Below are positions 1-64,000 of a stretch of DNA of 64,000 nucleotides, piece by piece (position 1 is the first letter of the stretch; every line of letters starts with the position of its first letter). This stretch comes from an uncultured Eubacteriales bacterium (lineage in GTDB: Bacteria > Bacillota > Clostridia > Lachnospirales > Lachnospiraceae): the NCBI GenBank assembly GCA_900314885.1, contig OMWY01000001.1:372001-436000 (forward strand). Reading direction: 5' to 3'. Both the position numbers and the translations under genes were made by a program. Under the pieces are notes generated by a model, which worked only from the letters and a program-made list of their open reading frames with translations, searched no databases and was not told the DNA's origin.

Positions 1-821
1 CTCTTTCCGATATCTGCGACGTGGCTACGGCAAAGCTTATTAAGCGCGAGGTCTCAGACGGAATCATAGCTCCGGGCTATGAGCCTGAAGCACTCGAGAT
101 CCTTAAGGCTAAGAAAAAGGGTAATTATAATATTATTCAGATCGACAGTAATTATAAACCGGACCCGATCGAGCATAAGCAGGTTTTCGGCATAACATTC
201 GAGCAGGGTCACAATGACGCTCTGTTCAACGCTGACAGCTTTAAGGATATAGTTACAAAAAATAAAGCATTAACAGCTGACGCAATCAACGATTTAATTA
301 TTTCGATGATTACGTTAAAATATACTCAGTCAAATTCAGTCTGCTACGTGAAGAACGGACAGGCAATCGGAATCGGAGCCGGCCAGCAGAGCAGGATTCA
401 CTGCACAAGGCTTGCCGGAGATAAGGCTGATAAATGGTGGCTTCGCCATGCGCCACAGGTCTTAGCGCTTCCTTTTAAGGAAAAAATCGGCCGTGCCGAC
501 AGGGACAACGCTATAGACCTCTATACAGGCGAGGACCAGAAGGATTTACTTGCGGACGGTACCTGGGAGAATTTCTTCACGAAAAAGCCTGACGTATTTT
601 CTGAGGAAGAGCGTGAAGCCTTTATCGCTAAGAACACGGACGTAGCCCTTGGCTCGGACGCATTCTTCCCGTTCGGCGACAATATCGAGCGCGCGGCTAA
701 GAGTGGCGTGAAATATATCGCCGAGCCGGGCGGTTCCATAAGAGATGATAATGTTATCGAGACCTGCGATAAATACGGCATTGTCATGGCATTTACGGGA
801 GTAAGGCTTTTCCACCATTAA
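1..821 (+). CDS. purH: AICAR formyltransferase (PurH-type), 5'-truncated by the window edge
   Basis: Transfers a formyl group from 10-formyl-THF to AICAR in the penultimate step of IMP synthesis. The reading frame is open from base 3, so the true start lies upstream; about 270 C-terminal residues are visible. Conserved PurH formyltransferase features are present: the SNSVCYVKNGQAIGIGAGQQ stretch (residues about 105-124 from the GTG at base 21), an FFPFGDNIERA motif and the terminal TGVRLFHH tail. The GTG at base 21 only looks like a start. Clostridia often carry a shorter PurH without the IMP cyclohydrolase domain; which form this is cannot be seen here. It heads the pur cluster that continues at purE. 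Confidence 0.9.
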   Translation, partial: LSDICDVATAKLIKREVSDGIIAPGYEPEALEILKAKKKGNYNIIQIDSNYKPDPIEHKQVFGITFEQGHNDALFNADSFKDIVTKNKALTADAINDLIISMITLKYTQSNSVCYVKNGQAIGIGAGQQSRIHCTRLAGDKADKWWLRHAPQVLALPFKEKIGRADRDNAIDLYTGEDQKDLLADGTWENFFTKKPDVFSEEEREAFIAKNTDVALGSDAFFPFGDNIERAAKSGVKYIAEPGGSIRDDNVIETCDKYGIVMAFTGVRLFHH

Positions 822-845
822 TCGGCACAAATATAAAGGTGTCTT

Positions 846-2543
846 ATGAACGTTATTTTATTCCTTCAGATGGCTTCTACGGCGTTTGTTTTTGTAAGCC
901 TCGTTTATTCTGTATTTAAGAGGTCAAGCAGGGCGCTAAGCTATATCATATTCGGCGAATTTTTAGGTCTGGTTATGAATATAGCAAGTTACGGACTTAT
1001 GTCAAGCCTTGACAGGGGACAGGCCAAATTCTGGTATTGTATATTTATCGCTGCGGTGGTTTATTTACTGCCTACAATAACAATAATATGCGCTATAGGT
1101 ACGAACTCGCCTCTGCCAAGGTCTGTGAGAGTTGTGTATTATTTTTGCGCCGCCTTTATGGCGATATTTATGACCGAATCCATAAGAAACGGAAGCTATG
1201 TATATTCATATATAGCCTTCAGACGGGAAAACGGCCTGTCATACCTTCAGAGAACTTATGGAGATTTTCATATAGTTTTCTGGCTTTATATGGCCTTTTT
1301 CTGCGCCGCGGCGTCAGCTATATGCCTCTACTGCCTGATAATAAAGAAAAACAAGAATTACCAGTACCTTCATTTATTGGCAATTCCGGTAATGCCTCTT
1401 GCGTTTTATTTAATTGACAAGTTCCTTAATCTACGGGTAGAAATAGTCGCTTTTTCCGTACCTGCCATATGCGTACTGGTTGATACAATGCTTTACGATC
1501 ATTTCTTCAATCTTGAAAGTGTCGCGGTAAGACACGCTTACAAGAAATCGGAGACAGGATATATAATTACTGACGAGTACGGCTATATTATCGAAGCGAA
1601 TGACGTAGCCAAGAAAATTTTCACGGGAATTTCCGCCGCTGATAACGGTAGGGAGAGATTAAGCGGGCTTTCGTCATTCGCTCCTTATTATGATACGCTC
1701 GCAAGGGGTGAGAATTCTCCGTTCGTTCATTTCGAAGGAAGGGATTATCAGATGCGGCGGGAAATGCTCGCGAACAACTTTAATAACGCGCTAGCGGGAG
1801 TATTATATACAATTGAAGACAGAACTGACGCGCTAAAGCTAGCGACCCTTGAGGAGGGCTATCAGAATGAGCTTATAGCGGATGCCAAGGAGAAGACGGA
1901 AAAGCTACAGAAGGAATACGAAAAAATGGTAAATTCCTTCGCCTTTCTTGCTAAAAACAGGAACATGGAGGAGGAAAAGGGCGTTGGTCTGCCTATGGAA
2001 ATCGCGTCTATAATTATGGACAGATTAAAGAAGAGTGGCAACGCCGAAATTACCGAATCATTTACAGACACCACAAGGATTGCCTCAGCCCTCTACGATA
2101 TAGGCATGATTCGTGTGCCTGACAGTATTATAAAAAAGCCGGACCCTCTGACTGAAGAGGAGAGGGCGAAAATGCGGGAGCATACGGTTTACGGAGTGGA
2201 TATGTTAAAGAATATTTTCTCGGAAAATGATTTTAACTCCTACTATACCGAGTGTGTTAACGCAATAAAATACCATCACGAATGGTGGGACGGAAGCGGT
2301 TATCCAAATGGAATTTCAGGGACAGAAATTCCGCTTGCAGCAAGAATTATAGCGGTTGTGGATTCATTTACCGCAATGATAAGTGAGAGACCTTACAGGA
2401 CTGCGTTAACCTTTTCAGAGGCCGTAGATGAGATAATAAATGAACGTGGCACTCATTTTGACCCTATTGTTGTGGATGCCTTTTCCGCTTCGAGGAGGGA
2501 TATTAAGGCACTCATTTCCAAGAGTGAAGAAGGAGGTGAGTGA
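846..2543 (+). CDS. 7TM membrane HD-GYP-domain protein with degenerate HD motif
   Basis: 565 residues. Seven hydrophobic helices fill residues 1-235, like the 7TM N-terminal region of some clostridial histidine kinases. A PAS-like segment follows (about 237-330), then a short coiled coil and an HD-GYP domain (about 370-555). HD-GYP enzymes hydrolyse c-di-GMP. Here the GYP part is intact (HHEWWDGSGYP, H477-P487) and the downstream HTVYG histidine is kept, but the diagnostic HD pair reads Y417-D418 in LYDIGMI, where the neighbouring paralogue has HDIGKI. Loss of this metal ligand suggests a weakened or non-catalytic sensor; that is inference. It lies 24 bp after purH and 1 bp before the paralogue, probably in the pur transcript. 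Confidence 0.8.
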   Translation: MNVILFLQMASTAFVFVSLVYSVFKRSSRALSYIIFGEFLGLVMNIASYGLMSSLDRGQAKFWYCIFIAAVVYLLPTITIICAIGTNSPLPRSVRVVYYFCAAFMAIFMTESIRNGSYVYSYIAFRRENGLSYLQRTYGDFHIVFWLYMAFFCAAASAICLYCLIIKKNKNYQYLHLLAIPVMPLAFYLIDKFLNLRVEIVAFSVPAICVLVDTMLYDHFFNLESVAVRHAYKKSETGYIITDEYGYIIEANDVAKKIFTGISAADNGRERLSGLSSFAPYYDTLARGENSPFVHFEGRDYQMRREMLANNFNNALAGVLYTIEDRTDALKLATLEEGYQNELIADAKEKTEKLQKEYEKMVNSFAFLAKNRNMEEEKGVGLPMEIASIIMDRLKKSGNAEITESFTDTTRIASALYDIGMIRVPDSIIKKPDPLTEEERAKMREHTVYGVDMLKNIFSENDFNSYYTECVNAIKYHHEWWDGSGYPNGISGTEIPLAARIIAVVDSFTAMISERPYRTALTFSEAVDEIINERGTHFDPIVVDAFSASRRDIKALISKSEEGGE

Positions 2544-2544
2544 T

Positions 2545-4263
2545 ATGAGTCCGCAAATACAATTTGTATCTGACTTTGTAGTACTTGCCTTTGCTATATT
2601 CTGGCTCATGATAATAATAGGATCCAAGCCATCATACAGCCAGAAAATGGCGGTTGTGTTCTGCGCCTGTATGTGCATAATATGCCTAGCTGAGATAGGT
2701 CTGAAGCTTGCGACATCATATTCTATGGCCATCAGCGCTCAAAAGCTTCTTTATGTGGGAACATGCGGGGAAATCGCGATATCGGTTCCATTTTACGCGA
2801 ACCTTGTTGGAATACATTTAAAGAGAAGGCAGAAATACCTGATCGGAATTAATTCGACATTTATAATCCTGGTTGCCTCAACTATGGGGAAGAATAAGCT
2901 TCTCTATACCAGGGTATACGCAAGTGTAATTGATCATAGGTTTGTACTTCAGAGGGAACATGGAATTGTATGGTACTGGTATTTCGCAAGCGTAATAATA
3001 AGCATATTATTAATAATTAAATTGGGTCACGACAGTGTTAAAAAAGGAAGAAGCGTAAGACAGGCGATGCTGTTCTCCTCGATTTATTTTATACCGGTAA
3101 CGGGATATATTATAAATCATTATTTTGATAAAATACCTGTTAACGTATTTATGATATGCATATTTATATCCTGCATGCTTCTGACACCGATTGTAATTCA
3201 CAGAAATTATGACGTAAATACAATCGGAATTGAGAATATAATTAATTATTCGGAAAATGGTTTTATTGTCGCCGATAATTACAACACGATATCAATGATA
3301 AATGACAGAGCCCGCCTGGTTCTGTCAGATGTCAGAGAATTAAATAAGGGTGATGATTTACCGGAGAGTCTGCTTGATAAAATAAAGGAAATAAAATCGG
3401 GCGGAAACTGTCAACCGATAAAATACGGTGAGAAAATATATAAGATTGAGTATGAAGAAATCCGCGAGGGAAAGCAAAAGCCATGCGGCTATATCATAAA
3501 CCTTAATGATATTACCGAGGAAGAAAGAAGACGTAAATTAAGCCTTGATTACAGCAGATCCCTTGAGGGACAGGTAGAACAGAGAACAAGAGCCCTGCTT
3601 TCTGCTCACGATACGGCACTTAGCGGATTTTCTGAAATAGTCGAGAGCAAGGATTCGACGACGGGTGGTCATATCAAGAGGACAAGCACTTATGTATATA
3701 TGATCGCTGAAAAGATGATAGAAAATAAACTGCTAGCCGGCGCATCCATGGCGGATTTTCCGAGAAAGCTAAGGATGCTTGCGCCACTCCACGATATAGG
3801 GAAAATCACCATAGATGACAGCATACTTGATAAACCGGGTAAGCTTACGCCTGAAGAGTTTGAAATAATGAAAACCCATACAGTTAATGGGGCGAAAATT
3901 ATTGACAGGCTTATGAAGGGAAATTACCCCGATGAGGAATATGAGATAGCGAGAAATATAGCCCTTTATCACCACGAACGTTATGATGGTACCGGGTATC
4001 CCGAAGGGAAGAAGCGTGATTTTATACCGCTTGAAGCGAGAATTATGTCAGTTGCAGACGTTTTCGACGCACTTACAAGTGTGAGGCATTATAAAAAAGC
4101 GCTATCGCTATCTGAGACATTAAATATTATGGAAAAGGGGCGGGGCAGTCAGTTTGATCCGGAGGTTTACGATTCATTTATTGACTGCCTGCCTTTGATA
4201 AAAGAGATATTAGACTCAAGCACACAGGAGGGAAAAGATGGTAGGAATAGTAATGGGCTCTGA
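2545..4263 (+). CDS. 7TM membrane HD-GYP-domain protein, intact HD-GYP motifs
   Basis: 572 residues. I chose the ATG at 2545 because GGAGGTGAGTGAT lies just ahead and the 7TM region begins there; an upstream in-frame start would run back into the preceding gene. Hydrophobic helices cover about residues 1-225, a PAS-like segment about 230-330, and the HD-GYP domain about 365-560. All expected motifs are visible: GGHIKRT, H416-D417 in LHDIGKI, KTHTVNG and [11 protein letters not shown]. The family degrades c-di-GMP to pGpG or GMP. Its last 26 bp overlap purE, so the two are probably translationally coupled. It is a tandem paralogue of the preceding, degenerate gene. Confidence 0.85.
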
Positions 4264-4747
4264 TTCAGATCTGGGAATCATGAAGGCCGCGATGGAAACT
4301 CTTGACAAATTCGGGATTGAGTACGAGGTAACAATTATCAGCGCTCACAGGATGCCGGATGTATTCTATGAATACGCTAAGGGGGCTGAGGCAAAATACG
4401 ATGTATTAATAGCAGGAGCCGGCGGTGCCGCTCATTTACCGGGCATGGCGGCAGCTATTACGCCTATACCTGTTATAGGAGTTCCTATTTACACGAAGGC
4501 GCTCGGCGGAGTTGATTCACTGTACTCCATAGTTCAGATGCCATCGGGAATTCCTGTCGCTACGGTCGCTATTAACGGGGCGAAGAATGCAGCTATCTTA
4601 GCCGCTAAGATTATTTCAGTCAAGGACCCTGCCCTTCGTGAGAAGGTAAAGGCTTACGCAGCTGAATTAAAGGATGGCGTTATGGCTAAAAAAGAAAAAA
4701 TAGAGTCCGAGGGCTATAAAAAATACTACGAAGATATGAATAAGTGA
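4238..4747 (+). CDS. purE: N5-CAIR mutase PurE
   Basis: Converts N5-carboxyaminoimidazole ribonucleotide to CAIR in purine synthesis. 169 residues, the usual class I length. The substrate-binding [10 protein letters not shown] motif sits at residues 7-16, ISAHRMPD follows, and the [13 protein letters not shown] loop is complete. The start lies inside the end of the HD-GYP gene, preceded by AGGAGGGAAAAG, a strong ribosome-binding site. purM follows after 7 bp. No purK is visible in the window. Confidence 0.95.
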
Positions 4748-4754
4748 GGTTATC

Positions 4755-5780
4755 ATGGATTATAAAAAAGCCGGAGTCGATATTGAAGCTGGATATGAGT
4801 CAGTAAAATTAATGAAAAAGTACGTTGAAGCCACAACAAGACCTGAGGTACTTGGTGGAATCGGCGGATTTTCAGGCGCTTTTTCTCTTGATAAAATAAA
4901 GAAAATGAACGACCCTGTTTTACTTTCGGGAACAGATGGTGTCGGCACCAAAATAAAGCTCGCCTTCGTAATGGATAAGCATGATACGGTCGGAATAGAC
5001 TGCGTAGCCATGTGCGTAAATGATGTGGCCTGCGCAGGTGGTGAGCCCTTATTTTTTCTTGACTATATAGCCTGCGGAAAGAATATTCCGGAAAAAATAG
5101 CCGCGATTGTAAAGGGTGTGGCTGAGGGCTGCAAGCAGGCAGGGGCTGCTCTTGTAGGCGGTGAGACCGCTGAGCATCCGGGTCTTATGCCCGAGGATGA
5201 ATATGACCTTGCCGGATTTGCGGTAGGAGTCGCTGACAGGGCAGAATTAATTGACGGAAATAAATTAAAGAAGGGTGATACCATAATCGGTATCGCTTCA
5301 AGCGGAATTCACAGCAACGGATTTTCACTCGTAAGGAAGGTTTTTGATATAAGCGAGGCCGGCCTTTCAAAATACTATGAGTCACTCGGCGATACCTTAG
5401 GAAATGTATTAATTAAACCGACAATAATTTACGTAAAGGCGCTTAAGAGTATAAAGGAAGCCGGAGTCACGGTTAAGGCCTGCAGTCATATTACGGGCGG
5501 TGGCTTCTATGAAAATATTCCTCGTATGCTTATAGATGGCAAGAGGGCGGTAATTAAGAAGGATTCCTATACGGTTCCGCCGATTTTCGGTATGCTCGCT
5601 AAGGACGGCAATATAGATGAGCACATGATGTATAATACCTACAATATGGGAATCGGTATGATGGTCGCGGTTGACAGTGCCGATGCAGATAAGACAATAA
5701 AGGCGATTGAGGCGGCCGGTGAGAAGGCTTATATAGTCGGTGAAATAACTGACGGCGAGAAGGGTGTGGACGTAATATGA
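4755..5780 (+). CDS. purM: Phosphoribosylformylglycinamidine cyclo-ligase (AIR synthetase)
   Basis: ATP-dependent ring closure of FGAM to AIR. 341 residues, a normal PurM length. The N-terminal [15 protein letters not shown] region, the [13 protein letters not shown] glycine-rich motif, the [17 protein letters not shown] core and the [16 protein letters not shown] segment are all visible. The stop overlaps the purN start by 4 bp (ATGA), which is typical translational coupling. Order purE-purM-purN-purD is a common clostridial arrangement. Confidence 0.95.
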
Positions 5781-6403
5781 TAAGACTTGTTGTCCTTGTC
5801 AGCGGCGGTGGTACGAACCTCCAGCACATCATTGACCGGGTAAATGACGGCACCGTAACAAATACCGAAATTGTCGAGGTTATCAGCAATAATAAGGGAG
5901 CCTATGCTCTTACCCGTGCCGAGAACGCAGGGGTACCCGCGAAGGTAATTTCACCTAAGGATTTCGATGAAAGGGAGGCCTTTAATAAGGCATTAATAGC
6001 TGAGCTTGATAATGTTAAGCCTGATTTAATTGTGCTTGCCGGATATTTAGTAATTATTCCGCCTGAAATGGTAGAAAAATATCCGAATAAAATAATTAAT
6101 ATCCACCCTTCGCTGATTCCTTCATTTTGCGGAACAGGATATTATGGACTTAAGGTTCACGAGGCGGCTCTTAAGAGGGGCGTGAAAGTTACGGGAGCTA
6201 CGGTTCATTTCGTGGACGAGGGAACCGATTCGGGCCATATAATACTTCAGAAGGCTGTCGAAATAAAGGACGATGATACCCCTGAAATTTTACAGAAGAG
6301 GGTCATGCAGGAAGCCGAATGGAAGCTGCTTCCGAAGGCGATAGACCTGTTCGCTAACGGAAAACTGACAATAAAAGACCACAAAGTTTTCATATCTGAG
6401 TGA
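5777..6403 (+). CDS. purN: Phosphoribosylglycinamide formyltransferase
   Basis: Transfers formyl from 10-formyl-THF to GAR. 208 residues. It opens with [14 protein letters not shown], the phosphate-binding loop. The catalytic region reads [13 protein letters not shown] with the conserved Asn and His, and the later conserved Asp lies in [14 protein letters not shown] small variation is the CGTGYYG segment after IPSF, where many PurNs have KGxHG. It overlaps purM by 4 bp and is 21 bp from purD. Folate supply could link it to the fchA/folD genes near 30.5-32 kb. Confidence 0.95.
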
Positions 6404-6424
6404 TAGAATAAAAAGGGAATTTAT

Positions 6425-7720
6425 ATGAAAATGAATATATTAATTATCGGTGGCGGCGGACGTGAGCATGCCATAGCGGCTAAGGTCGCTGAAAGTCCAC
6501 TCACAAAGAAATTATACTGCGCGCCGGGGAATGCCGGAATTGCAGAGGTTGCCGAGTGTGTCGATATTCCTGTTATGGATTTTGATGCCCAGGTAAAATT
6601 CGCTAAGGACCATAAAATTGATTTTGTAATTGTGGGACCTGACGATCCACTCGCGAAGGGCTGTGTTGATGCCTTCGAGGCTGCGGGAATAAGGACCTTC
6701 GGGCCAAGGGCGAACGCGGCGATAATTGAGGCAAGCAAGGCATTTTCAAAGGACCTCATGAAAAAATATAATATTCCGACGGCAAGCTACGAGGTATTTA
6801 CGAGTGATAAAGAGGCCATAGAATATTTAAAGAAGAACGAAAAATTCCCTATCGTACTTAAGGCTGACGGTCTCGCCCTCGGCAAGGGTGTGCTTATCTG
6901 CAATAATTTATCCGAGGCGCTCGATGGCGTTAAGGAAATTATGGAGGATAAGAAATTCGGAACAGCCGGAAATAAGCTTGTCATAGAGGAATTTATGACA
7001 GGGCCTGAGGTTTCGGTACTCTGCTTCTGCGACGGTAAGACAATTAAGCCTATGACGAGCGCTATGGACCACAAGCGAGCGAAGGATAATGATGAGGGCT
7101 TGAATACGGGCGGTATGGGAAATATTTCTCCGAGTCCCTTCTATACGGACGATATCGCCGACTATTGCATGGACCATATTTATAAGCCGACTATGGCGGC
7201 TATGGCTTCTGAAGGAAGGCCTTTTAAGGGAGTTCTTTTCGTAGGATTAATGCTTACGAAGGATGGCCCTAAGGTACTCGAGTACAATGCCCGTTTCGGA
7301 GACCCTGAGGCTCAGGTAGTACTGCCACGTATGAAGAGCGATATAGTCGAAATAATGGAGCACTGTGTCGACGGAACTCTTGACGAGATTGAGCTTAAGT
7401 TCGCTAAGAACGCCGCTGTCTGCGTTGTGCTTGCTTCTGACGGGTATCCGGTTAAGTATGAGAAGGAAGTGCCTGTTGAGATAGGTGGGCATTTCGGAAA
7501 GAATGGATATTATTTATTCCATGCGGGCAGTAAAATTAAGGATGGAAAATTAGTGACAAACGGTGGCCGTGTATTTGACGTAGTCGCTACGGGAAAGGAT
7601 CTTCCTGAGGCCCAGAAGAGGGCCTATGAAGCGACAAAGTGGGTTAATTTCGCCAATAAATACATGCGTCACGATATAGGAAATAAGGCGGTCGCGGCTT
7701 TTAAAGCTTCACGACACTGA
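6425..7720 (+). CDS. purD: Phosphoribosylamine-glycine ligase (GAR synthetase)
   Basis: ATP-grasp enzyme joining phosphoribosylamine and glycine. 431 residues, full length. N-terminal GGGGREHAIAAKVAES, ATP-grasp lysine region (FPIVLKADGLALGKGV) and LEYNARFGDPEAQVVLPR are all present. The ATG at 6425 follows AAAAAGGGAATT; an ATG three codons on is an alternative. It ends the purine run: the next gene starts 26 bp later and encodes a secreted protein, with no obvious terminator between. Confidence 0.95.
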   Translation: MKMNILIIGGGGREHAIAAKVAESPLTKKLYCAPGNAGIAEVAECVDIPVMDFDAQVKFAKDHKIDFVIVGPDDPLAKGCVDAFEAAGIRTFGPRANAAIIEASKAFSKDLMKKYNIPTASYEVFTSDKEAIEYLKKNEKFPIVLKADGLALGKGVLICNNLSEALDGVKEIMEDKKFGTAGNKLVIEEFMTGPEVSVLCFCDGKTIKPMTSAMDHKRAKDNDEGLNTGGMGNISPSPFYTDDIADYCMDHIYKPTMAAMASEGRPFKGVLFVGLMLTKDGPKVLEYNARFGDPEAQVVLPRMKSDIVEIMEHCVDGTLDEIELKFAKNAAVCVVLASDGYPVKYEKEVPVEIGGHFGKNGYYLFHAGSKIKDGKLVTNGGRVFDVVATGKDLPEAQKRAYEATKWVNFANKYMRHDIGNKAVAAFKASRH

Positions 7721-7746
7721 AGCCACAACAAAAGAAAAGGGGTATA

Positions 7747-9936
7747 ATGGATATTCGCGGAACAAAGAAAGTTATGGCCTTGTTGTCCCTGACAGCGTGT
7801 GTAAGCCTGACAGGGGGTGTTAATCCTTGCCTTTTTACGGATAATAATATTGCGTATGCGGCGGATTCCGCGGGAGATTATACTGTATACGAACCTATAA
7901 AAATAAAAGCGACAGTTACTGCTGACGCGTTAAAAGTGAGAAAGGGTGCCGGGACTACCTATGCCCAAAAGGTAGTTGCCGGCACACCGGTGACTTTAAA
8001 GGAAAATACAAAGGTATATGTCACCGGAAATAAAAACGATAAAGACGGAAATAAATGGTACACTATTAAATATAAAATAAATAACAAATGGTATACAGGG
8101 TACGCAATATCGTCTTATATTAAATTATCGGCAAGTAAAACAAATAAAGTAAAAGCTGAAATCACTGCTAAAAAAGGTGTATACGCAAGGACAAAGGCCG
8201 TATCGAGCGGAAGTATTTTAAAATATAAAAAACAAAGGGTGGCGCTTACTTACGGACAGAAATGTCAGATAATAGGCGAGACCGGTGAAGAGGAAAAATA
8301 TTTTTTAATTGCATTTTATTACAACAAAAAATTAATGACAGGCTACGTAAAAAGTGATAAGCTGCAATTAGGAAAAACAATAGATGAGGCGGCGACAGAG
8401 GCCGCAAGACAGGCGGCTGAAGCCGGTAAGGATAATACAAAAGAAAATACCGGAAGTGAAACTAATGAAAATAATACTTCTTCCGGTGATAAAAATGTGA
8501 ACAAGGGAAGCGGCACAAGTGAAAATAATACAGGTAACAATACAGGGACAGCAAGTGGTTCTGCAGTTGCTCCCGAACCTGTAATTACAACATCACCCGC
8601 TGTTACGCCGGCAACGCCTACTACAGCCCTTTCTGACAGCGAATTTGAAGCCGCCATGACTGCTGCGGGCTTCCCTGAGAGCTATAAGCCGTACCTAAGA
8701 GAGCTTCACAGTAAGCACCCTTACTGGACCTTCGAAGCAAATCTCCTTCCTATGACCTGGGATGAAGCTGTCGCAAATGAAAGCAAGGTTGGCGTAAACC
8801 TCATCCCTAACAGTAAGAACGCAGCATGGAAGTCGACAGCGGAGGGAGCTTATGACCCGCTTACGGACAAGTATATTCCATATGACGGTAGTACCTGGGT
8901 TACGGCGTCTGAGCAGGCGGTAAAATATTATATGGACCCGAGAAACTGGCTCACCGAGGACTACGTATATCAGTTCGAGCTTCTTTCTTATAAGGCCGGG
9001 CTTCAGACTATTTCCGGGGTTCAGGCAATTCTCGCGGGAACGGCCATGGACGGCACAAGCTATTCTTATACTGATGACATGGGAACTACCGTGACGAGAA
9101 CCTATGCCGATACATTTATGGACGCAGCGGCATATTCGGGCGTAAGCCCTTACCACCTCGCTACCCGTTCTAAGCAGGAGGTCTTAGGCGGAAGCGGATT
9201 TACGTCTAGTGTAAGCGGGACCGTATCCGGATATGAGGGACTTTATAATTTTTATAACATAGGTGCTTACGGAAGCACAACAGCCGGTGGAGCGGTTGCT
9301 CACGGACTTACCTACGCAAGTGTTGGCAATGTAAATAAGGTCTATTATGACGGCACTCCGCTTAACCGGAGAATATTAATTCCATGGACTAACCAGTATA
9401 GGGCCATCCTTGGCGGTGCCGCCTATATCGGTTATGAGTATATAGACAGGGGCCAGAATACGGTCTACCTTCAGAAATTCAATATGACCGCTAAATTAAC
9501 CTATGGTCATCAGTACATGACTAATATCGAAGTAGGTCGAGGTGAGTCAGTTAAGACAAAAACAGCTTATAGTTCCTTGGGTGAGCAGCCGCTTGTATTT
9601 TCCATTCCTGTCTATAAGGACATGCCGACGACAGCGGCCGCGATGCCCGGAACCGGCGGCGCTAGCGAGACAAAGGACTTCAATAATTATCTCTCGTCAC
9701 TCACCGTGTCAAACTACACGCTCACGCCTACATTTTCACCTGAGGTCACTGAATATACGGTTGTTCCCGCTGAAAATGATGTGTCAGTCACAGTATCGGC
9801 GACAGCGGTATCAGGTAAATCAGTTGTGGAAGGCACGGGCGAGCATGTGCTCGTAAGAGGCGTGAACACTATTCAGGTGATTGTTACCGCTGAAAATGGG
9901 TCGCAACGAGTCTATACCGTGACCCTTCAGAAATAA
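7747..9936 (+). CDS. Secreted N-acetylglucosaminidase with SH3 and cadherin-like domains
   Basis: 729 residues and extracellular. A signal peptide occupies about residues 1-38 (hydrophobic core VMALLSLTACVSLTGG, cleavage near AYAA/DS). Two bacterial SH3-like repeats follow: KVRKGAGT near residue 65 and a weaker one near 145-205. A low-complexity Asn/Thr/Gly/Glu linker covers about 215-290. The glucosaminidase domain covers about 300-620 and probably cleaves peptidoglycan glycan strands; its signature region includes YHLATRSKQEV and GLYNFYNIGAYGS. A cadherin-like beta-sandwich (about 640-729: LTPTFSPEVTEYTV and NGSQRVYTVTLQK) closes the protein. The next gene, 4 bp downstream, carries the same C-terminal module, so the two probably act together at the cell wall. 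Confidence 0.8.
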   Translation: MDIRGTKKVMALLSLTACVSLTGGVNPCLFTDNNIAYAADSAGDYTVYEPIKIKATVTADALKVRKGAGTTYAQKVVAGTPVTLKENTKVYVTGNKNDKDGNKWYTIKYKINNKWYTGYAISSYIKLSASKTNKVKAEITAKKGVYARTKAVSSGSILKYKKQRVALTYGQKCQIIGETGEEEKYFLIAFYYNKKLMTGYVKSDKLQLGKTIDEAATEAARQAAEAGKDNTKENTGSETNENNTSSGDKNVNKGSGTSENNTGNNTGTASGSAVAPEPVITTSPAVTPATPTTALSDSEFEAAMTAAGFPESYKPYLRELHSKHPYWTFEANLLPMTWDEAVANESKVGVNLIPNSKNAAWKSTAEGAYDPLTDKYIPYDGSTWVTASEQAVKYYMDPRNWLTEDYVYQFELLSYKAGLQTISGVQAILAGTAMDGTSYSYTDDMGTTVTRTYADTFMDAAAYSGVSPYHLATRSKQEVLGGSGFTSSVSGTVSGYEGLYNFYNIGAYGSTTAGGAVAHGLTYASVGNVNKVYYDGTPLNRRILIPWTNQYRAILGGAAYIGYEYIDRGQNTVYLQKFNMTAKLTYGHQYMTNIEVGRGESVKTKTAYSSLGEQPLVFSIPVYKDMPTTAAAMPGTGGASETKDFNNYLSSLTVSNYTLTPTFSPEVTEYTVVPAENDVSVTVSATAVSGKSVVEGTGEHVLVRGVNTIQVIVTAENGSQRVYTVTLQK

Positions 9937-9940
9937 AACT

Positions 9941-11098
9941 ATGAAGAATATTTTGAAAAATGTATTGGTGTTGCTTACTGTAATTTCAATCGCTATCGGT
10001 ACATTTACGAGCTTAAGCGTTACGGCCATGGCTGACACCGGCACGGTTACGCTTGGCAGCGAATCAAGCGCGGTTACGGTAGGCGAGAAATTCAAGGTCA
10101 CGCTCACCATAAAAAGCGATGTGCCGGTGAGCGGCCTTGAGACCTATATAACTTATCCCGCGAAGCTGGCGAAATTCATATCGGCTGACCAGGGTATAAC
10201 CGGAGGTAATGGTATTCTTAAGGTTAACCTTCTTGATGCCGATGAGGGTGAGACCTGGAACTCATTTGATATCCGCTTTAAGGCGAGGAACACGGGCGAA
10301 TTCAAGGTAAAATTCGCAGACGCCGTTCACCTCTACTCCTATGCGAGCGGCGAGGAGCTGTCCATTTCAACCAGTCCGGTTACTATTAATATCAAGGCGG
10401 ACACAGGCGCAAGCGATGACGCCACCCTACAGGCCCTAAGGATAGGCGGTGAAGCTCTGACTCCGGCCTTTGATAAGGACACGAGGAATTATTACGTCTC
10501 GGTTGAAAATGATGTGAAGAGCCTTGTGATAAGCGCTATTCCGAATGATTCTTCGTCTACGGTCACGGTTTCCGGAAATAAGGGCTTTAAGGTTGGATCA
10601 AACAATATTATAAAGATTACAGTTACAGCTGAAAGTGGCAACACAAGCGAATATACGATCCAGGTGACGAGGAAGAGTAAGTCTGGCGACACGAAGGACG
10701 GTACAGATAGCGAAGCGGGCGGAAACGCTAGCGGAAGCGGCTTAACGGGAGAAAATGGGACCGCAGCAAGCGGAAGCGGTATCACATCAGATCCTCTCAT
10801 GGAGGAGCTTAACCCCGGCCTTGCTTCAGGGAGCGCTGTCGAATCCGCTAGCGGAGAAGCCGTAACCGAGGGAGAAAACGGCAGCTACACCACAGGGAGC
10901 GAAGCCATAACATCAGGCGGTGAAGCTATAACAAATGGGAATACCGGCGAAAATACTGTAAACAATCCATTTCCAAGTATTAAAATTGATGAAAGTGGTG
11001 CAAAAATCATCAGAAGTGTTATAATAGTATTGGCGGTAGTTGTAGTACTGCTGGTAATATTTTCCATAATATACCTATTTACGAAAAAAAAGGAATGA
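9941..11098 (+). CDS. Membrane-anchored cohesin-like/cadherin-like surface protein
   Basis: 385 residues. A signal peptide ends near TAMADT (residue 31). Residues about 35-150 resemble a cohesin-type beta-sandwich (VTVGEKFKVTLTIKSDVPVS, then LETYITYPAKLAKFISAD). Residues about 160-245 form a cadherin-like module (LTPAFDKDTRNYYVSV, TSEYTIQVTRK). A Ser/Gly/Glu-rich linker follows (about 250-345). One transmembrane helix (about 354-380) with a terminal KKKE anchors it with the bulk outside. A cohesin-like fold alone does not prove cellulosome function; no dockerin was seen in the window. It is 4 bp after the glucosaminidase and 6 bp before clpC. Confidence 0.65.
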   Translation: MKNILKNVLVLLTVISIAIGTFTSLSVTAMADTGTVTLGSESSAVTVGEKFKVTLTIKSDVPVSGLETYITYPAKLAKFISADQGITGGNGILKVNLLDADEGETWNSFDIRFKARNTGEFKVKFADAVHLYSYASGEELSISTSPVTINIKADTGASDDATLQALRIGGEALTPAFDKDTRNYYVSVENDVKSLVISAIPNDSSSTVTVSGNKGFKVGSNNIIKITVTAESGNTSEYTIQVTRKSKSGDTKDGTDSEAGGNASGSGLTGENGTAASGSGITSDPLMEELNPGLASGSAVESASGEAVTEGENGSYTTGSEAITSGGEAITNGNTGENTVNNPFPSIKIDESGAKIIRSVIIVLAVVVVLLVIFSIIYLFTKKKE

Positions 11099-11104
11099 CA
11101 GGAC

Positions 11105-13549
11105 ATGCAGAACAATTTTACCAGGAACGCTAAGGAGGCTATGGACCAGGCGGTCGAGGCTAGCAAGATGCTTAACCACGGCTACACAGGGACGGCCCAC
11201 GTTATTATCGGACTCCTTTCCGTGGACGGCGTTGCGAGGCAGGTGCTTGAGGAGAACGGCATAACGGCCGAGAGAATGATAGGAATCACGAGACAGCTCG
11301 TGGATCCGGGCATTCTCGTTCTAAGGAGTACCATTCCGATTACGCCGAGGGTTAAGGCGGCCCTTCAGAACGCGGGCGCTATAGCTGAGCACCTTCAGGC
11401 TGAAGCGATAGGAACAGAGCACATTTTACTGGCCCTTATAGAAGACAGGGAGTCGGTAGGAACTAAGCTTCTTAACTCCCTCGGAGCGAATATTCAGAAG
11501 ATTTACCTCGATATCTACGCGGCCCTTGGAATAAACGCAAATGACGCAAGAAATGATTTCAGAGCCCGCCACGGCGGCCAGGGCAGCAGCAGGGGAAGGA
11601 CTCCTTTCCTTGATAAATTCGCGAGAGACCTCACTGAGGCCGCTTCCCAGGGGAAGCTTGACCCGGTTGTGGGCCGTGAGAAGGAAATCACGAGGGTAGT
11701 AGAGATACTTTCAAGAAGGACTAAGAACAACCCTTGTCTCACAGGTGAGCCGGGGGTCGGCAAAACTGCCATAGCGGAAGGTCTCGCTGAGCTTATCGTG
11801 AAGGGCAGGGTCCCATCCACGGTTCAGGGAAAGCGGGTCATGATGCTTGATATGTCAGGCATCGTAGCCGGTACCAAGTACCGAGGTGAGTTCGAGGAAC
11901 GTATCAAGGGTGTTATAAATGAGGCATCGGCGAACAAGGATGTCCTACTCTTTATAGATGAGCTCCATACTATAATCGGCGCCGGTGGCGCTGAGGGAAG
12001 CCTTGACGCTTCAAATATCCTGAAGCCTGTCCTTGCCCGCGGTGAGATTCAGATCATCGGAGCCACAACGAGTGAAGAGTACAGGAAATATGTAGAGAAG
12101 GATGCTGCCCTTGAGAGAAGGTTCCAGCCGGTATTAATCGAGGAACCTACGGAGGAGCAGTCAGTAGAGATATTAAGAGGCCTTCGCGATAAATACGAAG
12201 CCCACCATAAGGTCCATATAACCGACGAAGCTCTTGAGGCGGCTGTTAAGCTTTCGGCCCGTTATATTTCAGACAGATTTCTGCCTGATAAGGCTATAGA
12301 TGTAATGGATGAGGCCTGCGCCCACGTAAGACTTTCTGAATATAAGGGAACCCCTGAGGTCGCTAAGCTTGAAAGTGAGGTCACGAAGCTTGAGGAGGAA
12401 AAGCTTCAGGCTATCAAAAATGAGGACTTCGAAGAGGCAGGCGAGGCTAAGAAGAAGCAGGCTGAGGTGAACGCGAAACTGGAAAAGCTTAAGGTATCGG
12501 AGGCGGATAAGGCTGAATCCTCTGGGCTTACGGTAGATGAGAACGCAGTGGCCGATGTGGTCGCCAACTGGACTAAGATTCCGGTAACTAAGATAGTACA
12601 GGGCGAAAGCGAACGTTTAAGGAATCTCGAGTCGGAGCTCCATGAGCGTGTAATCGGTCAGGATGAGGCGGTTACGGCGGTAGCTAAGGCTATAAGAAGA
12701 AGCAGAGTTGGTCTTAATGACCCTTCAAAGCCAATCGGATCATTTTTATTCCTTGGCCCTACAGGTGTAGGCAAGACGGAGCTGTCGAAGGCCCTTGCCG
12801 AATCCATGTTTGGAAGCGAGGATGCCATGATCAGAGTTGATATGTCTGAGTACATGGAGAAGGAAAGCGTCTCGAAGATGATAGGCTCACCTCCGGGATA
12901 CATTGGCTATGACGAGGGCGGCCAGCTCTCAGAGAAGGTAAGGAAGCACCCTTATTCGGTAATCCTCTTCGATGAGATAGAGAAGGCCCATCCGGATGTA
13001 TTTAACATACTTCTTCAGGTCCTTGATGACGGGAGAATTACCGATTCCCAGGGCCGTACCGTGAACTTCAAGAATACGGTAATCATCATGACGAGTAATG
13101 CCGGCGCGCGTGAAATCATTTCACCTAAGAAGTTAGGCTTTGCGACAAGCGATGATAAGGATGCCGACTATAAGCGGATGAAGGATAACGTCATGGGCGA
13201 GGTAAAGAGGATATTTAAGCCTGAATTCCTTAACCGAATAGACGAGGTCCTTGTCTTCCACCAGCTTACAGAGGAAGATCTCGCGAAGATTGTAAGAATT
13301 CTTACCGATAAGGTCGCTAAGCGTGTAAATGATGAGATGGAAATTAAGCTTACGTTTACAGACGAGGCTATAGCCCACCTCGCAAAGGCCGGGAAAGACA
13401 CCAACTACGGCGCGAGACCGCTTAAGAGAAAGATTCAGGAGGAGGTAGAAGACCTGCTTGCTGACAAGGTTCTCGGCGGTGAGGTTGTAAATGGCAGCGA
13501 GGTTACCGTAGGGGTAGATGAAGACAAGATCGTAATTAAGGCAGTATGA
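11105..13549 (+). CDS. clpC: ATP-dependent Clp protease ATP-binding subunit ClpC
   Basis: AAA+ unfoldase that feeds ClpP. 814 residues, standard ClpC size. The Clp-N repeat domain (1-140) is followed by AAA-1 with Walker A GEPGVGKT and Walker B LLFIDELH, a UVR-type coiled-coil segment (KNEDFEEAGEAKKKQAEV, about residues 438-455) that marks ClpC rather than ClpB, and AAA-2 with GPTGVGKT and VILFDEIEKAH. No mcsA/mcsB or ctsR is adjacent, unlike Bacillus. It starts 6 bp after the cohesin-like gene and is separated by 76 bp from the next gene. A radA gene lies close downstream, a frequent clpC-radA neighbourhood. Confidence 0.95.
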   Translation: MQNNFTRNAKEAMDQAVEASKMLNHGYTGTAHVIIGLLSVDGVARQVLEENGITAERMIGITRQLVDPGILVLRSTIPITPRVKAALQNAGAIAEHLQAEAIGTEHILLALIEDRESVGTKLLNSLGANIQKIYLDIYAALGINANDARNDFRARHGGQGSSRGRTPFLDKFARDLTEAASQGKLDPVVGREKEITRVVEILSRRTKNNPCLTGEPGVGKTAIAEGLAELIVKGRVPSTVQGKRVMMLDMSGIVAGTKYRGEFEERIKGVINEASANKDVLLFIDELHTIIGAGGAEGSLDASNILKPVLARGEIQIIGATTSEEYRKYVEKDAALERRFQPVLIEEPTEEQSVEILRGLRDKYEAHHKVHITDEALEAAVKLSARYISDRFLPDKAIDVMDEACAHVRLSEYKGTPEVAKLESEVTKLEEEKLQAIKNEDFEEAGEAKKKQAEVNAKLEKLKVSEADKAESSGLTVDENAVADVVANWTKIPVTKIVQGESERLRNLESELHERVIGQDEAVTAVAKAIRRSRVGLNDPSKPIGSFLFLGPTGVGKTELSKALAESMFGSEDAMIRVDMSEYMEKESVSKMIGSPPGYIGYDEGGQLSEKVRKHPYSVILFDEIEKAHPDVFNILLQVLDDGRITDSQGRTVNFKNTVIIMTSNAGAREIISPKKLGFATSDDKDADYKRMKDNVMGEVKRIFKPEFLNRIDEVLVFHQLTEEDLAKIVRILTDKVAKRVNDEMEIKLTFTDEAIAHLAKAGKDTNYGARPLKRKIQEEVEDLLADKVLGGEVVNGSEVTVGVDEDKIVIKAV

Positions 13550-13561
13550 TTAAGAACTTAT

Positions 13562-13594
13562 GGTTAAGGTAAGTATTGGGCATTTACCTTAACC
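13562..13594 (+). repeat. Perfect 11-bp inverted repeat after clpC
   Basis: GGTTAAGGTAA (13562-13572) and TTACCTTAACC (13584-13594) are perfect complements with an 11-nt loop. The right arm is followed by TTACAACATA rather than a T-run, so it does not look like a classical terminator. It may be a processing or attenuation hairpin between clpC and the small downstream gene, or a DNA operator. Confidence 0.6.
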
Positions 13595-13625
13595 TTACAA
13601 CATAAACTTAGTGAGGTAAAAAACG

Positions 13626-14039
13626 ATGGCAGTGGTACATGAACTTATCTGCAGAGAAGGCGACACAGCTCTTGGATTCGGTGATTACACCCTTGATGAG
13701 AAAGGCAAGCTCTCCGACTGGAAATTCGACGGAGACCTCTATAAGATCAAGACCTTCAAGGAAATCACCAAGCTTGAGAAAAATGGGATGTTTGCCTACG
13801 AGTCAGTTCCGGGAACAGCTGTACATGATTATATCGCGGCTCCGGGCAAGGTAAGTTTCACGGTAGAAGGACCTGAGGACGCGGACATCACGCTGCAGGT
13901 CGAAGAAGAAAAGGAATACGCCGTATTTATTAACGGGAACGAAGCCGGAAGTCAGAAGAGCAACCTGGGAGGCAAGGTAACCCTTTCGGTTGAACTCGGA
14001 ACCGGAAAAGAAGTAAAGGTAGAAGTTAAGGAAATCTGA
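13626..14039 (+). CDS. Conserved Lachnospiraceae small protein (often labelled 'endosialidase')
   Basis: 137 residues, acidic, with no signal peptide or membrane helix. I recall similar proteins being annotated 'endosialidase' across Lachnospiraceae; nothing in the sequence shows a sialidase active site, so that label should not be trusted. Features include LYKIKTFKEITKLEKNGMF, the FAYESVPGTAVHDY segment and a beta-rich C-terminal half (VSFTVEGPEDADITLQVEEE). A ribosome-binding site (GTGAGGTAAAA) precedes the ATG. The stop overlaps the radA start by one base (TGATG), so they are probably coupled. Function unknown. Confidence 0.75.
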   Translation: MAVVHELICREGDTALGFGDYTLDEKGKLSDWKFDGDLYKIKTFKEITKLEKNGMFAYESVPGTAVHDYIAAPGKVSFTVEGPEDADITLQVEEEKEYAVFINGNEAGSQKSNLGGKVTLSVELGTGKEVKVEVKEI

Positions 14040-15403
14040 TGGCAAAGAGTAAAACAGTATTTTTCTGCAAGGAATGTGGCTATGAGTCATCCAAATGGAT
14101 GGGTCAGTGCCCTTCCTGCAAGGCTTGGAATTCTTTTGTTGAGGCGCCGGTAGCTGCTAAGAAGCCCGGTGCCTCGTCTGTTAAGGTGGGACTCACTGAG
14201 ATAAAGTCGGTTAAATTAAGAGACGTCTCACTTATAAATGATGAGCGCATCAAGACTGATATAGGTGAATTCGACCGTGTGCTTGGCGGTGGCATAGTAA
14301 AGGGATCTCTTGTTCTTGTAGGCGGTGATCCCGGTATAGGAAAATCTACCCTCCTCCTTCAGATGTGCGCCAAATTGTCAGCTAAGGATGTTAATGTGCT
14401 TTATGTATCCGGAGAGGAAAGCCCCAAGCAGATAAAAATGAGGGCGGAACGCTTAGGGGATTCTACGGATGATATTTCGCTGTTTTGCGAAACAGATTTA
14501 GGCAAAATTGAAAATGTTATTGAGGCTGATAAACCTGACGTGGTTGTAATAGACTCAATTCAGACTATATATCGCGATGAGGTTGATGCGGCTCCGGGCT
14601 CTATTTCTCAGGTCCGTGAAGCCACCTCCTCCCTCTTAAGGGTCTCAAAGGACCTCGGGGTATCCATTTTCATAGTCGGCCATGTTACGAAGGAGGGAAC
14701 GGTAGCGGGCCCCAGAACCCTCGAGCACATGGTCGACACTGTTCTCTATTTTGAGGGCGAGAATGTCGCGTCCTATAGAATTCTTCGCGCCGCTAAGAAC
14801 AGGTTCGGTAGTACGAATGAAGTCGGCGTATTTGATATGAGCTCCGAAGGCCTGACCGAGGTAACGAATCCTTCCGAATACATGCTCGCCGGAATGCCTG
14901 AAAACGCGCCAGGCTCCGTAATTGCATGTACCATAGAGGGCAGCAGGCCCATTCTTGTTGAGGTCCAGGCTCTTGTAAGCCCCACAAATTTTAATTTCCC
15001 TAAGAGGACAGCGAACGGAGCAGATTTTAACCGCGTAAACATGATAATAGCTGTCCTTGAAAAGCGCCTTGGCTTAAACCTTGGCACCTGTGATATTTAT
15101 ATAAATATAGCAGGCGGTCTCCGTGTAAATGAACCGGCTCTCGACCTTGCTATCGCCGCAGCTATTATTTCAAGCTACAGGAACAAAGAAAGCGCCAGGA
15201 AAATAGTAGCGTTTGGTGAAATAGGCCTTACCGGCGAAGTCCGCGGGATCCGTGAGGCTGACGCAAGACTATCGGAAGCGATAAAATCAGGAGTTCCGCT
15301 TGCGATAATTCCAAAGGTAAATGTCAAGGTATCCAAAAAGGAAAGCTCCGTGATGCAGGTAAATGGCGTAAGAAATATAAGAGAGTTAATGGAGTTTATT
15401 TAA
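14039..15403 (+). CDS. radA: DNA repair protein RadA (Sms)
   Basis: RecA-like ATPase that promotes branch migration in recombinational repair. 454 residues, normal length. The N-terminal C4 zinc finger (CKECGYESSKWMGQCPSC, residues about 9-26), Walker A GGDPGIGKST, the RadA-specific KNRFGSTNE motif and a C-terminal Lon-protease-like domain are all visible. The start overlaps the preceding stop. The next gene begins after a single base, and the composition turns markedly AT-richer there, which marks the left edge of the accessory block. Confidence 0.95.
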   Translation: MAKSKTVFFCKECGYESSKWMGQCPSCKAWNSFVEAPVAAKKPGASSVKVGLTEIKSVKLRDVSLINDERIKTDIGEFDRVLGGGIVKGSLVLVGGDPGIGKSTLLLQMCAKLSAKDVNVLYVSGEESPKQIKMRAERLGDSTDDISLFCETDLGKIENVIEADKPDVVVIDSIQTIYRDEVDAAPGSISQVREATSSLLRVSKDLGVSIFIVGHVTKEGTVAGPRTLEHMVDTVLYFEGENVASYRILRAAKNRFGSTNEVGVFDMSSEGLTEVTNPSEYMLAGMPENAPGSVIACTIEGSRPILVEVQALVSPTNFNFPKRTANGADFNRVNMIIAVLEKRLGLNLGTCDIYINIAGGLRVNEPALDLAIAAAIISSYRNKESARKIVAFGEIGLTGEVRGIREADARLSEAIKSGVPLAIIPKVNVKVSKKESSVMQVNGVRNIRELMEFI

Positions 15404-15404
15404 A

Positions 15405-17150
15405 ATGAAAGAGAAAACTATAGGACAGTTATTGCAGTTTGTGAGAAACAACAAGAACATGCGGATGAAGGATGTCTGCGAGGGAATTTGTGATTCTACA
15501 ACATACAGTCGCTACGAAACCGGTGAGTATATACCGGATATGTTTACGGCAGGATTTCTTCTTGAACGTATGGAAGTCGATTCATCAGGCATACAATATG
15601 TATCATCATATGAGGAGGCTGAAGCCTTAGTAATAAGAAAGACTCTTCAAAATGCGCTTCATAGTGGGGAACTGCTTGATAATGAATCGTTAATTGATTA
15701 TTATAAGAAAAACTATAGCAGAAAAAAGGCACATAGGCAGTACATCACCTTCTATGAAGGCAAGTTACAGGAACTAAAAGGATTAACAGAGGATGCTGAA
15801 AGGCTGTATCTGGAAGGCTATCTTATTACACACAAAGATAAGAAAAATCTGACTCAGCCATATTTCAGCAAACAGGAACTAGGCCTGTTGATATCATATT
15901 TAAGAATAACAAAAAGCAAAGAATACTGGCAAGAACTTTATCAATATCTTCTAGGCAAGGATAAGTATAATGTCTTAAAAATGGTTTTTACAGCTGATGT
16001 TGCCATCGGATTCTGTGAATCCGAAGCCGCAGATGGAGAAGAACCTGTAATGATAAATGCATCATTACAATATCTGAAGGAAATAAATGCCTTAATAGGA
16101 ACGTGGCAGCTTCTAAAATATAAGCAAAACAACCCATCGAAGACCGGGAGACTCACTCAGGATGAGAAAAACCTGTATGATGCCATAACTGAATTGGAAC
16201 TACAAATACCAAATGACGGAAAAGAGTTCAGAAGGTGGACAAAGGGTGATCTGCTCCATTCTCTCAGAAAGGAACTTGGACTCACTCAGGAAGAGCTGTC
16301 GGATGGAATATGCGATGTTACTGTATTAGCGAGATATGAAAGTGGTAAACTTGATCCAGGCAAAGAGAAGCTTGAACTTCTGCTAAATAGGATGCATCGA
16401 TCAGGTGTGAATTACAAGTTCTCATATAATTCCGGAACAATGTACAATATTGAGAATTATATGGAAATGGAAAAGAGTGTAGAAAGGCATGATGTGAAAG
16501 ATGGCATAAATAAGTTCTATTCTAATGCAGTCCTTATGAATTCTTTTATGGATGACATGGAAAAAACTCAAATGAATGAAGAGGTTGCGATAGTAAGAAA
16601 ATATTCTGAAGGAAATATAGATCAAAAGACATACATTGCTGAATTGGAAAAGCTTATTAAAAGGTCTATACCGGAATTTAAGGATGGCAAGTTTTCGTAT
16701 AATCGGATAATGAATGAAACTGAAATTAGCATATTGAACATTATTGGAGTAGCATATAGAAACAATGATGAGACCGCTAAAAGTATGGCGTTATATGATA
16801 ATGTTGAAAAGTATGTATATGAACATAACATGCCATTTAACAAAGCCATTGTAAAGGCGTTAAATAATTATTCTGATTTCTTGATGCTAGATGGCGATTA
16901 CGACAAAAGTTCAGAACTTAGTAAGAAAGTTATGACTTCAATACTTGAATACGATAGCCGGAATATGTTATTTATTACTGTGTATCACATGGCATGTTCA
17001 CTTTACGCCCAAAATGCATGGAACAGTAGACAAACGATAAGGTGTCTGGAATTAAGCCATGCGCTTGCAGTATACTTCAATGAGTCGAATGTTGCAATAG
17101 ATGTAATAGAGAAGTACCTTGATATTGAGTTTCATATAAAACTGAAATAA
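15405..17150 (+). CDS. Double-HTH, helical-repeat regulator (RRNPP/Rgg-like)
   Basis: 581 residues, no membrane segment. An XRE-type HTH lies at about residues 6-52 (DVCEGICDSTTYSRYETGEY) and a second at about 282-330 (LTQEELSDGICDVTVLARYE). They share the pattern LL..R...(E/D)GICD.T...RYE.G, about 274 residues apart, so the protein looks like an internal tandem duplication and could act as a pseudo-dimer. Each HTH is followed by helical, TPR-like sequence. HTH plus TPR is the architecture of RRNPP cytoplasmic receptors for imported peptides. A convergent pheromone-like gene lies 50 bp past the stop. It starts 1 bp after radA and is clearly AT-richer. A paralogue is fused to a radical SAM enzyme at 21966. 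Direct target genes are unknown. Confidence 0.7.
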   Translation: MKEKTIGQLLQFVRNNKNMRMKDVCEGICDSTTYSRYETGEYIPDMFTAGFLLERMEVDSSGIQYVSSYEEAEALVIRKTLQNALHSGELLDNESLIDYYKKNYSRKKAHRQYITFYEGKLQELKGLTEDAERLYLEGYLITHKDKKNLTQPYFSKQELGLLISYLRITKSKEYWQELYQYLLGKDKYNVLKMVFTADVAIGFCESEAADGEEPVMINASLQYLKEINALIGTWQLLKYKQNNPSKTGRLTQDEKNLYDAITELELQIPNDGKEFRRWTKGDLLHSLRKELGLTQEELSDGICDVTVLARYESGKLDPGKEKLELLLNRMHRSGVNYKFSYNSGTMYNIENYMEMEKSVERHDVKDGINKFYSNAVLMNSFMDDMEKTQMNEEVAIVRKYSEGNIDQKTYIAELEKLIKRSIPEFKDGKFSYNRIMNETEISILNIIGVAYRNNDETAKSMALYDNVEKYVYEHNMPFNKAIVKALNNYSDFLMLDGDYDKSSELSKKVMTSILEYDSRNMLFITVYHMACSLYAQNAWNSRQTIRCLELSHALAVYFNESNVAIDVIEKYLDIEFHIKLK

Positions 17151-17157
17151 GTGGTGA

Positions 17158-17194
17158 GGCAAGAAACCTCATATGTAAAGTCAGGTTTCTTGCC
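17158..17194 (+). terminator. Convergent hairpin between regulator and peptide gene
   Basis: GGCAAGAAACCT (17158-17169) and AGGTTTCTTGCC (17183-17194) form a perfect 12-bp stem with a 13-nt loop. It lies between the ends of the regulator (plus) and the small peptide gene (minus). The T-tract is short on the plus side (TTT) and poor on the minus side, so termination efficiency is uncertain, but a shared bidirectional terminator is the simplest reading. Confidence 0.6.
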
Positions 17195-17200
17195 TTTGCC

Positions 17201-17326
17201 TCATAACACTATGGGTGGTATCCCAATAGGAAGTTCGATAATGATATTATTAGCTTCACAAATAAGTGGGCTAAGTAACATCATCAATAGTACTGCTTGA
17301 ATAAGTATCTTGTAGATATGTTTCAT
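17201..17326 (-). CDS. Short secreted hydrophobic peptide, putative RRNPP pheromone precursor
   Basis: A 41-codon gene shorter than usual ORF cut-offs. The ribosome-binding site is perfect: AAGGAGG (plus-strand 17334-17340), 7 nt from the ATG. The protein opens with MKHIYK and a hydrophobic core ILIQAVLLMMLLSPLI, then CEA, a plausible signal peptidase site, leaving a 16-residue tail ending ELPIGIPPIVL. A charged start, an export core and a short hydrophobic C-terminal tail are how SHP/PapR-like pheromone precursors are built. It is convergent with the HTH/TPR regulator, a common pheromone-receptor layout. A TATAAT box lies about 30 bp upstream. It could alternatively be a small toxin or a substrate of the nearby radical SAM enzymes. 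Confidence 0.65.
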   Translation of the reverse strand: MKHIYKILIQAVLLMMLLSPLICEANNIIIELPIGIPPIVL

Positions 17327-17357
17327 GATTTTTCCTCCTTAACCAATGTCTCTACAT

Positions 17358-17386
17358 ATTATAATATGGTGAACGAATGTATAACA
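17358..17386 (-). promoter_or_regulatory. Promoter of the pheromone-like gene
   Basis: On the minus strand a perfect -10 TATAAT (plus 17358-17363) is preceded at 17 bp by a poor -35, TGTTAT (17381-17386). A strong -10 with a weak -35 is expected of an activator-dependent promoter. The -35 overlaps the end of the 18-bp palindrome at 17383-17426. Predicted 5' leader is about 25 nt. Confidence 0.55.
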
Positions 17387-17430
17387 TGGCGTATTCAGCA
17401 GTTAAAAATGCTGAATACGCCATGTTTTTT
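17383..17430. promoter_or_regulatory. Perfect 18-bp palindrome: candidate operator and/or terminator
   Basis: AACATGGCGTATTCAGCA (17383-17400) and TGCTGAATACGCCATGTT (17409-17426) are perfect complements around an 8-nt spacer (GTTAAAAA). On the plus strand T6 follows (17425-17430), the form of an intrinsic terminator, yet no gene between the hairpin at 17158-17194 and this point would need it on that strand. On the minus strand the palindrome abuts and overlaps the -35 of the peptide gene, where an activator dimer would bind. Both roles are possible. Confidence 0.65.
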
Positions 17431-17453
17431 CTGTAAGGTGTGTGGTAATATAA

Positions 17454-17563
17454 GATTATCATCTAGATGAAGATGATAGCGTTTACAAGTACTACTATAA
17501 TTATATGGAAAGGAAATCTAATTTCTGCATAGAGAGTCACTTATCACTAACTCTGAAGAAGCG
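17454..17563 (+). pseudogene. Possible remnant of a radical SAM N-terminal region
   Basis: Upstream of the radical SAM start, one frame is open from 17454 and reads like coding sequence (DEDDSVYKYYYNYMERKSNF), ending at a TGA at 17563-17565 that overlaps the annotated ATG. The frame of the downstream gene is itself open back to 17522 without a good start codon. This suggests a decayed or frameshifted N-terminal part. It may also be chance in AT-rich DNA. Confidence 0.3.
17473..17501 (+). promoter_or_regulatory. Candidate promoter of the radical SAM/ABC operon
   Basis: ATGATA (17473-17478), 17-bp spacer, TATAAT (17496-17501). The -10 is perfect and the -35 matches four of six positions. The predicted start near 17508 gives a leader of about 55 nt before the ATG at 17564. 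It overlaps the putative coding remnant, which argues that the remnant is no longer translated. Confidence 0.45.
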
Positions 17564-18571
17564 ATGACAGTGCTAGCTTTGTTTAAAGAGAATATGACAA
17601 ATTATGGAATATATACAATAATGCCTACTGAAGCCTGTAATTTCAGATGCTCGTATTGCTATGAAAATCATCCGAATCGAGAGATGAGCTATGACACTTT
17701 AAATACTATAAAGAAGTATATTGTTAATGAGGCACCGAGGCTTAAAGCTGCTTCTGTGAATTGGTTTGGTGGAGAACCTACATTATGCAGGGATGAAGTA
17801 CTTGAGTGCTCGGAAGATATGTATTCATACTATAATGGAATTGGAAAAAAGATATCTATCACTATGACAACTAATGGCTATCTCTTATCTGAAGAGGATT
17901 TTTGCAGATACTATAAGGCAGGAATAAAATCTTTCCAGATAACCATGGATGGATACGAACATGATAGTATGAGAAAATTAGCTAATGGAGATGGGACATT
18001 GTCAAGGATTACAGATAACCTTGATTTGATAAAAAGCTTATCTCCTGATATGTACCAATTTGAAATTATAATTCGCAGAAAAATTGGGCTGAATGATAGT
18101 GATTTAGAATGGTATGATTATATGAACAGTAAATACGGTAATGACCCAAGGTTTAAGTTCGTCATTCACAAGATATTTGATTGTAAACATATAAGCAACA
18201 ATGAGCTTGCGCAAAGGGAGAATTTGAATTACGATTCTCATAAAAGATATATTGAAAAATTGGGATTAAACATGTATAATAAAGACGTACCATTTGGCGA
18301 CATTTGTTACGCAAGCTATCCTAACAGCTGTGTGTTCAGGGCTGATGGCTATATAGAAAAATGTACAGTCTGTCTGGGTGACGAGCGTAATATTATAGGA
18401 AGAGTGCATGATGGGAGGGTTAATATAGATGATAAAGAGCTGAATGACAAGTGGTGTACCAACAACTTGCCGGAAAAATGTTTGACCTGCAAAAAGGTAC
18501 TGTCTTGTCTTAATCTTAGATGTAGAAGATACACATTAATTGACAAACCGGGTACACTATCGTGTGCCTGA
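17564..18571 (+). CDS. Radical SAM/SPASM-type peptide-modifying enzyme, short N-terminus
   Basis: 335 residues. The [4Fe-4S]-SAM motif is C25-N-F-R-C29-S-Y-C32, followed by the SAM-contacting VNWFGGEPT. The C-terminal third is cysteine-rich (CVFRADGYIEKCTVC, then CLTCKKVLSCLNLRC), as in SPASM domains that bind auxiliary Fe-S clusters. The CxxxCxxC motif starts at residue 25, whereas it lies at about 77 and 116 in the other two SPASM enzymes of this window. The N-terminal leader-peptide recognition part therefore appears missing. The ribosome-binding site is weak (GAAGAAGC). The ABC exporter follows by 11 bp, as expected of a RiPP-like operon. No clear precursor other than the convergent 41-codon gene was found. 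SPASM enzymes usually crosslink or cyclise peptides. Confidence 0.7.
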   Translation: MTVLALFKENMTNYGIYTIMPTEACNFRCSYCYENHPNREMSYDTLNTIKKYIVNEAPRLKAASVNWFGGEPTLCRDEVLECSEDMYSYYNGIGKKISITMTTNGYLLSEEDFCRYYKAGIKSFQITMDGYEHDSMRKLANGDGTLSRITDNLDLIKSLSPDMYQFEIIIRRKIGLNDSDLEWYDYMNSKYGNDPRFKFVIHKIFDCKHISNNELAQRENLNYDSHKRYIEKLGLNMYNKDVPFGDICYASYPNSCVFRADGYIEKCTVCLGDERNIIGRVHDGRVNIDDKELNDKWCTNNLPEKCLTCKKVLSCLNLRCRRYTLIDKPGTLSCA

Positions 18572-18582
18572 AAGGGGGACTT

Positions 18583-20178
18583 ATGAAATACTACATAATG
18601 AAGCACTTTAAAATCAACCTGTTTGCTGTCATTGTCCAGGTATTAATGAGCGGTATCCAGGTTGGTCTGAATCTCGTATTGATTTGGAGTATGCAAGCTC
18701 TTATAGACAGGGATGCAAAGACCTGCCTTACCTGGCTTGCGATAGATGTTATTGGATGGATGGTTGTCCTTTTACTTGACGCCTTTAAGGGATTTCTTGC
18801 GAACAACGCAATCAGGCGTATGAATAATGATGTAAGAGCTGATATGACAAACAGCCTTTTAGCTAAATCCTATAATGAGTATCATGAGCAGGATAGCGGT
18901 GAGTATATATCACATTTCACAAATGATATTAAGCAGATTGAAGAGAGCGCATGGAATCCTTTCTTTTCATGTATTGATTCTGTGGCTCAGATATTATTCA
19001 GTATTGTGGCGCTCTTTACCATGCATTGGTCTTTGCTGGTCGCTTCATTAATTGCTGCCGCGATTATCATTTTCGCGCCGGGCTTACTTGGAAATAAAAT
19101 GCAGGCCTTAGGAGCGAAGTCAATGGAGGAACAGGCTAAAGCGACCGATAGTCTCAAAAATATTTTTATGGGTTATGATGTGTTTCGTTCATTTGGGAAA
19201 GAGCTTCTTCTTAAGAAAAAGAGTTCCGAGCAGAGCGCGCGTATTGAGAACGCTAAGTTTAATCTTAACTTTAAGCAGAACCTGTACGGTGACGCAATAG
19301 CCTTTTTTAGTGTTATATGTCAGTGCAGTGTCAGCATATTAATTATGATTCTTTCTATCAAGGGAATAATCATACAGTCAGCTATTATGGGCGGTGGAAA
19401 TATTTGCGCCTCTATCTATAATAACTTAGGACAGCTTGGTGGATATAAGATGAGGTTTGAGGCAGCTAAACCAATCTTTAAAGCTATCAAGCATGGAGAT
19501 GAGCTTGCTGTTGATTCTAACGAGGCAAAGCAGTTGCCGGAGCTTTCATCTAAGATCGAGTTCAAGGATGTAAACTTTGCCTATGGCGATAAGCCTGTGC
19601 TCAGTAATTTGAATCTTACATTCGAGGCCGGAAAGAAGTACGCCATAGTCGGGGCCTCAGGAAGCGGAAAGTCTACGACCTTAAAGCTTCTTCTTGGATG
19701 GCTGACTGATTACACCGGCGAGATTCTTTATGACGGTGTCAATGTAAAGGACTACTCTCCTGAACAGCTTCAGAAGCGAATGAGCTATATAGAGCAGAAC
19801 GTATTTCTCTTTAATACAACAATTAAGGAAAATATAACTCTCGAGGATAATTTTACTGAGGCAGAGCTTGACAAGGCCTGCGATAACAGTGCCTTATCAG
19901 GTGATTTGGGAAAGCTTGATGATGGTATTAATACAGAGGTAGGCGATCAGGGAAGCAATATTTCCGGTGGTCAGAAGCAGAGAGTCGCGATAGCCAGAGC
20001 TCTTATCCACAACCGCAATATCCTCCTTGTTGATGAAGGAACCAGCGCCCTTGATAAGACTAACGCTGAGATAGTAGAAAATAATCTCCTTAAGAATAAA
20101 GACCTCACCCTCATACTTATCAGTCACCACCTAAGTGATGAAAGAATGAAGCTCTTCGACAAGGTCTATACGATCTGA
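18583..20178 (+). CDS. ABC exporter, fused membrane and ATPase domains
   Basis: 531 residues. I chose the ATG at 18583 because AAAGGGGGACTT lies directly ahead; an in-frame GTG at 18562 lies inside the radical SAM gene. Six hydrophobic helices are spread over residues 1-290, followed by an ATPase domain with Walker A GASGSGKST, signature ISGGQKQR, Walker B ILLVDEGTSALD and H-loop ISHH. No C39 peptidase domain is present, so any leader removal would need another protease. The type I exporter fold and the place behind a radical SAM enzyme suggest export of a modified peptide or of the pheromone; this is inference. Confidence 0.85.
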   Translation: MKYYIMKHFKINLFAVIVQVLMSGIQVGLNLVLIWSMQALIDRDAKTCLTWLAIDVIGWMVVLLLDAFKGFLANNAIRRMNNDVRADMTNSLLAKSYNEYHEQDSGEYISHFTNDIKQIEESAWNPFFSCIDSVAQILFSIVALFTMHWSLLVASLIAAAIIIFAPGLLGNKMQALGAKSMEEQAKATDSLKNIFMGYDVFRSFGKELLLKKKSSEQSARIENAKFNLNFKQNLYGDAIAFFSVICQCSVSILIMILSIKGIIIQSAIMGGGNICASIYNNLGQLGGYKMRFEAAKPIFKAIKHGDELAVDSNEAKQLPELSSKIEFKDVNFAYGDKPVLSNLNLTFEAGKKYAIVGASGSGKSTTLKLLLGWLTDYTGEILYDGVNVKDYSPEQLQKRMSYIEQNVFLFNTTIKENITLEDNFTEAELDKACDNSALSGDLGKLDDGINTEVGDQGSNISGGQKQRVAIARALIHNRNILLVDEGTSALDKTNAEIVENNLLKNKDLTLILISHHLSDERMKLFDKVYTI

Positions 20179-20194
20179 ACAGTAACCAATCTAA

Positions 20195-20245
20195 TTGACG
20201 TAATCCCGTCTTTATGGTAGAATTTATCATAAAGATGGGACTTTT
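20195..20245 (+). promoter_or_regulatory. Promoter with embedded dyad/terminator hairpin, copy 1
   Basis: TTGACG (20195-20200), 17 bp, TAGAAT (20218-20223) forms a good sigma-A promoter for the AAA gene at 20267. A 13-bp dyad straddles the -10: TCCCGTCTTTATG (20204-20216) and CATAAAGATGGGA (20228-20240, one G-T pair), followed by CTTTTGTTTT. Transcripts from the upstream ABC gene would form a terminator hairpin here while the same DNA promotes the next gene. Copy 2 is at 25968-26018. Confidence 0.65.
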
Positions 20246-20266
20246 GTTTTATAAAGGAGCACTACT

Positions 20267-21973
20267 ATGAAGAATTTGCCGACAGGATGGGATGACTTTG
20301 AAAGGGTCATTAAGGACGGTTATTACTATGTTGATAAGACTAAGCTTATCAGCAATTTAATAGGAACAGGGAGCGCTGTAACTCTCTTTACGCGCCCAAG
20401 ACGGTTTGGGAAGACTCTTAATATGAGCATGCTAAAGAACTTTTTTGAAATAGGGAGCGATCCTTCGCTCTTTGACGGCCTTGCTATAGCCGATAACAAG
20501 GAGTTATGTGAGAAGCACCAGGGAAAGTATCCGGTGATATCCATATCGCTAAAACGGGTTGATGGAAATACGTTTGACGAAGCTTATGGAAAGCTTTGTG
20601 ATGTTGTAGGTGGGGAAGCTGAGAGATTTGCTTTCCTGCTTGACAGTACGAAGCTTTCCGAAGGTGATAAAGAGGATTACAGAAAATTAATCAAACGTGA
20701 GTCTGACTCAGCAACATATTATTCTATACCTACCAACATCCTGACAGGCAGTTTACAGAAGCTCTCGCTGTTGCTGAGTAAACATTATGGAGTGAACACA
20801 GTAATCTTGATAGACGAATATGATGTACCTCTTGATAAAGCTCATGTTCATGGCTATTATGATGAAATGGTTGGCATAATCAGAAGTATGTTCCATGACG
20901 CCTTAAAAACAAATAGCAATCTGGCTTTTGCTGTTTTAACCGGATGTCTTCGTGTCTCTAAGGAGAGCATATTTACAGGCCTCAATAACCTGAGAATTGA
21001 CTCTATTTCTATGCCTAGAAGCGGAGAAACGTTTGGTTTCAGTGATGAAGAAGTTGAAAATATATTGAGAGACTATGGCATATATGACAAGAAGAATGAA
21101 ATTAAAGCCTGGTATGACGGATTCAGATTTGGTAATGATGAAGTATACTGTCCATGGGATGTAATAAACTATGTCAATGATAATATTTTTGAGGGAAGCA
21201 AAGGCGCTATAAATTACTGGGCGAATTCGAGCAGTAACGAGCTTGTAAGGGAGTTTGTTGATATATCAACCAGAGAAACAACTGAGGAACTTGAGAAGCT
21301 TGTGGCAGGCGATAAGGTAGAAAAACGCATAAATGAGAATTTAACATACAGAGATCTTGACGGAAGCATAGATAACATTTGGGGTATTCTTTACGCCACG
21401 GGGTATCTTACGGGAACTCGCGGCGCTGATAATATATATACGCTTTGGATTCCGAATAAGGAAGTTTGCCAAATTTACGAAGAGGATATTTTAAAGTGGT
21501 TTGATAACCGGGTCAGAAGAGATACTGAGTCCGCCACGAAGTTTTATAATGCCTGCTTAAACGGCGAATCTGCTGAGATGAACAAGGTTCTGAATAAGTT
21601 ATTGAGGAAGTCGGTTAGCGTAAGGGATACATTCGCGAGAAAAGATCTGAAAGAAAACTTTTACCATGGTTTTATATTAGGACTCCTGTCGCAGTTTAGT
21701 GATATTCAGAGCAACAGGGAAGGCGGAAACGGCTTCTCTGATATTACGATTGTAAATGACAAACTGAACAAAGCAGCCATCCTTGAGCTTAAATACTCAG
21801 AAACTGAGGGCTTGCAGACCATGGAAAAGGTCTGCGATGAAGCGCTTAAGCAAATAGAATATAAGAACTATGCCGAAGACCTGGTACTGTCAGGGTATGA
21901 GCCAATATATAAGTATGGTCTCGCCTTTAACAAGAAAAGAAGCTATGTGAAGATGGAGCAACAAAATGTATAA
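20267..21973 (+). CDS. AAA-ATPase-like / PD-(D/E)XK domain protein, copy 1
   Basis: 568 residues. The N-terminal AAA-ATPase-like domain has an unusual P-loop (RPRRFGKTLNMSML, around K49-T50) and a Walker B-like VILIDEYDVPLD. The C-terminal region carries a nuclease-like signature: SDITI, then AAILELKYSETEG, consistent with a PDDEXK_9-type fold. The family is abundant in gut Firmicutes and Bacteroidetes; its function is not settled. Residues 1-96 are identical to the copy at 26040, and identity returns in the middle (YRDLDGSIDN), whereas the rest diverges. The ribosome-binding site is AAAGGAGC. The stop overlaps the next gene by 8 bp, so it heads an operon with the regulator-radical SAM fusion and the MFS exporter. 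Confidence 0.8.
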   Translation: MKNLPTGWDDFERVIKDGYYYVDKTKLISNLIGTGSAVTLFTRPRRFGKTLNMSMLKNFFEIGSDPSLFDGLAIADNKELCEKHQGKYPVISISLKRVDGNTFDEAYGKLCDVVGGEAERFAFLLDSTKLSEGDKEDYRKLIKRESDSATYYSIPTNILTGSLQKLSLLLSKHYGVNTVILIDEYDVPLDKAHVHGYYDEMVGIIRSMFHDALKTNSNLAFAVLTGCLRVSKESIFTGLNNLRIDSISMPRSGETFGFSDEEVENILRDYGIYDKKNEIKAWYDGFRFGNDEVYCPWDVINYVNDNIFEGSKGAINYWANSSSNELVREFVDISTRETTEELEKLVAGDKVEKRINENLTYRDLDGSIDNIWGILYATGYLTGTRGADNIYTLWIPNKEVCQIYEEDILKWFDNRVRRDTESATKFYNACLNGESAEMNKVLNKLLRKSVSVRDTFARKDLKENFYHGFILGLLSQFSDIQSNREGGNGFSDITIVNDKLNKAAILELKYSETEGLQTMEKVCDEALKQIEYKNYAEDLVLSGYEPIYKYGLAFNKKRSYVKMEQQNV

Positions 21974-24638
21974 TAAGACTATAGGCGATTTGCTATATTA
22001 TTATAGAAATCAGAAGAAAATAAGTGAAGAAGAATTATGCTCGGGTATATGCAGCGTAAGTACATATTCGAGATATGAAAGTGATGAAACAACGACCGAC
22101 AAATTTACATATGGCTATTTTTTCGAAAGGATGGGAGTTGACTTCGATACAATAAACTATCTATCTTCCCCATCGGAAGGCAAGATTGAAAATGAGAGAA
22201 ATAAAATATATTGTTGTCTCAAAGAGAAAAATTATGAAGGAACTAAAGCTCTTCTTGAGGAATATGTTAAGAAACATGGAAAAAAGAAAATACATAAACA
22301 ATACGCAATGCTGGTAAAAGGATGGCTGAGTGAATTAAAAGGAGATAAGGAAAAAGCACAAGTTAGCTATGCTGCCGGTATAGCTTGTACCAACATTGAT
22401 ATACACAATATTAATAAATTATATTCAAGTATAGAATGCGAACTACTTCTTTGCTATATAAGATGTACTCATAATACAGATTATTTGTCGAAATTATTGA
22501 CATTTTTACAAGGTAAAGATGAATATGACTGTATAAGAGCCCACTTTCAAACAAAGGCGTCGCTTCAGTACATTAAAGGCCTTGAGAATATTGATAAGAA
22601 GATTAAAATAATAAATGAAACAGAAGATTATCTTAAAAATATCAAACGAATAACAGGATTAAATCGACTGTTAAAGGAAAAGAAAGCATTAGCGGATATG
22701 GCAAAACTGGATGACGATGAGCAGGTGATACTTGATAATATAGATTTATTATTCCAAATAAGGGATATAGAACCTAATAACAAAGCGACTTATACCGAAT
22801 CTGATTTGATAAGAAATCTTAGAAAAGAAACAAATCTGACCCAGATTCAGTTATCGAATGATATCTGTGATACAACCTTGTTAGCTAGATATGAAGAAGG
22901 GAAGGTTGATCCCGGAAAAGGAAAATATAGACAATTAATGAACAAAATGGGAAGAGATGGGCAAAATTATAAGTTGACATATGCGACAGGAAAATTTCAG
23001 GATATCAAGCAGTATTATAAGATAGAAAAGATGTTTGAAAACAATGAGAATGACAGAGCGTTACAGGAAATGTTTTATAATGACATAGAATCAAACTTTG
23101 TTACGAATGATTTAGAGAAAAGTCAGATGATATCAAGAATAAAGCTTTTAAAAGAAAAGTATGCGAAGAAACTGTCTGTAAATCAATATATTGGTAAACT
23201 GGAGAAATTGTTAAGCAGGTCAATACAAGAATATCAAAAAGGGGAGTTCTCAATTTTGTTATTTATTTCTTGTGTGATGACAATTAGATTGAAAGGGAGT
23301 TATAGTATGCTGCATTATTTTGAAAAAGATGGTGAGAATGTTCTGATTAGCGGAAAGTATCTTACGGTTAATCATATAGACAAGAAAACAGGAGAGTACA
23401 TCAATAATCTGTCGTATGAGGAAAACCAGAAGTTAGAGGATCAGATCGCTAAAAATAAAAGGTATAATACGCCCAAGAGAGCGCTTAGGAGTAAAAGAAA
23501 CTGTGAAAAGTTGTCACTTGTTGTTACAGACAAATGTAATATGACTTGTAAATATTGCTATGAAAAGGAATTTGATTCCTATAACCATGGGTTTATGTCG
23601 GAAGAAACCATGAAGAACGCAGTTGATTTCTTCTATAAGCGATATCCAGAGGGAATAAGTATTATACATTTCTTTGGTGGGGAACCATTGATGAATTTTG
23701 AACTGGTCGAGAATTCTGTAATTTACATTCATAATAAATCCCAAAATGAAGGCTACTGTGCACCAAAGTTTGTAATGTCAACTAATGGCACCTTGCTAAA
23801 TGATGAGAATATTGACTTCTTGGAAGGGTATTTTGAATCAATAACTATAAGCCTCGATGGCGTGAAAAATGTTAATGACAGCAACAGGAGATTCAAAGGT
23901 AATGAAGAAGTTAGTGTATATGACAGAGTAATAGATAGGATAAAATATATTAATGAACGTAAGGATAAGCTGAAAATAGGCCTTGAGACAACATTCACAA
24001 GGCAGAATTATTTATATCTCAAAGAGAATAACATATCAGCCCGTAAATATGTAGATTTTCTATATTCGCTCGGAACTGATATGGTGGCTATAAAACCGGT
24101 GATATCTTTCGACGGAGGCGAGGAATATTCACTCGAAAATGAAAATGAGTCAAAGTTGTTTGAGTTTATAGATGAGATGCACTCTGAGATTCTCAGAAGA
24201 AATAATAATCTTTATAGTTCTAATATAATAAATAATATTCTTAATCAGAAATATAAAGATTATTATTGCAGCGCAGGTACAAATTCCTTTTCAGTTTCTA
24301 CAAGTGGAGATATTTACCCATGCTTTATGTTTGACGGGAAAAGGCAGTTCAAAATGGGGAACGTTAACGAGAAGACGGATGATAATAAATTTACAGCTAC
24401 AAAAGATAAAATTCAAAGTCTATCGAAGACAACCAATGGAAATTGTAAAGATTGTTGGGCTAATAAACTGTGCGATTCAACTTGCGCAGGGTGTATAGGC
24501 TCTTTTGAACTGTATAATCAAGATATAAAGAAGCCTATAGACTTTAATTGTAAAGTTGGCAAGACTATGATAGAGAGAAGTGTTGTAGAAATGATTGAAA
24601 CAATAAAAAACTTTCAGTCTGCAAGTTGTGAGGCATAA
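21966..24638 (+). CDS. Fusion of truncated double-HTH regulator with a radical SAM/SPASM enzyme
   Basis: 890 residues in one frame. Residues 1-430 parallel the regulator at 15405: HTH 1 at about 5-52 (SGICSVSTYSRYESDE) and HTH 2 at about 280-328 (LTQIQLSNDICDTTLLARYE). Similarity ends at QKGEFS, matching KDGKFS near residue 428 of the paralogue, so the last ~150 regulator residues are gone. After 18 unrelated residues comes M448, the natural start of the enzyme: GAAAGGGAG lies 7 nt before that ATG (23307). Radical SAM motif C524-N-M-T-C528-K-Y-C531, then FFGGEP; SPASM cysteines near CKDCWANKLCDSTCAGC. The enzyme is probably also made alone from 23307. It overlaps the AAA gene by 8 bp and the MFS gene follows after 2 bp. 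Confidence 0.7.
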   Translation: MYNKTIGDLLYYYRNQKKISEEELCSGICSVSTYSRYESDETTTDKFTYGYFFERMGVDFDTINYLSSPSEGKIENERNKIYCCLKEKNYEGTKALLEEYVKKHGKKKIHKQYAMLVKGWLSELKGDKEKAQVSYAAGIACTNIDIHNINKLYSSIECELLLCYIRCTHNTDYLSKLLTFLQGKDEYDCIRAHFQTKASLQYIKGLENIDKKIKIINETEDYLKNIKRITGLNRLLKEKKALADMAKLDDDEQVILDNIDLLFQIRDIEPNNKATYTESDLIRNLRKETNLTQIQLSNDICDTTLLARYEEGKVDPGKGKYRQLMNKMGRDGQNYKLTYATGKFQDIKQYYKIEKMFENNENDRALQEMFYNDIESNFVTNDLEKSQMISRIKLLKEKYAKKLSVNQYIGKLEKLLSRSIQEYQKGEFSILLFISCVMTIRLKGSYSMLHYFEKDGENVLISGKYLTVNHIDKKTGEYINNLSYEENQKLEDQIAKNKRYNTPKRALRSKRNCEKLSLVVTDKCNMTCKYCYEKEFDSYNHGFMSEETMKNAVDFFYKRYPEGISIIHFFGGEPLMNFELVENSVIYIHNKSQNEGYCAPKFVMSTNGTLLNDENIDFLEGYFESITISLDGVKNVNDSNRRFKGNEEVSVYDRVIDRIKYINERKDKLKIGLETTFTRQNYLYLKENNISARKYVDFLYSLGTDMVAIKPVISFDGGEEYSLENENESKLFEFIDEMHSEILRRNNNLYSSNIINNILNQKYKDYYCSAGTNSFSVSTSGDIYPCFMFDGKRQFKMGNVNEKTDDNKFTATKDKIQSLSKTTNGNCKDCWANKLCDSTCAGCIGSFELYNQDIKKPIDFNCKVGKTMIERSVVEMIETIKNFQSASCEA

Positions 24639-24640
24639 AG

Positions 24641-25939
24641 ATGGATACCAAAAAGAATTACAAGGGCTTCTTAACGATAATGATAGGTCAGTTTGCGTCT
24701 ATCTTAGGTTCGTCACTTTCTGACTTTGGTCTTTCGGTATGGATACTTACGGTTACAGGGATAGCGACACCTTTTGCCCTGTCATTTTTGGTATCCATGT
24801 TGCCAAGGCTAATTTTTGCGCCATTTGCGGGGACATTTGCTGACAGGAAGAACAGAAAGCACATAATGATAATCACAGATTCGCTCGACGCCTTGCTTAA
24901 GATGATCTTAATTATCTTTATTGCTACAAGTGGATTGAAGCTGTGGATGGTTTACCCAGCTATGTTTATCTCGTCAAGTCTTGGAACATTTCAGTCACCT
25001 GCGGCCAACGCCTCGGTGCCCATGCTTGTGCCTGATGACAAATTATCTCACGCAAATGGTCTTTTACAACTTCGTGACAGCGCACAAAGCACAATAGCAC
25101 CGGTACTTGCCGGAGCGCTATATCCAATCATTGGCCTGAAAGGACTTTTTATTATAGACTTTATAACATTTTTTGTGGGCATTATCAGCGTAATAATAGT
25201 TGATATACCTCAGGAAAAGACTCATGATGAAGTGAAACAAATCACTATGGGAGTATTTTTTAGTGATTTCAAGGATTCAATTAAGGTATTAGGCAGTAAA
25301 AAGAGATTCCGCGATGCCATTATATCTATTATGATTATGAACTTCATTATAAATATATCAATGACTCTGTTAGGCCCACTGATTATGACTTACTATTCAA
25401 GCGCTGCTTATGGCACAATAAGAGCGATTAATTCTGTTTCAATGCTATTGGGGAGCTTTGTAGCGAGCACTGTTCCCGAGGCAAAAAATAAGTATAAGGC
25501 GATGTATATTCCTGTAATATTGTGCGGGACAGGAATTGTGATTTCAGGAACATCTGAAAAATTTATTGTTATTTCAACCGGTATGTTTATATTATTTTTA
25601 TTAATGCCTTATGTAAATACTCAGCTTGAAATAATAATTCAGCGCTCATTTGATTCAAATACTTTGGGAAGGATAGGAGCCACAATGTCTGCAATGGTTC
25701 AGACCATAACACCAATATCATACCTCATAGCAGGGCCACTAGCTGATAAAGTGTTTGAGCCATTGATGAAAGAAAATGGCGCGCTTGGAAAGTCATTTAT
25801 AGGGAGAATTATCGGCACAGGCGCAGGAAGGGGAATAGGACTCATATTTATACTGAGTGGCCTTTTACTGATGATTTACTCATGTATAATGTTAGGAAAG
25901 GTAATAATGTCAGGAGCTGTATTTGAAGCTGAACAGTGA
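24641..25939 (+). CDS. MFS transporter, macrolide-efflux-like
   Basis: 432 residues with 12 predicted membrane helices. The N-terminal region (GQFASILGSSLSDFGLSVWI) and the loop FAGTFADRKNRKHIM are typical of the MefA-like enterobactin/macrolide exporter branch of the major facilitator superfamily. It starts 2 bp after the radical SAM fusion, in a dicistronic arrangement parallel to radical SAM plus ABC in the first module, so it probably exports the product or signal of that enzyme. Substrate is unknown. Confidence 0.8.
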   Translation: MDTKKNYKGFLTIMIGQFASILGSSLSDFGLSVWILTVTGIATPFALSFLVSMLPRLIFAPFAGTFADRKNRKHIMIITDSLDALLKMILIIFIATSGLKLWMVYPAMFISSSLGTFQSPAANASVPMLVPDDKLSHANGLLQLRDSAQSTIAPVLAGALYPIIGLKGLFIIDFITFFVGIISVIIVDIPQEKTHDEVKQITMGVFFSDFKDSIKVLGSKKRFRDAIISIMIMNFIINISMTLLGPLIMTYYSSAAYGTIRAINSVSMLLGSFVASTVPEAKNKYKAMYIPVILCGTGIVISGTSEKFIVISTGMFILFLLMPYVNTQLEIIIQRSFDSNTLGRIGATMSAMVQTITPISYLIAGPLADKVFEPLMKENGALGKSFIGRIIGTGAGRGIGLIFILSGLLLMIYSCIMLGKVIMSGAVFEAEQ

Positions 25940-25967
25940 CGTTACATTCCTTCTAATAACTACAATA

Positions 25968-26018
25968 TTGACTCAATCCCGTCTTTATGGTAGAATTTAT
26001 CGTAAAGATGGGATTTTT
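25968..26018 (+). promoter_or_regulatory. Promoter with embedded dyad/terminator hairpin, copy 2
   Basis: TTGACT (25968-25973), 17 bp, TAGAAT (25991-25996). The dyad TCCCGTCTTTATG (25977-25989) and CGTAAAGATGGGA (26001-26013) again surrounds the -10, and T5 follows. It is nearly identical to the element at 20195-20245, and the identity runs on through the ribosome-binding site into the AAA coding sequence, so the whole unit was duplicated. Confidence 0.65.
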
Positions 26019-26039
26019 GGGCTATAAAGGAGACAAGCT

Positions 26040-27740
26040 ATGAAGAATTTGCCGACAGGATGGGATGATTTTGAAAGGGTCATTAAGGATGGCTATTATT
26101 ATGTTGATAAGACTAAGCTTATCAGCAATTTAATAGGAACAGGAAGCGCAGTGACACTCTTTACGCGCCCAAGGCGCTTTGGCAAGACTCTGAACATGAG
26201 CATGCTAAAAAACTTCTTTGAAATAGGAAGTGACCCGTCGCTTTTTGATGGGCTCGCTATAGCCGATAACAAGGAGTTATGTGAGAAGCACCAGGGAAAG
26301 TATCCGGTGATTTCTATTTCACTTAAAGGCGTCAGCGGGTTGACATATAGTGAGGCTGTGGAAAGGATGCGTGATGTCATTGGACAAGAGGCTGACAGGT
26401 TTCATTTTCTGCTTGAGAGCGATAAGTTGACCGGGAATGAGAAAATTGACTATGCTAAGATAGTAAAGCGCAATGAAGAGGGAGACACCAATTATAACAT
26501 GAGCGAGGATATAATGATCTCAAGCTTGTATAAACTTTCCTATCTTCTATATAAGCACTATGGTGAGCGTACGGTTATTCTTATCGATGAGTATGATGTA
26601 CCTCTTGATAAGGCTCATATCCACGGTTATTATGATAAGATGGTCGAGTTGATAAGAGGCATGTTTCATGCTGCCTTGAAAACTAACGACAATCTGGCTT
26701 TTGCTGTCCTTACCGGTTGCCTTCGCGTCTCTAAGGAAAGTATATTTACAGGTCTGAATAACCTTGATGTATATAGTATCAGCGACCCTGAATGCGATGA
26801 CCTGTTTGGTTTTAATGAAGCAGAAGTAAACAAGATTCTGGAGGATTATGACCTCTCAGAGAAGAAAGATGAGGTAAAGGTCTGGTATGATGGTTATAAA
26901 TTTGGTAAAAAAGATATTTATTGCCCTTGGGATGTTCTGAAATATGTTGAGAAGCATTTAAGCGACAGAGACCTTGAACCGCTGAATTACTGGGCAAATT
27001 CCAGCGGCAACGACCTGGTTCGGGAGTTTGTTGACATTTCAACAAAAGAGACAACAGAAGAACTTGAGAAGCTTGTGGCAGGTAAGAAGGTCGAAAAGCG
27101 GATAAATGAGAACCTTACATACAGAGATTTAGATGGAAGCATAGATAACCTCTGGGGTATTCTTTACGCTACAGGTTATCTTACCGGAACCCGTGGCGCT
27201 GATAATATATATACCCTTTGGATTCCGAACAAGGAAGTTCGCCAAATTTACGAGGATGATATATTAAAGTGGTTCAACAACAGAGTCAAGGAAGATACGA
27301 GTTCAAAGGAGACATTTTATAAGGCGATAATTACCGGAAATTCCGAAGAGATGGAAGAGGTTTTAAATTCTCTTTTATTTGATTCGATTAGCATAAGAGA
27401 TACATTTACAAGAAAATACATGAGAGAGAATTTTTATCATGGTTTTGTTCTTGGACTTTTGAGCGGCTTTAAGACAGTGAGAAGCAACTCTGAGTCGGGA
27501 GATGGATATTCCGATATCATGGTTCTTGACAGGCAGAGCAAAACAGCCGCAATACTTGAATTAAAATACGCTGATTCAGATGATGTCGAAGTCATGGAAA
27601 AGGCATGTGCGTCAGCATTAGCCCAGATAGAGGAAAAGAAATATGATGCCCCGATAATTCGCGCAGGATTGGCGAAAACAATATGGAAGTATGGAATTTC
27701 ATTCAATAAAAAGCTTGCCTGCGTGAGAAAGAATCAGTAG
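26040..27740 (+). CDS. AAA-ATPase-like / PD-(D/E)XK domain protein, copy 2
   Basis: 566 residues. Same build as the copy at 20267: RPRRFGKTLNMSML P-loop, VILIDEYDVPLD Walker B, and YSDIMVLDRQ...AAILELKYAD near the C-terminus. The first 96 residues are identical to copy 1, then residues about 97-150 differ strongly, then a long near-identical stretch returns (TEELEKLVAG to DNIYTLWIPNKEV), then the C-terminus diverges. This mosaic points to gene conversion between the copies. It has its own promoter and is followed by 60 bp that hold the topB promoter. Confidence 0.8.
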   Translation: MKNLPTGWDDFERVIKDGYYYVDKTKLISNLIGTGSAVTLFTRPRRFGKTLNMSMLKNFFEIGSDPSLFDGLAIADNKELCEKHQGKYPVISISLKGVSGLTYSEAVERMRDVIGQEADRFHFLLESDKLTGNEKIDYAKIVKRNEEGDTNYNMSEDIMISSLYKLSYLLYKHYGERTVILIDEYDVPLDKAHIHGYYDKMVELIRGMFHAALKTNDNLAFAVLTGCLRVSKESIFTGLNNLDVYSISDPECDDLFGFNEAEVNKILEDYDLSEKKDEVKVWYDGYKFGKKDIYCPWDVLKYVEKHLSDRDLEPLNYWANSSGNDLVREFVDISTKETTEELEKLVAGKKVEKRINENLTYRDLDGSIDNLWGILYATGYLTGTRGADNIYTLWIPNKEVRQIYEDDILKWFNNRVKEDTSSKETFYKAIITGNSEEMEEVLNSLLFDSISIRDTFTRKYMRENFYHGFVLGLLSGFKTVRSNSESGDGYSDIMVLDRQSKTAAILELKYADSDDVEVMEKACASALAQIEEKKYDAPIIRAGLAKTIWKYGISFNKKLACVRKNQ

Positions 27741-27763
27741 GATGGCAGGTGAAGTTACTGCGA

Positions 27764-27792
27764 TTGAAAAGTCAGCTCAGATAGTGTATAAT
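27764..27792 (+). promoter_or_regulatory. topB promoter, predicted leaderless start
   Basis: TTGAAA (27764-27769), 17-bp spacer, perfect TATAAT (27787-27792). The expected start of transcription (about 7 nt past the -10) falls at 27799-27800, right at the topB ATG (27801). No Shine-Dalgarno lies between, so the mRNA would be leaderless. Confidence 0.6.
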
Positions 27793-27800
27793 ATAGCGGT

Positions 27801-29777
27801 ATGAAAACATTAATTATTACAGAGAAGCCATCCGTAGCACAGGAGTACGCGAATATACTTCATGTGACCGCCAGACGGAACGGTTTTATAGAAAATAACA
27901 AATACGTAATTACCTGGTGCGTGGGACATCTCGTGGAGATGTGCTATCCGGAAAAATACGATGAGAAATACAAAAAATGGCGTATGGAAGACCTGCCATT
28001 CCTTCCAGAAAAATATAAATACGATGTCATAAAGAACGTAAAGAAGCAATATGACATCGTTCACGGCTTTATGAACAGCGATGATATAGAAACCATCCTT
28101 TATGCCGGCGACTCTGGGCGAGAGGGTGAAGTTATTATCGAACTCATACGTAAATATGGCGGTGTAAGAAAAGGGATAAATGAGCGTCGCGTGTGGATAG
28201 ATTCATGTACTGAGGAAGAGATTACCAGGGGTATCCGCGAGGCGAAGCCGATAGAAGCCTACGACAATCTCGCGAGAGCCGGAATCATGCGTGGCATAGA
28301 GGATTATGCCATGGGGATAAATTTTTCCCGCGCGCTCTCTATAAAATATGGCGGCATGCTAAACCGCGAAGCCGGTACTAAAAAATATGCCGCCATCGCG
28401 GTAGGCAGGGTTATGACTTGTGTCCTCGGAATGGTAGTTGACAGAGAAAGAGAAATAAGAAACTTTGTTATCACACCATTTTACAGGGTTGTCGGAACAT
28501 TTTCGATACCGGATGTGAAAGAAAAGGTATCCTATGAAGGCGAGTGGAAGGCTGTCAAGGGGAGCCGCTATGACGGCACTCCGTTTTTATATAGCGAAAA
28601 GGGCTTTAATAAAAAAGAAGACGCAAAGAAAATGATAGACGCTCTTGACGGAGCTAAGGCGAAGGTCCTTAAGCGGGCTCACTCCACAGAGCAGAAAAAG
28701 GCGCCATTATTATTTAACCTCGCCGAATTACAGGCGGAGTGCACGAAGCGCTTTCACATCAGTCCTGATGAGACCTTAAATATTGCCCAGACTCTGTACG
28801 AGGGCAAATTAACGACGTATCCGAGAACTGATGCCCGTGTGCTTACAACCGCCATGGCGGGTGAGGTTACTAAGAATTTATCGGGCCTCTATCGTTACAC
28901 GCCAACAAGTGAGTACGTCCTAAAAATAAGGGATGACGGATTATATAAGGGACTCGCGAAGACCCAGTACGTGGATGACAGTAAGGTTACCGACCACTAC
29001 GCGATAATTCCTACCGGAAATGTTTCTGAATTAAATAAGCAGAGCGAATTAAATAAGAAGGTGTACGATTTAATTGTAAGGAGGTTTTTATCGATATTTT
29101 ACCCGCCTGCCATTTATGAGAAGGAAAATATAACAACGGAAATTCCGTACAAGGATGGCAATGGGACGGAGCAGTTTTTTACGGCACTGAAGGTTTTAAA
29201 GGATCCGGGATATCTTGAGATAGCGGGCATCCCTGATAAGAGCGGTAATGACGCAGGTATGATAAATGCTCTCTCAACATTAAAAAAGGGAAGTAACGTA
29301 AACACCGATAAACTTGAAATAAAGGAAGGAAAAACAACCCCTCCTAAGCGCTATACATCAGGCTCAATGATTCTCGCCATGGAAAACGCGGGCCAGTTAA
29401 TAGAAGACGAGGATCTCAGAGCCCAGATAAAGGGAGCCGGAATCGGTACGAGCGCTACCCGCGCGGGAATTATCGAGAAATTGGTTAAGATAGGGTATCT
29501 GGGGTTAAATAAGAAGACCCAGGTCCTCACACCGAAATTATTTGGTGAAATGGTCTACGAGGCCGTGAGACTTTCGATACCGTCCATGCTTAAGCCGAAT
29601 ATGACGGCAAGCTGGGAAATGGGTTTATCTATGGTTGAGAAGGGTGAGTTAACCGATTCTGATTACGAAAAGAAATTATATGATTATGTCAGAAAATATA
29701 CCGAATTCGTAAAGGAAAAGGATATTTCCGGACCTCTTCGCCATAATATTGAAATAGTAAAAAAGGTAAATAAATAG
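27801..29777 (+). CDS. topB: DNA topoisomerase III
   Basis: Type IA topoisomerase that decatenates DNA with single-strand passage. 658 residues. The TOPRIM domain begins at the first residues (KTLIITEKPSVAQEYANIL) and contains the acidic GDSGREGEV motif; the active-site tyrosine is in LTTYPRTDAR. No zinc-ribbon extension is seen at the C-terminus. The N-terminus matches the family exactly at the ATG, so the lack of any ribosome-binding site ahead of it is real. topB marks the right boundary of the AT-rich accessory block. Confidence 0.92.
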   Translation: MKTLIITEKPSVAQEYANILHVTARRNGFIENNKYVITWCVGHLVEMCYPEKYDEKYKKWRMEDLPFLPEKYKYDVIKNVKKQYDIVHGFMNSDDIETILYAGDSGREGEVIIELIRKYGGVRKGINERRVWIDSCTEEEITRGIREAKPIEAYDNLARAGIMRGIEDYAMGINFSRALSIKYGGMLNREAGTKKYAAIAVGRVMTCVLGMVVDREREIRNFVITPFYRVVGTFSIPDVKEKVSYEGEWKAVKGSRYDGTPFLYSEKGFNKKEDAKKMIDALDGAKAKVLKRAHSTEQKKAPLLFNLAELQAECTKRFHISPDETLNIAQTLYEGKLTTYPRTDARVLTTAMAGEVTKNLSGLYRYTPTSEYVLKIRDDGLYKGLAKTQYVDDSKVTDHYAIIPTGNVSELNKQSELNKKVYDLIVRRFLSIFYPPAIYEKENITTEIPYKDGNGTEQFFTALKVLKDPGYLEIAGIPDKSGNDAGMINALSTLKKGSNVNTDKLEIKEGKTTPPKRYTSGSMILAMENAGQLIEDEDLRAQIKGAGIGTSATRAGIIEKLVKIGYLGLNKKTQVLTPKLFGEMVYEAVRLSIPSMLKPNMTASWEMGLSMVEKGELTDSDYEKKLYDYVRKYTEFVKEKDISGPLRHNIEIVKKVNK

Positions 29778-29788
29778 GAGCTGCTATA

Positions 29789-30457
29789 ATGGATGGTTTA
29801 AAAATAAATGACTTATATGATCTTACAAAATCGCTTGCGGGTGATTATTTAAAGGACTTCACTTATCCCTGGGAAGCTATTGCGGGAATAGGTGATTTAA
29901 TTATTAAATTAGGAGAATCACTACCTGCTGATAAATATGAGAAGCGTGGCGAACATGTATGGGTCGCGAAATCGGCGAAGGTCGCGCCGACAGCCTTTTT
30001 AGGTGATGTATGCATTATCGGTGAGAATACCGAAGTGAGACATTGCGCATTTATCAGAGGTAAGGCGCTTGTCGGTAATGACTGCGTTATAGGGAATTCT
30101 GTTGAATTAAAAAATGTAATTATTTTTGATCACTGCGAGGTGCCACACTTTAATTATGTCGGTGATTCTATTTTAGGATTTAAGGCTCACATGGGAGCGG
30201 GAAGCATTACAAGTAATATTAAGAGTGACAGAAGCCCTGTAACCATAGCTACACCTGAAGGGAAAATTGATACCGGATTAATTAAGGCCGGAGCTTTTCT
30301 CGGCGACCATGTTGAGGTTGGCTGTAATTCTGTTCTTAATCCGGGAACCGTGGTGGGAAGAAATACAAATATTTATCCTCTTTCTATGGTAAGAGGATTT
30401 GTTCCGGCGGACCATATTTATAAAAATAAGGGTGAGGTCGTAAATAAAAGCTTATAA
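29789..30457 (+). CDS. Left-handed beta-helix hexapeptide-repeat protein (GlmU-C-like)
   Basis: 222 residues. Repeated hexapeptides (VAPTAFLGDVCIIG, VGNDCVIGNSVELKN, LGDHVEVGCNSVLNPG) predict a left-handed beta-helix like the acetyltransferase half of GlmU. It lacks a nucleotidyltransferase domain. Similar clostridial proteins are often labelled UDP-N-acetylglucosamine pyrophosphorylase, which the visible domain does not justify. A ribosome-binding site (ATAGGAGCTGC) precedes the ATG. It lies 11 bp after topB and 18 bp before the cyclohydrolase gene. Likely an acyl- or nucleotide-sugar transferase-like protein; substrate unknown. Confidence 0.7.
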   Translation: MDGLKINDLYDLTKSLAGDYLKDFTYPWEAIAGIGDLIIKLGESLPADKYEKRGEHVWVAKSAKVAPTAFLGDVCIIGENTEVRHCAFIRGKALVGNDCVIGNSVELKNVIIFDHCEVPHFNYVGDSILGFKAHMGAGSITSNIKSDRSPVTIATPEGKIDTGLIKAGAFLGDHVEVGCNSVLNPGTVVGRNTNIYPLSMVRGFVPADHIYKNKGEVVNKSL

Positions 30458-30475
30458 TTATGAGAGGAGTGCATT

Positions 30476-31096
30476 TTGGAACAGAGGGATTTAGAGGAAT
30501 TTACTGAAGAGCTTGCGGCTAAGACGTCAACGCCCGGCGGCGGTGGCGCGGCGGCGCTTACGGGAGCGCTCGCGGCGGCTCTTGCCTCTATGGCAGCTAA
30601 TTTTACCGAGGGTAAAAAGAAATATATAGAATACGAAGACGATATGCTTCGTATAATTAAAAGGACTAATGAAATAAGACTTCTCCTTCTTGATAATATA
30701 GATGAGGACGCGAAGGCTTTTTTGCCCTTGTCAAAGGCATACGCAATTAAGGCTGTTACGGATACGGAAATAGAAAATAAAAGGAAGAAACTTGAGAAGG
30801 CTTTAATTTCCGCAACAGTCCCTCCAATGGAAATAATTAAGCTGATTTCAGAGCTTTCGGACATTTTTAAGGAGTTGTCTGTTAAGGGTACAAGGCTTTT
30901 ACTTTCTGACGTTGGCGCCGGGGCAGTACTTGCGAGGTCAGCCGCCGAAGCCGCTCTGCTTGCTGTATACGCAAATACTAAAATGATGACGGATACTAAT
31001 ACGGCAAAGGAGCTTGAAGGCAGGGCTGAGGGAGAAATAGACAGAATAGCAAAGGTGACAGAGGAAGCGTATAATTCGGTTATCGAATCATTTTAA
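30476..31096 (+). CDS. fchA: Methenyl-THF cyclohydrolase / cyclodeaminase family (FchA-like)
   Basis: 206 residues. The conserved N-terminal motif is TSTPGGGGAAALTGALAAAL (residues about 18-37), typical of the FTCD_C cyclodeaminase/cyclohydrolase fold, which is mostly helical. The family includes methenyl-THF cyclohydrolase, which interconverts 5,10-methenyl-THF and 10-formyl-THF. I place the start at the TTG at 30476 behind GAGAGGAGTGCA. It sits 24 bp before folD, so both should act on the same folate intermediates. The neighbouring FolD lacks its usual catalytic lysine, making a separate cyclohydrolase meaningful. Confidence 0.75.
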   Translation: MEQRDLEEFTEELAAKTSTPGGGGAAALTGALAAALASMAANFTEGKKKYIEYEDDMLRIIKRTNEIRLLLLDNIDEDAKAFLPLSKAYAIKAVTDTEIENKRKKLEKALISATVPPMEIIKLISELSDIFKELSVKGTRLLLSDVGAGAVLARSAAEAALLAVYANTKMMTDTNTAKELEGRAEGEIDRIAKVTEEAYNSVIESF

Positions 31097-31120
31097 ATTT
31101 AGACTGAAGGGGGCAATATT

Positions 31121-31978
31121 ATGGAATTAATTTATGGAAAGGATGTAGCGAAAATAATTACCGATTCTGTAATTGGTAAGTCGGAAGAATTAGAGAGGCA
31201 AGGAGAGAGAGAAGCTAAGCTTGCTATAATAAGAGTAGGCGATAACGCAGGCAATATTTCATACGAGCGAGGCGCCGGAAAACGTATGGAAAAGTGTGGT
31301 ATACTACATGAAGAATACGATTTTCCGGATAATGTCTCTAAGGTTGAATTTGATAAGGCATTTAATAAAATAAATGCTGATGAGACTGTTGACGGAATTT
31401 TATTATTAAGACCATTACCGTCGCAGCTAGATGAAAAAAATGTGGTCACAAGGATAAATCCTGACAAGGATGTAGATTGCGCGAATCCACTTAATCTTGG
31501 AAAATTATTAACCGGGGCAAAGGATGGTTTCAGCCCGTGCACCTGCCTTGCGGTTGAGAGAGTCTTAAAGTTCATATTAGAGGCAAGAGGGGATTCTCTC
31601 AGAGGTAAGAATGTGACAATCGTCGGCAGGAGCGCTGTTGTTGGAAGGCCCCTTGCTCTTCTTCTTATAAATGATGACGCGACCGTTACCGTGTGCCACA
31701 CTAAGACCGAGAATCTTGCCGGCTGCTGTAAGAAGGCTGATATAATAGTAGCGGCTGCGGGACACGCGGGGCTTATAACCGCAGACCACGTAAAGCCAGG
31801 AGCCATAATTGCCGATGTTGGTGTGAATATGGGAGTAGATGGAAAATTAGTCGGTGATGTTGACATAGAATCAGTAAATGATATTGCAAGTGTTTGTACC
31901 CCTGTTCCCGGTGGCATCGGCGCAGTCACTACATCAATACTTGCCATGCAGGTGATGAAGGCGAGGATAAAGAGATAA
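31121..31978 (+). CDS. folD: Methylene-THF dehydrogenase (FolD), cyclohydrolase lysine missing
   Basis: 285 residues, standard FolD size. It has the folate-binding and NADP-binding segments (ILLLRPLPSQLDE, DKDVDCANP, VTIVGRSAVVGRPLALLL, TPVPGGIGAVTTSIL). In typical FolD the YxxxK motif supplies a lysine essential for the cyclohydrolase step; here it reads Y48-E-R-G-A52-G-K54, so that position is alanine. K54 two residues later might substitute. The upstream fchA-like gene could supply the missing activity. Whether dehydrogenase activity is retained is inference from the intact Rossmann part. Confidence 0.85.
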   Translation: MELIYGKDVAKIITDSVIGKSEELERQGEREAKLAIIRVGDNAGNISYERGAGKRMEKCGILHEEYDFPDNVSKVEFDKAFNKINADETVDGILLLRPLPSQLDEKNVVTRINPDKDVDCANPLNLGKLLTGAKDGFSPCTCLAVERVLKFILEARGDSLRGKNVTIVGRSAVVGRPLALLLINDDATVTVCHTKTENLAGCCKKADIIVAAAGHAGLITADHVKPGAIIADVGVNMGVDGKLVGDVDIESVNDIASVCTPVPGGIGAVTTSILAMQVMKARIKR

Positions 31979-31984
31979 AAAATG

Positions 31985-32004
31985 GAGGTGGAAATTACCA
32001 CCTC
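31985..32004. terminator. Bidirectional terminator between folD and PHP gene
   Basis: GAGGTGG (31985-31991) and CCACCTC (31998-32004) with a 6-nt loop. On the plus side TTAATTATTAA follows; on the minus side the flank reads ATTTTTTATC. It sits between convergent genes and probably serves both. Confidence 0.7.
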
Positions 32005-32011
32005 TTAATTA

Positions 32012-32878
32012 TTAATCTCTTGAATTCCTTAGGATAGTCAGGAGCTCATAAGGCACCTTCAGGTTCCCTCTACCTGAGCCTATACTGATGCTTGGCTTTG
32101 GAGTGCCGTGGAAGTCTGAGCCGCCGGTCATGAGAAGGCCTTTTTCTTTCGCTATAGCTCTTATTGCGGCTTCTTCATCAAGCGTGTTGCTTGAATATAT
32201 GGTCTCGATTCCTCTGAGACCGTAGGATATTAATTTATCTATCAGGTTATTTAATTCTGAAGGCTCTAAGTGATATATAATCGGATGCGCAAGTACAGGA
32301 ACACCGCCTGCGGCAAGGATGCATTTTATGGCGGTCTCCGGACTCGTGAACTTCCTCGCTACGTAATAAGGCGTCTTATCTCCCAAATAATAAGTAAAGG
32401 CGTCGGCATAGGAATGCACCATGTGGTTCTCGACCATGTATTTGGCAAAATGGGCTCTGGTGATAATAGAGTCGGGCGACTTCTCCCGGATGGCTTTGAT
32501 TGAAATGTCAAGACCTGCGTTCCGCAGATTCTCAGCCATCTTTTCGTTACGTCTGTCGCGTTCAGCTTTTGCGTCACCCATCATTTTAACAAGGGTGTCA
32601 TTGTGAGGATCTACAAGCAGACCTAGGATGTGGATATCTCCGGTCTTGTAGGCGGCAGAGATTTCAACGCCCGGTATGACTTCTATTTTCCTGTCTCCCG
32701 ATACGCCCCTGTTATACTCGTCGGCGGCCGCCTTGAGCTCGTCGAAGCCTTCGGTAGTATCGTGGTCGGTGAGGGCGAAGGCAGCTAGATTTGCCTGCAA
32801 AGCGAGTTTCAGCAGCTCAGTCGGTGTAAATGATCCATCCGAATATGTTGAATGCACGTGTAGGTCTATGTATCGCAT
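32012..32878 (-). CDS. PHP-domain phosphoesterase
   Basis: 288 residues. Metal-binding motifs of the PHP superfamily are visible: DLHVHSTYSDGS at the N-terminus, FALTDHDTTEGF, PGVEISA, LAHPI and the terminal GGSDFHG. This set resembles the YciV/RNase AM-type enzymes, which hydrolyse 3',5'-nucleoside bisphosphates or trim RNA 5' ends. The exact substrate cannot be read from the sequence. The start is preceded by AAAGGAGCATGGTATT. It is divergent from the SCIFF gene, with a good promoter in the shared intergenic region. Confidence 0.85.
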   Translation of the reverse strand: MRYIDLHVHSTYSDGSFTPTELLKLALQANLAAFALTDHDTTEGFDELKAAADEYNRGVSGDRKIEVIPGVEISAAYKTGDIHILGLLVDPHNDTLVKMMGDAKAERDRRNEKMAENLRNAGLDISIKAIREKSPDSIITRAHFAKYMVENHMVHSYADAFTYYLGDKTPYYVARKFTSPETAIKCILAAGGVPVLAHPIIYHLEPSELNNLIDKLISYGLRGIETIYSSNTLDEEAAIRAIAKEKGLLMTGGSDFHGTPKPSISIGSGRGNLKVPYELLTILRNSRD

Positions 32879-32913
32879 AATACCATGCTCCTTTAAAACT
32901 TTTTGTTGATTCT

Positions 32914-32942
32914 ATTATAGTAGTTAATTGGTGAGATATCAA
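32914..32942 (-). promoter_or_regulatory. Promoter of the PHP gene
   Basis: On the minus strand: TTGATA (plus 32937-32942), 17-bp spacer, TATAAT (plus 32914-32919). Near consensus, about 36 bp upstream of the ATG at 32878. Confidence 0.65.
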
Positions 32943-32984
32943 GTGTTTACTGTTCACGCTCAACAAATTATTTTACAAAAGGGC

Positions 32985-33013
32985 TTTAAATTCGGGCGGA
33001 GATATGTTATAAT
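32985..33013 (+). promoter_or_regulatory. SCIFF promoter
   Basis: TTTAAA (32985-32990), 17 bp, TATAAT (33008-33013). A small hairpin, GTAGTC/GACTAC (33023-33038), lies in the predicted leader before the ribosome-binding site ACGGAGG. Confidence 0.55.
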
Positions 33014-33076
33014 GAACAGGATGTAGTCGTGTGACTACTTGTTTGTCAACTGAAAATTTAATACGGAGGTACCATT

Positions 33077-33217
33077 ATGAAGCATATCAAGAGCTTAAAG
33101 ACAAGAAATCTCAAGGAGTCTATGAAGAAGGGCGGATGCGGCGAGTGCAAGACATCATGCCAGTCAGCCTGCAAGACTTCCTGCACAGTAGGTAATCAGA
33201 GCTGCGAGAAGGCCTGA
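33077..33217 (+). CDS. SCIFF ranthipeptide precursor
   Basis: 46 residues, below usual ORF cut-offs. It starts MKHIKSLKTRNLKES and ends with a core of six cysteines (KKGGCGECKTSCQSACKTSC, then VGNQSCEKA), matching the six-cysteines-in-forty-five family that is near-universal in Clostridia. The maturase, a radical SAM/SPASM enzyme, follows at 33301. SCIFF maturases install thioether links from Cys to the alpha or gamma carbon of other residues (ranthipeptides). The ATG has an ACGGAGG site at suitable distance. The biological role of SCIFF is still debated; quorum or metabolic signalling has been proposed. Confidence 0.93.
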   Translation: MKHIKSLKTRNLKESMKKGGCGECKTSCQSACKTSCTVGNQSCEKA

Positions 33218-33234
33218 GGATTACTTGTGCGTTT

Positions 33235-33259
33235 AGAGCAGCGGCTTCGCCGCTGCTCT
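33235..33259 (+). terminator. Strong hairpin between SCIFF and its maturase
   Basis: AGAGCAGCGGC (33235-33245), loop TTC, GCCGCTGCTCT (33249-33259), then TTATT. An 11-bp GC-rich perfect stem. It probably attenuates transcription so that precursor is made in excess over maturase. Confidence 0.75.
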
Positions 33260-33300
33260 TTATTGTGTGCAATGAGACAAGCTTAGAAAGGTAATTCATT

Positions 33301-34728
33301 TTGATTCATCAGTTTAAACAGAATGGCTACGACATAGTGCTTGACGTGAACAGCGGCTCTGTACATGTTGTGGATGATATAGCGTATGACGCAATTGCGC
33401 TTTACAATGATAAGATTATAGAGCACCACATTTCCGAGGAGGAAGCCCTTCCTTCCATAAAATCAGAGATCAGGTCCCGCTACAGTGATGTGAGCGATGA
33501 TGACTTTGATGAGCTTATCGGTGAAATTAAGGAGCTCCGCAATGACGGACAGCTCTTTACTGAAGATATATATGAGAAGTTCGTTCGCGACTTCAAGAAC
33601 AGGATAACCGTAACCAAGGCGCTCTGCCTTAATGTTGCCCACGACTGCAATCTTGCCTGTCGTTACTGCTTCGCGGGACAGGGTGAGTACCAGGGCGACA
33701 GGGCTCTTATGAGCTATGAGACCGGTAAGGCGGCCCTTGATTTCCTTATTGAGCATTCGGGCAAGAGACGGAACCTCGAGGTTGACTTCTTCGGCGGCGA
33801 ACCTCTTATGAACTGGGAAGTCGTTAAGAAGCTGGTTGCTTACGGACGCTCACAGGAGAAGGAAAAGAATAAGAATTTCCGCTTCACTATTACAACGAAC
33901 GGGCTTCTCTTAAATGATGAGATTATTGATTTCTGCAATAAGGAGATGACAAATGTCGTCCTCTCGATAGACGGACGTCGCGAAGTAAATGACAGGATGC
34001 GTCCTACAAGGAACGGGAACGGCAGCAGCTATGACATCATTCTTCCTAAATATAAGGATTTCGCCAAGAAGCGCGGTGACAGGGAGTATTATTTAAGAGG
34101 CACATTTACCCACTATAACCTTGATTTTGCTGAGGACGTCCTTCATTTAGCGGATATGGGCTTTAAGGAGCTGTCCATGGAGCCTGTTGTGGCCCTTCCT
34201 TCAGACCCTTACGCAATTAAGGAAGAGGACGTGCCTGTTCTTATAGAGCAGTATGACAAGCTCGCAAAGGAATATGTCAAGAGACGTAAGGATGGCAGGG
34301 GATTTACCTTCTTCCACTTTATGATAGATCTTTCCGGAGGACCATGTGTGGCGAAGCGTCTCGCCGGCTGCGGTTCGGGGACAGAGTATCTTGCCGTTAC
34401 GCCTTGGGGTGACTTATATCCTTGCCACCAGTTCGTCGGCGAGGAGAAGTTCGTCCTGGGAAATGTATGGGATGGTATCACGAACACTGAAGTCCAGGAA
34501 GGATTCAAGCATCAGAACGTATATGAGAAGCCAAAATGTCGCGACTGCTTCGCAAGATATTACTGCTCGGGCGGCTGCGCGGCCAATTCATATAAGTTCC
34601 ACGGTACGATAGATGATGCGTACGATATAGGCTGTGAGCTTCAGAGGAAGCGTATAGAGTGCGCGATCATGATAAAGGCTGCGTTAGATGAAGATGCTGA
34701 CGAAGCCGAAGAGGCTGAACAGGCCTAA
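33301..34728 (+). CDS. SCIFF radical SAM/SPASM maturase
   Basis: 475 residues. The N-terminal region (residues 1-100, IHQFKQNGYDIVLDVNSGSV at the start) matches the leader-recognition part of SCIFF maturases. The radical SAM motif is C116-N-L-A-C120-R-Y-C123, then FFGGEPLMN. The SPASM domain has CGSGTEYLAVTPWGDLYPC, CRDCFARYYCSGGCA and a final CELQRKRIEC for two auxiliary clusters. I accept the TTG at 33301, after GAAAGGTAATTCATT, because the family N-terminus begins exactly there. It forms thioether bonds on the SCIFF core. Followed by secDF, a known clostridial neighbourhood. Confidence 0.93.
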   Translation: MIHQFKQNGYDIVLDVNSGSVHVVDDIAYDAIALYNDKIIEHHISEEEALPSIKSEIRSRYSDVSDDDFDELIGEIKELRNDGQLFTEDIYEKFVRDFKNRITVTKALCLNVAHDCNLACRYCFAGQGEYQGDRALMSYETGKAALDFLIEHSGKRRNLEVDFFGGEPLMNWEVVKKLVAYGRSQEKEKNKNFRFTITTNGLLLNDEIIDFCNKEMTNVVLSIDGRREVNDRMRPTRNGNGSSYDIILPKYKDFAKKRGDREYYLRGTFTHYNLDFAEDVLHLADMGFKELSMEPVVALPSDPYAIKEEDVPVLIEQYDKLAKEYVKRRKDGRGFTFFHFMIDLSGGPCVAKRLAGCGSGTEYLAVTPWGDLYPCHQFVGEEKFVLGNVWDGITNTEVQEGFKHQNVYEKPKCRDCFARYYCSGGCAANSYKFHGTIDDAYDIGCELQRKRIECAIMIKAALDEDADEAEEAEQA

Positions 34729-34770
34729 AAGGCCGGCTACGCCTAACTAGTAACTTGGAGGTCAAACAAG

Positions 34771-36984
34771 ATGAAAAACAGGAAACGGGGGATAGGCAAG
34801 GTTATTGGCTACATAGTTGTAGCTGCCCTTCTTCTCTGCATTGCTGCCGGTGTGTTCGGTAACACGATTGGTTCGGCGAATGGCATCAGAAAGGGTCTCG
34901 ACCTTGCGGGCGGTGTAAGTATCGCTTACGAAGCCACGAAGAAGAATCCTACCGCACAGGAAATGGCGGATACCGTTGAGAAAATGAGACTCCGCGCGGA
35001 GCTCTATTCTACTGAATCCCAGGTATATCAGGAAGGCACGAAGCGTGTCGTAGTTGATATCCCTGATGTAACCGACGCTGACGCGGTCCTTGAACAGCTC
35101 GGAAAAGCCGGTTCTATCCAGTTTATACCGGTAACCGACTCAGCTATCAAGATGCAGGCTGACGGTACCTACAAGCTTCAGGACACTATCGAGAACCTTA
35201 AGGAAAAGGGGCTTGTCCTTGTAGACGGTTCCGATATTTCAACAGCTTCAGCGAATACTGTCCAGAATGAAAACGGCATCGGTAATTCTTACATCGTTGA
35301 GCTTGAGCTTAATTCAGCCGGTGCCAAGAAGTTCGCTGACGCGACAGAAGAGTACCTCTACCAGCAGATAGCTATCGTATACGACGAAGAGGTAATTTCG
35401 GCTCCTGTCGTTCAGGCGCATATCACTGACGGTAAGGCACAGATTTCAGGTCAGAAGACCCTTGAAGAGGCTCAAAAGCTCGCTTCTATCATAAGAATCG
35501 GAGCCCTTCCTATCGAGCTTAAGGAAGTACGTTCTAATACCGTTGGAGCAAAGCTCGGTGATAATGCCCTTCAGACCTCACTTCTTGCGGGTCTTATAGG
35601 TCTTATTATCGTATTTGTATTAATGATCGCGGTTTATAAGGTTCCGGGAATCGCTGCGAGTCTTGCCCTTTTAGCTTATATCTCAATCGAGTTAATTTTA
35701 CTTAACTTACTGCAGATTACGCTGACACTTCCGGGTATCGCGGGTATCATACTTTCGATAGGTATGGCGGTCGACGCGAACGTCATCATTTTCACTCGTA
35801 TCAAGGAAGAGCTCGGTCTCGGTAAGACCGTAAGAACCGCTATCGCGAATGGCTTCAATAAGGCTTTCTCAGCTATTTTTGATGGTAATATCACAACCAT
35901 CATAGCCGCTATCGTACTTGGAATCTTCGGTACCGGTACTATCAAGGGCTTCGCTTACACGCTTGCTCTCGGTATCATCATTTCCATGTTCAGCGCGATT
36001 GTTATAACAAGATTCCTTCTTAACGCCTTCTATGACATCGGCGCTGATGATGAGAAGTACTTCGGAACCAAGGTTGATAAGGAGCCAAAGCCATTTGTAA
36101 AATGGGCGCCTAAGTTCTTCATCCTATCCGGTATAATTATCGCTGTCGGCATCATTACTATGAGCGTTAACGCCGCTAGAGGCAAGGGAGCGTTTAACTA
36201 TGCCCTTGAGTTCTCAGGCGGTACTTCTACCGAGGTAGTTTTTGAAAATGCTACGCTTCCGGCAAATGATGAGATGAAGGACTTTGTAGCGAAGACTATA
36301 GGTGACAGCCAGGTTGACGTTACTCCTATCACGAACGATAACGCCCTTCTTATAAGGACTAAGACTCTTACGCTTGATGAGAGAACAAAGCTCCATGACG
36401 CGCTTGAGGAAACCTATAAGGTTACTGAGTCTAACATCACGAACGAGAACATTTCTGCCGCTGTTTCGGGTGAAATGAAGCGCTCGGCTTTGATGTCAGT
36501 TATTGCCGCTACAATCTGCATGCTTATCTATATAGTATTCAGATTCAAGAACCTCGCTTTCGGTACCGCTGCGGTTACGGCTCTCGTGCATGACGTTATG
36601 GTTCTTGTGACATTCTACGCACTCGCGAGAATGAGCGTTGGTAATACCTTCATAGCCTGCGTTCTTACGATAGTAGGTTACTCAATTAACGCGACCATCA
36701 TCATTTTCGACCGTATTCGTGAAAATATGAAGAATATGGGAAGGAAGGATGATCTTGAGAGGGTAGTGAATAACTCTATCACCCAGACATTTTCACGTTC
36801 AGTGAATACAACGCTTACTACACTTGTTATGGTTGCTGTACTCTTCATCATGGGTGTCGAGAGTGTACGTGAGTTCTCACTTCCGCTTATCATAGGTCTT
36901 ATCTGCGGATGCTATTCATCTGTATGCATTACCGGACCACTTTGGTATTTCATGCACACAGCGGGAAAGAAGAAAGAAAAATAA
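34771..36984 (+). CDS. secDF: Protein translocase SecDF fusion
   Basis: 737 residues: SecD (about 1-430) and SecF (about 440-737) joined in one chain. Twelve membrane helices are expected. RKGLDLAGGVSIAYE near the N-terminus, GMAVDANVIIFTRIKEE in the SecD half and GYSINATIIIFDRIREN in the SecF half are family signatures with the conserved acidic residue. It uses proton motive force to help SecYEG-driven export. A good ribosome-binding site (TTGGAGGTC) precedes the ATG, 42 bp after the maturase. Confidence 0.93.
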   Translation: MKNRKRGIGKVIGYIVVAALLLCIAAGVFGNTIGSANGIRKGLDLAGGVSIAYEATKKNPTAQEMADTVEKMRLRAELYSTESQVYQEGTKRVVVDIPDVTDADAVLEQLGKAGSIQFIPVTDSAIKMQADGTYKLQDTIENLKEKGLVLVDGSDISTASANTVQNENGIGNSYIVELELNSAGAKKFADATEEYLYQQIAIVYDEEVISAPVVQAHITDGKAQISGQKTLEEAQKLASIIRIGALPIELKEVRSNTVGAKLGDNALQTSLLAGLIGLIIVFVLMIAVYKVPGIAASLALLAYISIELILLNLLQITLTLPGIAGIILSIGMAVDANVIIFTRIKEELGLGKTVRTAIANGFNKAFSAIFDGNITTIIAAIVLGIFGTGTIKGFAYTLALGIIISMFSAIVITRFLLNAFYDIGADDEKYFGTKVDKEPKPFVKWAPKFFILSGIIIAVGIITMSVNAARGKGAFNYALEFSGGTSTEVVFENATLPANDEMKDFVAKTIGDSQVDVTPITNDNALLIRTKTLTLDERTKLHDALEETYKVTESNITNENISAAVSGEMKRSALMSVIAATICMLIYIVFRFKNLAFGTAAVTALVHDVMVLVTFYALARMSVGNTFIACVLTIVGYSINATIIIFDRIRENMKNMGRKDDLERVVNNSITQTFSRSVNTTLTTLVMVAVLFIMGVESVREFSLPLIIGLICGCYSSVCITGPLWYFMHTAGKKKEK

Positions 36985-37008
36985 TTATTTTTAGGACTGG
37001 AGAGAAAA

Positions 37009-38061
37009 ATGGATCCAACAGGAGCAGTAATTTTAATTGTCGTAGCGATAATTGTGCTTTGCATAATTTTCGCTAATATCAGAATCGTACCACAGGCGGA
37101 CGCCTATGTTATCGAGCGTCTTGGTAAGTATAAGACCACCTGGGACGCAGGCCTTCGCCTTAAGATACCGTTTATCGAGCGTATCGCTAAGAAGGTAAGC
37201 CTTAAGGAGCAGGTACTTGACTTCCCGCCACAGCCTGTAATCACTAAGGATAACGTAACCATGCAGATCGACTCGGTCGTATTCTGTAAGGTATTCGATC
37301 CGAAGCTTTTTACCTATGGTGTGGAGTCGCCTGTCGCAGGTCTTCAGAATCTTGCGGCAACCACTCTTCGTAACATCATCGGTGAGATGGAGCTCGACCA
37401 GACTCTTACCGGAAGAGACGAGATTAACGGTAAGATGCAGAGTGTCCTTGATGCTGCTACAGATCCATGGGGAATCAAGGTTACCCGTGTCGAGATCAAG
37501 AACATAGCCCCTCCTCACGATATAGAGGAGATCATGACCAAGCAGATGAGGGCTGAGCGTGAGCGTCGTCAGACAGTTCTTGAGGCTCAGGCTCACCAGG
37601 AAGCGGTTGTAAGTCGTGCCGAAGGTGATAAGAAGGCTAAGATCCTTGCCGCCGAAGCCCAGCGAGACGCCGATATAGCTCTTGCAGAAGGTAAGGCTAA
37701 GGCTATCCAGCTAGTATACGAGGCTGAGGCCCAGGGAGTTAAGATGCTCAACGAGTCTAATATCTCAGATGGTGTCCTTAAGTTAAAGGGTATCGAAGCT
37801 CTTAAGGATGTAGCTGACGGTCGCGCTACGAAGATTTTCATGCCATCGGATATTACCAATATTGTATCCGCTCTTGGCGTGGCAGGTGAAGCGCTTGGCG
37901 TGGGTGACGCTACGGCAATCGATAAGAGCCCTAAGCCAAAGGCTGCTCCGAAGGATGACCCTTGCATAGACAGCGAGACGGGAAAGGGTGGCCGTGACGC
38001 TGCGGCTGCTACCGCTACTATGGAGCGTGAGATGTCAGACAGATCTTCGATAAATGATTGA
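37009..38061 (+). CDS. SPFH/band-7 (stomatin-like, QmcA type) membrane protein
   Basis: 350 residues. One N-terminal membrane helix (about 5-27) is followed by the SPFH domain (ADAYVIERLGKYKTTWDAGL, then KEQVLDFPPQPVITKDNVTM) and a charged coiled coil (about 175-250, rich in Ala/Glu/Lys). Such proteins scaffold membrane microdomains and often chaperone proteases; NfeD is a usual partner but is not visible here. It begins 24 bp after secDF and is probably cotranscribed. The C-terminal tail (from about residue 300) is polar and likely disordered. Confidence 0.88.
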   Translation: MDPTGAVILIVVAIIVLCIIFANIRIVPQADAYVIERLGKYKTTWDAGLRLKIPFIERIAKKVSLKEQVLDFPPQPVITKDNVTMQIDSVVFCKVFDPKLFTYGVESPVAGLQNLAATTLRNIIGEMELDQTLTGRDEINGKMQSVLDAATDPWGIKVTRVEIKNIAPPHDIEEIMTKQMRAERERRQTVLEAQAHQEAVVSRAEGDKKAKILAAEAQRDADIALAEGKAKAIQLVYEAEAQGVKMLNESNISDGVLKLKGIEALKDVADGRATKIFMPSDITNIVSALGVAGEALGVGDATAIDKSPKPKAAPKDDPCIDSETGKGGRDAAAATATMEREMSDRSSIND

Positions 38062-38098
38062 GAAGATAAAAAGTATACCATATTTTAAATAATGTGTA

Positions 38099-38160
38099 TT
38101 GACTGTTTCAAACCGATGTGATATGATGTGAATCACGTTGCGTTTTGAAACAGTCTTTTT
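38099..38160 (+). promoter_or_regulatory. MATE promoter overlapped by inverted repeat with T-tract
   Basis: TTGACT (38099-38104), 17 bp, TATGAT (38122-38127) forms a good promoter for the MATE gene. GACTGTTTCAAA (38101-38112) overlaps the -35, and its complement TTTGAAACAGTC (38144-38155) lies past the -10, followed by T5. A smaller GTGAT/ATCAC dyad lies between. The element may be an operator, a terminator of the secDF/band-7 transcript, or both. Confidence 0.6.
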
Positions 38161-38186
38161 TATGGTTGAAAGTACGGTGGTAATGT

Positions 38187-39533
38187 ATGGAAACAGATAT
38201 GACGAAGGGAAATATTTTCCCGATAATACTTAAATTTACGCTTCCGCTCTTTATCGGAAATATTTGTCAGATGCTCTATAATATGGCGGATACTATAATA
38301 GTCGGAAGATTTGTTGGTCAGAAGCCGCTTGCGGCTGTAGGCGCTACAGGTACAATTATGTTCCTTGTGCTTGGCCTTGCGAATGGTCTCGCGAGCGGAT
38401 TTACGGTCCTCTCAAGCCAGTGTTACGGGTCCGGTGATATGAAGCGTCTGAAGCATTCGGTTTCAAACGGAATCATGCTTTCCGCGATAGTGGTTGTCGT
38501 GATGACTCTTGCTTCTATGCTCCCGATGAAGGGTATACTTGAGCTTATGAATACTCCGGAGGACATTTTCGATTATTCATATACCTATATTATGATAATT
38601 TGCGCGGGGACTGTCGCCAGCGTATACAATAACCTTTTTGCATCATATTTAAGGGCGGTTGGCAACAGTAAAATGCCCTTAGTCTTCCTTGTTGTGTCGG
38701 CGGTATTAAATGTGGCGCTTGATTTGATTCTTATAATATGCTTTAATATGGGAGTGGCGGGAGCGGCTCTCGCGACGGTTATTTCACAGGCGGTGTCGGC
38801 GCTTCTGTCTCTGTTGTATATATATAAAAAGGAGAAAATTCTGGTACCCGAGAAGGGTGACTGGCATTTTACTGAAGCGGATACAAAGCACCAGCTCAGA
38901 ATCGGTATCCCGATGGCACTTCAGTTTGGCATAACCGCATCGGGAACCATGATAATGCAGGCTGCCATAAATAAATTCGGCTCGGTCGCGATTTCCGGTT
39001 TTACCGCTGCATCGAAGGTAAATAATCTTGTCACCCAGGGACAGCCTGCCATGGGTACGGCAATAGCGACCTTTGGAGGTCAGAATTACGGCGGAGGCGG
39101 CTATAAGAGAATCGAGAAGGGTGTCCGTACGATAAATATTATGAATATCGTCTATTCAATTATAGGCGGAATTATAGCCGTAACCTGCATGCGGCCTGTC
39201 ATGCCCCTTTTCTTCAAGGCGGGAACTGATATAGAAGCGATGATTCCGTGGGCAAAGCCATATATAATAATGAGCGCGATATGCTATATACCGCTCGGCA
39301 TGATTTTTATATTCAGAAATGTGATGCAGGGCTGCGGATATGGTTTACTTCCTATGCTAGGTGGTGTCGTTGAACTTTTTGCAAGGCTCGCCATGGCTTT
39401 CGTGTCATTCGCAACGGGAAAGTATGTCTTCGCCGCTGCCTGCGATCCGTTCGCATGGCTGACAGCGGGGATTTTCACCGCTGTCGCCTACCTCTTCGTG
39501 ATGAGGGATATAAGGAAGCATATACCGGCGTAG
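38187..39533 (+). CDS. MATE family efflux transporter
   Basis: 448 residues, 12 membrane helices. The N-terminal half (LPLFIGNICQMLYNMADTII, then VGRFVGQKPLAAVGATG) and the matching second half (GIPMALQFGITASGTMIMQA) show the two six-helix repeats of MATE exporters, which expel drugs or metabolites using Na+ or H+ gradients. Its stop (TAG, 39531-39533) directly abuts the stop of the convergent thrH gene, with no terminator between them. The promoter contains an operator-like repeat, so it may be controlled by a repressor not located here. Confidence 0.9.
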   Translation: METDMTKGNIFPIILKFTLPLFIGNICQMLYNMADTIIVGRFVGQKPLAAVGATGTIMFLVLGLANGLASGFTVLSSQCYGSGDMKRLKHSVSNGIMLSAIVVVVMTLASMLPMKGILELMNTPEDIFDYSYTYIMIICAGTVASVYNNLFASYLRAVGNSKMPLVFLVVSAVLNVALDLILIICFNMGVAGAALATVISQAVSALLSLLYIYKKEKILVPEKGDWHFTEADTKHQLRIGIPMALQFGITASGTMIMQAAINKFGSVAISGFTAASKVNNLVTQGQPAMGTAIATFGGQNYGGGGYKRIEKGVRTINIMNIVYSIIGGIIAVTCMRPVMPLFFKAGTDIEAMIPWAKPYIIMSAICYIPLGMIFIFRNVMQGCGYGLLPMLGGVVELFARLAMAFVSFATGKYVFAAACDPFAWLTAGIFTAVAYLFVMRDIRKHIPA

Positions 39534-40133
39534 TTATAATGAACGCCTTATTGCGCCAAACAATTCATCATAAGTCTCTAAAGCGGGTACATCAGGGTTA
39601 TCCGCTTTTATTTTGTCGGTACTCCTGAAGAGGAAGCCGGCCTTGCTCGCGCGAATCATACCTAAGTCGTTATAAGAATCGCCAGAAGCGATGGTATCAA
39701 AACCGATGGATTGCAGAGCCTTTACTGTGGTCAGCTTGCTATCCTTTACTCTCATCTCAAAGCCCGTTATGGTTCCATCGCCTGCGACCTTAAGAGTGTT
39801 GCAGAATATTGTAGGCATACCGAGCTTCTCCATAAGAGGCTTAGCGAACTGCTCAAATGTATCGCTGATTATTATGACCTGGGTCATATCGCGGAGCCTG
39901 TCAAGGAATTCCTTCGCTCCATCCATAGGCTCTATTTTCCTTATTACATCCTGAATTTCATTCAGTCCCAGGTTGTGGTCCTTTAAAATACCCAGTCGCC
40001 AGTTCATGAGCTTATTATAATCAGGCTCGTCCCTTGTCGTTCTCTTTAATTCGGGAATCCCCGAAACTTTAGAGAATTCAATCCATATTTCCGGTACCAG
40101 AACACCTTCAAGATCAAGACATACTAAATTCAT
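39534..40133 (-). CDS. thrH: Bifunctional phosphoserine phosphatase/homoserine phosphotransferase (ThrH-like)
   Basis: 199 residues, HAD superfamily. The nucleophile motif is CLDLEGVLVPEIW, with Glu in place of the usual second Asp, as in ThrH; the motif II region is VIIISDTF and motif IV is ASGDSYNDLGMI. ThrH dephosphorylates phosphoserine and can move the phosphate to homoserine. The start has AAAGGAGAGAAAAGCA upstream on the minus strand. It converges with the MATE gene without a gap. Divergent from parE. Confidence 0.85.
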   Translation of the reverse strand: MNLVCLDLEGVLVPEIWIEFSKVSGIPELKRTTRDEPDYNKLMNWRLGILKDHNLGLNEIQDVIRKIEPMDGAKEFLDRLRDMTQVIIISDTFEQFAKPLMEKLGMPTIFCNTLKVAGDGTITGFEMRVKDSKLTTVKALQSIGFDTIASGDSYNDLGMIRASKAGFLFRSTDKIKADNPDVPALETYDELFGAIRRSL

Positions 40134-40239
40134 TGCTTTTCTCTCCTTTGATTGTTAATTGTTCGCATAAAGGCGCGGACCATTTCTAAAAGAAAACTAT
40201 AACAGACCTTGGCCCTTAAATCAAGTAGAAATGTAAAGC

Positions 40240-40268
40240 TTGACTAAAGGGGAGAAATTGTGTAAAAT
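40240..40268 (+). promoter_or_regulatory. parE promoter
   Basis: TTGACT (40240-40245), 17 bp, TAAAAT (40263-40268) with a TG extension upstream of the -10. The leader holds a hairpin, GTTGCGA/TCGCGAC with one G-T pair (about 40275-40294), then TTTTTTAGGAGACATAA before the ATG. Confidence 0.65.
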
Positions 40269-40327
40269 GATAAGGTTGCGAGAAGTATCGCGACATATTT
40301 GGTAGAAAACTTTTTTAGGAGACATAA

Positions 40328-42265
40328 ATGGCAACATATGACGGAAGTCAGATAGTAGTTTTGGAGGGCCTTGAGGCAGTCAGAAAGCGCCCCGGCATGT
40401 ACATAGGAAGCACCGGCAGCAGGGGGCTTCACCACCTTATATGGGAGATCCTCGATAACGCGATTGATGAGCACCTGGCGGGATTCTGCAGCGAGGTTGA
40501 CATCACGATGCTTAATGACGGTGGAATCCGTGTTAAGGATTACGGACGCGGAGTTCCTGTCGATATTCATCCCCAGAAGCACATCCCTACGGAGAGAGTT
40601 GTGTATACCGTTCTTCACGCAGGCGGTAAATTTTCAAATAACGTCTATAAGGTTTCGGGCGGTCTTCACGGCGTCGGAGCGTCGGTAGTTAACGCCTTAT
40701 CGACAAAAATGACGGTCGACATCAGGCGTGACGGCTTTATTTATCATGACGAGTACCGTGACGGCGGCAAGCCTGTAACTGACCTTGTCGACGGATACCT
40801 TCCTCATATTGGAAAATGCAGGAAGAGCGACACAGGAACGGAGGTCACATTTTATCCTGACCCGTCTATATTTGAGACGGTCGAGTTCAAGCCTGATGTG
40901 ATCAAGAAGAAGCTGAAGGAGACAGCATTTCTAAACAAAGGCCTTAAGCTTAATTTTAAAAATGAGAAAATCGGCGAAGAGATTATCTTCGAGGAAAAGG
41001 AAGGAATCAAGAGCTACGTAAAATATATAAACCGCGATGAGACACCCCTCCATGAGGACGTGGTTTACGTGGAGGGTGAATCGGGCGATATAGAGGTCGA
41101 GGTAGCTTTTCAGTACATCGACTCATTTTCAGAGCAGATAAATGCCTACTGCAACCGTATAAATGTCGTGGACGGCGGTACACTCGTGACAGGCTTCAAG
41201 ACTGCCCTCACCCGTGTAATCAACCAGTACGCAAGGGAATTAGGCTACCTCAAGGATAAGGACGCGAATTACGATGGCAAGGACATAAGAAACGGTCTTG
41301 TCGCAATCATTTCAATAAAGCATCCCGATCCTCAGTTCGAGGGCCAGACGAAGACAAAGCTTGGAAATACTGACGCAAAGACAGCGGTTGACGATGTATT
41401 TTCCAAGGAAGTCACGAGGTACTTTGATAAAAATATAGAGACCCTCAAGGTCATCCTTGATATGACCCAGAAGGCCTATCACGCGAGAACCGCGAGCGAT
41501 AAGGCGAGGAACGCCGTCCTTAAGAGTCTTAACGACGTGGACAGCAGAAATAAGCTTGCGGCATGCTCATCTAAGGACCCTTCGGAGTGCGAAATCTATA
41601 TAGTCGAGGGTGATTCCGCGGGCGGTACGGTTAAGACCGCGAGGAACAGGAAGACCCAGGCGGTCCTTCCGCTCAGAGGCAAGATTTTAAATGTCGAGAA
41701 GGCGCCGCTTGAGAGGATCTTAGCTAACAACGAGATCAAGAGCATGATAGCGAGCTTCGGCTGTGGCATAGGCGATGAATTTGATATAAATAAGCTTCGT
41801 TATGACAAGATTATTATCTTAACCGATGCCGATGTCGACGGAGCCCACATAAGCACACTTCTTCTCACATTTTTCTACAGATTCATGCCTGAGCTTTTAA
41901 TGCAGGGAAAGGTCTACAGGGGCCTCCCACCGCTCTATAAGGTCGATTACGAGGATCTTGCTAGCAAGGCTAAGAAAAAGACTAAAAAATCCGAGTATGT
42001 GTTCGATGACTATGAGCTCGCTAAGTTCAGGAAAAATAAGGACAATAAGATCCTGGCGGTTCAGCGTTACAAGGGTCTCGGTGAAATGGACGCGAGCCAG
42101 CTCTGGGAGACGACTCTTGACCCTAAGCAGAGGAAGCTCGCGAGAATTGATATAAGCGACACGGTTGAGGCTGACGAGGTTACGAGCCTTCTTATGGGAA
42201 CGCTTGTTCCGCCGAGAAGAGAATTTATCATGACCGAGGCTGAGAACGCTAACGTAGATATTTAA
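40328..42265 (+). CDS. parE: Type II topoisomerase B subunit (ParE-like)
   Basis: 645 residues. GHKL ATPase motifs: EILDNAIDEHLAG, DYGRGVPVDIH, GGLHGVGASVVNALS. The TOPRIM acidic motifs IVEGDSAGG and LTDADVDGAHI follow, and the C-terminal RYKGLGEMD is standard. Together with the partner gene it forms an A2B2 enzyme. I call it topoisomerase IV rather than gyrase because the partner lacks a GyrA box and a second pair is usual in this group; the split is not certain from this window. Confidence 0.85.
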   Translation: MATYDGSQIVVLEGLEAVRKRPGMYIGSTGSRGLHHLIWEILDNAIDEHLAGFCSEVDITMLNDGGIRVKDYGRGVPVDIHPQKHIPTERVVYTVLHAGGKFSNNVYKVSGGLHGVGASVVNALSTKMTVDIRRDGFIYHDEYRDGGKPVTDLVDGYLPHIGKCRKSDTGTEVTFYPDPSIFETVEFKPDVIKKKLKETAFLNKGLKLNFKNEKIGEEIIFEEKEGIKSYVKYINRDETPLHEDVVYVEGESGDIEVEVAFQYIDSFSEQINAYCNRINVVDGGTLVTGFKTALTRVINQYARELGYLKDKDANYDGKDIRNGLVAIISIKHPDPQFEGQTKTKLGNTDAKTAVDDVFSKEVTRYFDKNIETLKVILDMTQKAYHARTASDKARNAVLKSLNDVDSRNKLAACSSKDPSECEIYIVEGDSAGGTVKTARNRKTQAVLPLRGKILNVEKAPLERILANNEIKSMIASFGCGIGDEFDINKLRYDKIIILTDADVDGAHISTLLLTFFYRFMPELLMQGKVYRGLPPLYKVDYEDLASKAKKKTKKSEYVFDDYELAKFRKNKDNKILAVQRYKGLGEMDASQLWETTLDPKQRKLARIDISDTVEADEVTSLLMGTLVPPRREFIMTEAENANVDI

Positions 42266-42285
42266 GGAAACAGGATTTAATATAG

Positions 42286-44517
42286 ATGGAAATTACACAG
42301 GATTTTGCGGAGGAAATGAAATCCTCCTACAGAGATTATTCGGTGAGCGTCATCATTGACAGGGCGCTCCCTGATGTGAGGGACGGACTTAAGCCTGTTC
42401 AGAGGCGTATTCTCTATGCCATGAGCGAGCTTGGCCTTGACCCTGATAAGCCGCACAGAAAGAGCGCCCGTATCGTCGGGGATACGATGGGTAAATATCA
42501 CCCGCACGGTGATTCGTCTATCTACGATGCCCTCGTGCATATGTCTGAGCCATGGTCGCTTTCAATTCCGCTTGTAGACGGCCATGGGAATTTCGGTTCT
42601 ATAGATGGCGACGGCGCAGCTGCCATGAGGTATACGGAGGCGAGACTTTCCAAGGGAGCTAAGCTCCTGCTTGACGGCCTCGACCATGATCTCGTTGACT
42701 TCGGCCCGAACTTTGATGAGAGTGAGAAGGAGCCGCTGATACTGCCGGCTCGTCTGCCATTTTTGCTGATAAATGGTACAACAGGTATCGCGGTCGGTAT
42801 GGCTACGAATATCCCGCCTCATAACGCGGGAGAGGTAATAAACGGAACGATAGCCCTCCTTGACAATCCCGATATCGACACCGGCGGACTTATGAAATAT
42901 ATTCCGGGACCTGATTTCCCGACAGGCGGAATTATTATGAACGCCGACGATATTAAAAATATCTATGAGACAGGTGAGGGAAAACTCCGCGTTCGCGCCA
43001 AGTATGAGGTAGAAAACGGCGATGGCGGCCGTAAAAATATAGTAATTACGGAAATTCCATATACCGCGTCCGGAAATAAGGCGAAATTATTCGAGAGCAT
43101 AGTCGCCCTGATGAAGGACAGGGTATTTGATGAAATCGCCGATGTAAGGGATGAGTCGAGTGCCGATGTACGAATCGTAATTGAAGTAAAAAAAGGCCGC
43201 GACGTCGATAATTTAATTAACGGATTATTTAAAAAGACAGGCCTTGAGGATACTTATTCCGTAAATATGCTTGCCGTAAAGGATAAGCAGCCTGTGCTCT
43301 TCTCACTTAAGAGCATGCTCACGGAATTTGTTAATTTCGAAGAGGAATTATACAGAAGAGATTACACCCATTCTCTTGAAAAGGCAAAGAAACGTCAGGA
43401 AATAGTCAAAGGACTTATTGATGCCGTTGACGTAATTGATTTAATTATAGAGGTATTAAGAGGCTCTGAAAATGTCCGTCAGGCTAAGGATTGTCTTATA
43501 AACGGTAAGACGGAAAATATTAAATTTAAGACAAGAACTAGTGAAAAGGAAGCCGCGAAATTTAATTTCACGGAAGCCCAGGCTGACGCGATCTTAGCTA
43601 TGCCTCTGCAGCGCCTCATCGGCCTTGAATTAATGAAATTAAAGGACGAGGACGCTACATTAAGCGCAAACATAGCTGAGTATGAAAAGGTTCTCGGCAA
43701 TAAGTCTGAATTACATAAGGTAATTAAAAAGGAATTAAAGAACGCCGCTAAGACATTTAATTCCGAGAGAAAAACGGAATTAAAAAATGTAGTTGCTGAG
43801 GATTACGTTGAGGAAATTAAGGAAGAGGATTTATACGTATTAATTGACCGCTTCGGTTACGCCAAGGCAGTCGATCAGGCGGCTTACGGGAAATTCTCAC
43901 CTGAAAATCTCGCGGAATATCCTCATAAGATTTTCATGAAGAATACCGACAGGCTCTGCATGTTCACGGCGGAAGGAAATATGTACCAGATAAAGTGCAT
44001 GGATATCCCTAAGGGCAGGGCTAAGGATAAGGGAACCCTTGTCCATAACCTTTCGAAGGTCGGAAAAGAGGATATTATTCTCTTTGCTTCCGCTTCGGAA
44101 ATATTTGAATCTATGCTTTTATTCGTTACTAAGGGCGGTTATGTAAAACTCGTTTCGGGTGTCGAATTCGATACGTCAAGAAGCATGGTGAGCGCTACGA
44201 AGCTTGATGAAAATGACGAGGTTATAGCTGTAGAGAAGCTTTCGGCGGCTCAGATGCTAAGTCATACACTGAAGGTGATTATTGTCACAAAGCACAAGCA
44301 CGGTATAGCGTTTTCTATTGATGAGGTCTCAGAGATGAAGAAGACCGGACGAGGCGTGCGAGGTGTAACGCTTATAGATGAAGACGAGGTTAAATACGCC
44401 GGAGTCGCGAATAATGAGGACACGGAAATTATTTTTGACGGAGATAAATATAATTTAGCGAACCTGCCGATAAGACGACGCGGCGCCAAGGCAAATATTG
44501 TGAAGGGATGGAAATAA
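42286..44517 (+). CDS. parC: Type II topoisomerase A subunit (ParC-like)
   Basis: 743 residues. The winged-helix region has [19 protein letters not shown] and the catalytic tyrosine lies in [11 protein letters not shown]. The quinolone-resistance region reads [13 protein letters not shown]. The C-terminal half shows beta-pinwheel blades (GRGVRGVTL). No QRRGGKG-type GyrA box was found, which favours topoisomerase IV. It starts 20 bp after parE. The stop overlaps the upstream alternative start of pepT. Confidence 0.85.
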
Positions 44518-44519
44518 TT

Positions 44520-45746
44520 ATGGCAAAGGACGTAAAGGAAAGATTTCTTGATTATGTATCATATGATACTCAGTCAGAGGAAGGGACAGACCAGGTCCCC
44601 AGTACCGCTAAGCAGCTTAAGCTCGCGGAGCATCTGGTGGAAGAATTAAAGGGCATGGGAATAGAGGACGTAAAGCTCCTTGACCATGGCTATGTATTCG
44701 CGACGGTTCCAGCTACAAGCGATAAGGACCTGCCGGTATTAGGCTTTATTTCTCATATGGATACGAGTGACGCTATATCGGGCGCTGACATCAAGCCTCG
44801 CGAAATAAAGAATTATGACGGAAATGATATCGTATTAAACGAGGCACTTAATATAGTCCTTAAGACGAGCGAATTTCCTGAAATTAAGGACTTTACCGGC
44901 GAGGATTTAATTGTGACTGATGGCACAACCCTCCTCGGAGCCGATGATAAGGCGGGACTTTCTGAGATAATTTCCATGGCGGAATATTTTATGGAGCATC
45001 CTGAAATTAAGCACGGAAAAATAAGGCTCGGTTTTACTCCTGATGAGGAAGTAGGCCATGGCACGAAATATTTTGACGTGGATGAATTCGGGGCTGATTA
45101 CGCTTACACGGTTGACGGTGGAAGACTCGGTTCTCTTGAGTATGAGAACTTTAACGCGGCTGAGGCGATGATAACCATTAGCGGCAGCAGTACCCATCCG
45201 GGCAGCGCAAAGTGGAAGATGAAGGACGCCGTAAGAATCGCGAGGGAATTTGCCGATCTGATGCCTGTCTATGAGAATCCTTACTGCACAGAGGGCCGCG
45301 AGGGATTTATTTTCTTAATTAAAATAGAAGGCACTGCTGAGAGCGCTAAGCTGCAGTATATTATCCGCGACCATGACAGCGCGAAGTTCGAAGAGAAAAA
45401 GGCCTTCATTCAGGCAGCTGCGGCATTTATAAATGTTAAATACGGAGCGGGTACCGTGAAGTGCGACCTTCACGACCAGTATTATAACATGAAGGAAATG
45501 ATAGAGCCGAATATGCACTTAATCGAGAACGCTAAGAGGGCTATGGAGGACCTTGGCATAAAGCCTCTGATAGAGCCTGTCCGCGGTGGCACTGACGGCG
45601 CTATGCTATCATTTAACGGACTTCCATGCCCTAACCTTAATACCGGTGGCATGAATTATCATGGAAAATATGAATATGTCAGTGTCACAGCTATGAGAAA
45701 AATAGTAGAATTACTTGAGAAAATAGTTCTTATCTACAGTGAATAA
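44520..45746 (+). CDS. pepT: Peptidase T (tripeptidase)
   Basis: 408 residues from the ATG at 44520 (MAKDVKERFLDYV). An ATG at 44508 is in frame but lies inside parC. Metal motifs of the M20 family are complete: GFISHMDTSD, DGTTLLGADDKAGLSE, TPDEEVGHGT and YTVDGG. The enzyme removes the N-terminal residue of tripeptides in the cytosol using two zinc ions. It could also degrade imported short peptides, though any link to the pheromone system is only conjecture. Confidence 0.92.
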   Translation: MAKDVKERFLDYVSYDTQSEEGTDQVPSTAKQLKLAEHLVEELKGMGIEDVKLLDHGYVFATVPATSDKDLPVLGFISHMDTSDAISGADIKPREIKNYDGNDIVLNEALNIVLKTSEFPEIKDFTGEDLIVTDGTTLLGADDKAGLSEIISMAEYFMEHPEIKHGKIRLGFTPDEEVGHGTKYFDVDEFGADYAYTVDGGRLGSLEYENFNAAEAMITISGSSTHPGSAKWKMKDAVRIAREFADLMPVYENPYCTEGREGFIFLIKIEGTAESAKLQYIIRDHDSAKFEEKKAFIQAAAAFINVKYGAGTVKCDLHDQYYNMKEMIEPNMHLIENAKRAMEDLGIKPLIEPVRGGTDGAMLSFNGLPCPNLNTGGMNYHGKYEYVSVTAMRKIVELLEKIVLIYSE

Positions 45747-45747
45747 T

Positions 45748-47178
45748 ATGAATAATTTTGAAAAATATAATGAGCTTCGGGAGAAATTCCCGGAGTTCAT
45801 ATTTAAAGGCTTTGATTACGAGGATACGGGCGAAGAATTACACATTACATATAATTTTTCCGTTCCGGGATTGTCAGATTTCGCGCCTGACTGGCGTATA
45901 CCTAAGAGCCGCGAGATGGGATATATTGAGGATGAAATAGATGAAAATATCACATTTCAAAATATGATATTTAATCTCGGAATGATTGAGCTCGTAAGCT
46001 ATTATAAAATAGCCTGCCCGAAAAATGTAATTATTGATGTCCCGGGAGCATTGGCCTATATAGATGAGGATGCCCTTTTTTGGTGGAAGGAGCAGTATTT
46101 TTACGGCCTTGGGGAATTTTTCTATACAAATGAAATTCCGCTTGATAAAGAGGGATTTATGAATATTTCCTTCGGCGAAAGAGCTTCCATGGGCGCGGAT
46201 AAATTAAAGGGACATAGCAGGTACGCGGATGTCTATGATTATAATGAAATTAAGCGTGACAGCAAACGCTTTATGATTCCTGTCGGCGGCGGCAAGGATT
46301 CCGCTGTAACACTTGAGCTTTTAAAGGAATATAAAAAAGACAGCTACTGCTATATGATAAATGGGCGCGGCGCCACATTCGCGACAGCGGCGGCTGCTGA
46401 CTTTGACGGTGAGCACGTAATTGTGGCGAAGAGGTCGCTTGATAAACGTATGCTTGATTTAAATAAGGCAGGTTATTTAAATGGGCATACACCATTTTCA
46501 GCCATGACGGCATTTTCATGTATTTTAGTGGGATACATGTACGGACTCCCTTATGTTGCCCTTTCGAATGAATCAAGCGCTAACGAGAGTACGGTCGAGG
46601 GCTCTACAGTGAACCACCAGTATTCGAAGAGCTTTGAATTCGAGCATGATTTTGTGACCTATGAGGAGAAATATATTAAGAGTGGAGTGAAGTATTTTTC
46701 GCTATTGAGACCTTGGAGCGAGTATCAGATAGCGAGAGAATTCGCTAAGCACGAGCAATATTTTTGCATATTTAGGAGCTGTAATGTGGGGAGTAAGGAG
46801 GATAAGTGGTGCGGCCATTGCGCTAAGTGCCTCTTTGTCTATTATATACTTTCGCCGTTTATAGACGCGGATGAGATGGTGAAAATATTCGGTAAGAACC
46901 TGCTAGGCGATGAGTCTCTCTGGGAGCTTACAAGGGAGCTCACGGGAATGGTTTCTCAGAAGCCCTTCGAGTGTGTGGGGAGCAGGAGCGAAGTGAATAT
47001 CGCTATAAGTGAGACCATAGCGAAGTTTGAAAGAGAGGGACGGCCACTTCCGGTATTGCTTGCCAAGTATAAGGATACTCCGCTCTACAAGCCATATAGG
47101 GAAGAAGAGAATCCGTACATTAATTACTTTGAGACCCGGAATAACGTGCCGGAATTTTTGATTGGACTATTAAAGTGA
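45748..47178 (+). CDS. murL: PP-loop protein, probably MurL-type UDP-MurNAc-L-Ala-L-Glu epimerase
   Basis: 476 residues from the ATG at 45748; a GTG at 45739 is possible. The PP-loop signature PVGGGKDSAVTLELL lies near residues 175-190 and the cysteine cluster CGHCAKCLFV near residue 358. The PP-loop fold makes adenylates and releases pyrophosphate. The overall build agrees with my recollection of MurL, which epimerises the terminal L-Glu of UDP-MurNAc-L-Ala-L-Glu with ATP going to AMP, an alternative to glutamate racemase. No MurD2 partner is nearby. If it is not MurL it is another PP-loop amidotransferase-like enzyme. Confidence 0.5.
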   Translation: MNNFEKYNELREKFPEFIFKGFDYEDTGEELHITYNFSVPGLSDFAPDWRIPKSREMGYIEDEIDENITFQNMIFNLGMIELVSYYKIACPKNVIIDVPGALAYIDEDALFWWKEQYFYGLGEFFYTNEIPLDKEGFMNISFGERASMGADKLKGHSRYADVYDYNEIKRDSKRFMIPVGGGKDSAVTLELLKEYKKDSYCYMINGRGATFATAAAADFDGEHVIVAKRSLDKRMLDLNKAGYLNGHTPFSAMTAFSCILVGYMYGLPYVALSNESSANESTVEGSTVNHQYSKSFEFEHDFVTYEEKYIKSGVKYFSLLRPWSEYQIAREFAKHEQYFCIFRSCNVGSKEDKWCGHCAKCLFVYYILSPFIDADEMVKIFGKNLLGDESLWELTRELTGMVSQKPFECVGSRSEVNIAISETIAKFEREGRPLPVLLAKYKDTPLYKPYREEENPYINYFETRNNVPEFLIGLLK

Positions 47179-47187
47179 GGTGATATT

Positions 47188-48012
47188 ATGAAGTTTATTT
47201 CCTGGAATATTGATTCGCTCAACGCGGCGCTCACGGGAACGAGTGAGCGGGCGGAGCTGACGAGAAAGGTACTTACGAAGATAGTGGAAGAGGATGCCGA
47301 TATTATCGCGATAGAGGAGACTAAGCTTCCGGAGAACGGCATGAACGGAAAACAGAAGGAGGCTCTTGAGGACTTCTTTAAGGACTATGATTATTCATAT
47401 ATAAGCTCACGGAAGATCGCAAGAAAGGGCTATGCCGGAACCATGGCCCTCTATAAGAAGGGACTAACTGTAAATGTGGAGTATCCCGAGATTGGTGCTC
47501 CGGGGACAATGGACCTCGAGGGAAGGATGATAACACTCGAGCTTCCGGACTTCTATTTTAACCTGGTCTATACTCCGAATTCAGGTGGCGAGCTTGCGAG
47601 ACTTTCTGACCGTCAGATGTGGGACAGCAAGTACGCTGATTACCTCGCAGAGCTTGACAGCAGGAAGCCTGTCATAGCCTGTGGCGATTATAACGTGGCA
47701 CATGAGGAAATAGACCTAGCGAATCCCGACAGCAACCACCACTCAGCAGGCTTCACTGATGAAGAAAGGGATGGTTTCACGAGGCTTCTCTCCCGTGGCT
47801 TTATCGATACCTTCAGGCTCCTTCATGGTGATGAGACGGGAGCTTACTCGTGGTGGGCCCAGAGAATTAAGACGAGCAAGATAAATAACTCGGGCTGGAG
47901 AATCGATTATTTCTTAGTGAGTGACAGAATAAAGGACAGGGTCCTGCGGTCGGAAATGATTGATTCCGGTGACCGCCAGGACCATGCCCCTATCTTACTT
48001 GAGATTAATTAA
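47188..48012 (+). CDS. xth: Exodeoxyribonuclease III / AP endonuclease
   Basis: 274 residues, the ExoIII/APE1 type. Catalytic motifs: KFISWNIDSLNA, IAIEETKLP, NLVYTPNSG, CGDYNVAHEEIDLANP, and the terminal DHAPILLEI with its histidine. Cuts DNA 5' to abasic sites in base excision repair. A ribosome-binding site (GTGAGGTGATATT) precedes the ATG. It converges with the glycosidase gene with a 4-bp gap. Confidence 0.93.
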   Translation: MKFISWNIDSLNAALTGTSERAELTRKVLTKIVEEDADIIAIEETKLPENGMNGKQKEALEDFFKDYDYSYISSRKIARKGYAGTMALYKKGLTVNVEYPEIGAPGTMDLEGRMITLELPDFYFNLVYTPNSGGELARLSDRQMWDSKYADYLAELDSRKPVIACGDYNVAHEEIDLANPDSNHHSAGFTDEERDGFTRLLSRGFIDTFRLLHGDETGAYSWWAQRIKTSKINNSGWRIDYFLVSDRIKDRVLRSEMIDSGDRQDHAPILLEIN

Positions 48013-48016
48013 ATCG

Positions 48017-49768
48017 CTATTTTCTTAGAAGCACTGTTTCGTACGGTCCTATCATTCCACCAAACTCGCTATCTGACAGAAGCTCGCGATAGCCTGCGTA
48101 CTCCTTCACGGGCGCTTCATTTTCATTCGTATGGAAAATGAGAATCTCACCGGACATAAGGTGGAGCTCTAGGAGATCCCTCCTGTCATCGGGGAGAATC
48201 GACCGGTAGTTTCCCGCAGGTATGTCATTTACCATGTGCCTGAAATAAGTGAGCTTCTGATACCATGCGTAAAGCTCCTTATCCTGCTTACTTTCATCCC
48301 AGAGCATGCCGCGACGGTTGTCGGGGTCCTCGCCGCCCGTGAGGCCGACCTCATCGCCATAGTAGATAAAAGGTGTTCCCGGAAGGAGCATCTGGAGGGC
48401 AGCAGCAAGACGAAGCCGCCTCTTATCCCCATTTACACGGTAGAGAAAGCGTGATGTATCGTGGCTGTCAAAGAGGTTCCAGAGGACCGGAATTACGGCG
48501 CTGTTATAATTTCCCTGCAAAAATGCCCGCTCTGATACGAACTCCGAAGGCTTGATGGAGTGCTCGCAGAGGAGTGAAGACACGGCCTTGTAAAATGCGT
48601 AGTTCATGACGGAATCCCACTCGTCGCCCTGTAAGAAATCAGGCGCGAAGTGCCATATTTCACCTACAATTAAGGCATCGGTATTTTCCGATTTTATTTC
48701 CTTCCTGAATCGCTTCCAGAAGTCGTGGCCTATCTCGTCGCCGACATCAAGCCTGATTCCGTCTATGCGAAATTCCTTAATATAATATTTCGCTACATTT
48801 ATAATGTAATCTGCCGTCTCAGGGTTAGCGAGGTTTAACTTCGGCATGCCGCCGAAGTAGGCGAAGCTCTGGAATGACGGCTTCTTGTCGTGGTGGCCCA
48901 TATCTATCGGGAACCTGTCGATATTGTACCAGTTTATGTATTTCGAATCCCTGCCATTTTCGAGGATATCCTTAAAGGCAAAGAAATCGGGACTCGTATG
49001 GTTAAATACGCCGTCAATCATCACACGGAGACCGAGAGCATGAGCCTTGTCAATAAGCTCGTGCAGATCGTCTGAGGTTCCGAGAGATGGGTCAACCTCG
49101 TAGTAGTCGACGGTGTCATACTTGTGGCTGGTATTCGACTTGAAAATAGGTGTCATGTAAATGACATCGGCGCCGAGGCTCTTGATGTAGTCAAGGTGGG
49201 CGGTAATGCCCGCGAGGTTTCCGCGAAGGTCATCGTCGAAGCTTATCGGAGCCTTATACCATTTCTCATCGGGAACTTCCTCGGTAGTCGCGAAGCGTGT
49301 TGGAAATATCTGGTAGACAACAGCGTTCTTCGCCCAGTCGGGGATTTCAAATAACTGTTCCTTGCGGGACATGAGCGGGCAGTCGAACATGGCCTCTATA
49401 TCGCCGGGTTCGCCGCCGAAAAATCTCGAGTCTCCGTACCAGATCCTCGCGCCTGCATTGTCTATTAATTCAAAGAAATAGCGAAGGCAGAGGGTATCCG
49501 GGTGGGCAGAGAGATTCTCGTCGTGGTCGGTATATTTTATATGAAGGTCTGCCCTGAAATAATCGTGACAAAAATCGGAAGCGTACTTTGTCATTTCAAC
49601 GCAATCCCTGGTATCGAGTATATCGAGGCCTATATACTTGTCACGAGTGTGAAGATAAATGGCGTCGATATCGTTCTTTGACGTCTGTATCCGCACGCGG
49701 AGCGTGTCCTCACTAGTGAAAAAGCAGTCCCTAGTGTCTGCAAAATGTGAAATTCCGGCGTAGTTCAT
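48017..49768 (-). CDS. GH13 alpha-glycosidase (neopullulanase/cyclomaltodextrinase type)
   Basis: 583 residues, no signal peptide, so cytoplasmic. An N-terminal beta-sandwich (1-125) precedes the (beta/alpha)8 catalytic domain. The four GH13 motifs are present: DGVFNHTS, GIRLDVGDE with the nucleophile Asp, VGEIWH with the acid/base Glu, and LFDSHDTSR. The MPKLN region supports the subfamily GH13_20, which cleaves cyclodextrins, pullulan or maltodextrins. A minus-strand AGGAGGAAATGTA precedes the ATG. It is divergent from a permease gene whose substrates are unrelated. Confidence 0.9.
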   Translation of the reverse strand: MNYAGISHFADTRDCFFTSEDTLRVRIQTSKNDIDAIYLHTRDKYIGLDILDTRDCVEMTKYASDFCHDYFRADLHIKYTDHDENLSAHPDTLCLRYFFELIDNAGARIWYGDSRFFGGEPGDIEAMFDCPLMSRKEQLFEIPDWAKNAVVYQIFPTRFATTEEVPDEKWYKAPISFDDDLRGNLAGITAHLDYIKSLGADVIYMTPIFKSNTSHKYDTVDYYEVDPSLGTSDDLHELIDKAHALGLRVMIDGVFNHTSPDFFAFKDILENGRDSKYINWYNIDRFPIDMGHHDKKPSFQSFAYFGGMPKLNLANPETADYIINVAKYYIKEFRIDGIRLDVGDEIGHDFWKRFRKEIKSENTDALIVGEIWHFAPDFLQGDEWDSVMNYAFYKAVSSLLCEHSIKPSEFVSERAFLQGNYNSAVIPVLWNLFDSHDTSRFLYRVNGDKRRLRLAAALQMLLPGTPFIYYGDEVGLTGGEDPDNRRGMLWDESKQDKELYAWYQKLTYFRHMVNDIPAGNYRSILPDDRRDLLELHLMSGEILIFHTNENEAPVKEYAGYRELLSDSEFGGMIGPYETVLLRK

Positions 49769-49795
49769 TACATTTCCTCCTGATTGTTCTATATC

Positions 49796-49825
49796 TATTT
49801 AGCCACAAAAGGGCCGGTTTGTCAA
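49796..49825 (-). promoter_or_regulatory. Promoter of the GH13 gene
   Basis: On the minus strand a perfect TTGACA (plus 49820-49825), 18-bp spacer, TAAATA (plus 49796-49801). About 28 bp upstream of the ATG. Confidence 0.55.
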
Positions 49826-49886
49826 TCATTTAGGTGATTTCCGGAAAAGATAATACTTGTAATATTCACCAATGTGTGTTAAACTT

Positions 49887-49915
49887 TAGACAAAGCTTTG
49901 TAAAAAAGCTATAAA
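49887..49915 (+). promoter_or_regulatory. Promoter of the AAEx-type permease gene
   Basis: TAGACA (49887-49892), 17 bp, TATAAA (49910-49915). The leader holds a short GTGCC/GGCAC hairpin (about 49920-49932) before the TGGAGGG ribosome-binding site. Confidence 0.5.
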
Positions 49916-49949
49916 CTCGGTGCCGTTGGCACTGCCTGGAGGGTAAAAT

Positions 49950-51188
49950 ATGAGCATTTTGGGTGGCGTAATCAGCATAAAGGGTGTCACATTTTTCGTG
50001 CTGAGCATTTTCGCTATTATTGTTGTGGGTTACCTTATCGGTAAGATTTCGATCAAGGGTGTCAGTCTCGGCACGGCGGGAGTTTTCATCGCCTCGATTC
50101 TCTATGGAATTCTGAGGTTTGATACCCTGTCGGAGACACTTAAGATAGGCGACATTACATTTTCAAACGACGCGCTTAAGATTATAGAGACGTGCGGACT
50201 CGTGCTGTTTGTCTGTTCGGTTGGCCTTATAGCGGGTCCGAGCTTCTTCTCTAATTTAAAGAAGAATTTTAAGTCCTATATTTTTCTGGGAGTCGTAATT
50301 ATAGTAAGCGGCGGCCTCACCTGTACCCTCTGCTACTTTATTGGAAGGGGCTCGGAGCCTGATTCTAAGCAGTTTGTGGCTTTACTTACAGGACTTCTCT
50401 CCGGAGCTCTTACCTCGACACCTGCCTTCTCGGCGGCTAAGGGAACGGTTGATCCGGCCTATGAGAGCGCTGTAACCGTAGGCTACGGTATTTCTTATAT
50501 TTTCGGTGTTATCGGAGTTGTACTTTTCGTACAGCTTATGCCAAAGCTCCTTCACGCGAATATTCCCGAGGAGGTTAAGAAGATTACCGACGTCTCAGCG
50601 GGCGAAAGGAAGAAGGACGACAGAAAATATATTGCTATAGACCCATTTGGAATAGGTGCCTTCGCCTTTGTAATCATCTGCGGTATTTTCCTCGGAGCTA
50701 TCAAGATTCCTCTTTCAAATAAGGGCTTAAGCGGCACTACATTTTCACTTACAACGACAGGCGGTGTTCTGATAGCGGGTCTTATAGCCGGTCACTTTGG
50801 CCATATAGGGCATATTTCTCTTAAGGTGCAGCATGATGTGCTTAAGACCTTCCAGGAGTTCGGACTTATCCTCTTCCTTATAGGAGCGGGTGTTTCGGGT
50901 GGTTCGGAATTCTTACAGTACTTCAAGCCGGTTTACTTCCTCTATGGAGTACTGATGACGTTGATTCCTATGATTATAGGCTTTATTGTTGCTATGAAGG
51001 TAGTTAAGCTCAACCTTATGAACGCTCTCGGCTGTATCACGGGTGGTATGACGAGTACTCCGGCGCTCGGAACTCTCATTAAGACGGCAGGCAGCGAGGC
51101 GGTCGCGTCAGCTTACGCGGCTACTTATCCTATAGCGCTTATCGCGGTTGTTATAACCTGTCAGGTGCTGATTCTGACATTGGGGTGA
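49950..51188 (+). CDS. AAEx-type (YidE/YbjL/AspT family) membrane permease
   Basis: 412 residues with about 11 membrane helices. Two inverted halves carry the duplicated signature: GLLSGALTSTPAFSAA near residue 150 and GCITGGMTSTPALGTL near residue 365. This is the antiporter duplication of the aspartate:alanine exchanger family. The TrkA-C domains found between the halves in AspT are absent, so it is a short form. Transport of a dicarboxylate or amino acid is likely but not shown. Followed by a strong terminator. Confidence 0.75.
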   Translation: MSILGGVISIKGVTFFVLSIFAIIVVGYLIGKISIKGVSLGTAGVFIASILYGILRFDTLSETLKIGDITFSNDALKIIETCGLVLFVCSVGLIAGPSFFSNLKKNFKSYIFLGVVIIVSGGLTCTLCYFIGRGSEPDSKQFVALLTGLLSGALTSTPAFSAAKGTVDPAYESAVTVGYGISYIFGVIGVVLFVQLMPKLLHANIPEEVKKITDVSAGERKKDDRKYIAIDPFGIGAFAFVIICGIFLGAIKIPLSNKGLSGTTFSLTTTGGVLIAGLIAGHFGHIGHISLKVQHDVLKTFQEFGLILFLIGAGVSGGSEFLQYFKPVYFLYGVLMTLIPMIIGFIVAMKVVKLNLMNALGCITGGMTSTPALGTLIKTAGSEAVASAYAATYPIALIAVVITCQVLILTLG

Positions 51189-51210
51189 GAATAGTTACAT
51201 TAATTTGCAA

Positions 51211-51238
51211 AACAGGCAGGGATTCCTGCCTGTTTTTT
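51211..51238 (+). terminator. Intrinsic terminator of the permease gene
   Basis: AACAGGCAGG (51211-51220), GATT loop, CCTGCCTGTT (51225-51234), then a T6 run (51233-51238). A textbook 10-bp stem. Confidence 0.9.
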
Positions 51239-51281
51239 GCTGCTATGAAAAACAATAGCTACTTTAATAAGAAAAGGTATA

Positions 51282-51310
51282 TTGAAATTAGTGTGTTCTT
51301 GTGCTAGACT
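51282..51310 (+). promoter_or_regulatory. Promoter of the Mrp-NifX gene
   Basis: TTGAAA (51282-51287), 17 bp, TAGACT (51305-51310). An open frame with a TTG at this point is not a start: it lies in the promoter. Confidence 0.55.
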
Positions 51311-51341
51311 AAAAACAACTCTACAGAAAAGGGGTAAGAAA

Positions 51342-52538
51342 ATGGCTGAGGAAAAACAGGATTTTACTGAGCATTTAAATGAATTCAGCTCCGTTAAGCA
51401 CGTTATCGCCGTTATGAGCGGTAAGGGCGGAGTTGGCAAATCCTTTGTAACATCAAGGCTTGCGGCGCTTTTTCAGAAAAAGGGCTATCGCACTGCTGTG
51501 CTTGACGCTGATATCACAGGTCCTTCGATACCGAGGTGCTTCGGACTTACGGGACGCGTGGAAGCGGGAGAGAAGGGCCTTGAGCCTGCTGTAACCGACA
51601 CGGGCATTCAGGTAATGTCGCTTAATCTCCTTCTTGATGATGAAGAGGCACCTGTAATCTGGCGCGGGCCGATTATCGCGGGAACAGTCAAGCAGTTTTA
51701 TACGGATGTTTATTGGAATGATGTAGACTACATGTTTGTGGATATGCCACCGGGAACAGGTGATGTGCCTCTTACCGTATTCCAGTCTCTGCCGGTCGAC
51801 GGTATTGTAATAGTTACAAGTCCTCAGGACCTCGTTTCCATGATAGTCGGTAAGGCTGTCAATATGGCGAATGCCATGGGTCTTCCGGTTCTTGGAATAG
51901 TTGAAAATTACAGCTTTATAAAATGTCCTGACTGCGGGAAGGTTATCTATCCTTTCGGCGAGGGCAAAACCGAAGACGTAGCGAAGCATTTCAACCTTCC
52001 TGTCCTTGCTAAGCTCCCTATAGATCCGAGTGTAAGCGAAGCTATGGATTCGGGCATGGTTGAGCATTTGTCAGAGGACTGCCTTACCGCCGCGGTTCCT
52101 GCCATAGAGAAGGCTATGGAGGAAAATGAGAAGGCAAAGGCTGCCGCAGCTGATGCGCCTGCTTCTGATGAAGAGGTGCATACGGTCGCTGTTCCTGTCG
52201 GAGACGATGGAAAAGTTTGGCAGCATTTTGGAAAGACAACCGAATTCGTCGTCTATAAGACAAAGGGAAAGGATGTTCTGAATCGTGACGCCGTTAACTG
52301 TGATGGATACGCTCACGAATCTCTCGCTGATTTGCTTGCCAAGGAAGGCGTTGACGTGCTTATCTGCGGCGGAATCGGACCGGGTGGCCGTGACGCGGTT
52401 ATATCTAAGGGCATAAAGATAGTTCCGGGAATCATGGGTATGGCTGAGGACGCTGTTCAGAGATTTATTAATGGTGAGCTTTCTTATTCAAATGATTCGA
52501 CCTGCGCGGGTCACGGTGATTCGCATAGCGAGTCATGA
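51342..52538 (+). CDS. Mrp/NBP35 Fe-S carrier ATPase with C-terminal NifX-like domain
   Basis: 398 residues from the ATG at 51342 (site AAAGGGGTAAG). The P-loop is MSGKGGVGKS, with the deviant Walker A of Mrp; DADITGPSIPR and MPPGTGDVPLTV follow, and the cluster-binding CPDC lies near residue 200. A linker rich in Ala (about 262-278) leads to a NifX/NifB-type dinitrogenase cofactor domain (about 280-390: VAVPVGDDGKVWQHFGKT, ICGGIGPGGRDA). The protein probably assembles or carries Fe-S clusters in the cytosol; the NifX part may bind the cluster. The fusion is seen in other anaerobes. Overlaps the next gene by 4 bp. Confidence 0.88.
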   Translation: MAEEKQDFTEHLNEFSSVKHVIAVMSGKGGVGKSFVTSRLAALFQKKGYRTAVLDADITGPSIPRCFGLTGRVEAGEKGLEPAVTDTGIQVMSLNLLLDDEEAPVIWRGPIIAGTVKQFYTDVYWNDVDYMFVDMPPGTGDVPLTVFQSLPVDGIVIVTSPQDLVSMIVGKAVNMANAMGLPVLGIVENYSFIKCPDCGKVIYPFGEGKTEDVAKHFNLPVLAKLPIDPSVSEAMDSGMVEHLSEDCLTAAVPAIEKAMEENEKAKAAAADAPASDEEVHTVAVPVGDDGKVWQHFGKTTEFVVYKTKGKDVLNRDAVNCDGYAHESLADLLAKEGVDVLICGGIGPGGRDAVISKGIKIVPGIMGMAEDAVQRFINGELSYSNDSTCAGHGDSHSES

Positions 52539-53014
52539 TCGCGCTAAGGCCTGTAAGAGCGGTGGATATTCTGCCGCTCCTTTGTATAAAGGACAGGGCT
52601 TTTGCTGATAAGCGGTGGAGGTACAGGGACTGCGAGATTAATCCCGATGATGAAAAATTTTCATCCTTTGTGAAGGCGGTCTTTGATACTGAGTCCGATT
52701 ATTATTGCATATATGTGAAGACCGGTAGAAAGCACAGCCTTGCGGGCGCCATTCAGATTTGCCCCGATGGGGAAAATACCTGCTCAATCGCTCCGCTTTT
52801 TATAGCGCCGGAATATCAGGGCTATGGCATAGGAAGTAAGGTGCTTCAGTACATTTATAAGACATATCCCGATAAAAATATTATCCTTACGGCGACAATG
52901 GAAGACAAGGGTGTCATTTCCTTCTATGAGAAAAATGGATTCAGGTTTTCGGGCAAGAGTGTCAGACTAGGCACGCATGCTACATTAGGTTTATATGAAC
53001 TTAAGAGAAAATAG
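52535..53014 (+). CDS. GNAT family N-acetyltransferase
   Basis: 159 residues. The acetyl-CoA site reads APLFIAPEYQGYGIGSKVLQ (residues about 87-106) and the terminal FYEKNGFRFSGKSV motif is standard. The substrate is unknown. Its ATG overlaps the Mrp stop (ATGA), so it is translated from the same message. Confidence 0.8.
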   Translation: MIALRPVRAVDILPLLCIKDRAFADKRWRYRDCEINPDDEKFSSFVKAVFDTESDYYCIYVKTGRKHSLAGAIQICPDGENTCSIAPLFIAPEYQGYGIGSKVLQYIYKTYPDKNIILTATMEDKGVISFYEKNGFRFSGKSVRLGTHATLGLYELKRK

Positions 53015-53016
53015 CG

Positions 53017-53045
53017 TTGCTAAAATTTTTACTTTGTGCTATTAT
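53017..53045 (+). promoter_or_regulatory. fba promoter
   Basis: TTGCTA (53017-53022), 17 bp, TATTAT (53040-53045). Leader of about 75 nt before the ATG. Confidence 0.55.
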
Positions 53046-53127
53046 AGAAAAAGAACTGGGAAGCGGTATATTTTATATGAACCGTTTCTAATAACTTAAG
53101 CGCTATCGCGCGGAATGGAGAAAAATT

Positions 53128-54000
53128 ATGTATCTGGTATCAGCAAGAGACATGCTCCGTAAGGCTAAGGCCGGACATTACGCTGTAGGTCATTTCAACA
53201 TCAACAATCTTGAGTGGACAAAGGCTATCCTTGAGACAGCTGAGGAGAATCAGAGCCCTGTAATCCTTGGTGTATCTGAGGGCGCAGGAAAGTACATGGG
53301 TGGTTTTGACGTAGTAGTTGGTATGGTAAATGGTCTCCTTAAGGACCTTGATGTTACTGTTCCTGTAGCTCTTCACCTTGACCATGGTACTTATGACGGA
53401 TGCTACAAGTGCCTCAGAGCAGGATTTTCATCAATCATGTTCGATGGTTCTTCTCTTCCTATAGATGAGAACGTAGCTAAGACAACAGAGCTTATTAAGG
53501 AAGCTCACAGACATGGTGTTTCTATCGAAGCTGAGGTTGGCGCTATCGGTGGTGAAGAAGACGGTGTAGTAGGTATGGGCGAATGCGCTGATCCTGATGA
53601 ATGCAAGAAGATCGCCGATCTTGGTGTAGATTTCCTTGCCGCAGGTATCGGTAATATTCACGGTGTATATCCTGCAAACTGGAAGGGACTTTCATTTGAG
53701 ACTCTTGAAGCTGTTAAGGCTAAGGTTGGCGATATGCCACTTGTACTTCACGGCGGTTCAGGAATCCCTGCTGAGATGGTTAAGAAGGCTATAACTCTTG
53801 GCGTTTCCAAGGTTAACGTTAATACAGAATGCCAGATAGTATTTACGGAAGCTACACGTAAGTACATCGAAGAGGATAAGGATAAGCAGCCTAAGGGCTT
53901 CGATCCTCGTAAGGTTCTTAAGCCTGGTTACCTTGCAATCAAGGACATGGTTAAGGGCAAGATGGAGCTCTTCGGTTCAGTAGGACATGCCTACGATTGA
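53128..54000 (+). CDS. fba: Class II fructose-bisphosphate aldolase
   Basis: Cleaves fructose 1,6-bisphosphate in glycolysis. 290 residues. Zinc ligands are in ALHLDHG and the EAEVGAIGG segment; the later LVLHGGSGIP and the phosphate-binding KVNVNTE motif are present. Codon use is strongly biased, as expected of a highly expressed gene. Site ATGGAGAAAAATT. The 3' flank is a 250-nt structured stretch that could be its 3' UTR or an independent RNA. Confidence 0.95.
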   Translation: MYLVSARDMLRKAKAGHYAVGHFNINNLEWTKAILETAEENQSPVILGVSEGAGKYMGGFDVVVGMVNGLLKDLDVTVPVALHLDHGTYDGCYKCLRAGFSSIMFDGSSLPIDENVAKTTELIKEAHRHGVSIEAEVGAIGGEEDGVVGMGECADPDECKKIADLGVDFLAAGIGNIHGVYPANWKGLSFETLEAVKAKVGDMPLVLHGGSGIPAEMVKKAITLGVSKVNVNTECQIVFTEATRKYIEEDKDKQPKGFDPRKVLKPGYLAIKDMVKGKMELFGSVGHAYD

Positions 54001-54222
54001 TGCTTGAAGTGCTCATCGAAGATGAGTGCTTCCTGACACACGGCCTTGCGCGTATTTATCGTACTCTCTTCGAGAGTACGATGCCTGTCTGACGAAGACC
54101 GCAATTTTCATGGCCGTGGACTCCTCTTTCTTAGAGAGGAATCCGCTGGCATAAGCCGGTGAGAGAGTTGGCTAAGACTAAGTAAGCTCCGAAGGAGCTT
54201 ACAGCTATTAATGGCATTATAG
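54001..54222 (+). ncRNA. Structured non-coding region after fba, candidate RNA of unknown family
   Basis: No gene is found between 54001 and 54329. Many helices can be drawn: GAAGTGCTCATC/GATGAGTGCTTC (54007-54032, two G-T pairs); CACGGCC (54039-54045) with GGCCGTG (54112-54118); inside it TTGCG (54046-54050) with CGCAA (54100-54104), and an 11-bp hairpin 54058-54082 capped by TTC; CCTCT/AGAGG (54123-54139); GTAAGCTCC/GGAGCTTAC (54182-54202) with loop GAA. It ends at an intrinsic terminator. I did not find RNase P, tmRNA or SRP hallmarks. No separate promoter was seen, so it may be an fba 3' UTR. Confidence 0.45.
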
Positions 54223-54223
54223 G

Positions 54224-54248
54224 GCGCCTCCGTTGTGGGGCGCTTTTT
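54224..54248 (+). terminator. Intrinsic terminator of fba/structured RNA
   Basis: GCGCCT (54224-54229) with GGGCGC (54238-54243), followed by T5 (54244-54248). One T-G closing pair. Confidence 0.8.
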
Positions 54249-54254
54249 CTGTGC

Positions 54255-54283
54255 TTTACATTCGTTCAAATTTGTGATATCAT
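54255..54283 (+). promoter_or_regulatory. Promoter of the methyltransferase gene
   Basis: TTTACA (54255-54260), 17 bp, TATCAT (54278-54283). The leader ends with CAGGAGTTGCA before the ATG. Confidence 0.55.
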
Positions 54284-54329
54284 TATTAGCGTTGCTAAAT
54301 CATTACTATTATTTTTTTCAGGAGTTGCA

Positions 54330-55193
54330 ATGCTTACAGCATCTAATTTTAAAGATTATGAGATTATAGATTGCTCTTCAGGCGAGAAGCTTGAACGATG
54401 GGGCGACTATTATCTCATTCGGCCGGATCCTCAGGTTATATGGGATACGCCAAAGTCGGACCCTCACTGGAAGAAACCGAACGCTCACTACCATCGCTCA
54501 GAGAAGGGCGGCGGTGAGTGGGAATTCTTTGATCTTCCCGAACAGTGGACCATTTCATACGGAGATCTTACATTTAATCTGAAGCCTTTTTCTTTTAAGC
54601 ATACAGGGCTTTTTCCTGAGCAGTCTGCTAACTGGGACTGGTTTAACGGCCTGATTAAAAGCGCGGGGAGACCGATTAATGTCCTGAACCTCTTTGCCTA
54701 TACCGGAGGGGCGACGCTTGCGGCAGCTGAGGCGGGTGCGAGTGTGGTGCATGTTGACGCATCGAAGGGCATGGTTAACTGGGCTAAGGAAAATGCTGCT
54801 TCCTCGGGGCTAGGTGAAGCGCATGTTAAATATTATGTGGATGACTGCACGAAGTTAGTCGAGCGTGAGATTCGCAGGGGGCATAAGTACGAGGGAATTA
54901 TTATGGATCCGCCATCATACGGAAGAGGTCCTAAAGGGGAAATCTGGAAAATAGAGGATAGCATTTATCATTTTATTAAGGAAGCAGTGAAGCTTCTGAG
55001 CGACAGACCTTTATTTTTCCTTGTAAATTCGTACACGACCGGACTGCAGCCCGCGGTGCTTACGTATATGTTAAAGAGCGCCATTCCGGATAAGCTTCAT
55101 CCGAATGTTGTTTCTGACGAGATAGGCTTACCGGTAAAGAACAGTGGACTGGTGCTTCCTTGCGGGGCGGCAGGAAGAGTAACTTTTGATTGA
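54330..55193 (+). CDS. Class I SAM-dependent methyltransferase, RlmI/RlmK-like
   Basis: 287 residues. The SAM-binding motif is NVLNLFAYTGGATLAAA (near residue 110) with the acidic VVHVDASKG; the catalytic region is IIMDPPSYGRGPKGE. These match the rRNA cytosine/guanine methyltransferase family. It lacks the N-terminal PUA domain of RlmI. A 23S rRNA target is likely but the site cannot be told. lepB follows by 12 bp. Confidence 0.8.
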   Translation: MLTASNFKDYEIIDCSSGEKLERWGDYYLIRPDPQVIWDTPKSDPHWKKPNAHYHRSEKGGGEWEFFDLPEQWTISYGDLTFNLKPFSFKHTGLFPEQSANWDWFNGLIKSAGRPINVLNLFAYTGGATLAAAEAGASVVHVDASKGMVNWAKENAASSGLGEAHVKYYVDDCTKLVEREIRRGHKYEGIIMDPPSYGRGPKGEIWKIEDSIYHFIKEAVKLLSDRPLFFLVNSYTTGLQPAVLTYMLKSAIPDKLHPNVVSDEIGLPVKNSGLVLPCGAAGRVTFD

Positions 55194-55205
55194 CAGGATT
55201 TAAAA

Positions 55206-55802
55206 ATGAGTGAAGAAGAATTAAAAACAGAGACTTCTGAAGAAGTCGAAGAGAAGAAGCCTAAGGATAAAAAGAGCATATTAAAGGAAGTAAGGGACTA
55301 TGTTCTGCTTCTCGTTCTCGCTTTTGCGATTGCGTTTGCGTTTAACCGCTTTGTGATTGCGAACGCTGAAGTGCCGTCAGGGTCTATGGAGAATGCGGTA
55401 ATGCCGGGAGACAGGCTTCTTGTAAATCGTCTGGCTTATGTGTTCGGTGACCCTAAGCGTGGCGATATCGTCATGTTCAAGTTCCCTGACGATGAGACCC
55501 AGGACTATCTTAAGAGGATTATAGGGCTGCCGGGTGAGACGGTAACAATTAAGAACGGACTGGTCTATATAAATGACAGTGACACACCGCTCTCCGAACC
55601 TTATATAAAGGATCCTCCCGAAGGAGATTATGGCCCTTTTGAAGTTCCCGAAGACTGCTACTTTATGCTCGGTGACAATAGGAACATTTCTCAGGACGCG
55701 AGATTCTGGGAGAACAAGTTTGTTAAGAGAAATAAGCTTGTGGGCAAGGCGTTTTTCAGATATTTTCCATCATTCGGGACACTTAAGAGCGCCACTTATT
55801 GA
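55206..55802 (+). CDS. lepB: Signal peptidase I
   Basis: 198 residues. One membrane helix (about 30-50: YVLLLVLAFAIAFAFNRF) follows an acidic cytosolic N-terminus. The catalytic Ser is in VPSGSMENAV and the general-base Lys in DYLKRIIGLPGE; GDNRNISQDARFWE closes the active-site boxes. Cleaves signal peptides outside the membrane, including those of the secreted proteins near 8-11 kb and possibly the pheromone-like precursor. The next gene begins a new transcript. Confidence 0.93.
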   Translation: MSEEELKTETSEEVEEKKPKDKKSILKEVRDYVLLLVLAFAIAFAFNRFVIANAEVPSGSMENAVMPGDRLLVNRLAYVFGDPKRGDIVMFKFPDDETQDYLKRIIGLPGETVTIKNGLVYINDSDTPLSEPYIKDPPEGDYGPFEVPEDCYFMLGDNRNISQDARFWENKFVKRNKLVGKAFFRYFPSFGTLKSATY

Positions 55803-55885
55803 GCAGTCATGTTTATATGTGCAAAGTGCACAAAAATAATGCAGAAATAGCGTGAAATATTTTACGTCTCAAATCGAAAAAATAC

Positions 55886-55914
55886 TTGCAATAAAGCGGA
55901 ATACCTGTTATAAT
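55886..55914 (+). promoter_or_regulatory. S10 operon promoter
   Basis: TTGCAA (55886-55891), 17 bp, perfect TATAAT (55909-55914) with an upstream TG (extended -10). The best promoter in the window, as expected for ribosomal protein genes. Confidence 0.8.
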
Positions 55915-55925
55915 AGCGATTGTTG

Positions 55926-56123
55926 TGACATTGATAGCAAAGAAGCGAAGGTTGCCTTCATATAGTTGTTTGGAAGGGTTTTTCGTGGAGCGAATGTCAA
56001 GAGGACTCGATGAGTCCGGTAAACCTGACGACAAGTCACTGTACAAATCAACATTTTAATATGAACGGGTAGTTCCGCGTTTCGTTGCAACTCGGAAAAG
56101 AAACACCCGGATGTGTGTACAGT
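55926..56123 (+). promoter_or_regulatory. Structured leader of the S10 operon
   Basis: The transcript would begin near 55921, 265 nt before rpsJ. Helices: TGACATT (55926-55932) with AATGTCA (55993-55999), enclosing GAAGG/CCTTC (55947-55959); GGACTC/GAGTCC (56003-56017); ACTGTACA (56038-56045) with TGTACAGT (56116-56123), enclosing CGGGT/ACCCG (56066-56109) and TTCCG/CGGAA (56073-56097). This layered folding suggests an r-protein autoregulatory leader. In E. coli L4 binds the S10 leader; whether that holds here is unknown. Confidence 0.55.
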
Positions 56124-56187
56124 CACCGCTTGTCGTGCTGAAATACGTGATTTATCACGAAGTACGAATAAGGAGGCGGCTTTTTTT

Positions 56188-56502
56188 ATGGCTAATCAAG
56201 TAATGAGGATCACTCTTAAGGCATATGATCATGAGCTTATCGATCAGAGTGCCGCTAAGATTGTTGAGACAGTTAAGAAGACAGGTACCAAGGTCAGCGG
56301 ACCGGTTCCACTTCCTACTAAGAAGGAAGTAGTTACCATCCTTCGCGCTGTTCACAAGTACAAGGACTCCAGAGAGCAGTTCGAGCAGAGAACACATAAG
56401 AGACTTATCGATGTTATCGCTCCATCTCAGAAGACCATCGAGCTTCTTACAAGACTTGAAATGCCTGCAGGCGTTGATATTTCTATCAAGAACGTAAAGT
56501 AA
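56188..56502 (+). CDS. rpsJ: Ribosomal protein S10
   Basis: 104 residues. I take the ATG at 56188 after AAGGAGGCGGC; upstream in-frame codons belong to the leader. Signatures: [20 protein letters not shown] and [10 protein letters not shown]10 sits in the 30S head and also serves NusB in antitermination. First gene of the S10-spc operon, and followed by an unusually long 168-nt gap. Confidence 0.97.
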
Positions 56503-56670
56503 TAACGCCTTGTAAGCACTAATTAATGTAAATCCTTTAGGGTTAGATAGATTTTGCTGTAAGGCAATATCTTCGCCATCTAGGATGACCGGGCTCTGAT
56601 TACGCATTTTACCTTTTTGAAAGGCGTCGAGTTATCCCCGGTCCGCTGTAGATAACAGGAGGTATTATCA
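56503..56670 (+). promoter_or_regulatory. Structured spacer between rpsJ and rplC
   Basis: No gene fits in this 168-nt spacer. GACCGGG (56587-56593) pairs with CCCGGTC (56637-56643) around a CCTTT/AAAGG hairpin (56612-56624); GCCTT/AAGGC may pair further upstream. The ribosome-binding site of rplC (ACAGGAGGTATT) lies just past it. A second regulatory leader or an mRNA processing site is plausible. Confidence 0.45.
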
Positions 56671-57306
56671 ATGAAAAAAGCAATTCTTGCTACAAAAGTC
56701 GGTATGACCCAGATTTTTGCAGAAGACGGCGCACTTATCCCTGTTACTGTTCTTGAGGCCGGTCCACTTACCGTGACCCAGGTCAAGACAGAAGAGAATG
56801 ATGGATACAGTGCAGTTCAGGTAGGCTTTGGCGAGGTTAAGGAAAGCCACGTTAATAAGCCTGTTAAGGGACATTTCGCTAAGGCGGGAGTTCCTGTTAA
56901 GAAGTATCTCAGAGAATTCAGACTTGAAGATGCTGAGAACCATAAGGTTGGCGAGGAAATCAAGGCCGATGTTTTCGCAGCCGGAGACAAGGTTGACGCA
57001 ATCGCTACTTCAAAGGGTAAAGGATTCCAGGGTGCCATCCACAGACATGGTCTTCAGAGAGGACCTATGGGACATGGCTCCAAGTATCATAGACACGCAG
57101 GATCAAATGGTGCCTGCTCTGACCCGAGCAAGGTATTCAAGGGCAAGAAGATGGCCGGACATATGGGACATGTCAGAGTCACTGTTCAGAACCTTGAAGT
57201 GGTAAGAGTTGACGCAGATAAGAACCTCATCCTTGTTAAGGGTGCTGTTCCGGGAGCTAAGAAGGCTCTTGTAATGCTCAAGGATACCACAAGAACTGAT
57301 ATTTAA
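56671..57306 (+). CDS. rplC: Ribosomal protein L3
   Basis: 211 residues. [15 protein letters not shown] at the start and the [19 protein letters not shown] core with conserved RNA-binding loop identify L3, an early 50S assembly initiator near the peptidyl transferase centre. Preceded by the structured spacer and a strong ribosome-binding site. Confidence 0.97.
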
Positions 57307-57331
57307 TACCTGACGGGAAGGAGGAATCAAA

Positions 57332-57952
57332 ATGGCTAACATTTCTGTAGTTAATATGGAAGGTAAAGAAGTCGGCACACTTGAACTTAATGATGCTGTC
57401 TTCGGAGTAGAAGTAAAAGATCATCTTATGCACAAGGCTGTTGTATTACAGCTCGCTAACAACCGTCAGGGCACACAGAGCGCTCTTGGACGTACAGAAG
57501 TACGCGGAGGCGGTAGAAAGCCTTGGAGACAGAAGGGTACCGGTCACGCAAGACAGGGTTCAATCCGTGCTCCACAGTGGAAAGGCGGCGGTGTTGTATT
57601 CGCGCCAAAGCCGAGAGATTATTCTTTCAAGATGAACAGAAAAGAGAAGCAGGCAGCTATCTGCTCAGCTCTCACTACAAAGCTCAATGAAAACAAGCTC
57701 ATCGTTGTTGATGACATTAAGCTTGATGAGATAAAGACAAAGTCAATGGTTAAGGTTCTTGACGCCATTAAGGCTTCCAAGGCACTTGTTGTTCTTGGCG
57801 AGAAGAATGATAACGTTTATCTTTCAACAAGACACATTGACAAGACAAAGGCTGCTCTCACAAATGAGATCAACGTTTATGACATCTTAGGACATGATTC
57901 ACTTGTTCTTACAAAGGATGCCGTAGCGAAGCTCGAGGAGGTTTACGCATAA
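57332..57952 (+). CDS. rplD: Ribosomal protein L4
   Basis: 206 residues. [20 protein letters not shown] and [19 protein letters not shown] mark the extended loop lining the exit tunnel. In some bacteria L4 represses its own operon by binding the S10 leader. Shares a base with the rplW start (TAATG). Confidence 0.97.
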
Positions 57953-58251
57953 TGGCTGATATTAAGTATTACGACGTTATCCTTAAGCCAATCATTACTG
58001 AGAAGGCTATGAATAACCAGGCAGAGAAAAAATATACATTCTCAGTGCATCCTGAAGCTAACAAGACTATGATCAAGGAAGCTGTTGAGAAGATGTTTGA
58101 CGGCGTAAAGGTTGCCAAGGTCAACACTCTTAACGAGGATGGCAAGACAAAGAGAAGAGGCGCGGTAGTTGGCAAGACTGCTAAGACAAAGAAGGCAATC
58201 GTTAAGCTTACTGAGGACAGCGCTGATATCGAGATCTTTAAGGGTCTTTGA
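57952..58251 (+). CDS. rplW: Ribosomal protein L23
   Basis: 99 residues. [15 protein letters not shown] and [12 protein letters not shown] are typical. L23 sits at the tunnel exit and docks trigger factor and SRP. Its ATG overlaps the rplD stop by one base. Confidence 0.97.
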
Positions 58252-58316
58252 TTATCTCTCTGAGTAAAATATAGATTTATGGAAATCGCGTCCGATAACC
58301 GCGAAAGGAGATTAAC

Positions 58317-59159
58317 ATGGGAATCAAGAAATACGGCCCATATACACCTTCAAGACGTAACATGACAAGCCTTGACAAGAGTGAGATCACAAAAGACACT
58401 CCTGAGAAGAGCCTTGTTGTATCGTTAAAGAAGAACGCCGGCCGCAACAATCAGGGAAAGATCACTGTAAGACATCATGGTGGCGGTTCCCGCAGAAAGT
58501 ACAGAATCATCGACTTCAAGAGAAGAAAAGATGGCATTCAGGCTACTGTAACTGCTATTGAGTACGATCCAAACCGTACAGCTAATATTGCGCTCATCAC
58601 TTATGCTGATGGCGTTAAGTCATATATTATCGCGCCTGTAGGACTTGAAGTAGGAGCTAAGATCATGAATGGTCCTGACGCTGAAGTTCGCGTCGGTAAC
58701 TGCCTCCCACTCTCAATGATTCCTGTAGGTTCAAACATCCACAACATTGAGCTTTACCCTGGCAAGGGCGGACAGCTTGTTCGCGCAGCCGGAAACGCTG
58801 CTCAGCTTATGGCTAAGGAGAATGGCTTCGCTACAATCCGTATGCCATCCGGAGAAATGAGAATGGTTCCTATCGAGTGCCGCGCAACAATCGGTCAGGT
58901 AGGCAACATCGATCATGACCTTGTAAATGTCGGTAAAGCCGGACGTACAAGAAATAAGGGTATCAGACCTACAGTCCGTGGTTCAGTCATGAACCCTAAC
59001 GACCATCCACACGGTGGTGGTGAGGGTAAGGCACCTATCGGTCGTCCGGGCCCTGTAACTCCTTGGGGCAAGCCTGCTCTTGGTCTTAAGACACGTAAGT
59101 CAGGTAAGCGTTCGGATAAGCTTATCGTAAGAAGAAGAAACGGCAGAGCCATCAAATAA
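58317..59159 (+). CDS. rplB: Ribosomal protein L2
   Basis: 280 residues. [20 protein letters not shown], the [14 protein letters not shown] loop with the conserved histidine near the peptidyl transferase centre, and the C-terminal [14 protein letters not shown]. Ribosome-binding site GAAAGGAG, 65 bp after rplW. Confidence 0.97.
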
Positions 59160-59175
59160 TTAAGGAGGAAAAGTC

Positions 59176-59451
59176 ATGGCAAGATCACTTAAAAAAGGAC
59201 CATTCGCTGACGCAAGCCTTTTAAAGAAGGTTGATGCGCTCAACGCTTCAGGCGAGAAGAGTGTGATAAAGACATGGTCACGCCGCTCGACTATCTTCCC
59301 TTCATTTGTAGGACATACAATTGCCGTACATGATGGAAGAAAGCATGTTCCTGTATATATCACTGAGGATATGGTTGGCCATAAGCTTGGTGAGTTCGTA
59401 GCAACAAGAACATACAGAGGTCACTCAGGCGGAGACGAGAAGAAGGCCTGA
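59176..59451 (+). CDS. rpsS: Ribosomal protein S19
   Basis: 91 residues. [19 protein letters not shown] and the C-terminal [17 protein letters not shown] are standard. Found in the 30S head with S13. A 7-bp GC-rich hairpin lies in the 82-bp gap to rplV. Confidence 0.97.
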
Positions 59452-59467
59452 AAATGATAATAAGAGT

Positions 59468-59488
59468 CGCGCCGGAGATTACGGCGCG
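59468..59488 (+). other. GC-rich hairpin between rpsS and rplV
   Basis: CGCGCCG (59468-59474), 7-nt loop, CGGCGCG (59482-59488). No T-run follows, so termination is unlikely; an RNA processing or stability element would fit. Confidence 0.55.
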
Positions 59489-59533
59489 GCAGTATATAAA
59501 CAGTAAGTCTGAATGTTGAAAGGAGGTACATCC

Positions 59534-59923
59534 ATGGCAAAGGGACATAGAACCCAGGTCAAGTCTCAGAGAAACAGAGACAACAGGGAAATGAGACCAT
59601 ACGCAAAGCTTTCATACGCACGTGTTTCAACCCAGAAGGCTTGTTTCGTACTTGACGCTATCAGAGGCAAGGATGTAGACACAGCACTCGCAATATTAGC
59701 ATATAACCCAAGATATGCTTCAGAAGTTATAGAAAAGTTAGTAAAGTCCGCAGTCGCTAACGCAGAGGTTAAGGGATATGATCCTAGCAATCTTTATATC
59801 GAAGAATGCTTCGCAGGCGACGGCCCTATCATGAAGAGAATACAGCCTAGAGCACGTGGTACCGCTTATCGTATCTTTAAGAGAATGAGCAACATCACAG
59901 TTATTCTCAACGAGAAGAATTGA
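59534..59923 (+). CDS. rplV: Ribosomal protein L22
   Basis: 129 residues from the ATG at 59534, after AAAGGAGGTACATCC; an in-frame ATG at 59513 lies ahead of the ribosome-binding site. [19 protein letters not shown] and [13 protein letters not shown] (tunnel-wall beta-hairpin region) identify L22. Confidence 0.97.
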
Positions 59924-59939
59924 AAGGAGTCAGGACCAA

Positions 59940-60602
59940 ATGGGACAGAAAGTTAATCCTCATGGCTTAAGAGTCGGCGTTATTGATGATTGGGATTCAA
60001 AATGGTATGCCGGCAAGGATTTCGCTGATGATCTTATTGAAGATCACGCAATAAGAGAATTCCTTAAGAAGAAGCTCTATGATTCAGGAGTTTCCAAGAT
60101 TGAGATAGAGCGCGCAGGCGACAGAGTTACCGTAACAGTTAATACAAGCAAGCCTGGTATGGTAATCGGCAAGGGCGGCGCAGAGATAGATAAGGTTAAG
60201 GCAGAGGCTCAGAAGCTCACAAAGAAGAAGCTTGATCTCAAGGTTAACGAAATCAAGAGACCTGAGATGAACGCACAGCTCACAGCTGAGAACATCGCTA
60301 AGCAGCTTGAGGAGCGTGTAAGCTTCAGACGTGCTATGAAGTCATGCATGCAGAAGACAATGAGAACCGGAGTTAAGGGTATCAAGACTCAGGTATCAGG
60401 ACGTCTTGGTGGCGCTGATATGGCCCGTAAGGAATCATACAGCGACGGCACAATCCCACTTCAGACACTTCGTGCCAATATCGATTATGGCTTTGCTGAA
60501 GCAAATACCACATACGGTAAGGTAGGCGTTAAGTGCTGGATTTATCTTGGCGAGGTTCTTCCTACCAAGAACAACAAGAAAAAGGAAGGGAGCGCAAAAT
60601 AA
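59940..60602 (+). CDS. rpsC: Ribosomal protein S3
   Basis: 220 residues. [14 protein letters not shown] at the start, the KH-domain [11 protein letters not shown] and the [15 protein letters not shown] region are present. Forms the mRNA entry channel with S4 and S5. The rplP ATG follows the stop directly. Confidence 0.97.
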
Positions 60603-61043
60603 ATGTTAATGCCAAACAGGGTAAAGCATCGTAAGCAGTTCCGCGGTACCATGAAGGGAACAGCTCACAGAGGCAATACCATTACAAACGGAGAATACGG
60701 TATAGTTGCTCTTGAACCTGCATGGGTTAAGTCAAACCAGATCGAGGCTGCCCGTGTTGCCATGACTCGTTATATCAAGCGTGGTGGTAAGGTTTGGATA
60801 AAGATATTCCCTGACAAGCCTGTTACAGCACAGCCTGCTGAAACACGAATGGGTTCAGGAAAAGGCTCCCTTGATTATTGGGTAGCAGTTGTTAAGCCTG
60901 GCCGCGTTCTTTTCGAGATCGCCGGTGTATCAGGTGATGAAGCTAAAGAGGCACTTCGTCTTGCTATGCATAAGCTTCCTCTTAAGTGCAAGATCGTATC
61001 AAAGGCCGACCTGGAGGGAGGTATCGGAAGTGAAGAGAACTGA
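60603..61043 (+). CDS. rplP: Ribosomal protein L16
   Basis: 146 residues. [36 protein letters not shown] and [15 protein letters not shown] are family signatures. Organises 23S rRNA near the A site. The start has no clear ribosome-binding site, so coupling with rpsC is likely. Overlaps rpmC by 14 bp. Confidence 0.97.
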
Positions 61044-61242
61044 TTATGTAAATGACCTCAAGGGCAGGAAGAATGTTTCCGAGCTCGCTGAAGAGCTTAC
61101 CGCTGCTAAGAAGGAACTCTTCAATCTCAGATTACAGAATGCTACGAATCAGCTTGATAACACAAGCCGTATCAAAGATGTAAGAAAGAATATAGCAAGA
61201 ATCCAGACTGTTATGACACAGCTTGATTCTAAGAATAACTGA
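61030..61242 (+). CDS. rpmC: Ribosomal protein L29
   Basis: 70 residues, starting with GTG at 61030 behind GGAGGGAGGTATCGGAA inside the end of rplP. The coiled-coil [20 protein letters not shown] is diagnostic. A longer open frame upstream is only the shadow of rplP. L29 lies at the tunnel exit beside L23. Confidence 0.93.
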
Positions 61243-61278
61243 TTGTTATTTTGAGATCCATTGAAAGGAGATCTACTC

Positions 61279-61536
61279 GTGGAAGAGAGAAATCTTAGAA
61301 AAGTCCGTACCGGTAAGGTAGTCAGCGACAAGATGGATAAGACCATTGTAGTTGCTGTTGTAGATAACGTTAAGCATCCACTCTATGGCAAGATCATCAA
61401 GAGAACACACAAGCTTTACGCTGAAGATGCTAACAATGAGTGCCATATCGGTGACAGAGTAAAGGTTATGGAGACAAGACCATTATCAAAGACTAAGAGA
61501 TGGAGACTTGTCGAGATAGTTGAGAAGGCAAAGTAA
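61279..61536 (+). CDS. rpsQ: Ribosomal protein S17
   Basis: 85 residues from the GTG at 61279, after GAAAGGAGATCTACTC; a TTG at 61261 precedes that site and is rejected. [16 protein letters not shown] and [16 protein letters not shown] identify S17, an OB-fold 16S rRNA binder. Confidence 0.95.
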
Positions 61537-61573
61537 TTCATTTACACGGACTATTTGAAAGGAGTACTGAAGA

Positions 61574-61942
61574 ATGGTACAGCAGGAGACCAGACTTGCA
61601 GTCGCTGATAATACAGGAGCGAAGGAGCTTCTTTGCATCCGTGTTATGGGTGGCTCAACAAGAAGATACGCAAATATCGGTGATATCATAGTTGCCAGCG
61701 TTAAAGATGCAACACCAGGTGGCGTTGTAAAAAAAGGTGACGTTGTTAAGGCAGTAGTTGTTCGTACAAAGCATGGCTGCCGCAGAAAAGACGGCTCATA
61801 TATTAAATTCGATGAGAATGCGGCTGTCATCATAAAGGATGACAACACCCCTACAGGAACCCGTATTTTTGGACCAGTTGCAAGAGAGCTTCGTGAGAAG
61901 CAGTTTATGAAGATCGTATCTCTTGCTCCTGAAGTATTATAA
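61574..61942 (+). CDS. rplN: Ribosomal protein L14
   Basis: 122 residues. [20 protein letters not shown] at the start and [14 protein letters not shown] near the end are standard. Forms the intersubunit bridge with 16S rRNA. Confidence 0.97.
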
Positions 61943-61953
61943 GGAGGCACTTT

Positions 61954-62259
61954 ATGGCAACAAGTAAGATCAAAAAGGGTGACCTCGTAAGAGTCATTAC
62001 AGGTAAGGACAAGGGCCATGAAGGCAAGGTTCTTTCCGTAAAGGACGGCAAGGTTGTTGTCGAGGGTGCCCATATGGTACAGAAGCATACAAAGGCAAGC
62101 CAGAGCAATCCTAACGGTGGTATAGTTACCGAGGAAGCTCCTATGGATATTTCCAATGTCATGTATGTAGTAGACGGTAAGGTTACAAGAATCGGATTTA
62201 CCGGAGAAGGCAAAGACAAGAAGCGCGTAGCCAAGATAACCGGAGAAACTGTAGATTAA
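61954..62259 (+). CDS. rplX: Ribosomal protein L24
   Basis: 101 residues. KIKKGDLVRVITGKDKGHEG is the KOW motif. An early 50S assembly protein. Ribosome-binding site AAGGAGGCAC. Confidence 0.97.
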   Translation: MATSKIKKGDLVRVITGKDKGHEGKVLSVKDGKVVVEGAHMVQKHTKASQSNPNGGIVTEEAPMDISNVMYVVDGKVTRIGFTGEGKDKKRVAKITGETVD

Positions 62260-62278
62260 TCATTAGGAGGTAATCATT

Positions 62279-62821
62279 GTGAACAGGTTAAAGGAAGCCT
62301 ATACAAAGGAAGTAGCTCCTGAACTGCAGAAGAAGTTTGGCTACAAGAACGTAATGCAGATACCGAAGCTTGACAAGATCGTTATCAACATGGGCGTTGG
62401 CGAAGCAAAGGAGAACAACAAGGTTCTTGAGACAGCTGCTAACGACCTTCAGATTATCACAGGCCAGAAGCCTGTATATACCAAGGCTAAGAAGTCAGTC
62501 GCTAACTTTAAGATTCGTGAGGGTATGCCTATCGGATGTAAGGTTACGCTTCGCGGCGACAAGATGTATGACTTCGCTGATCGTCTTTTTAACCTTGCGC
62601 TTCCACGTGTGCGTGACTTCCGCGGTGTTAACCCGGATGCGTTCGATGGACGCGGCGACTATGCTCTTGGACTTAAGGAGCAGCTTATCTTCCCTGAAAT
62701 CGAATATGATAAGGTTGATAAGGTCAGAGGTATGGACGTAATTTTCGTAACAACAGCTGAGACAGATGAAGAGGCACGTGAGCTCTTAAGACTTTTAGGT
62801 ATGCCTTTTTCAAAGCAGTAA
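62279..62821 (+). CDS. rplE: Ribosomal protein L5
   Basis: 180 residues, GTG start after [31 protein letters not shown] and [19 protein letters not shown] are signatures. Binds 5S rRNA. A small GCCGC/GCGGC hairpin (62838-62850) lies before the S14 gene. Confidence 0.97.
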
Positions 62822-62867
62822 TAAAAGCGCATGATAAGCCGCAAAGCGGCATTTAAAGGAGGAACAA

Positions 62868-63053
62868 ATGGCAAAGCTGTCATTAAGGCTTAAGCAGTCA
62901 CGCCCTGCTAAGTACTCAACAAGAGCTTATACACGTTGCAGAATCTGCGGACGTCCTCATTCTGTACTTAAGAAGTACGGCATCTGCAGAGTTTGCTTCC
63001 GTGAGTTAGCTTACAAGGGCGAGATCCCTGGCGTAAAGAAAGCAAGCTGGTAA
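62868..63053 (+). CDS. rpsZ: Ribosomal protein S14, zinc-binding type Z
   Basis: 61 residues. Four cysteines form the zinc ribbon ([20 protein letters not shown]), so this is the zinc-containing form typical of Gram-positives. AAGGAGGAACAA precedes the ATG. Confidence 0.97.
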
Positions 63054-63077
63054 TTATAAGGAAGGAGGATATTAACT

Positions 63078-63473
63078 ATGACAGATCCAATCGCTGATAT
63101 GCTTACAAGAATTCGTAACGCAAACACAGCAAAACATGATGAGGTTGATGTACCTGCTTCCAAGATGAAGGAAAGCATTGCTGATATTCTTTACAAGGAA
63201 GGCTACATCAAGAAGTACGAGATAACAGATGTTGATGGATTTAAGAACATCCACATCGTTTTAAAATATGGCAAAGACAAGAACGAAAAGGTCATCAATG
63301 GCCTTAAGAGAATTTCTAAGCCAGGTTTAAGAATTTACGCTAACTGTGAAGATCTTCCAAGAGTTCTTGGTGGTCTCGGTATAGCAATTGTTTCTACAAA
63401 CAAGGGTGTTATCACAGATAAGGAAGCGAGAAAGCTTAACGTAGGCGGCGAAGTTCTTGCGTATGTTTGGTAA
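63078..63473 (+). CDS. rpsH: Ribosomal protein S8
   Basis: 131 residues. [19 protein letters not shown] at the start and [20 protein letters not shown] at the end give S8, a central-domain 16S binder and, in E. coli, the spc operon repressor. Confidence 0.97.
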
Positions 63474-63518
63474 TTTCGTAAGGCGGATAACCACAACGAA
63501 TAATATGGAGGTGCGGGC

Positions 63519-64000
63519 ATGTCACGTATAGGAAAAATGCCTATCGCAGTACCGGCGGGAGTTACCGTCACTATTGCAGAAAATAATAAAGTGACTGTTA
63601 AAGGACCTAAGGGACAGCTTGAGAGAGTTCTCCCTAAGGAAATGAACATTAAGCTTGAGAATAACGAGATCATCGTTACAAGGCCAAATGACCTTAAGCA
63701 GATGAAGTCTCTTCACGGACTTACAAGAACCCTTATCAACAACATGGTTGTTGGTGTTACAGAAGGTTACGCTAAAGTCCTTGAGATCAACGGTGTTGGT
63801 TACAGAGCAAGCAAGAAGGGTAAGGAACTTACACTTCACCTTGGATATTCACATCCTGTAATCATGAATGACCCTGATGGAGTTGAGTCAGTAGTTGATG
63901 ATAAGGCATCACCGGCAACAATTACAGTTAAGGGTATAGATAAAGAAAAGGTTGGACAGTATGCGGCTGAGATAAGAAGCAAGAGAGCTCCTGAGCCATA
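63519..64000 (+). CDS. rplF: Ribosomal protein L6, 3'-truncated by the window edge
   Basis: About 160 residues visible of an expected ~180. [19 protein letters not shown] and [19 protein letters not shown] are standard. The C-terminus lies outside the window. Ribosome-binding site TATGGAGGTGCGGGC. Confidence 0.95.

What the first reader, a model, noticed from the sequence alone, without database searches (positions are those of the whole stretch)
15405..17430. Unlisted 41-codon pheromone-like gene convergent with a double-HTH RRNPP-like regulator
Seen: a minus-strand frame at 17201-17326 with AAGGAGG at 7 nt, TATAAT about 30 bp upstream, an export-type N-terminus and a tail ending ELPIGIPPIVL. 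It converges with a 581-residue HTH/helical-repeat protein. Known: RRNPP receptors (Rgg, PlcR, PrgX and others) pair with short exported peptides encoded next to them, and Rgg systems often control radical SAM peptide operons. Inference: this is a cell-cell signalling pair that drives the radical SAM/ABC genes downstream.
Basis: partly seen in the sequence, partly recalled or inferred. Interest (0 to 1): 0.88.

Follow-up and report, generated by a model that had tools for sequence, protein, structure and literature searches.

The report
Fused double receptor with peptide signal
A tiny unlisted gene sits tail to tail with a regulator built of two fused copies of a known kind of peptide-sensing protein, and the same pairing recurs in many bacteria of the family Lachnospiraceae, so it is likely a cell-to-cell signalling system of a form that a published search tool would pass over because the receptor is too long.

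Summary
The 41-codon frame (17201-17326, minus) is the only short, strongly ribosome-bound, export-type ATG frame in the 64 kb. Its neighbour is a tandem fusion: both halves resemble PlcR/Rgg/PrgX-type peptide receptors, the halves are homologous, and some relatives carry them as two overlapping genes. Homologues occur in 35 of 299 sampled Lachnospiraceae genomes. A convergent export-type small frame follows 23 of 40 of these regulators, against 0 of 210 other genes in the same loci. An inverted repeat (score 14 or more) lies upstream of 18 of 26 peptide genes, against 10 of 44 intergenic controls; at 20 or more it is 12 against 0. In the window it stands between the peptide gene and the divergent radical SAM/ABC genes. 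The likely mechanism is RRNPP-type signalling: the peptide would be exported, cut, re-imported and bound by the receptor, which would switch both promoters. No binding or response was tested. RRNPP_detector accepts receptors of 250-500 residues by default; these have 581-699. New variant of a known kind.

The parts
15405..17150 (+). 581-residue receptor/regulator, tandem fusion of two HTH-TPR halves
15405..16235 (+). N-terminal HTH-TPR half (residues 1-277)
   Evidence: own model pLDDT 89.3, pTM 0.87; Foldseek list led by PlcR, Rgg144, Rgg2, PrgX, ComR, best E only 1e-3
16236..17150 (+). C-terminal HTH-TPR half (residues 278-581) with near-invariant N445 and N488, aligned with PlcR N159 and N201
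17157..17195 (.). inverted repeat between the convergent genes, terminator-like
   Evidence: 13-base perfect arms
17201..17326 (-). 41-codon pro-peptide gene, predicted exported pheromone precursor
   Evidence: convergent counterpart at the paralogous locus L002/L042
17334..17340 (-). ribosome-binding site AAGGAGG
17358..17363 (-). -10 element TATAAT of the peptide gene, 19 bp from the palindrome (18 bp at the L002 paralogue)
17383..17426 (.). palindrome AACATGGCGTATTCAGCA..TGCTGAATACGCCATGTT, predicted operator shared by the peptide gene and the divergent operon
   Evidence: like palindromes at the two other full-length paralogous loci
17473..17501 (+). candidate promoter of the radical SAM gene (ATGATA-17-TATAAT)
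   Evidence: the number of promoter-like sites in the stretch (3) is no higher than in shuffles (mean 2.9)
17564..18571 (+). radical SAM protein (335 residues), divergent from the peptide gene
   Evidence: PF04055 E 1.4e-19
18562..20178 (+). ABC transporter (membrane and ATPase domains)
   Evidence: PF00664, PF00005

Best explanation
The 41-codon gene likely encodes a secreted and re-imported peptide signal that is predicted to bind the neighbouring 581-residue receptor, which consists of two fused PlcR/Rgg-like HTH-TPR halves and would bind the palindrome at 17383-17426 to switch both the peptide gene and the divergent radical SAM/ABC genes. Shown by calls: the frame and its signals, the recurrence of the pair, the sequence and predicted fold of the receptor and its internal duplication, the palindrome and its shared half-site, three proteins of the oligopeptide-binding type in the genome. 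Inferred: export by the signal-like N-terminus, cutting to a C-terminal fragment (within NNIIIELPIGIPPIVL), import by an oligopeptide permease, binding in the TPR groove of one or both halves, and switching with feedback, because the palindrome ends 18-19 bp from the -10 element and so reaches the -35 region. The double receptor would bring two HTH units per chain, which would fit the long arms (about 16-24 bp) better than a single-HTH dimer; this is inference.
For: Convergent export-type frame at 23 of 40 regulators against 0 of 210 other genes in the same loci; in a later class-wide draw 5 of the 8 loci looked at (8 of 11 new places) have one under a looser rule without the ribosome-site demand. 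Receptor halves. N445 is Asn in 48 of 50 and N488 in 45 of 50 homologues; they align with PlcR N159 and N201. [quoted passage not shown] Inverted repeat score of 20 or more upstream of 12 of 26 peptide genes against 0 of 44 intergenic and 1 of 137 of all controls. Two or more half-sites in the 3' flank of 15 of 38 regulators against 2 of 38 in the 5' flank (motif chosen after seeing the arms). A palindrome scan of 299 genomes put 10 of 55 places 140-618 bp from a regulator's 3' end, and another of the 55 leads to a lone peptide gene (L136). In one genus two receptors 72% identical keep the palindrome while the peptides agree at 15 of 47 positions, with different tails, as expected of diverging signal types.
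Confidence: 0.78

Rival explanations
1. The 41-residue peptide is the RiPP precursor that the radical SAM enzyme modifies and the ABC transporter exports; the regulator only controls the cluster.
For: In the window and in L042 radical SAM and ABC genes follow, and no other precursor was noticed by eye ahead of them (frames under 35 codons were not listed there for the window). Rgg-controlled radical SAM peptide operons are known in streptococci (PMC13361665 abstract; PMC12445099 passages).
Against: The small frame goes with the receptor, not with radical SAM: radical SAM motif in 8 of 36 loci, small frame in 27 of 42. It has its own -10 on the other strand and an export-type N-terminus, and no conserved core residue is apparent across the 26 peptides (by eye).
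Confidence: 0.08
2. The peptide is a Sec-exported bacteriocin or a small membrane toxin kept in check by the HTH regulator, not a signal.
For: Short hydrophobic exported peptides beside HTH regulators also occur in bacteriocin and toxin systems (own knowledge, no call).
Against: The regulator halves look like peptide receptors and keep the groove asparagines; tails are diverse, many polar or proline-rich; target genes differ between loci while the pair stays.
Confidence: 0.08
3. The palindrome is a terminator or RNA attenuator rather than the receptor's operator; the pair may still signal but the link to the divergent genes is then lost.
For: The scan scores 17383-17426 as a plus-strand terminator with a T run; some other palindromes have T runs beside them.
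Against: The arm sequence, not only the pairing, is shared: 13 of the 18 palindromes compared have an ATGRC- or ATAGC-type half-site, among them the three paralogues; no T run follows at L002 or L003 (by eye); distance to the -10 is 19 bp in the window and 18 at L002.
Confidence: 0.12
4. The small frame is a chance open frame.
For: Short frames are common; the peptide gives no family match.
Against: 0 of 210 control genes; only such frame in 64 kb; 36-residue counterpart at the L002 locus sharing MKH, LLSP and IPP.
Confidence: 0.02

Closest known systems
PlcR-PapR (Bacillus cereus group)
   Same: C-half aligns nearly end to end with PlcR; HTH plus TPR; adjacent small exported pro-peptide and palindromic site in PlcR-PapR are own knowledge
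   Different: Two HTH-TPR units in one chain, 581 residues; peptide gene convergent, overlapping or nearly touching the receptor's 3' end; long palindrome arms
Rgg-SHP systems that control radical SAM peptide (RaS-RiPP) operons in streptococci
   Same: N-half profile matches Rgg2 and Rgg144/Rgg2 folds; short peptide next to receptor; in the window a radical SAM/ABC operon next door (PMC13361665 abstract, PMC12445099 passages)
   Different: Single receptor unit there; SHP leave by PptAB (PMC10075063 passage), here the N-terminus looks signal-peptide-like; no RiPP precursor noticed in the window
QssR-type RRNPP systems of Clostridium (PMC7206700, PMC7376267; search listing only)
   Same: RRNPP-type receptor and small peptide in Clostridia
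   Different: Other family; receptor size there not checked here; the listed abstract starts mention no fused double receptor
AimR/NprR/Rap receptors with 5-9 TPRs (PMC12700828 passages)
   Same: TPR peptide receptors; Rap structures appear in the fold lists
   Different: Variation described there is four extra TPRs or loss of the HTH, not a second HTH-TPR unit

Membership tests
RRNPP(A) peptide receptors | N-terminal HTH DNA-binding domain (or Rap 3-helix bundle) | tested here: met
   HTH_3 in two stretches; models
RRNPP(A) peptide receptors | C-terminal TPR superhelix like that of known receptors | tested here: met
RRNPP(A) peptide receptors | Conserved Asn in the TPR groove that contacts the peptide backbone | tested here: met
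   N445 48 of 50, N488 45 of 50 in A6; 16 and 21 of 29 in the more diverse A3; aligned with PlcR N159/N201. That these two PlcR residues touch PapR is recalled; which of them matches RapF N227 was not seen
RRNPP(A) peptide receptors | One HTH-TPR unit per chain, validated receptors 285-473 residues, default search range 250-500 (PMC10075063 passages) | tested here: not met
   581 residues with two units; the 36 full-length frames have 581-699 residues; hence filed as a variant that works like RRNPP, not as an ordinary member
RRNPP(A) peptide receptors | Pfam RNPP_C at its cut-off | tested here: inconclusive
   Window 23.7 bits against 26.5; L074 31.7 bits; 6 of 29 relatives match at E 1e-3
RRNPP(A) systems | Adjacent pro-peptide of 10-100 residues within -60 to 400 bp, ATG start, RBS | tested here: met
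   41 residues, 50 bp apart, AAGGAGG
RRNPP(A) systems | Pro-peptide is exported | tested here: inconclusive
   Hydrophobic stretch score 2.77 and positive start; no dedicated signal-peptide predictor was available
RRNPP(A) systems | Import by an oligopeptide permease | tested here: inconclusive
   Three SBP_bac_5 proteins over cut-off in the genome; their substrates are unknown
RRNPP(A) systems | Mature peptide binds the receptor and changes transcription | not testable with these tools
   needs bench work
Rgg/SHP-controlled RaS-RiPP operon | Radical SAM enzyme, transporter and RiPP precursor under receptor control | tested here: inconclusive
   Radical SAM and ABC present; no precursor noticed by eye between palindrome and radical SAM gene; frames under 35 codons were not listed systematically

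The most novel reading that the evidence does not exclude
Lachnospiraceae carry a whole unlisted branch of peptide signalling in which two RRNPP receptors have fused into a single-chain receptor with two peptide grooves and two DNA-reading heads, so that one protein can act as a built-in dimer or as a detector of two signals at once, reading an extended palindrome and diversifying its signal tails like private channels between neighbouring species.
Probability: 0.4. Interest if true: 0.87.

Novelty: new variant of a known kind. Interest (0 to 1): 0.73.

Why it matters
Lachnospiraceae are among the commonest bacteria of gut and mouth (own knowledge), yet peptide signalling of this type seems undescribed there: the listings of searches (capped at 10-20 rows each) showed no paper on it, the library lacks most subscription papers and preprints, and 'Lachnospir' does not occur in the main text of three large RRNPP surveys. 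RRNPP_detector sets receptor length to 250-500 residues by default, which excludes these proteins. The recurring trio of receptor, convergent peptide and palindrome gives some two dozen candidate receptor-signal pairs that can be tested by adding synthetic tail peptides, and points to the genes they may control, among them radical SAM and ABC genes. Split and fused forms side by side let one ask why a receptor should become a single-chain double unit.

Tried and rejected
RiPP precursor, toxin and chance readings: see rivals. Rfam scan of 14500-21000: no match at gathering scores. NCBIfam: no match of the regulator or the radical SAM protein reached its cut-off among the rows shown (25 of 63 rows for the latter). 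Peptide against Pfam and NCBIfam: nothing. Contact asparagines were sought in PMC6568020 and PMC3519770 without a hit; that PlcR N159 and N201 touch PapR is recalled, and the printed support seen is for RapF Asn227 and ComR N208. The palindrome scan is weak as a genome-wide test, because its reversed control is as frequent; only the placing near regulators speaks. The strict hit of L075 is probably the wrong frame: one search shows a 76-residue export-type frame with AAAGGAGG in another frame at the same place, just over the length limit; it was left counted as one hit. The repeat upstream of L073 overlaps its ribosome site and was left out of the half-site comparison. L083 and L107 show a signal-like stretch in a different frame from the ATG behind a run of A; they were counted as misses, as was a 23-residue frame with AAGGAGG at L088. 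Small-frame thresholds were chosen after a first look at the same loci. L089 held no full regulator frame and dropped out before counting; 2 of 42 loci had too little flank. The motif count covered 36 loci and 62 genes, not every locus. The genus search around G222 with the L074 protein found nothing. The close branch is narrow: of ten proteins found with the window receptor three are above 40% identity.

Full report
What is there. The minus-strand frame 17201-17326 encodes 41 residues with a positive start, a long hydrophobic stretch and the tail NNIIIELPIGIPPIVL; it has AAGGAGG 7 nt before the ATG and TATAAT ending 31 nt before it. It faces the 3' end of a 581-residue plus-strand frame, with a terminator-like stem between. 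Among the ATG frames of 25-75 codons in the 64 kb only five have a strong ribosome-binding site, and only this one has an export-type N-terminus.

Peptide-binding signature. N445 is Asn in 48 of 50 and N488 in 45 of 50 sequences of A6, and in 16 and 21 of 29 of the more diverse A3. In the alignment they fall on PlcR N159 and N201. [quoted passage not shown] PMC5131891 (passages) says that ComR N208 does so as usual for TPR domains. Which PlcR residue matches RapF N227 was not seen.

Recurrence of the pair. The own genome holds two further full-length paralogues (one with a stop inside) and a truncated copy fused to a radical SAM enzyme. The paralogue at L042 has a convergent 36-residue frame MKHFRRLLSAITMVCLLLSPFIGLISQEPWDIPPFF, identical to the window peptide at 14 of 36 aligned positions, among them MKH, LLSP and IPP. 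The L043 paralogue keeps the palindrome, a -10 and a ribosome site, but by eye only a 10-codon frame. In 299 genomes of the family, about one per genus, 35 have homologues at E 1e-15. I fetched 40 loci chosen from the matches; 42 loci in all had a regulator frame (with window, L042, L043; L089 had none). Under a strict rule (ATG, ribosome site, K or R near the start, hydrophobic 11-mer, 25-75 residues, convergent, within -60 to +200 bp) 23 of 40 testable regulators have the frame; other genes in the same loci have it in 0 of 210. Same-strand downstream gives 1 of 40 against 4 of 210; upstream opposite strand 0 of 39 against 2 of 187; upstream same strand 0 of 39 against 0 of 187. The rule was written. 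Four more were found by hand (L079, L098, L101, L104), so 27 of 42. In many loci the frame overlaps the receptor's stop codon by a few bases or touches it. A class-wide draw found matches at E 1e-20 in 7 of 391 genomes, the own one included; of 11 new places 8 came as loci, and 5 of these 8 have a convergent frame under a looser rule. The system thus seems centred on this family and thin beyond it.

Palindrome. An inverted repeat lies at 17383-17426. A half-site pattern finds 14 places in the own genome (reversed control 2), six of them in three palindromes, all beside the three full-length regulators; a palindrome pattern finds five places (control 1), three of them these, and the other two lack the flanking bases and the layout. 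Upstream of 26 peptide genes the best inverted repeat scores 20 or more in 12 cases, against 0 of 44 intergenic controls and 1 of 137 of all controls; at 14 or more it is 18 of 26 against 10 of 44. Of these 18, 12 share a CATGRCnTWTT-like half-site; others differ (ATACCAAAA in L105 and L110 of the same-genus genome G003). Two or more half-sites stand in the 3' flank of 15 of 38 regulators against 2 of 38 in the 5' flank (the motif was taken from the same loci). A pattern scan of 299 genomes found 55 places in 40 genomes; the reversed control found 92, or 43 without two genomes, so the pattern as such is not enriched, but 10 of the 55 lie 140-618 bp beyond a regulator's 3' end. One of the others (L136) has a lone export-type peptide gene 126 bp further on, without a regulator in the 3 kb seen. 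The gap between palindrome and -10 is 19 bp in the window and 18 bp at L002.

Signal divergence. In one genus L155 and L156 have receptors 72% identical and, by eye, nearly the same palindrome, but peptides that agree at 15 of 47 positions with unrelated tails. L157-L159 (44% identity) have one half-site and no peptide; L160 has a peptide 70 bp on. In the own genome the L042 receptor is interrupted while its peptide is whole, and the L043 receptor is whole while its peptide is lost; the corresponding proteins P0002 and P0003 are 48% identical and the half-site GCGTATCGTGCAA occurs at both loci, so cross-talk is possible but untested.

Targets. The next frame of 85 codons or more runs with the receptor, away from the peptide gene, in 28 of 38 loci that have one. 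Of 65 such genes 9 match ABC_tran, 6 Radical_SAM, 3 MFS_1; by motif 8 of 36 loci have a radical SAM gene among the genes looked at. The targets vary, the pair stays.

How it likely works. Export, cutting, import and binding are inferred from the RRNPP pattern; three proteins of the oligopeptide-binding type are present. Because the palindrome reaches the -35 region of the peptide gene and stands between two divergent genes, the peptide-bound receptor would switch both, giving feedback. Whether the free receptor represses or the bound one activates cannot be told.

Known work. RRNPP_detector (PMC10075063, passages) takes 250-500 residues as default receptor range, from validated receptors of 285-473, and its list of families with signal-linked gene clusters does not name Lachnospiraceae. 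PMC12700828 (passages) describes a core of five TPRs with an optional HTH and four optional further TPRs. 'Lachnospir' does not occur in the main text of these two or of PMC9765709. The listings of eight searches showed no report of a double-HTH receptor of this kind (capped lists; the library lacks most subscription papers and all preprints).

Where it lives.

Verdict. Observation confirmed, interpretation supported, mechanism inferred. It works like RRNPP signalling, and the double-unit receptor makes it a new variant.

Noticed in passing
window 21966-24638 (+): 890-residue in-frame fusion: about 432 N-terminal residues of a paralogous double-HTH receptor joined to a SCIFF/PapB-like radical SAM-SPASM maturase (TIGR03974 over 421-874, below its cut-off), followed by an MFS transporter.
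   Followed up: partly
window 33077-33217 (+): Small Cys-rich peptide MKHIKSLKTRNLKESMKKGGCGECKTSCQSACKTSCTVGNQSCEKA that looks like a SCIFF six-cysteine peptide (label recalled).
   Followed up: no
window 20267-21973 and 26040-27740: Two similar AAA-ATPase-like/PDDEXK_9 genes (Pfam run on the first only) bracket the fusion and MFS genes; by eye relatives stand beside the other two receptor loci (L042 13581-15377, L043 16063-17760).
   Followed up: no
L042 10997-12871 and L043 8829-9080: Complementary decay in one genome: one locus has a broken receptor and a whole peptide, the other a whole receptor and a 10-codon peptide remnant, with a shared half-site.
   Followed up: partly
L083 and L107, 3' of the receptor: The signal-like stretch of the peptide lies in a different frame from its ATG behind a run of A, which might be phase variation, decay or an assembly error.
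   Followed up: no
L093, roughly 300-400 bases 3' of the receptor: Behind the palindrome stands a small RiPP-like frame MLALIQSYELKKISPDGVACPGGNPYRVVSIM ahead of a gene with a radical SAM motif.
   Followed up: no
L136 1501-1869: Palindrome and export-type proline-rich peptide gene without a receptor in the 3 kb at hand: a possible solo signal.
   Followed up: partly
L042 10351-10611: Short radical SAM-like frame (86 residues, weak matches) ahead of a PqqD-like, a second radical SAM-like and an ABC-like gene.
   Followed up: no
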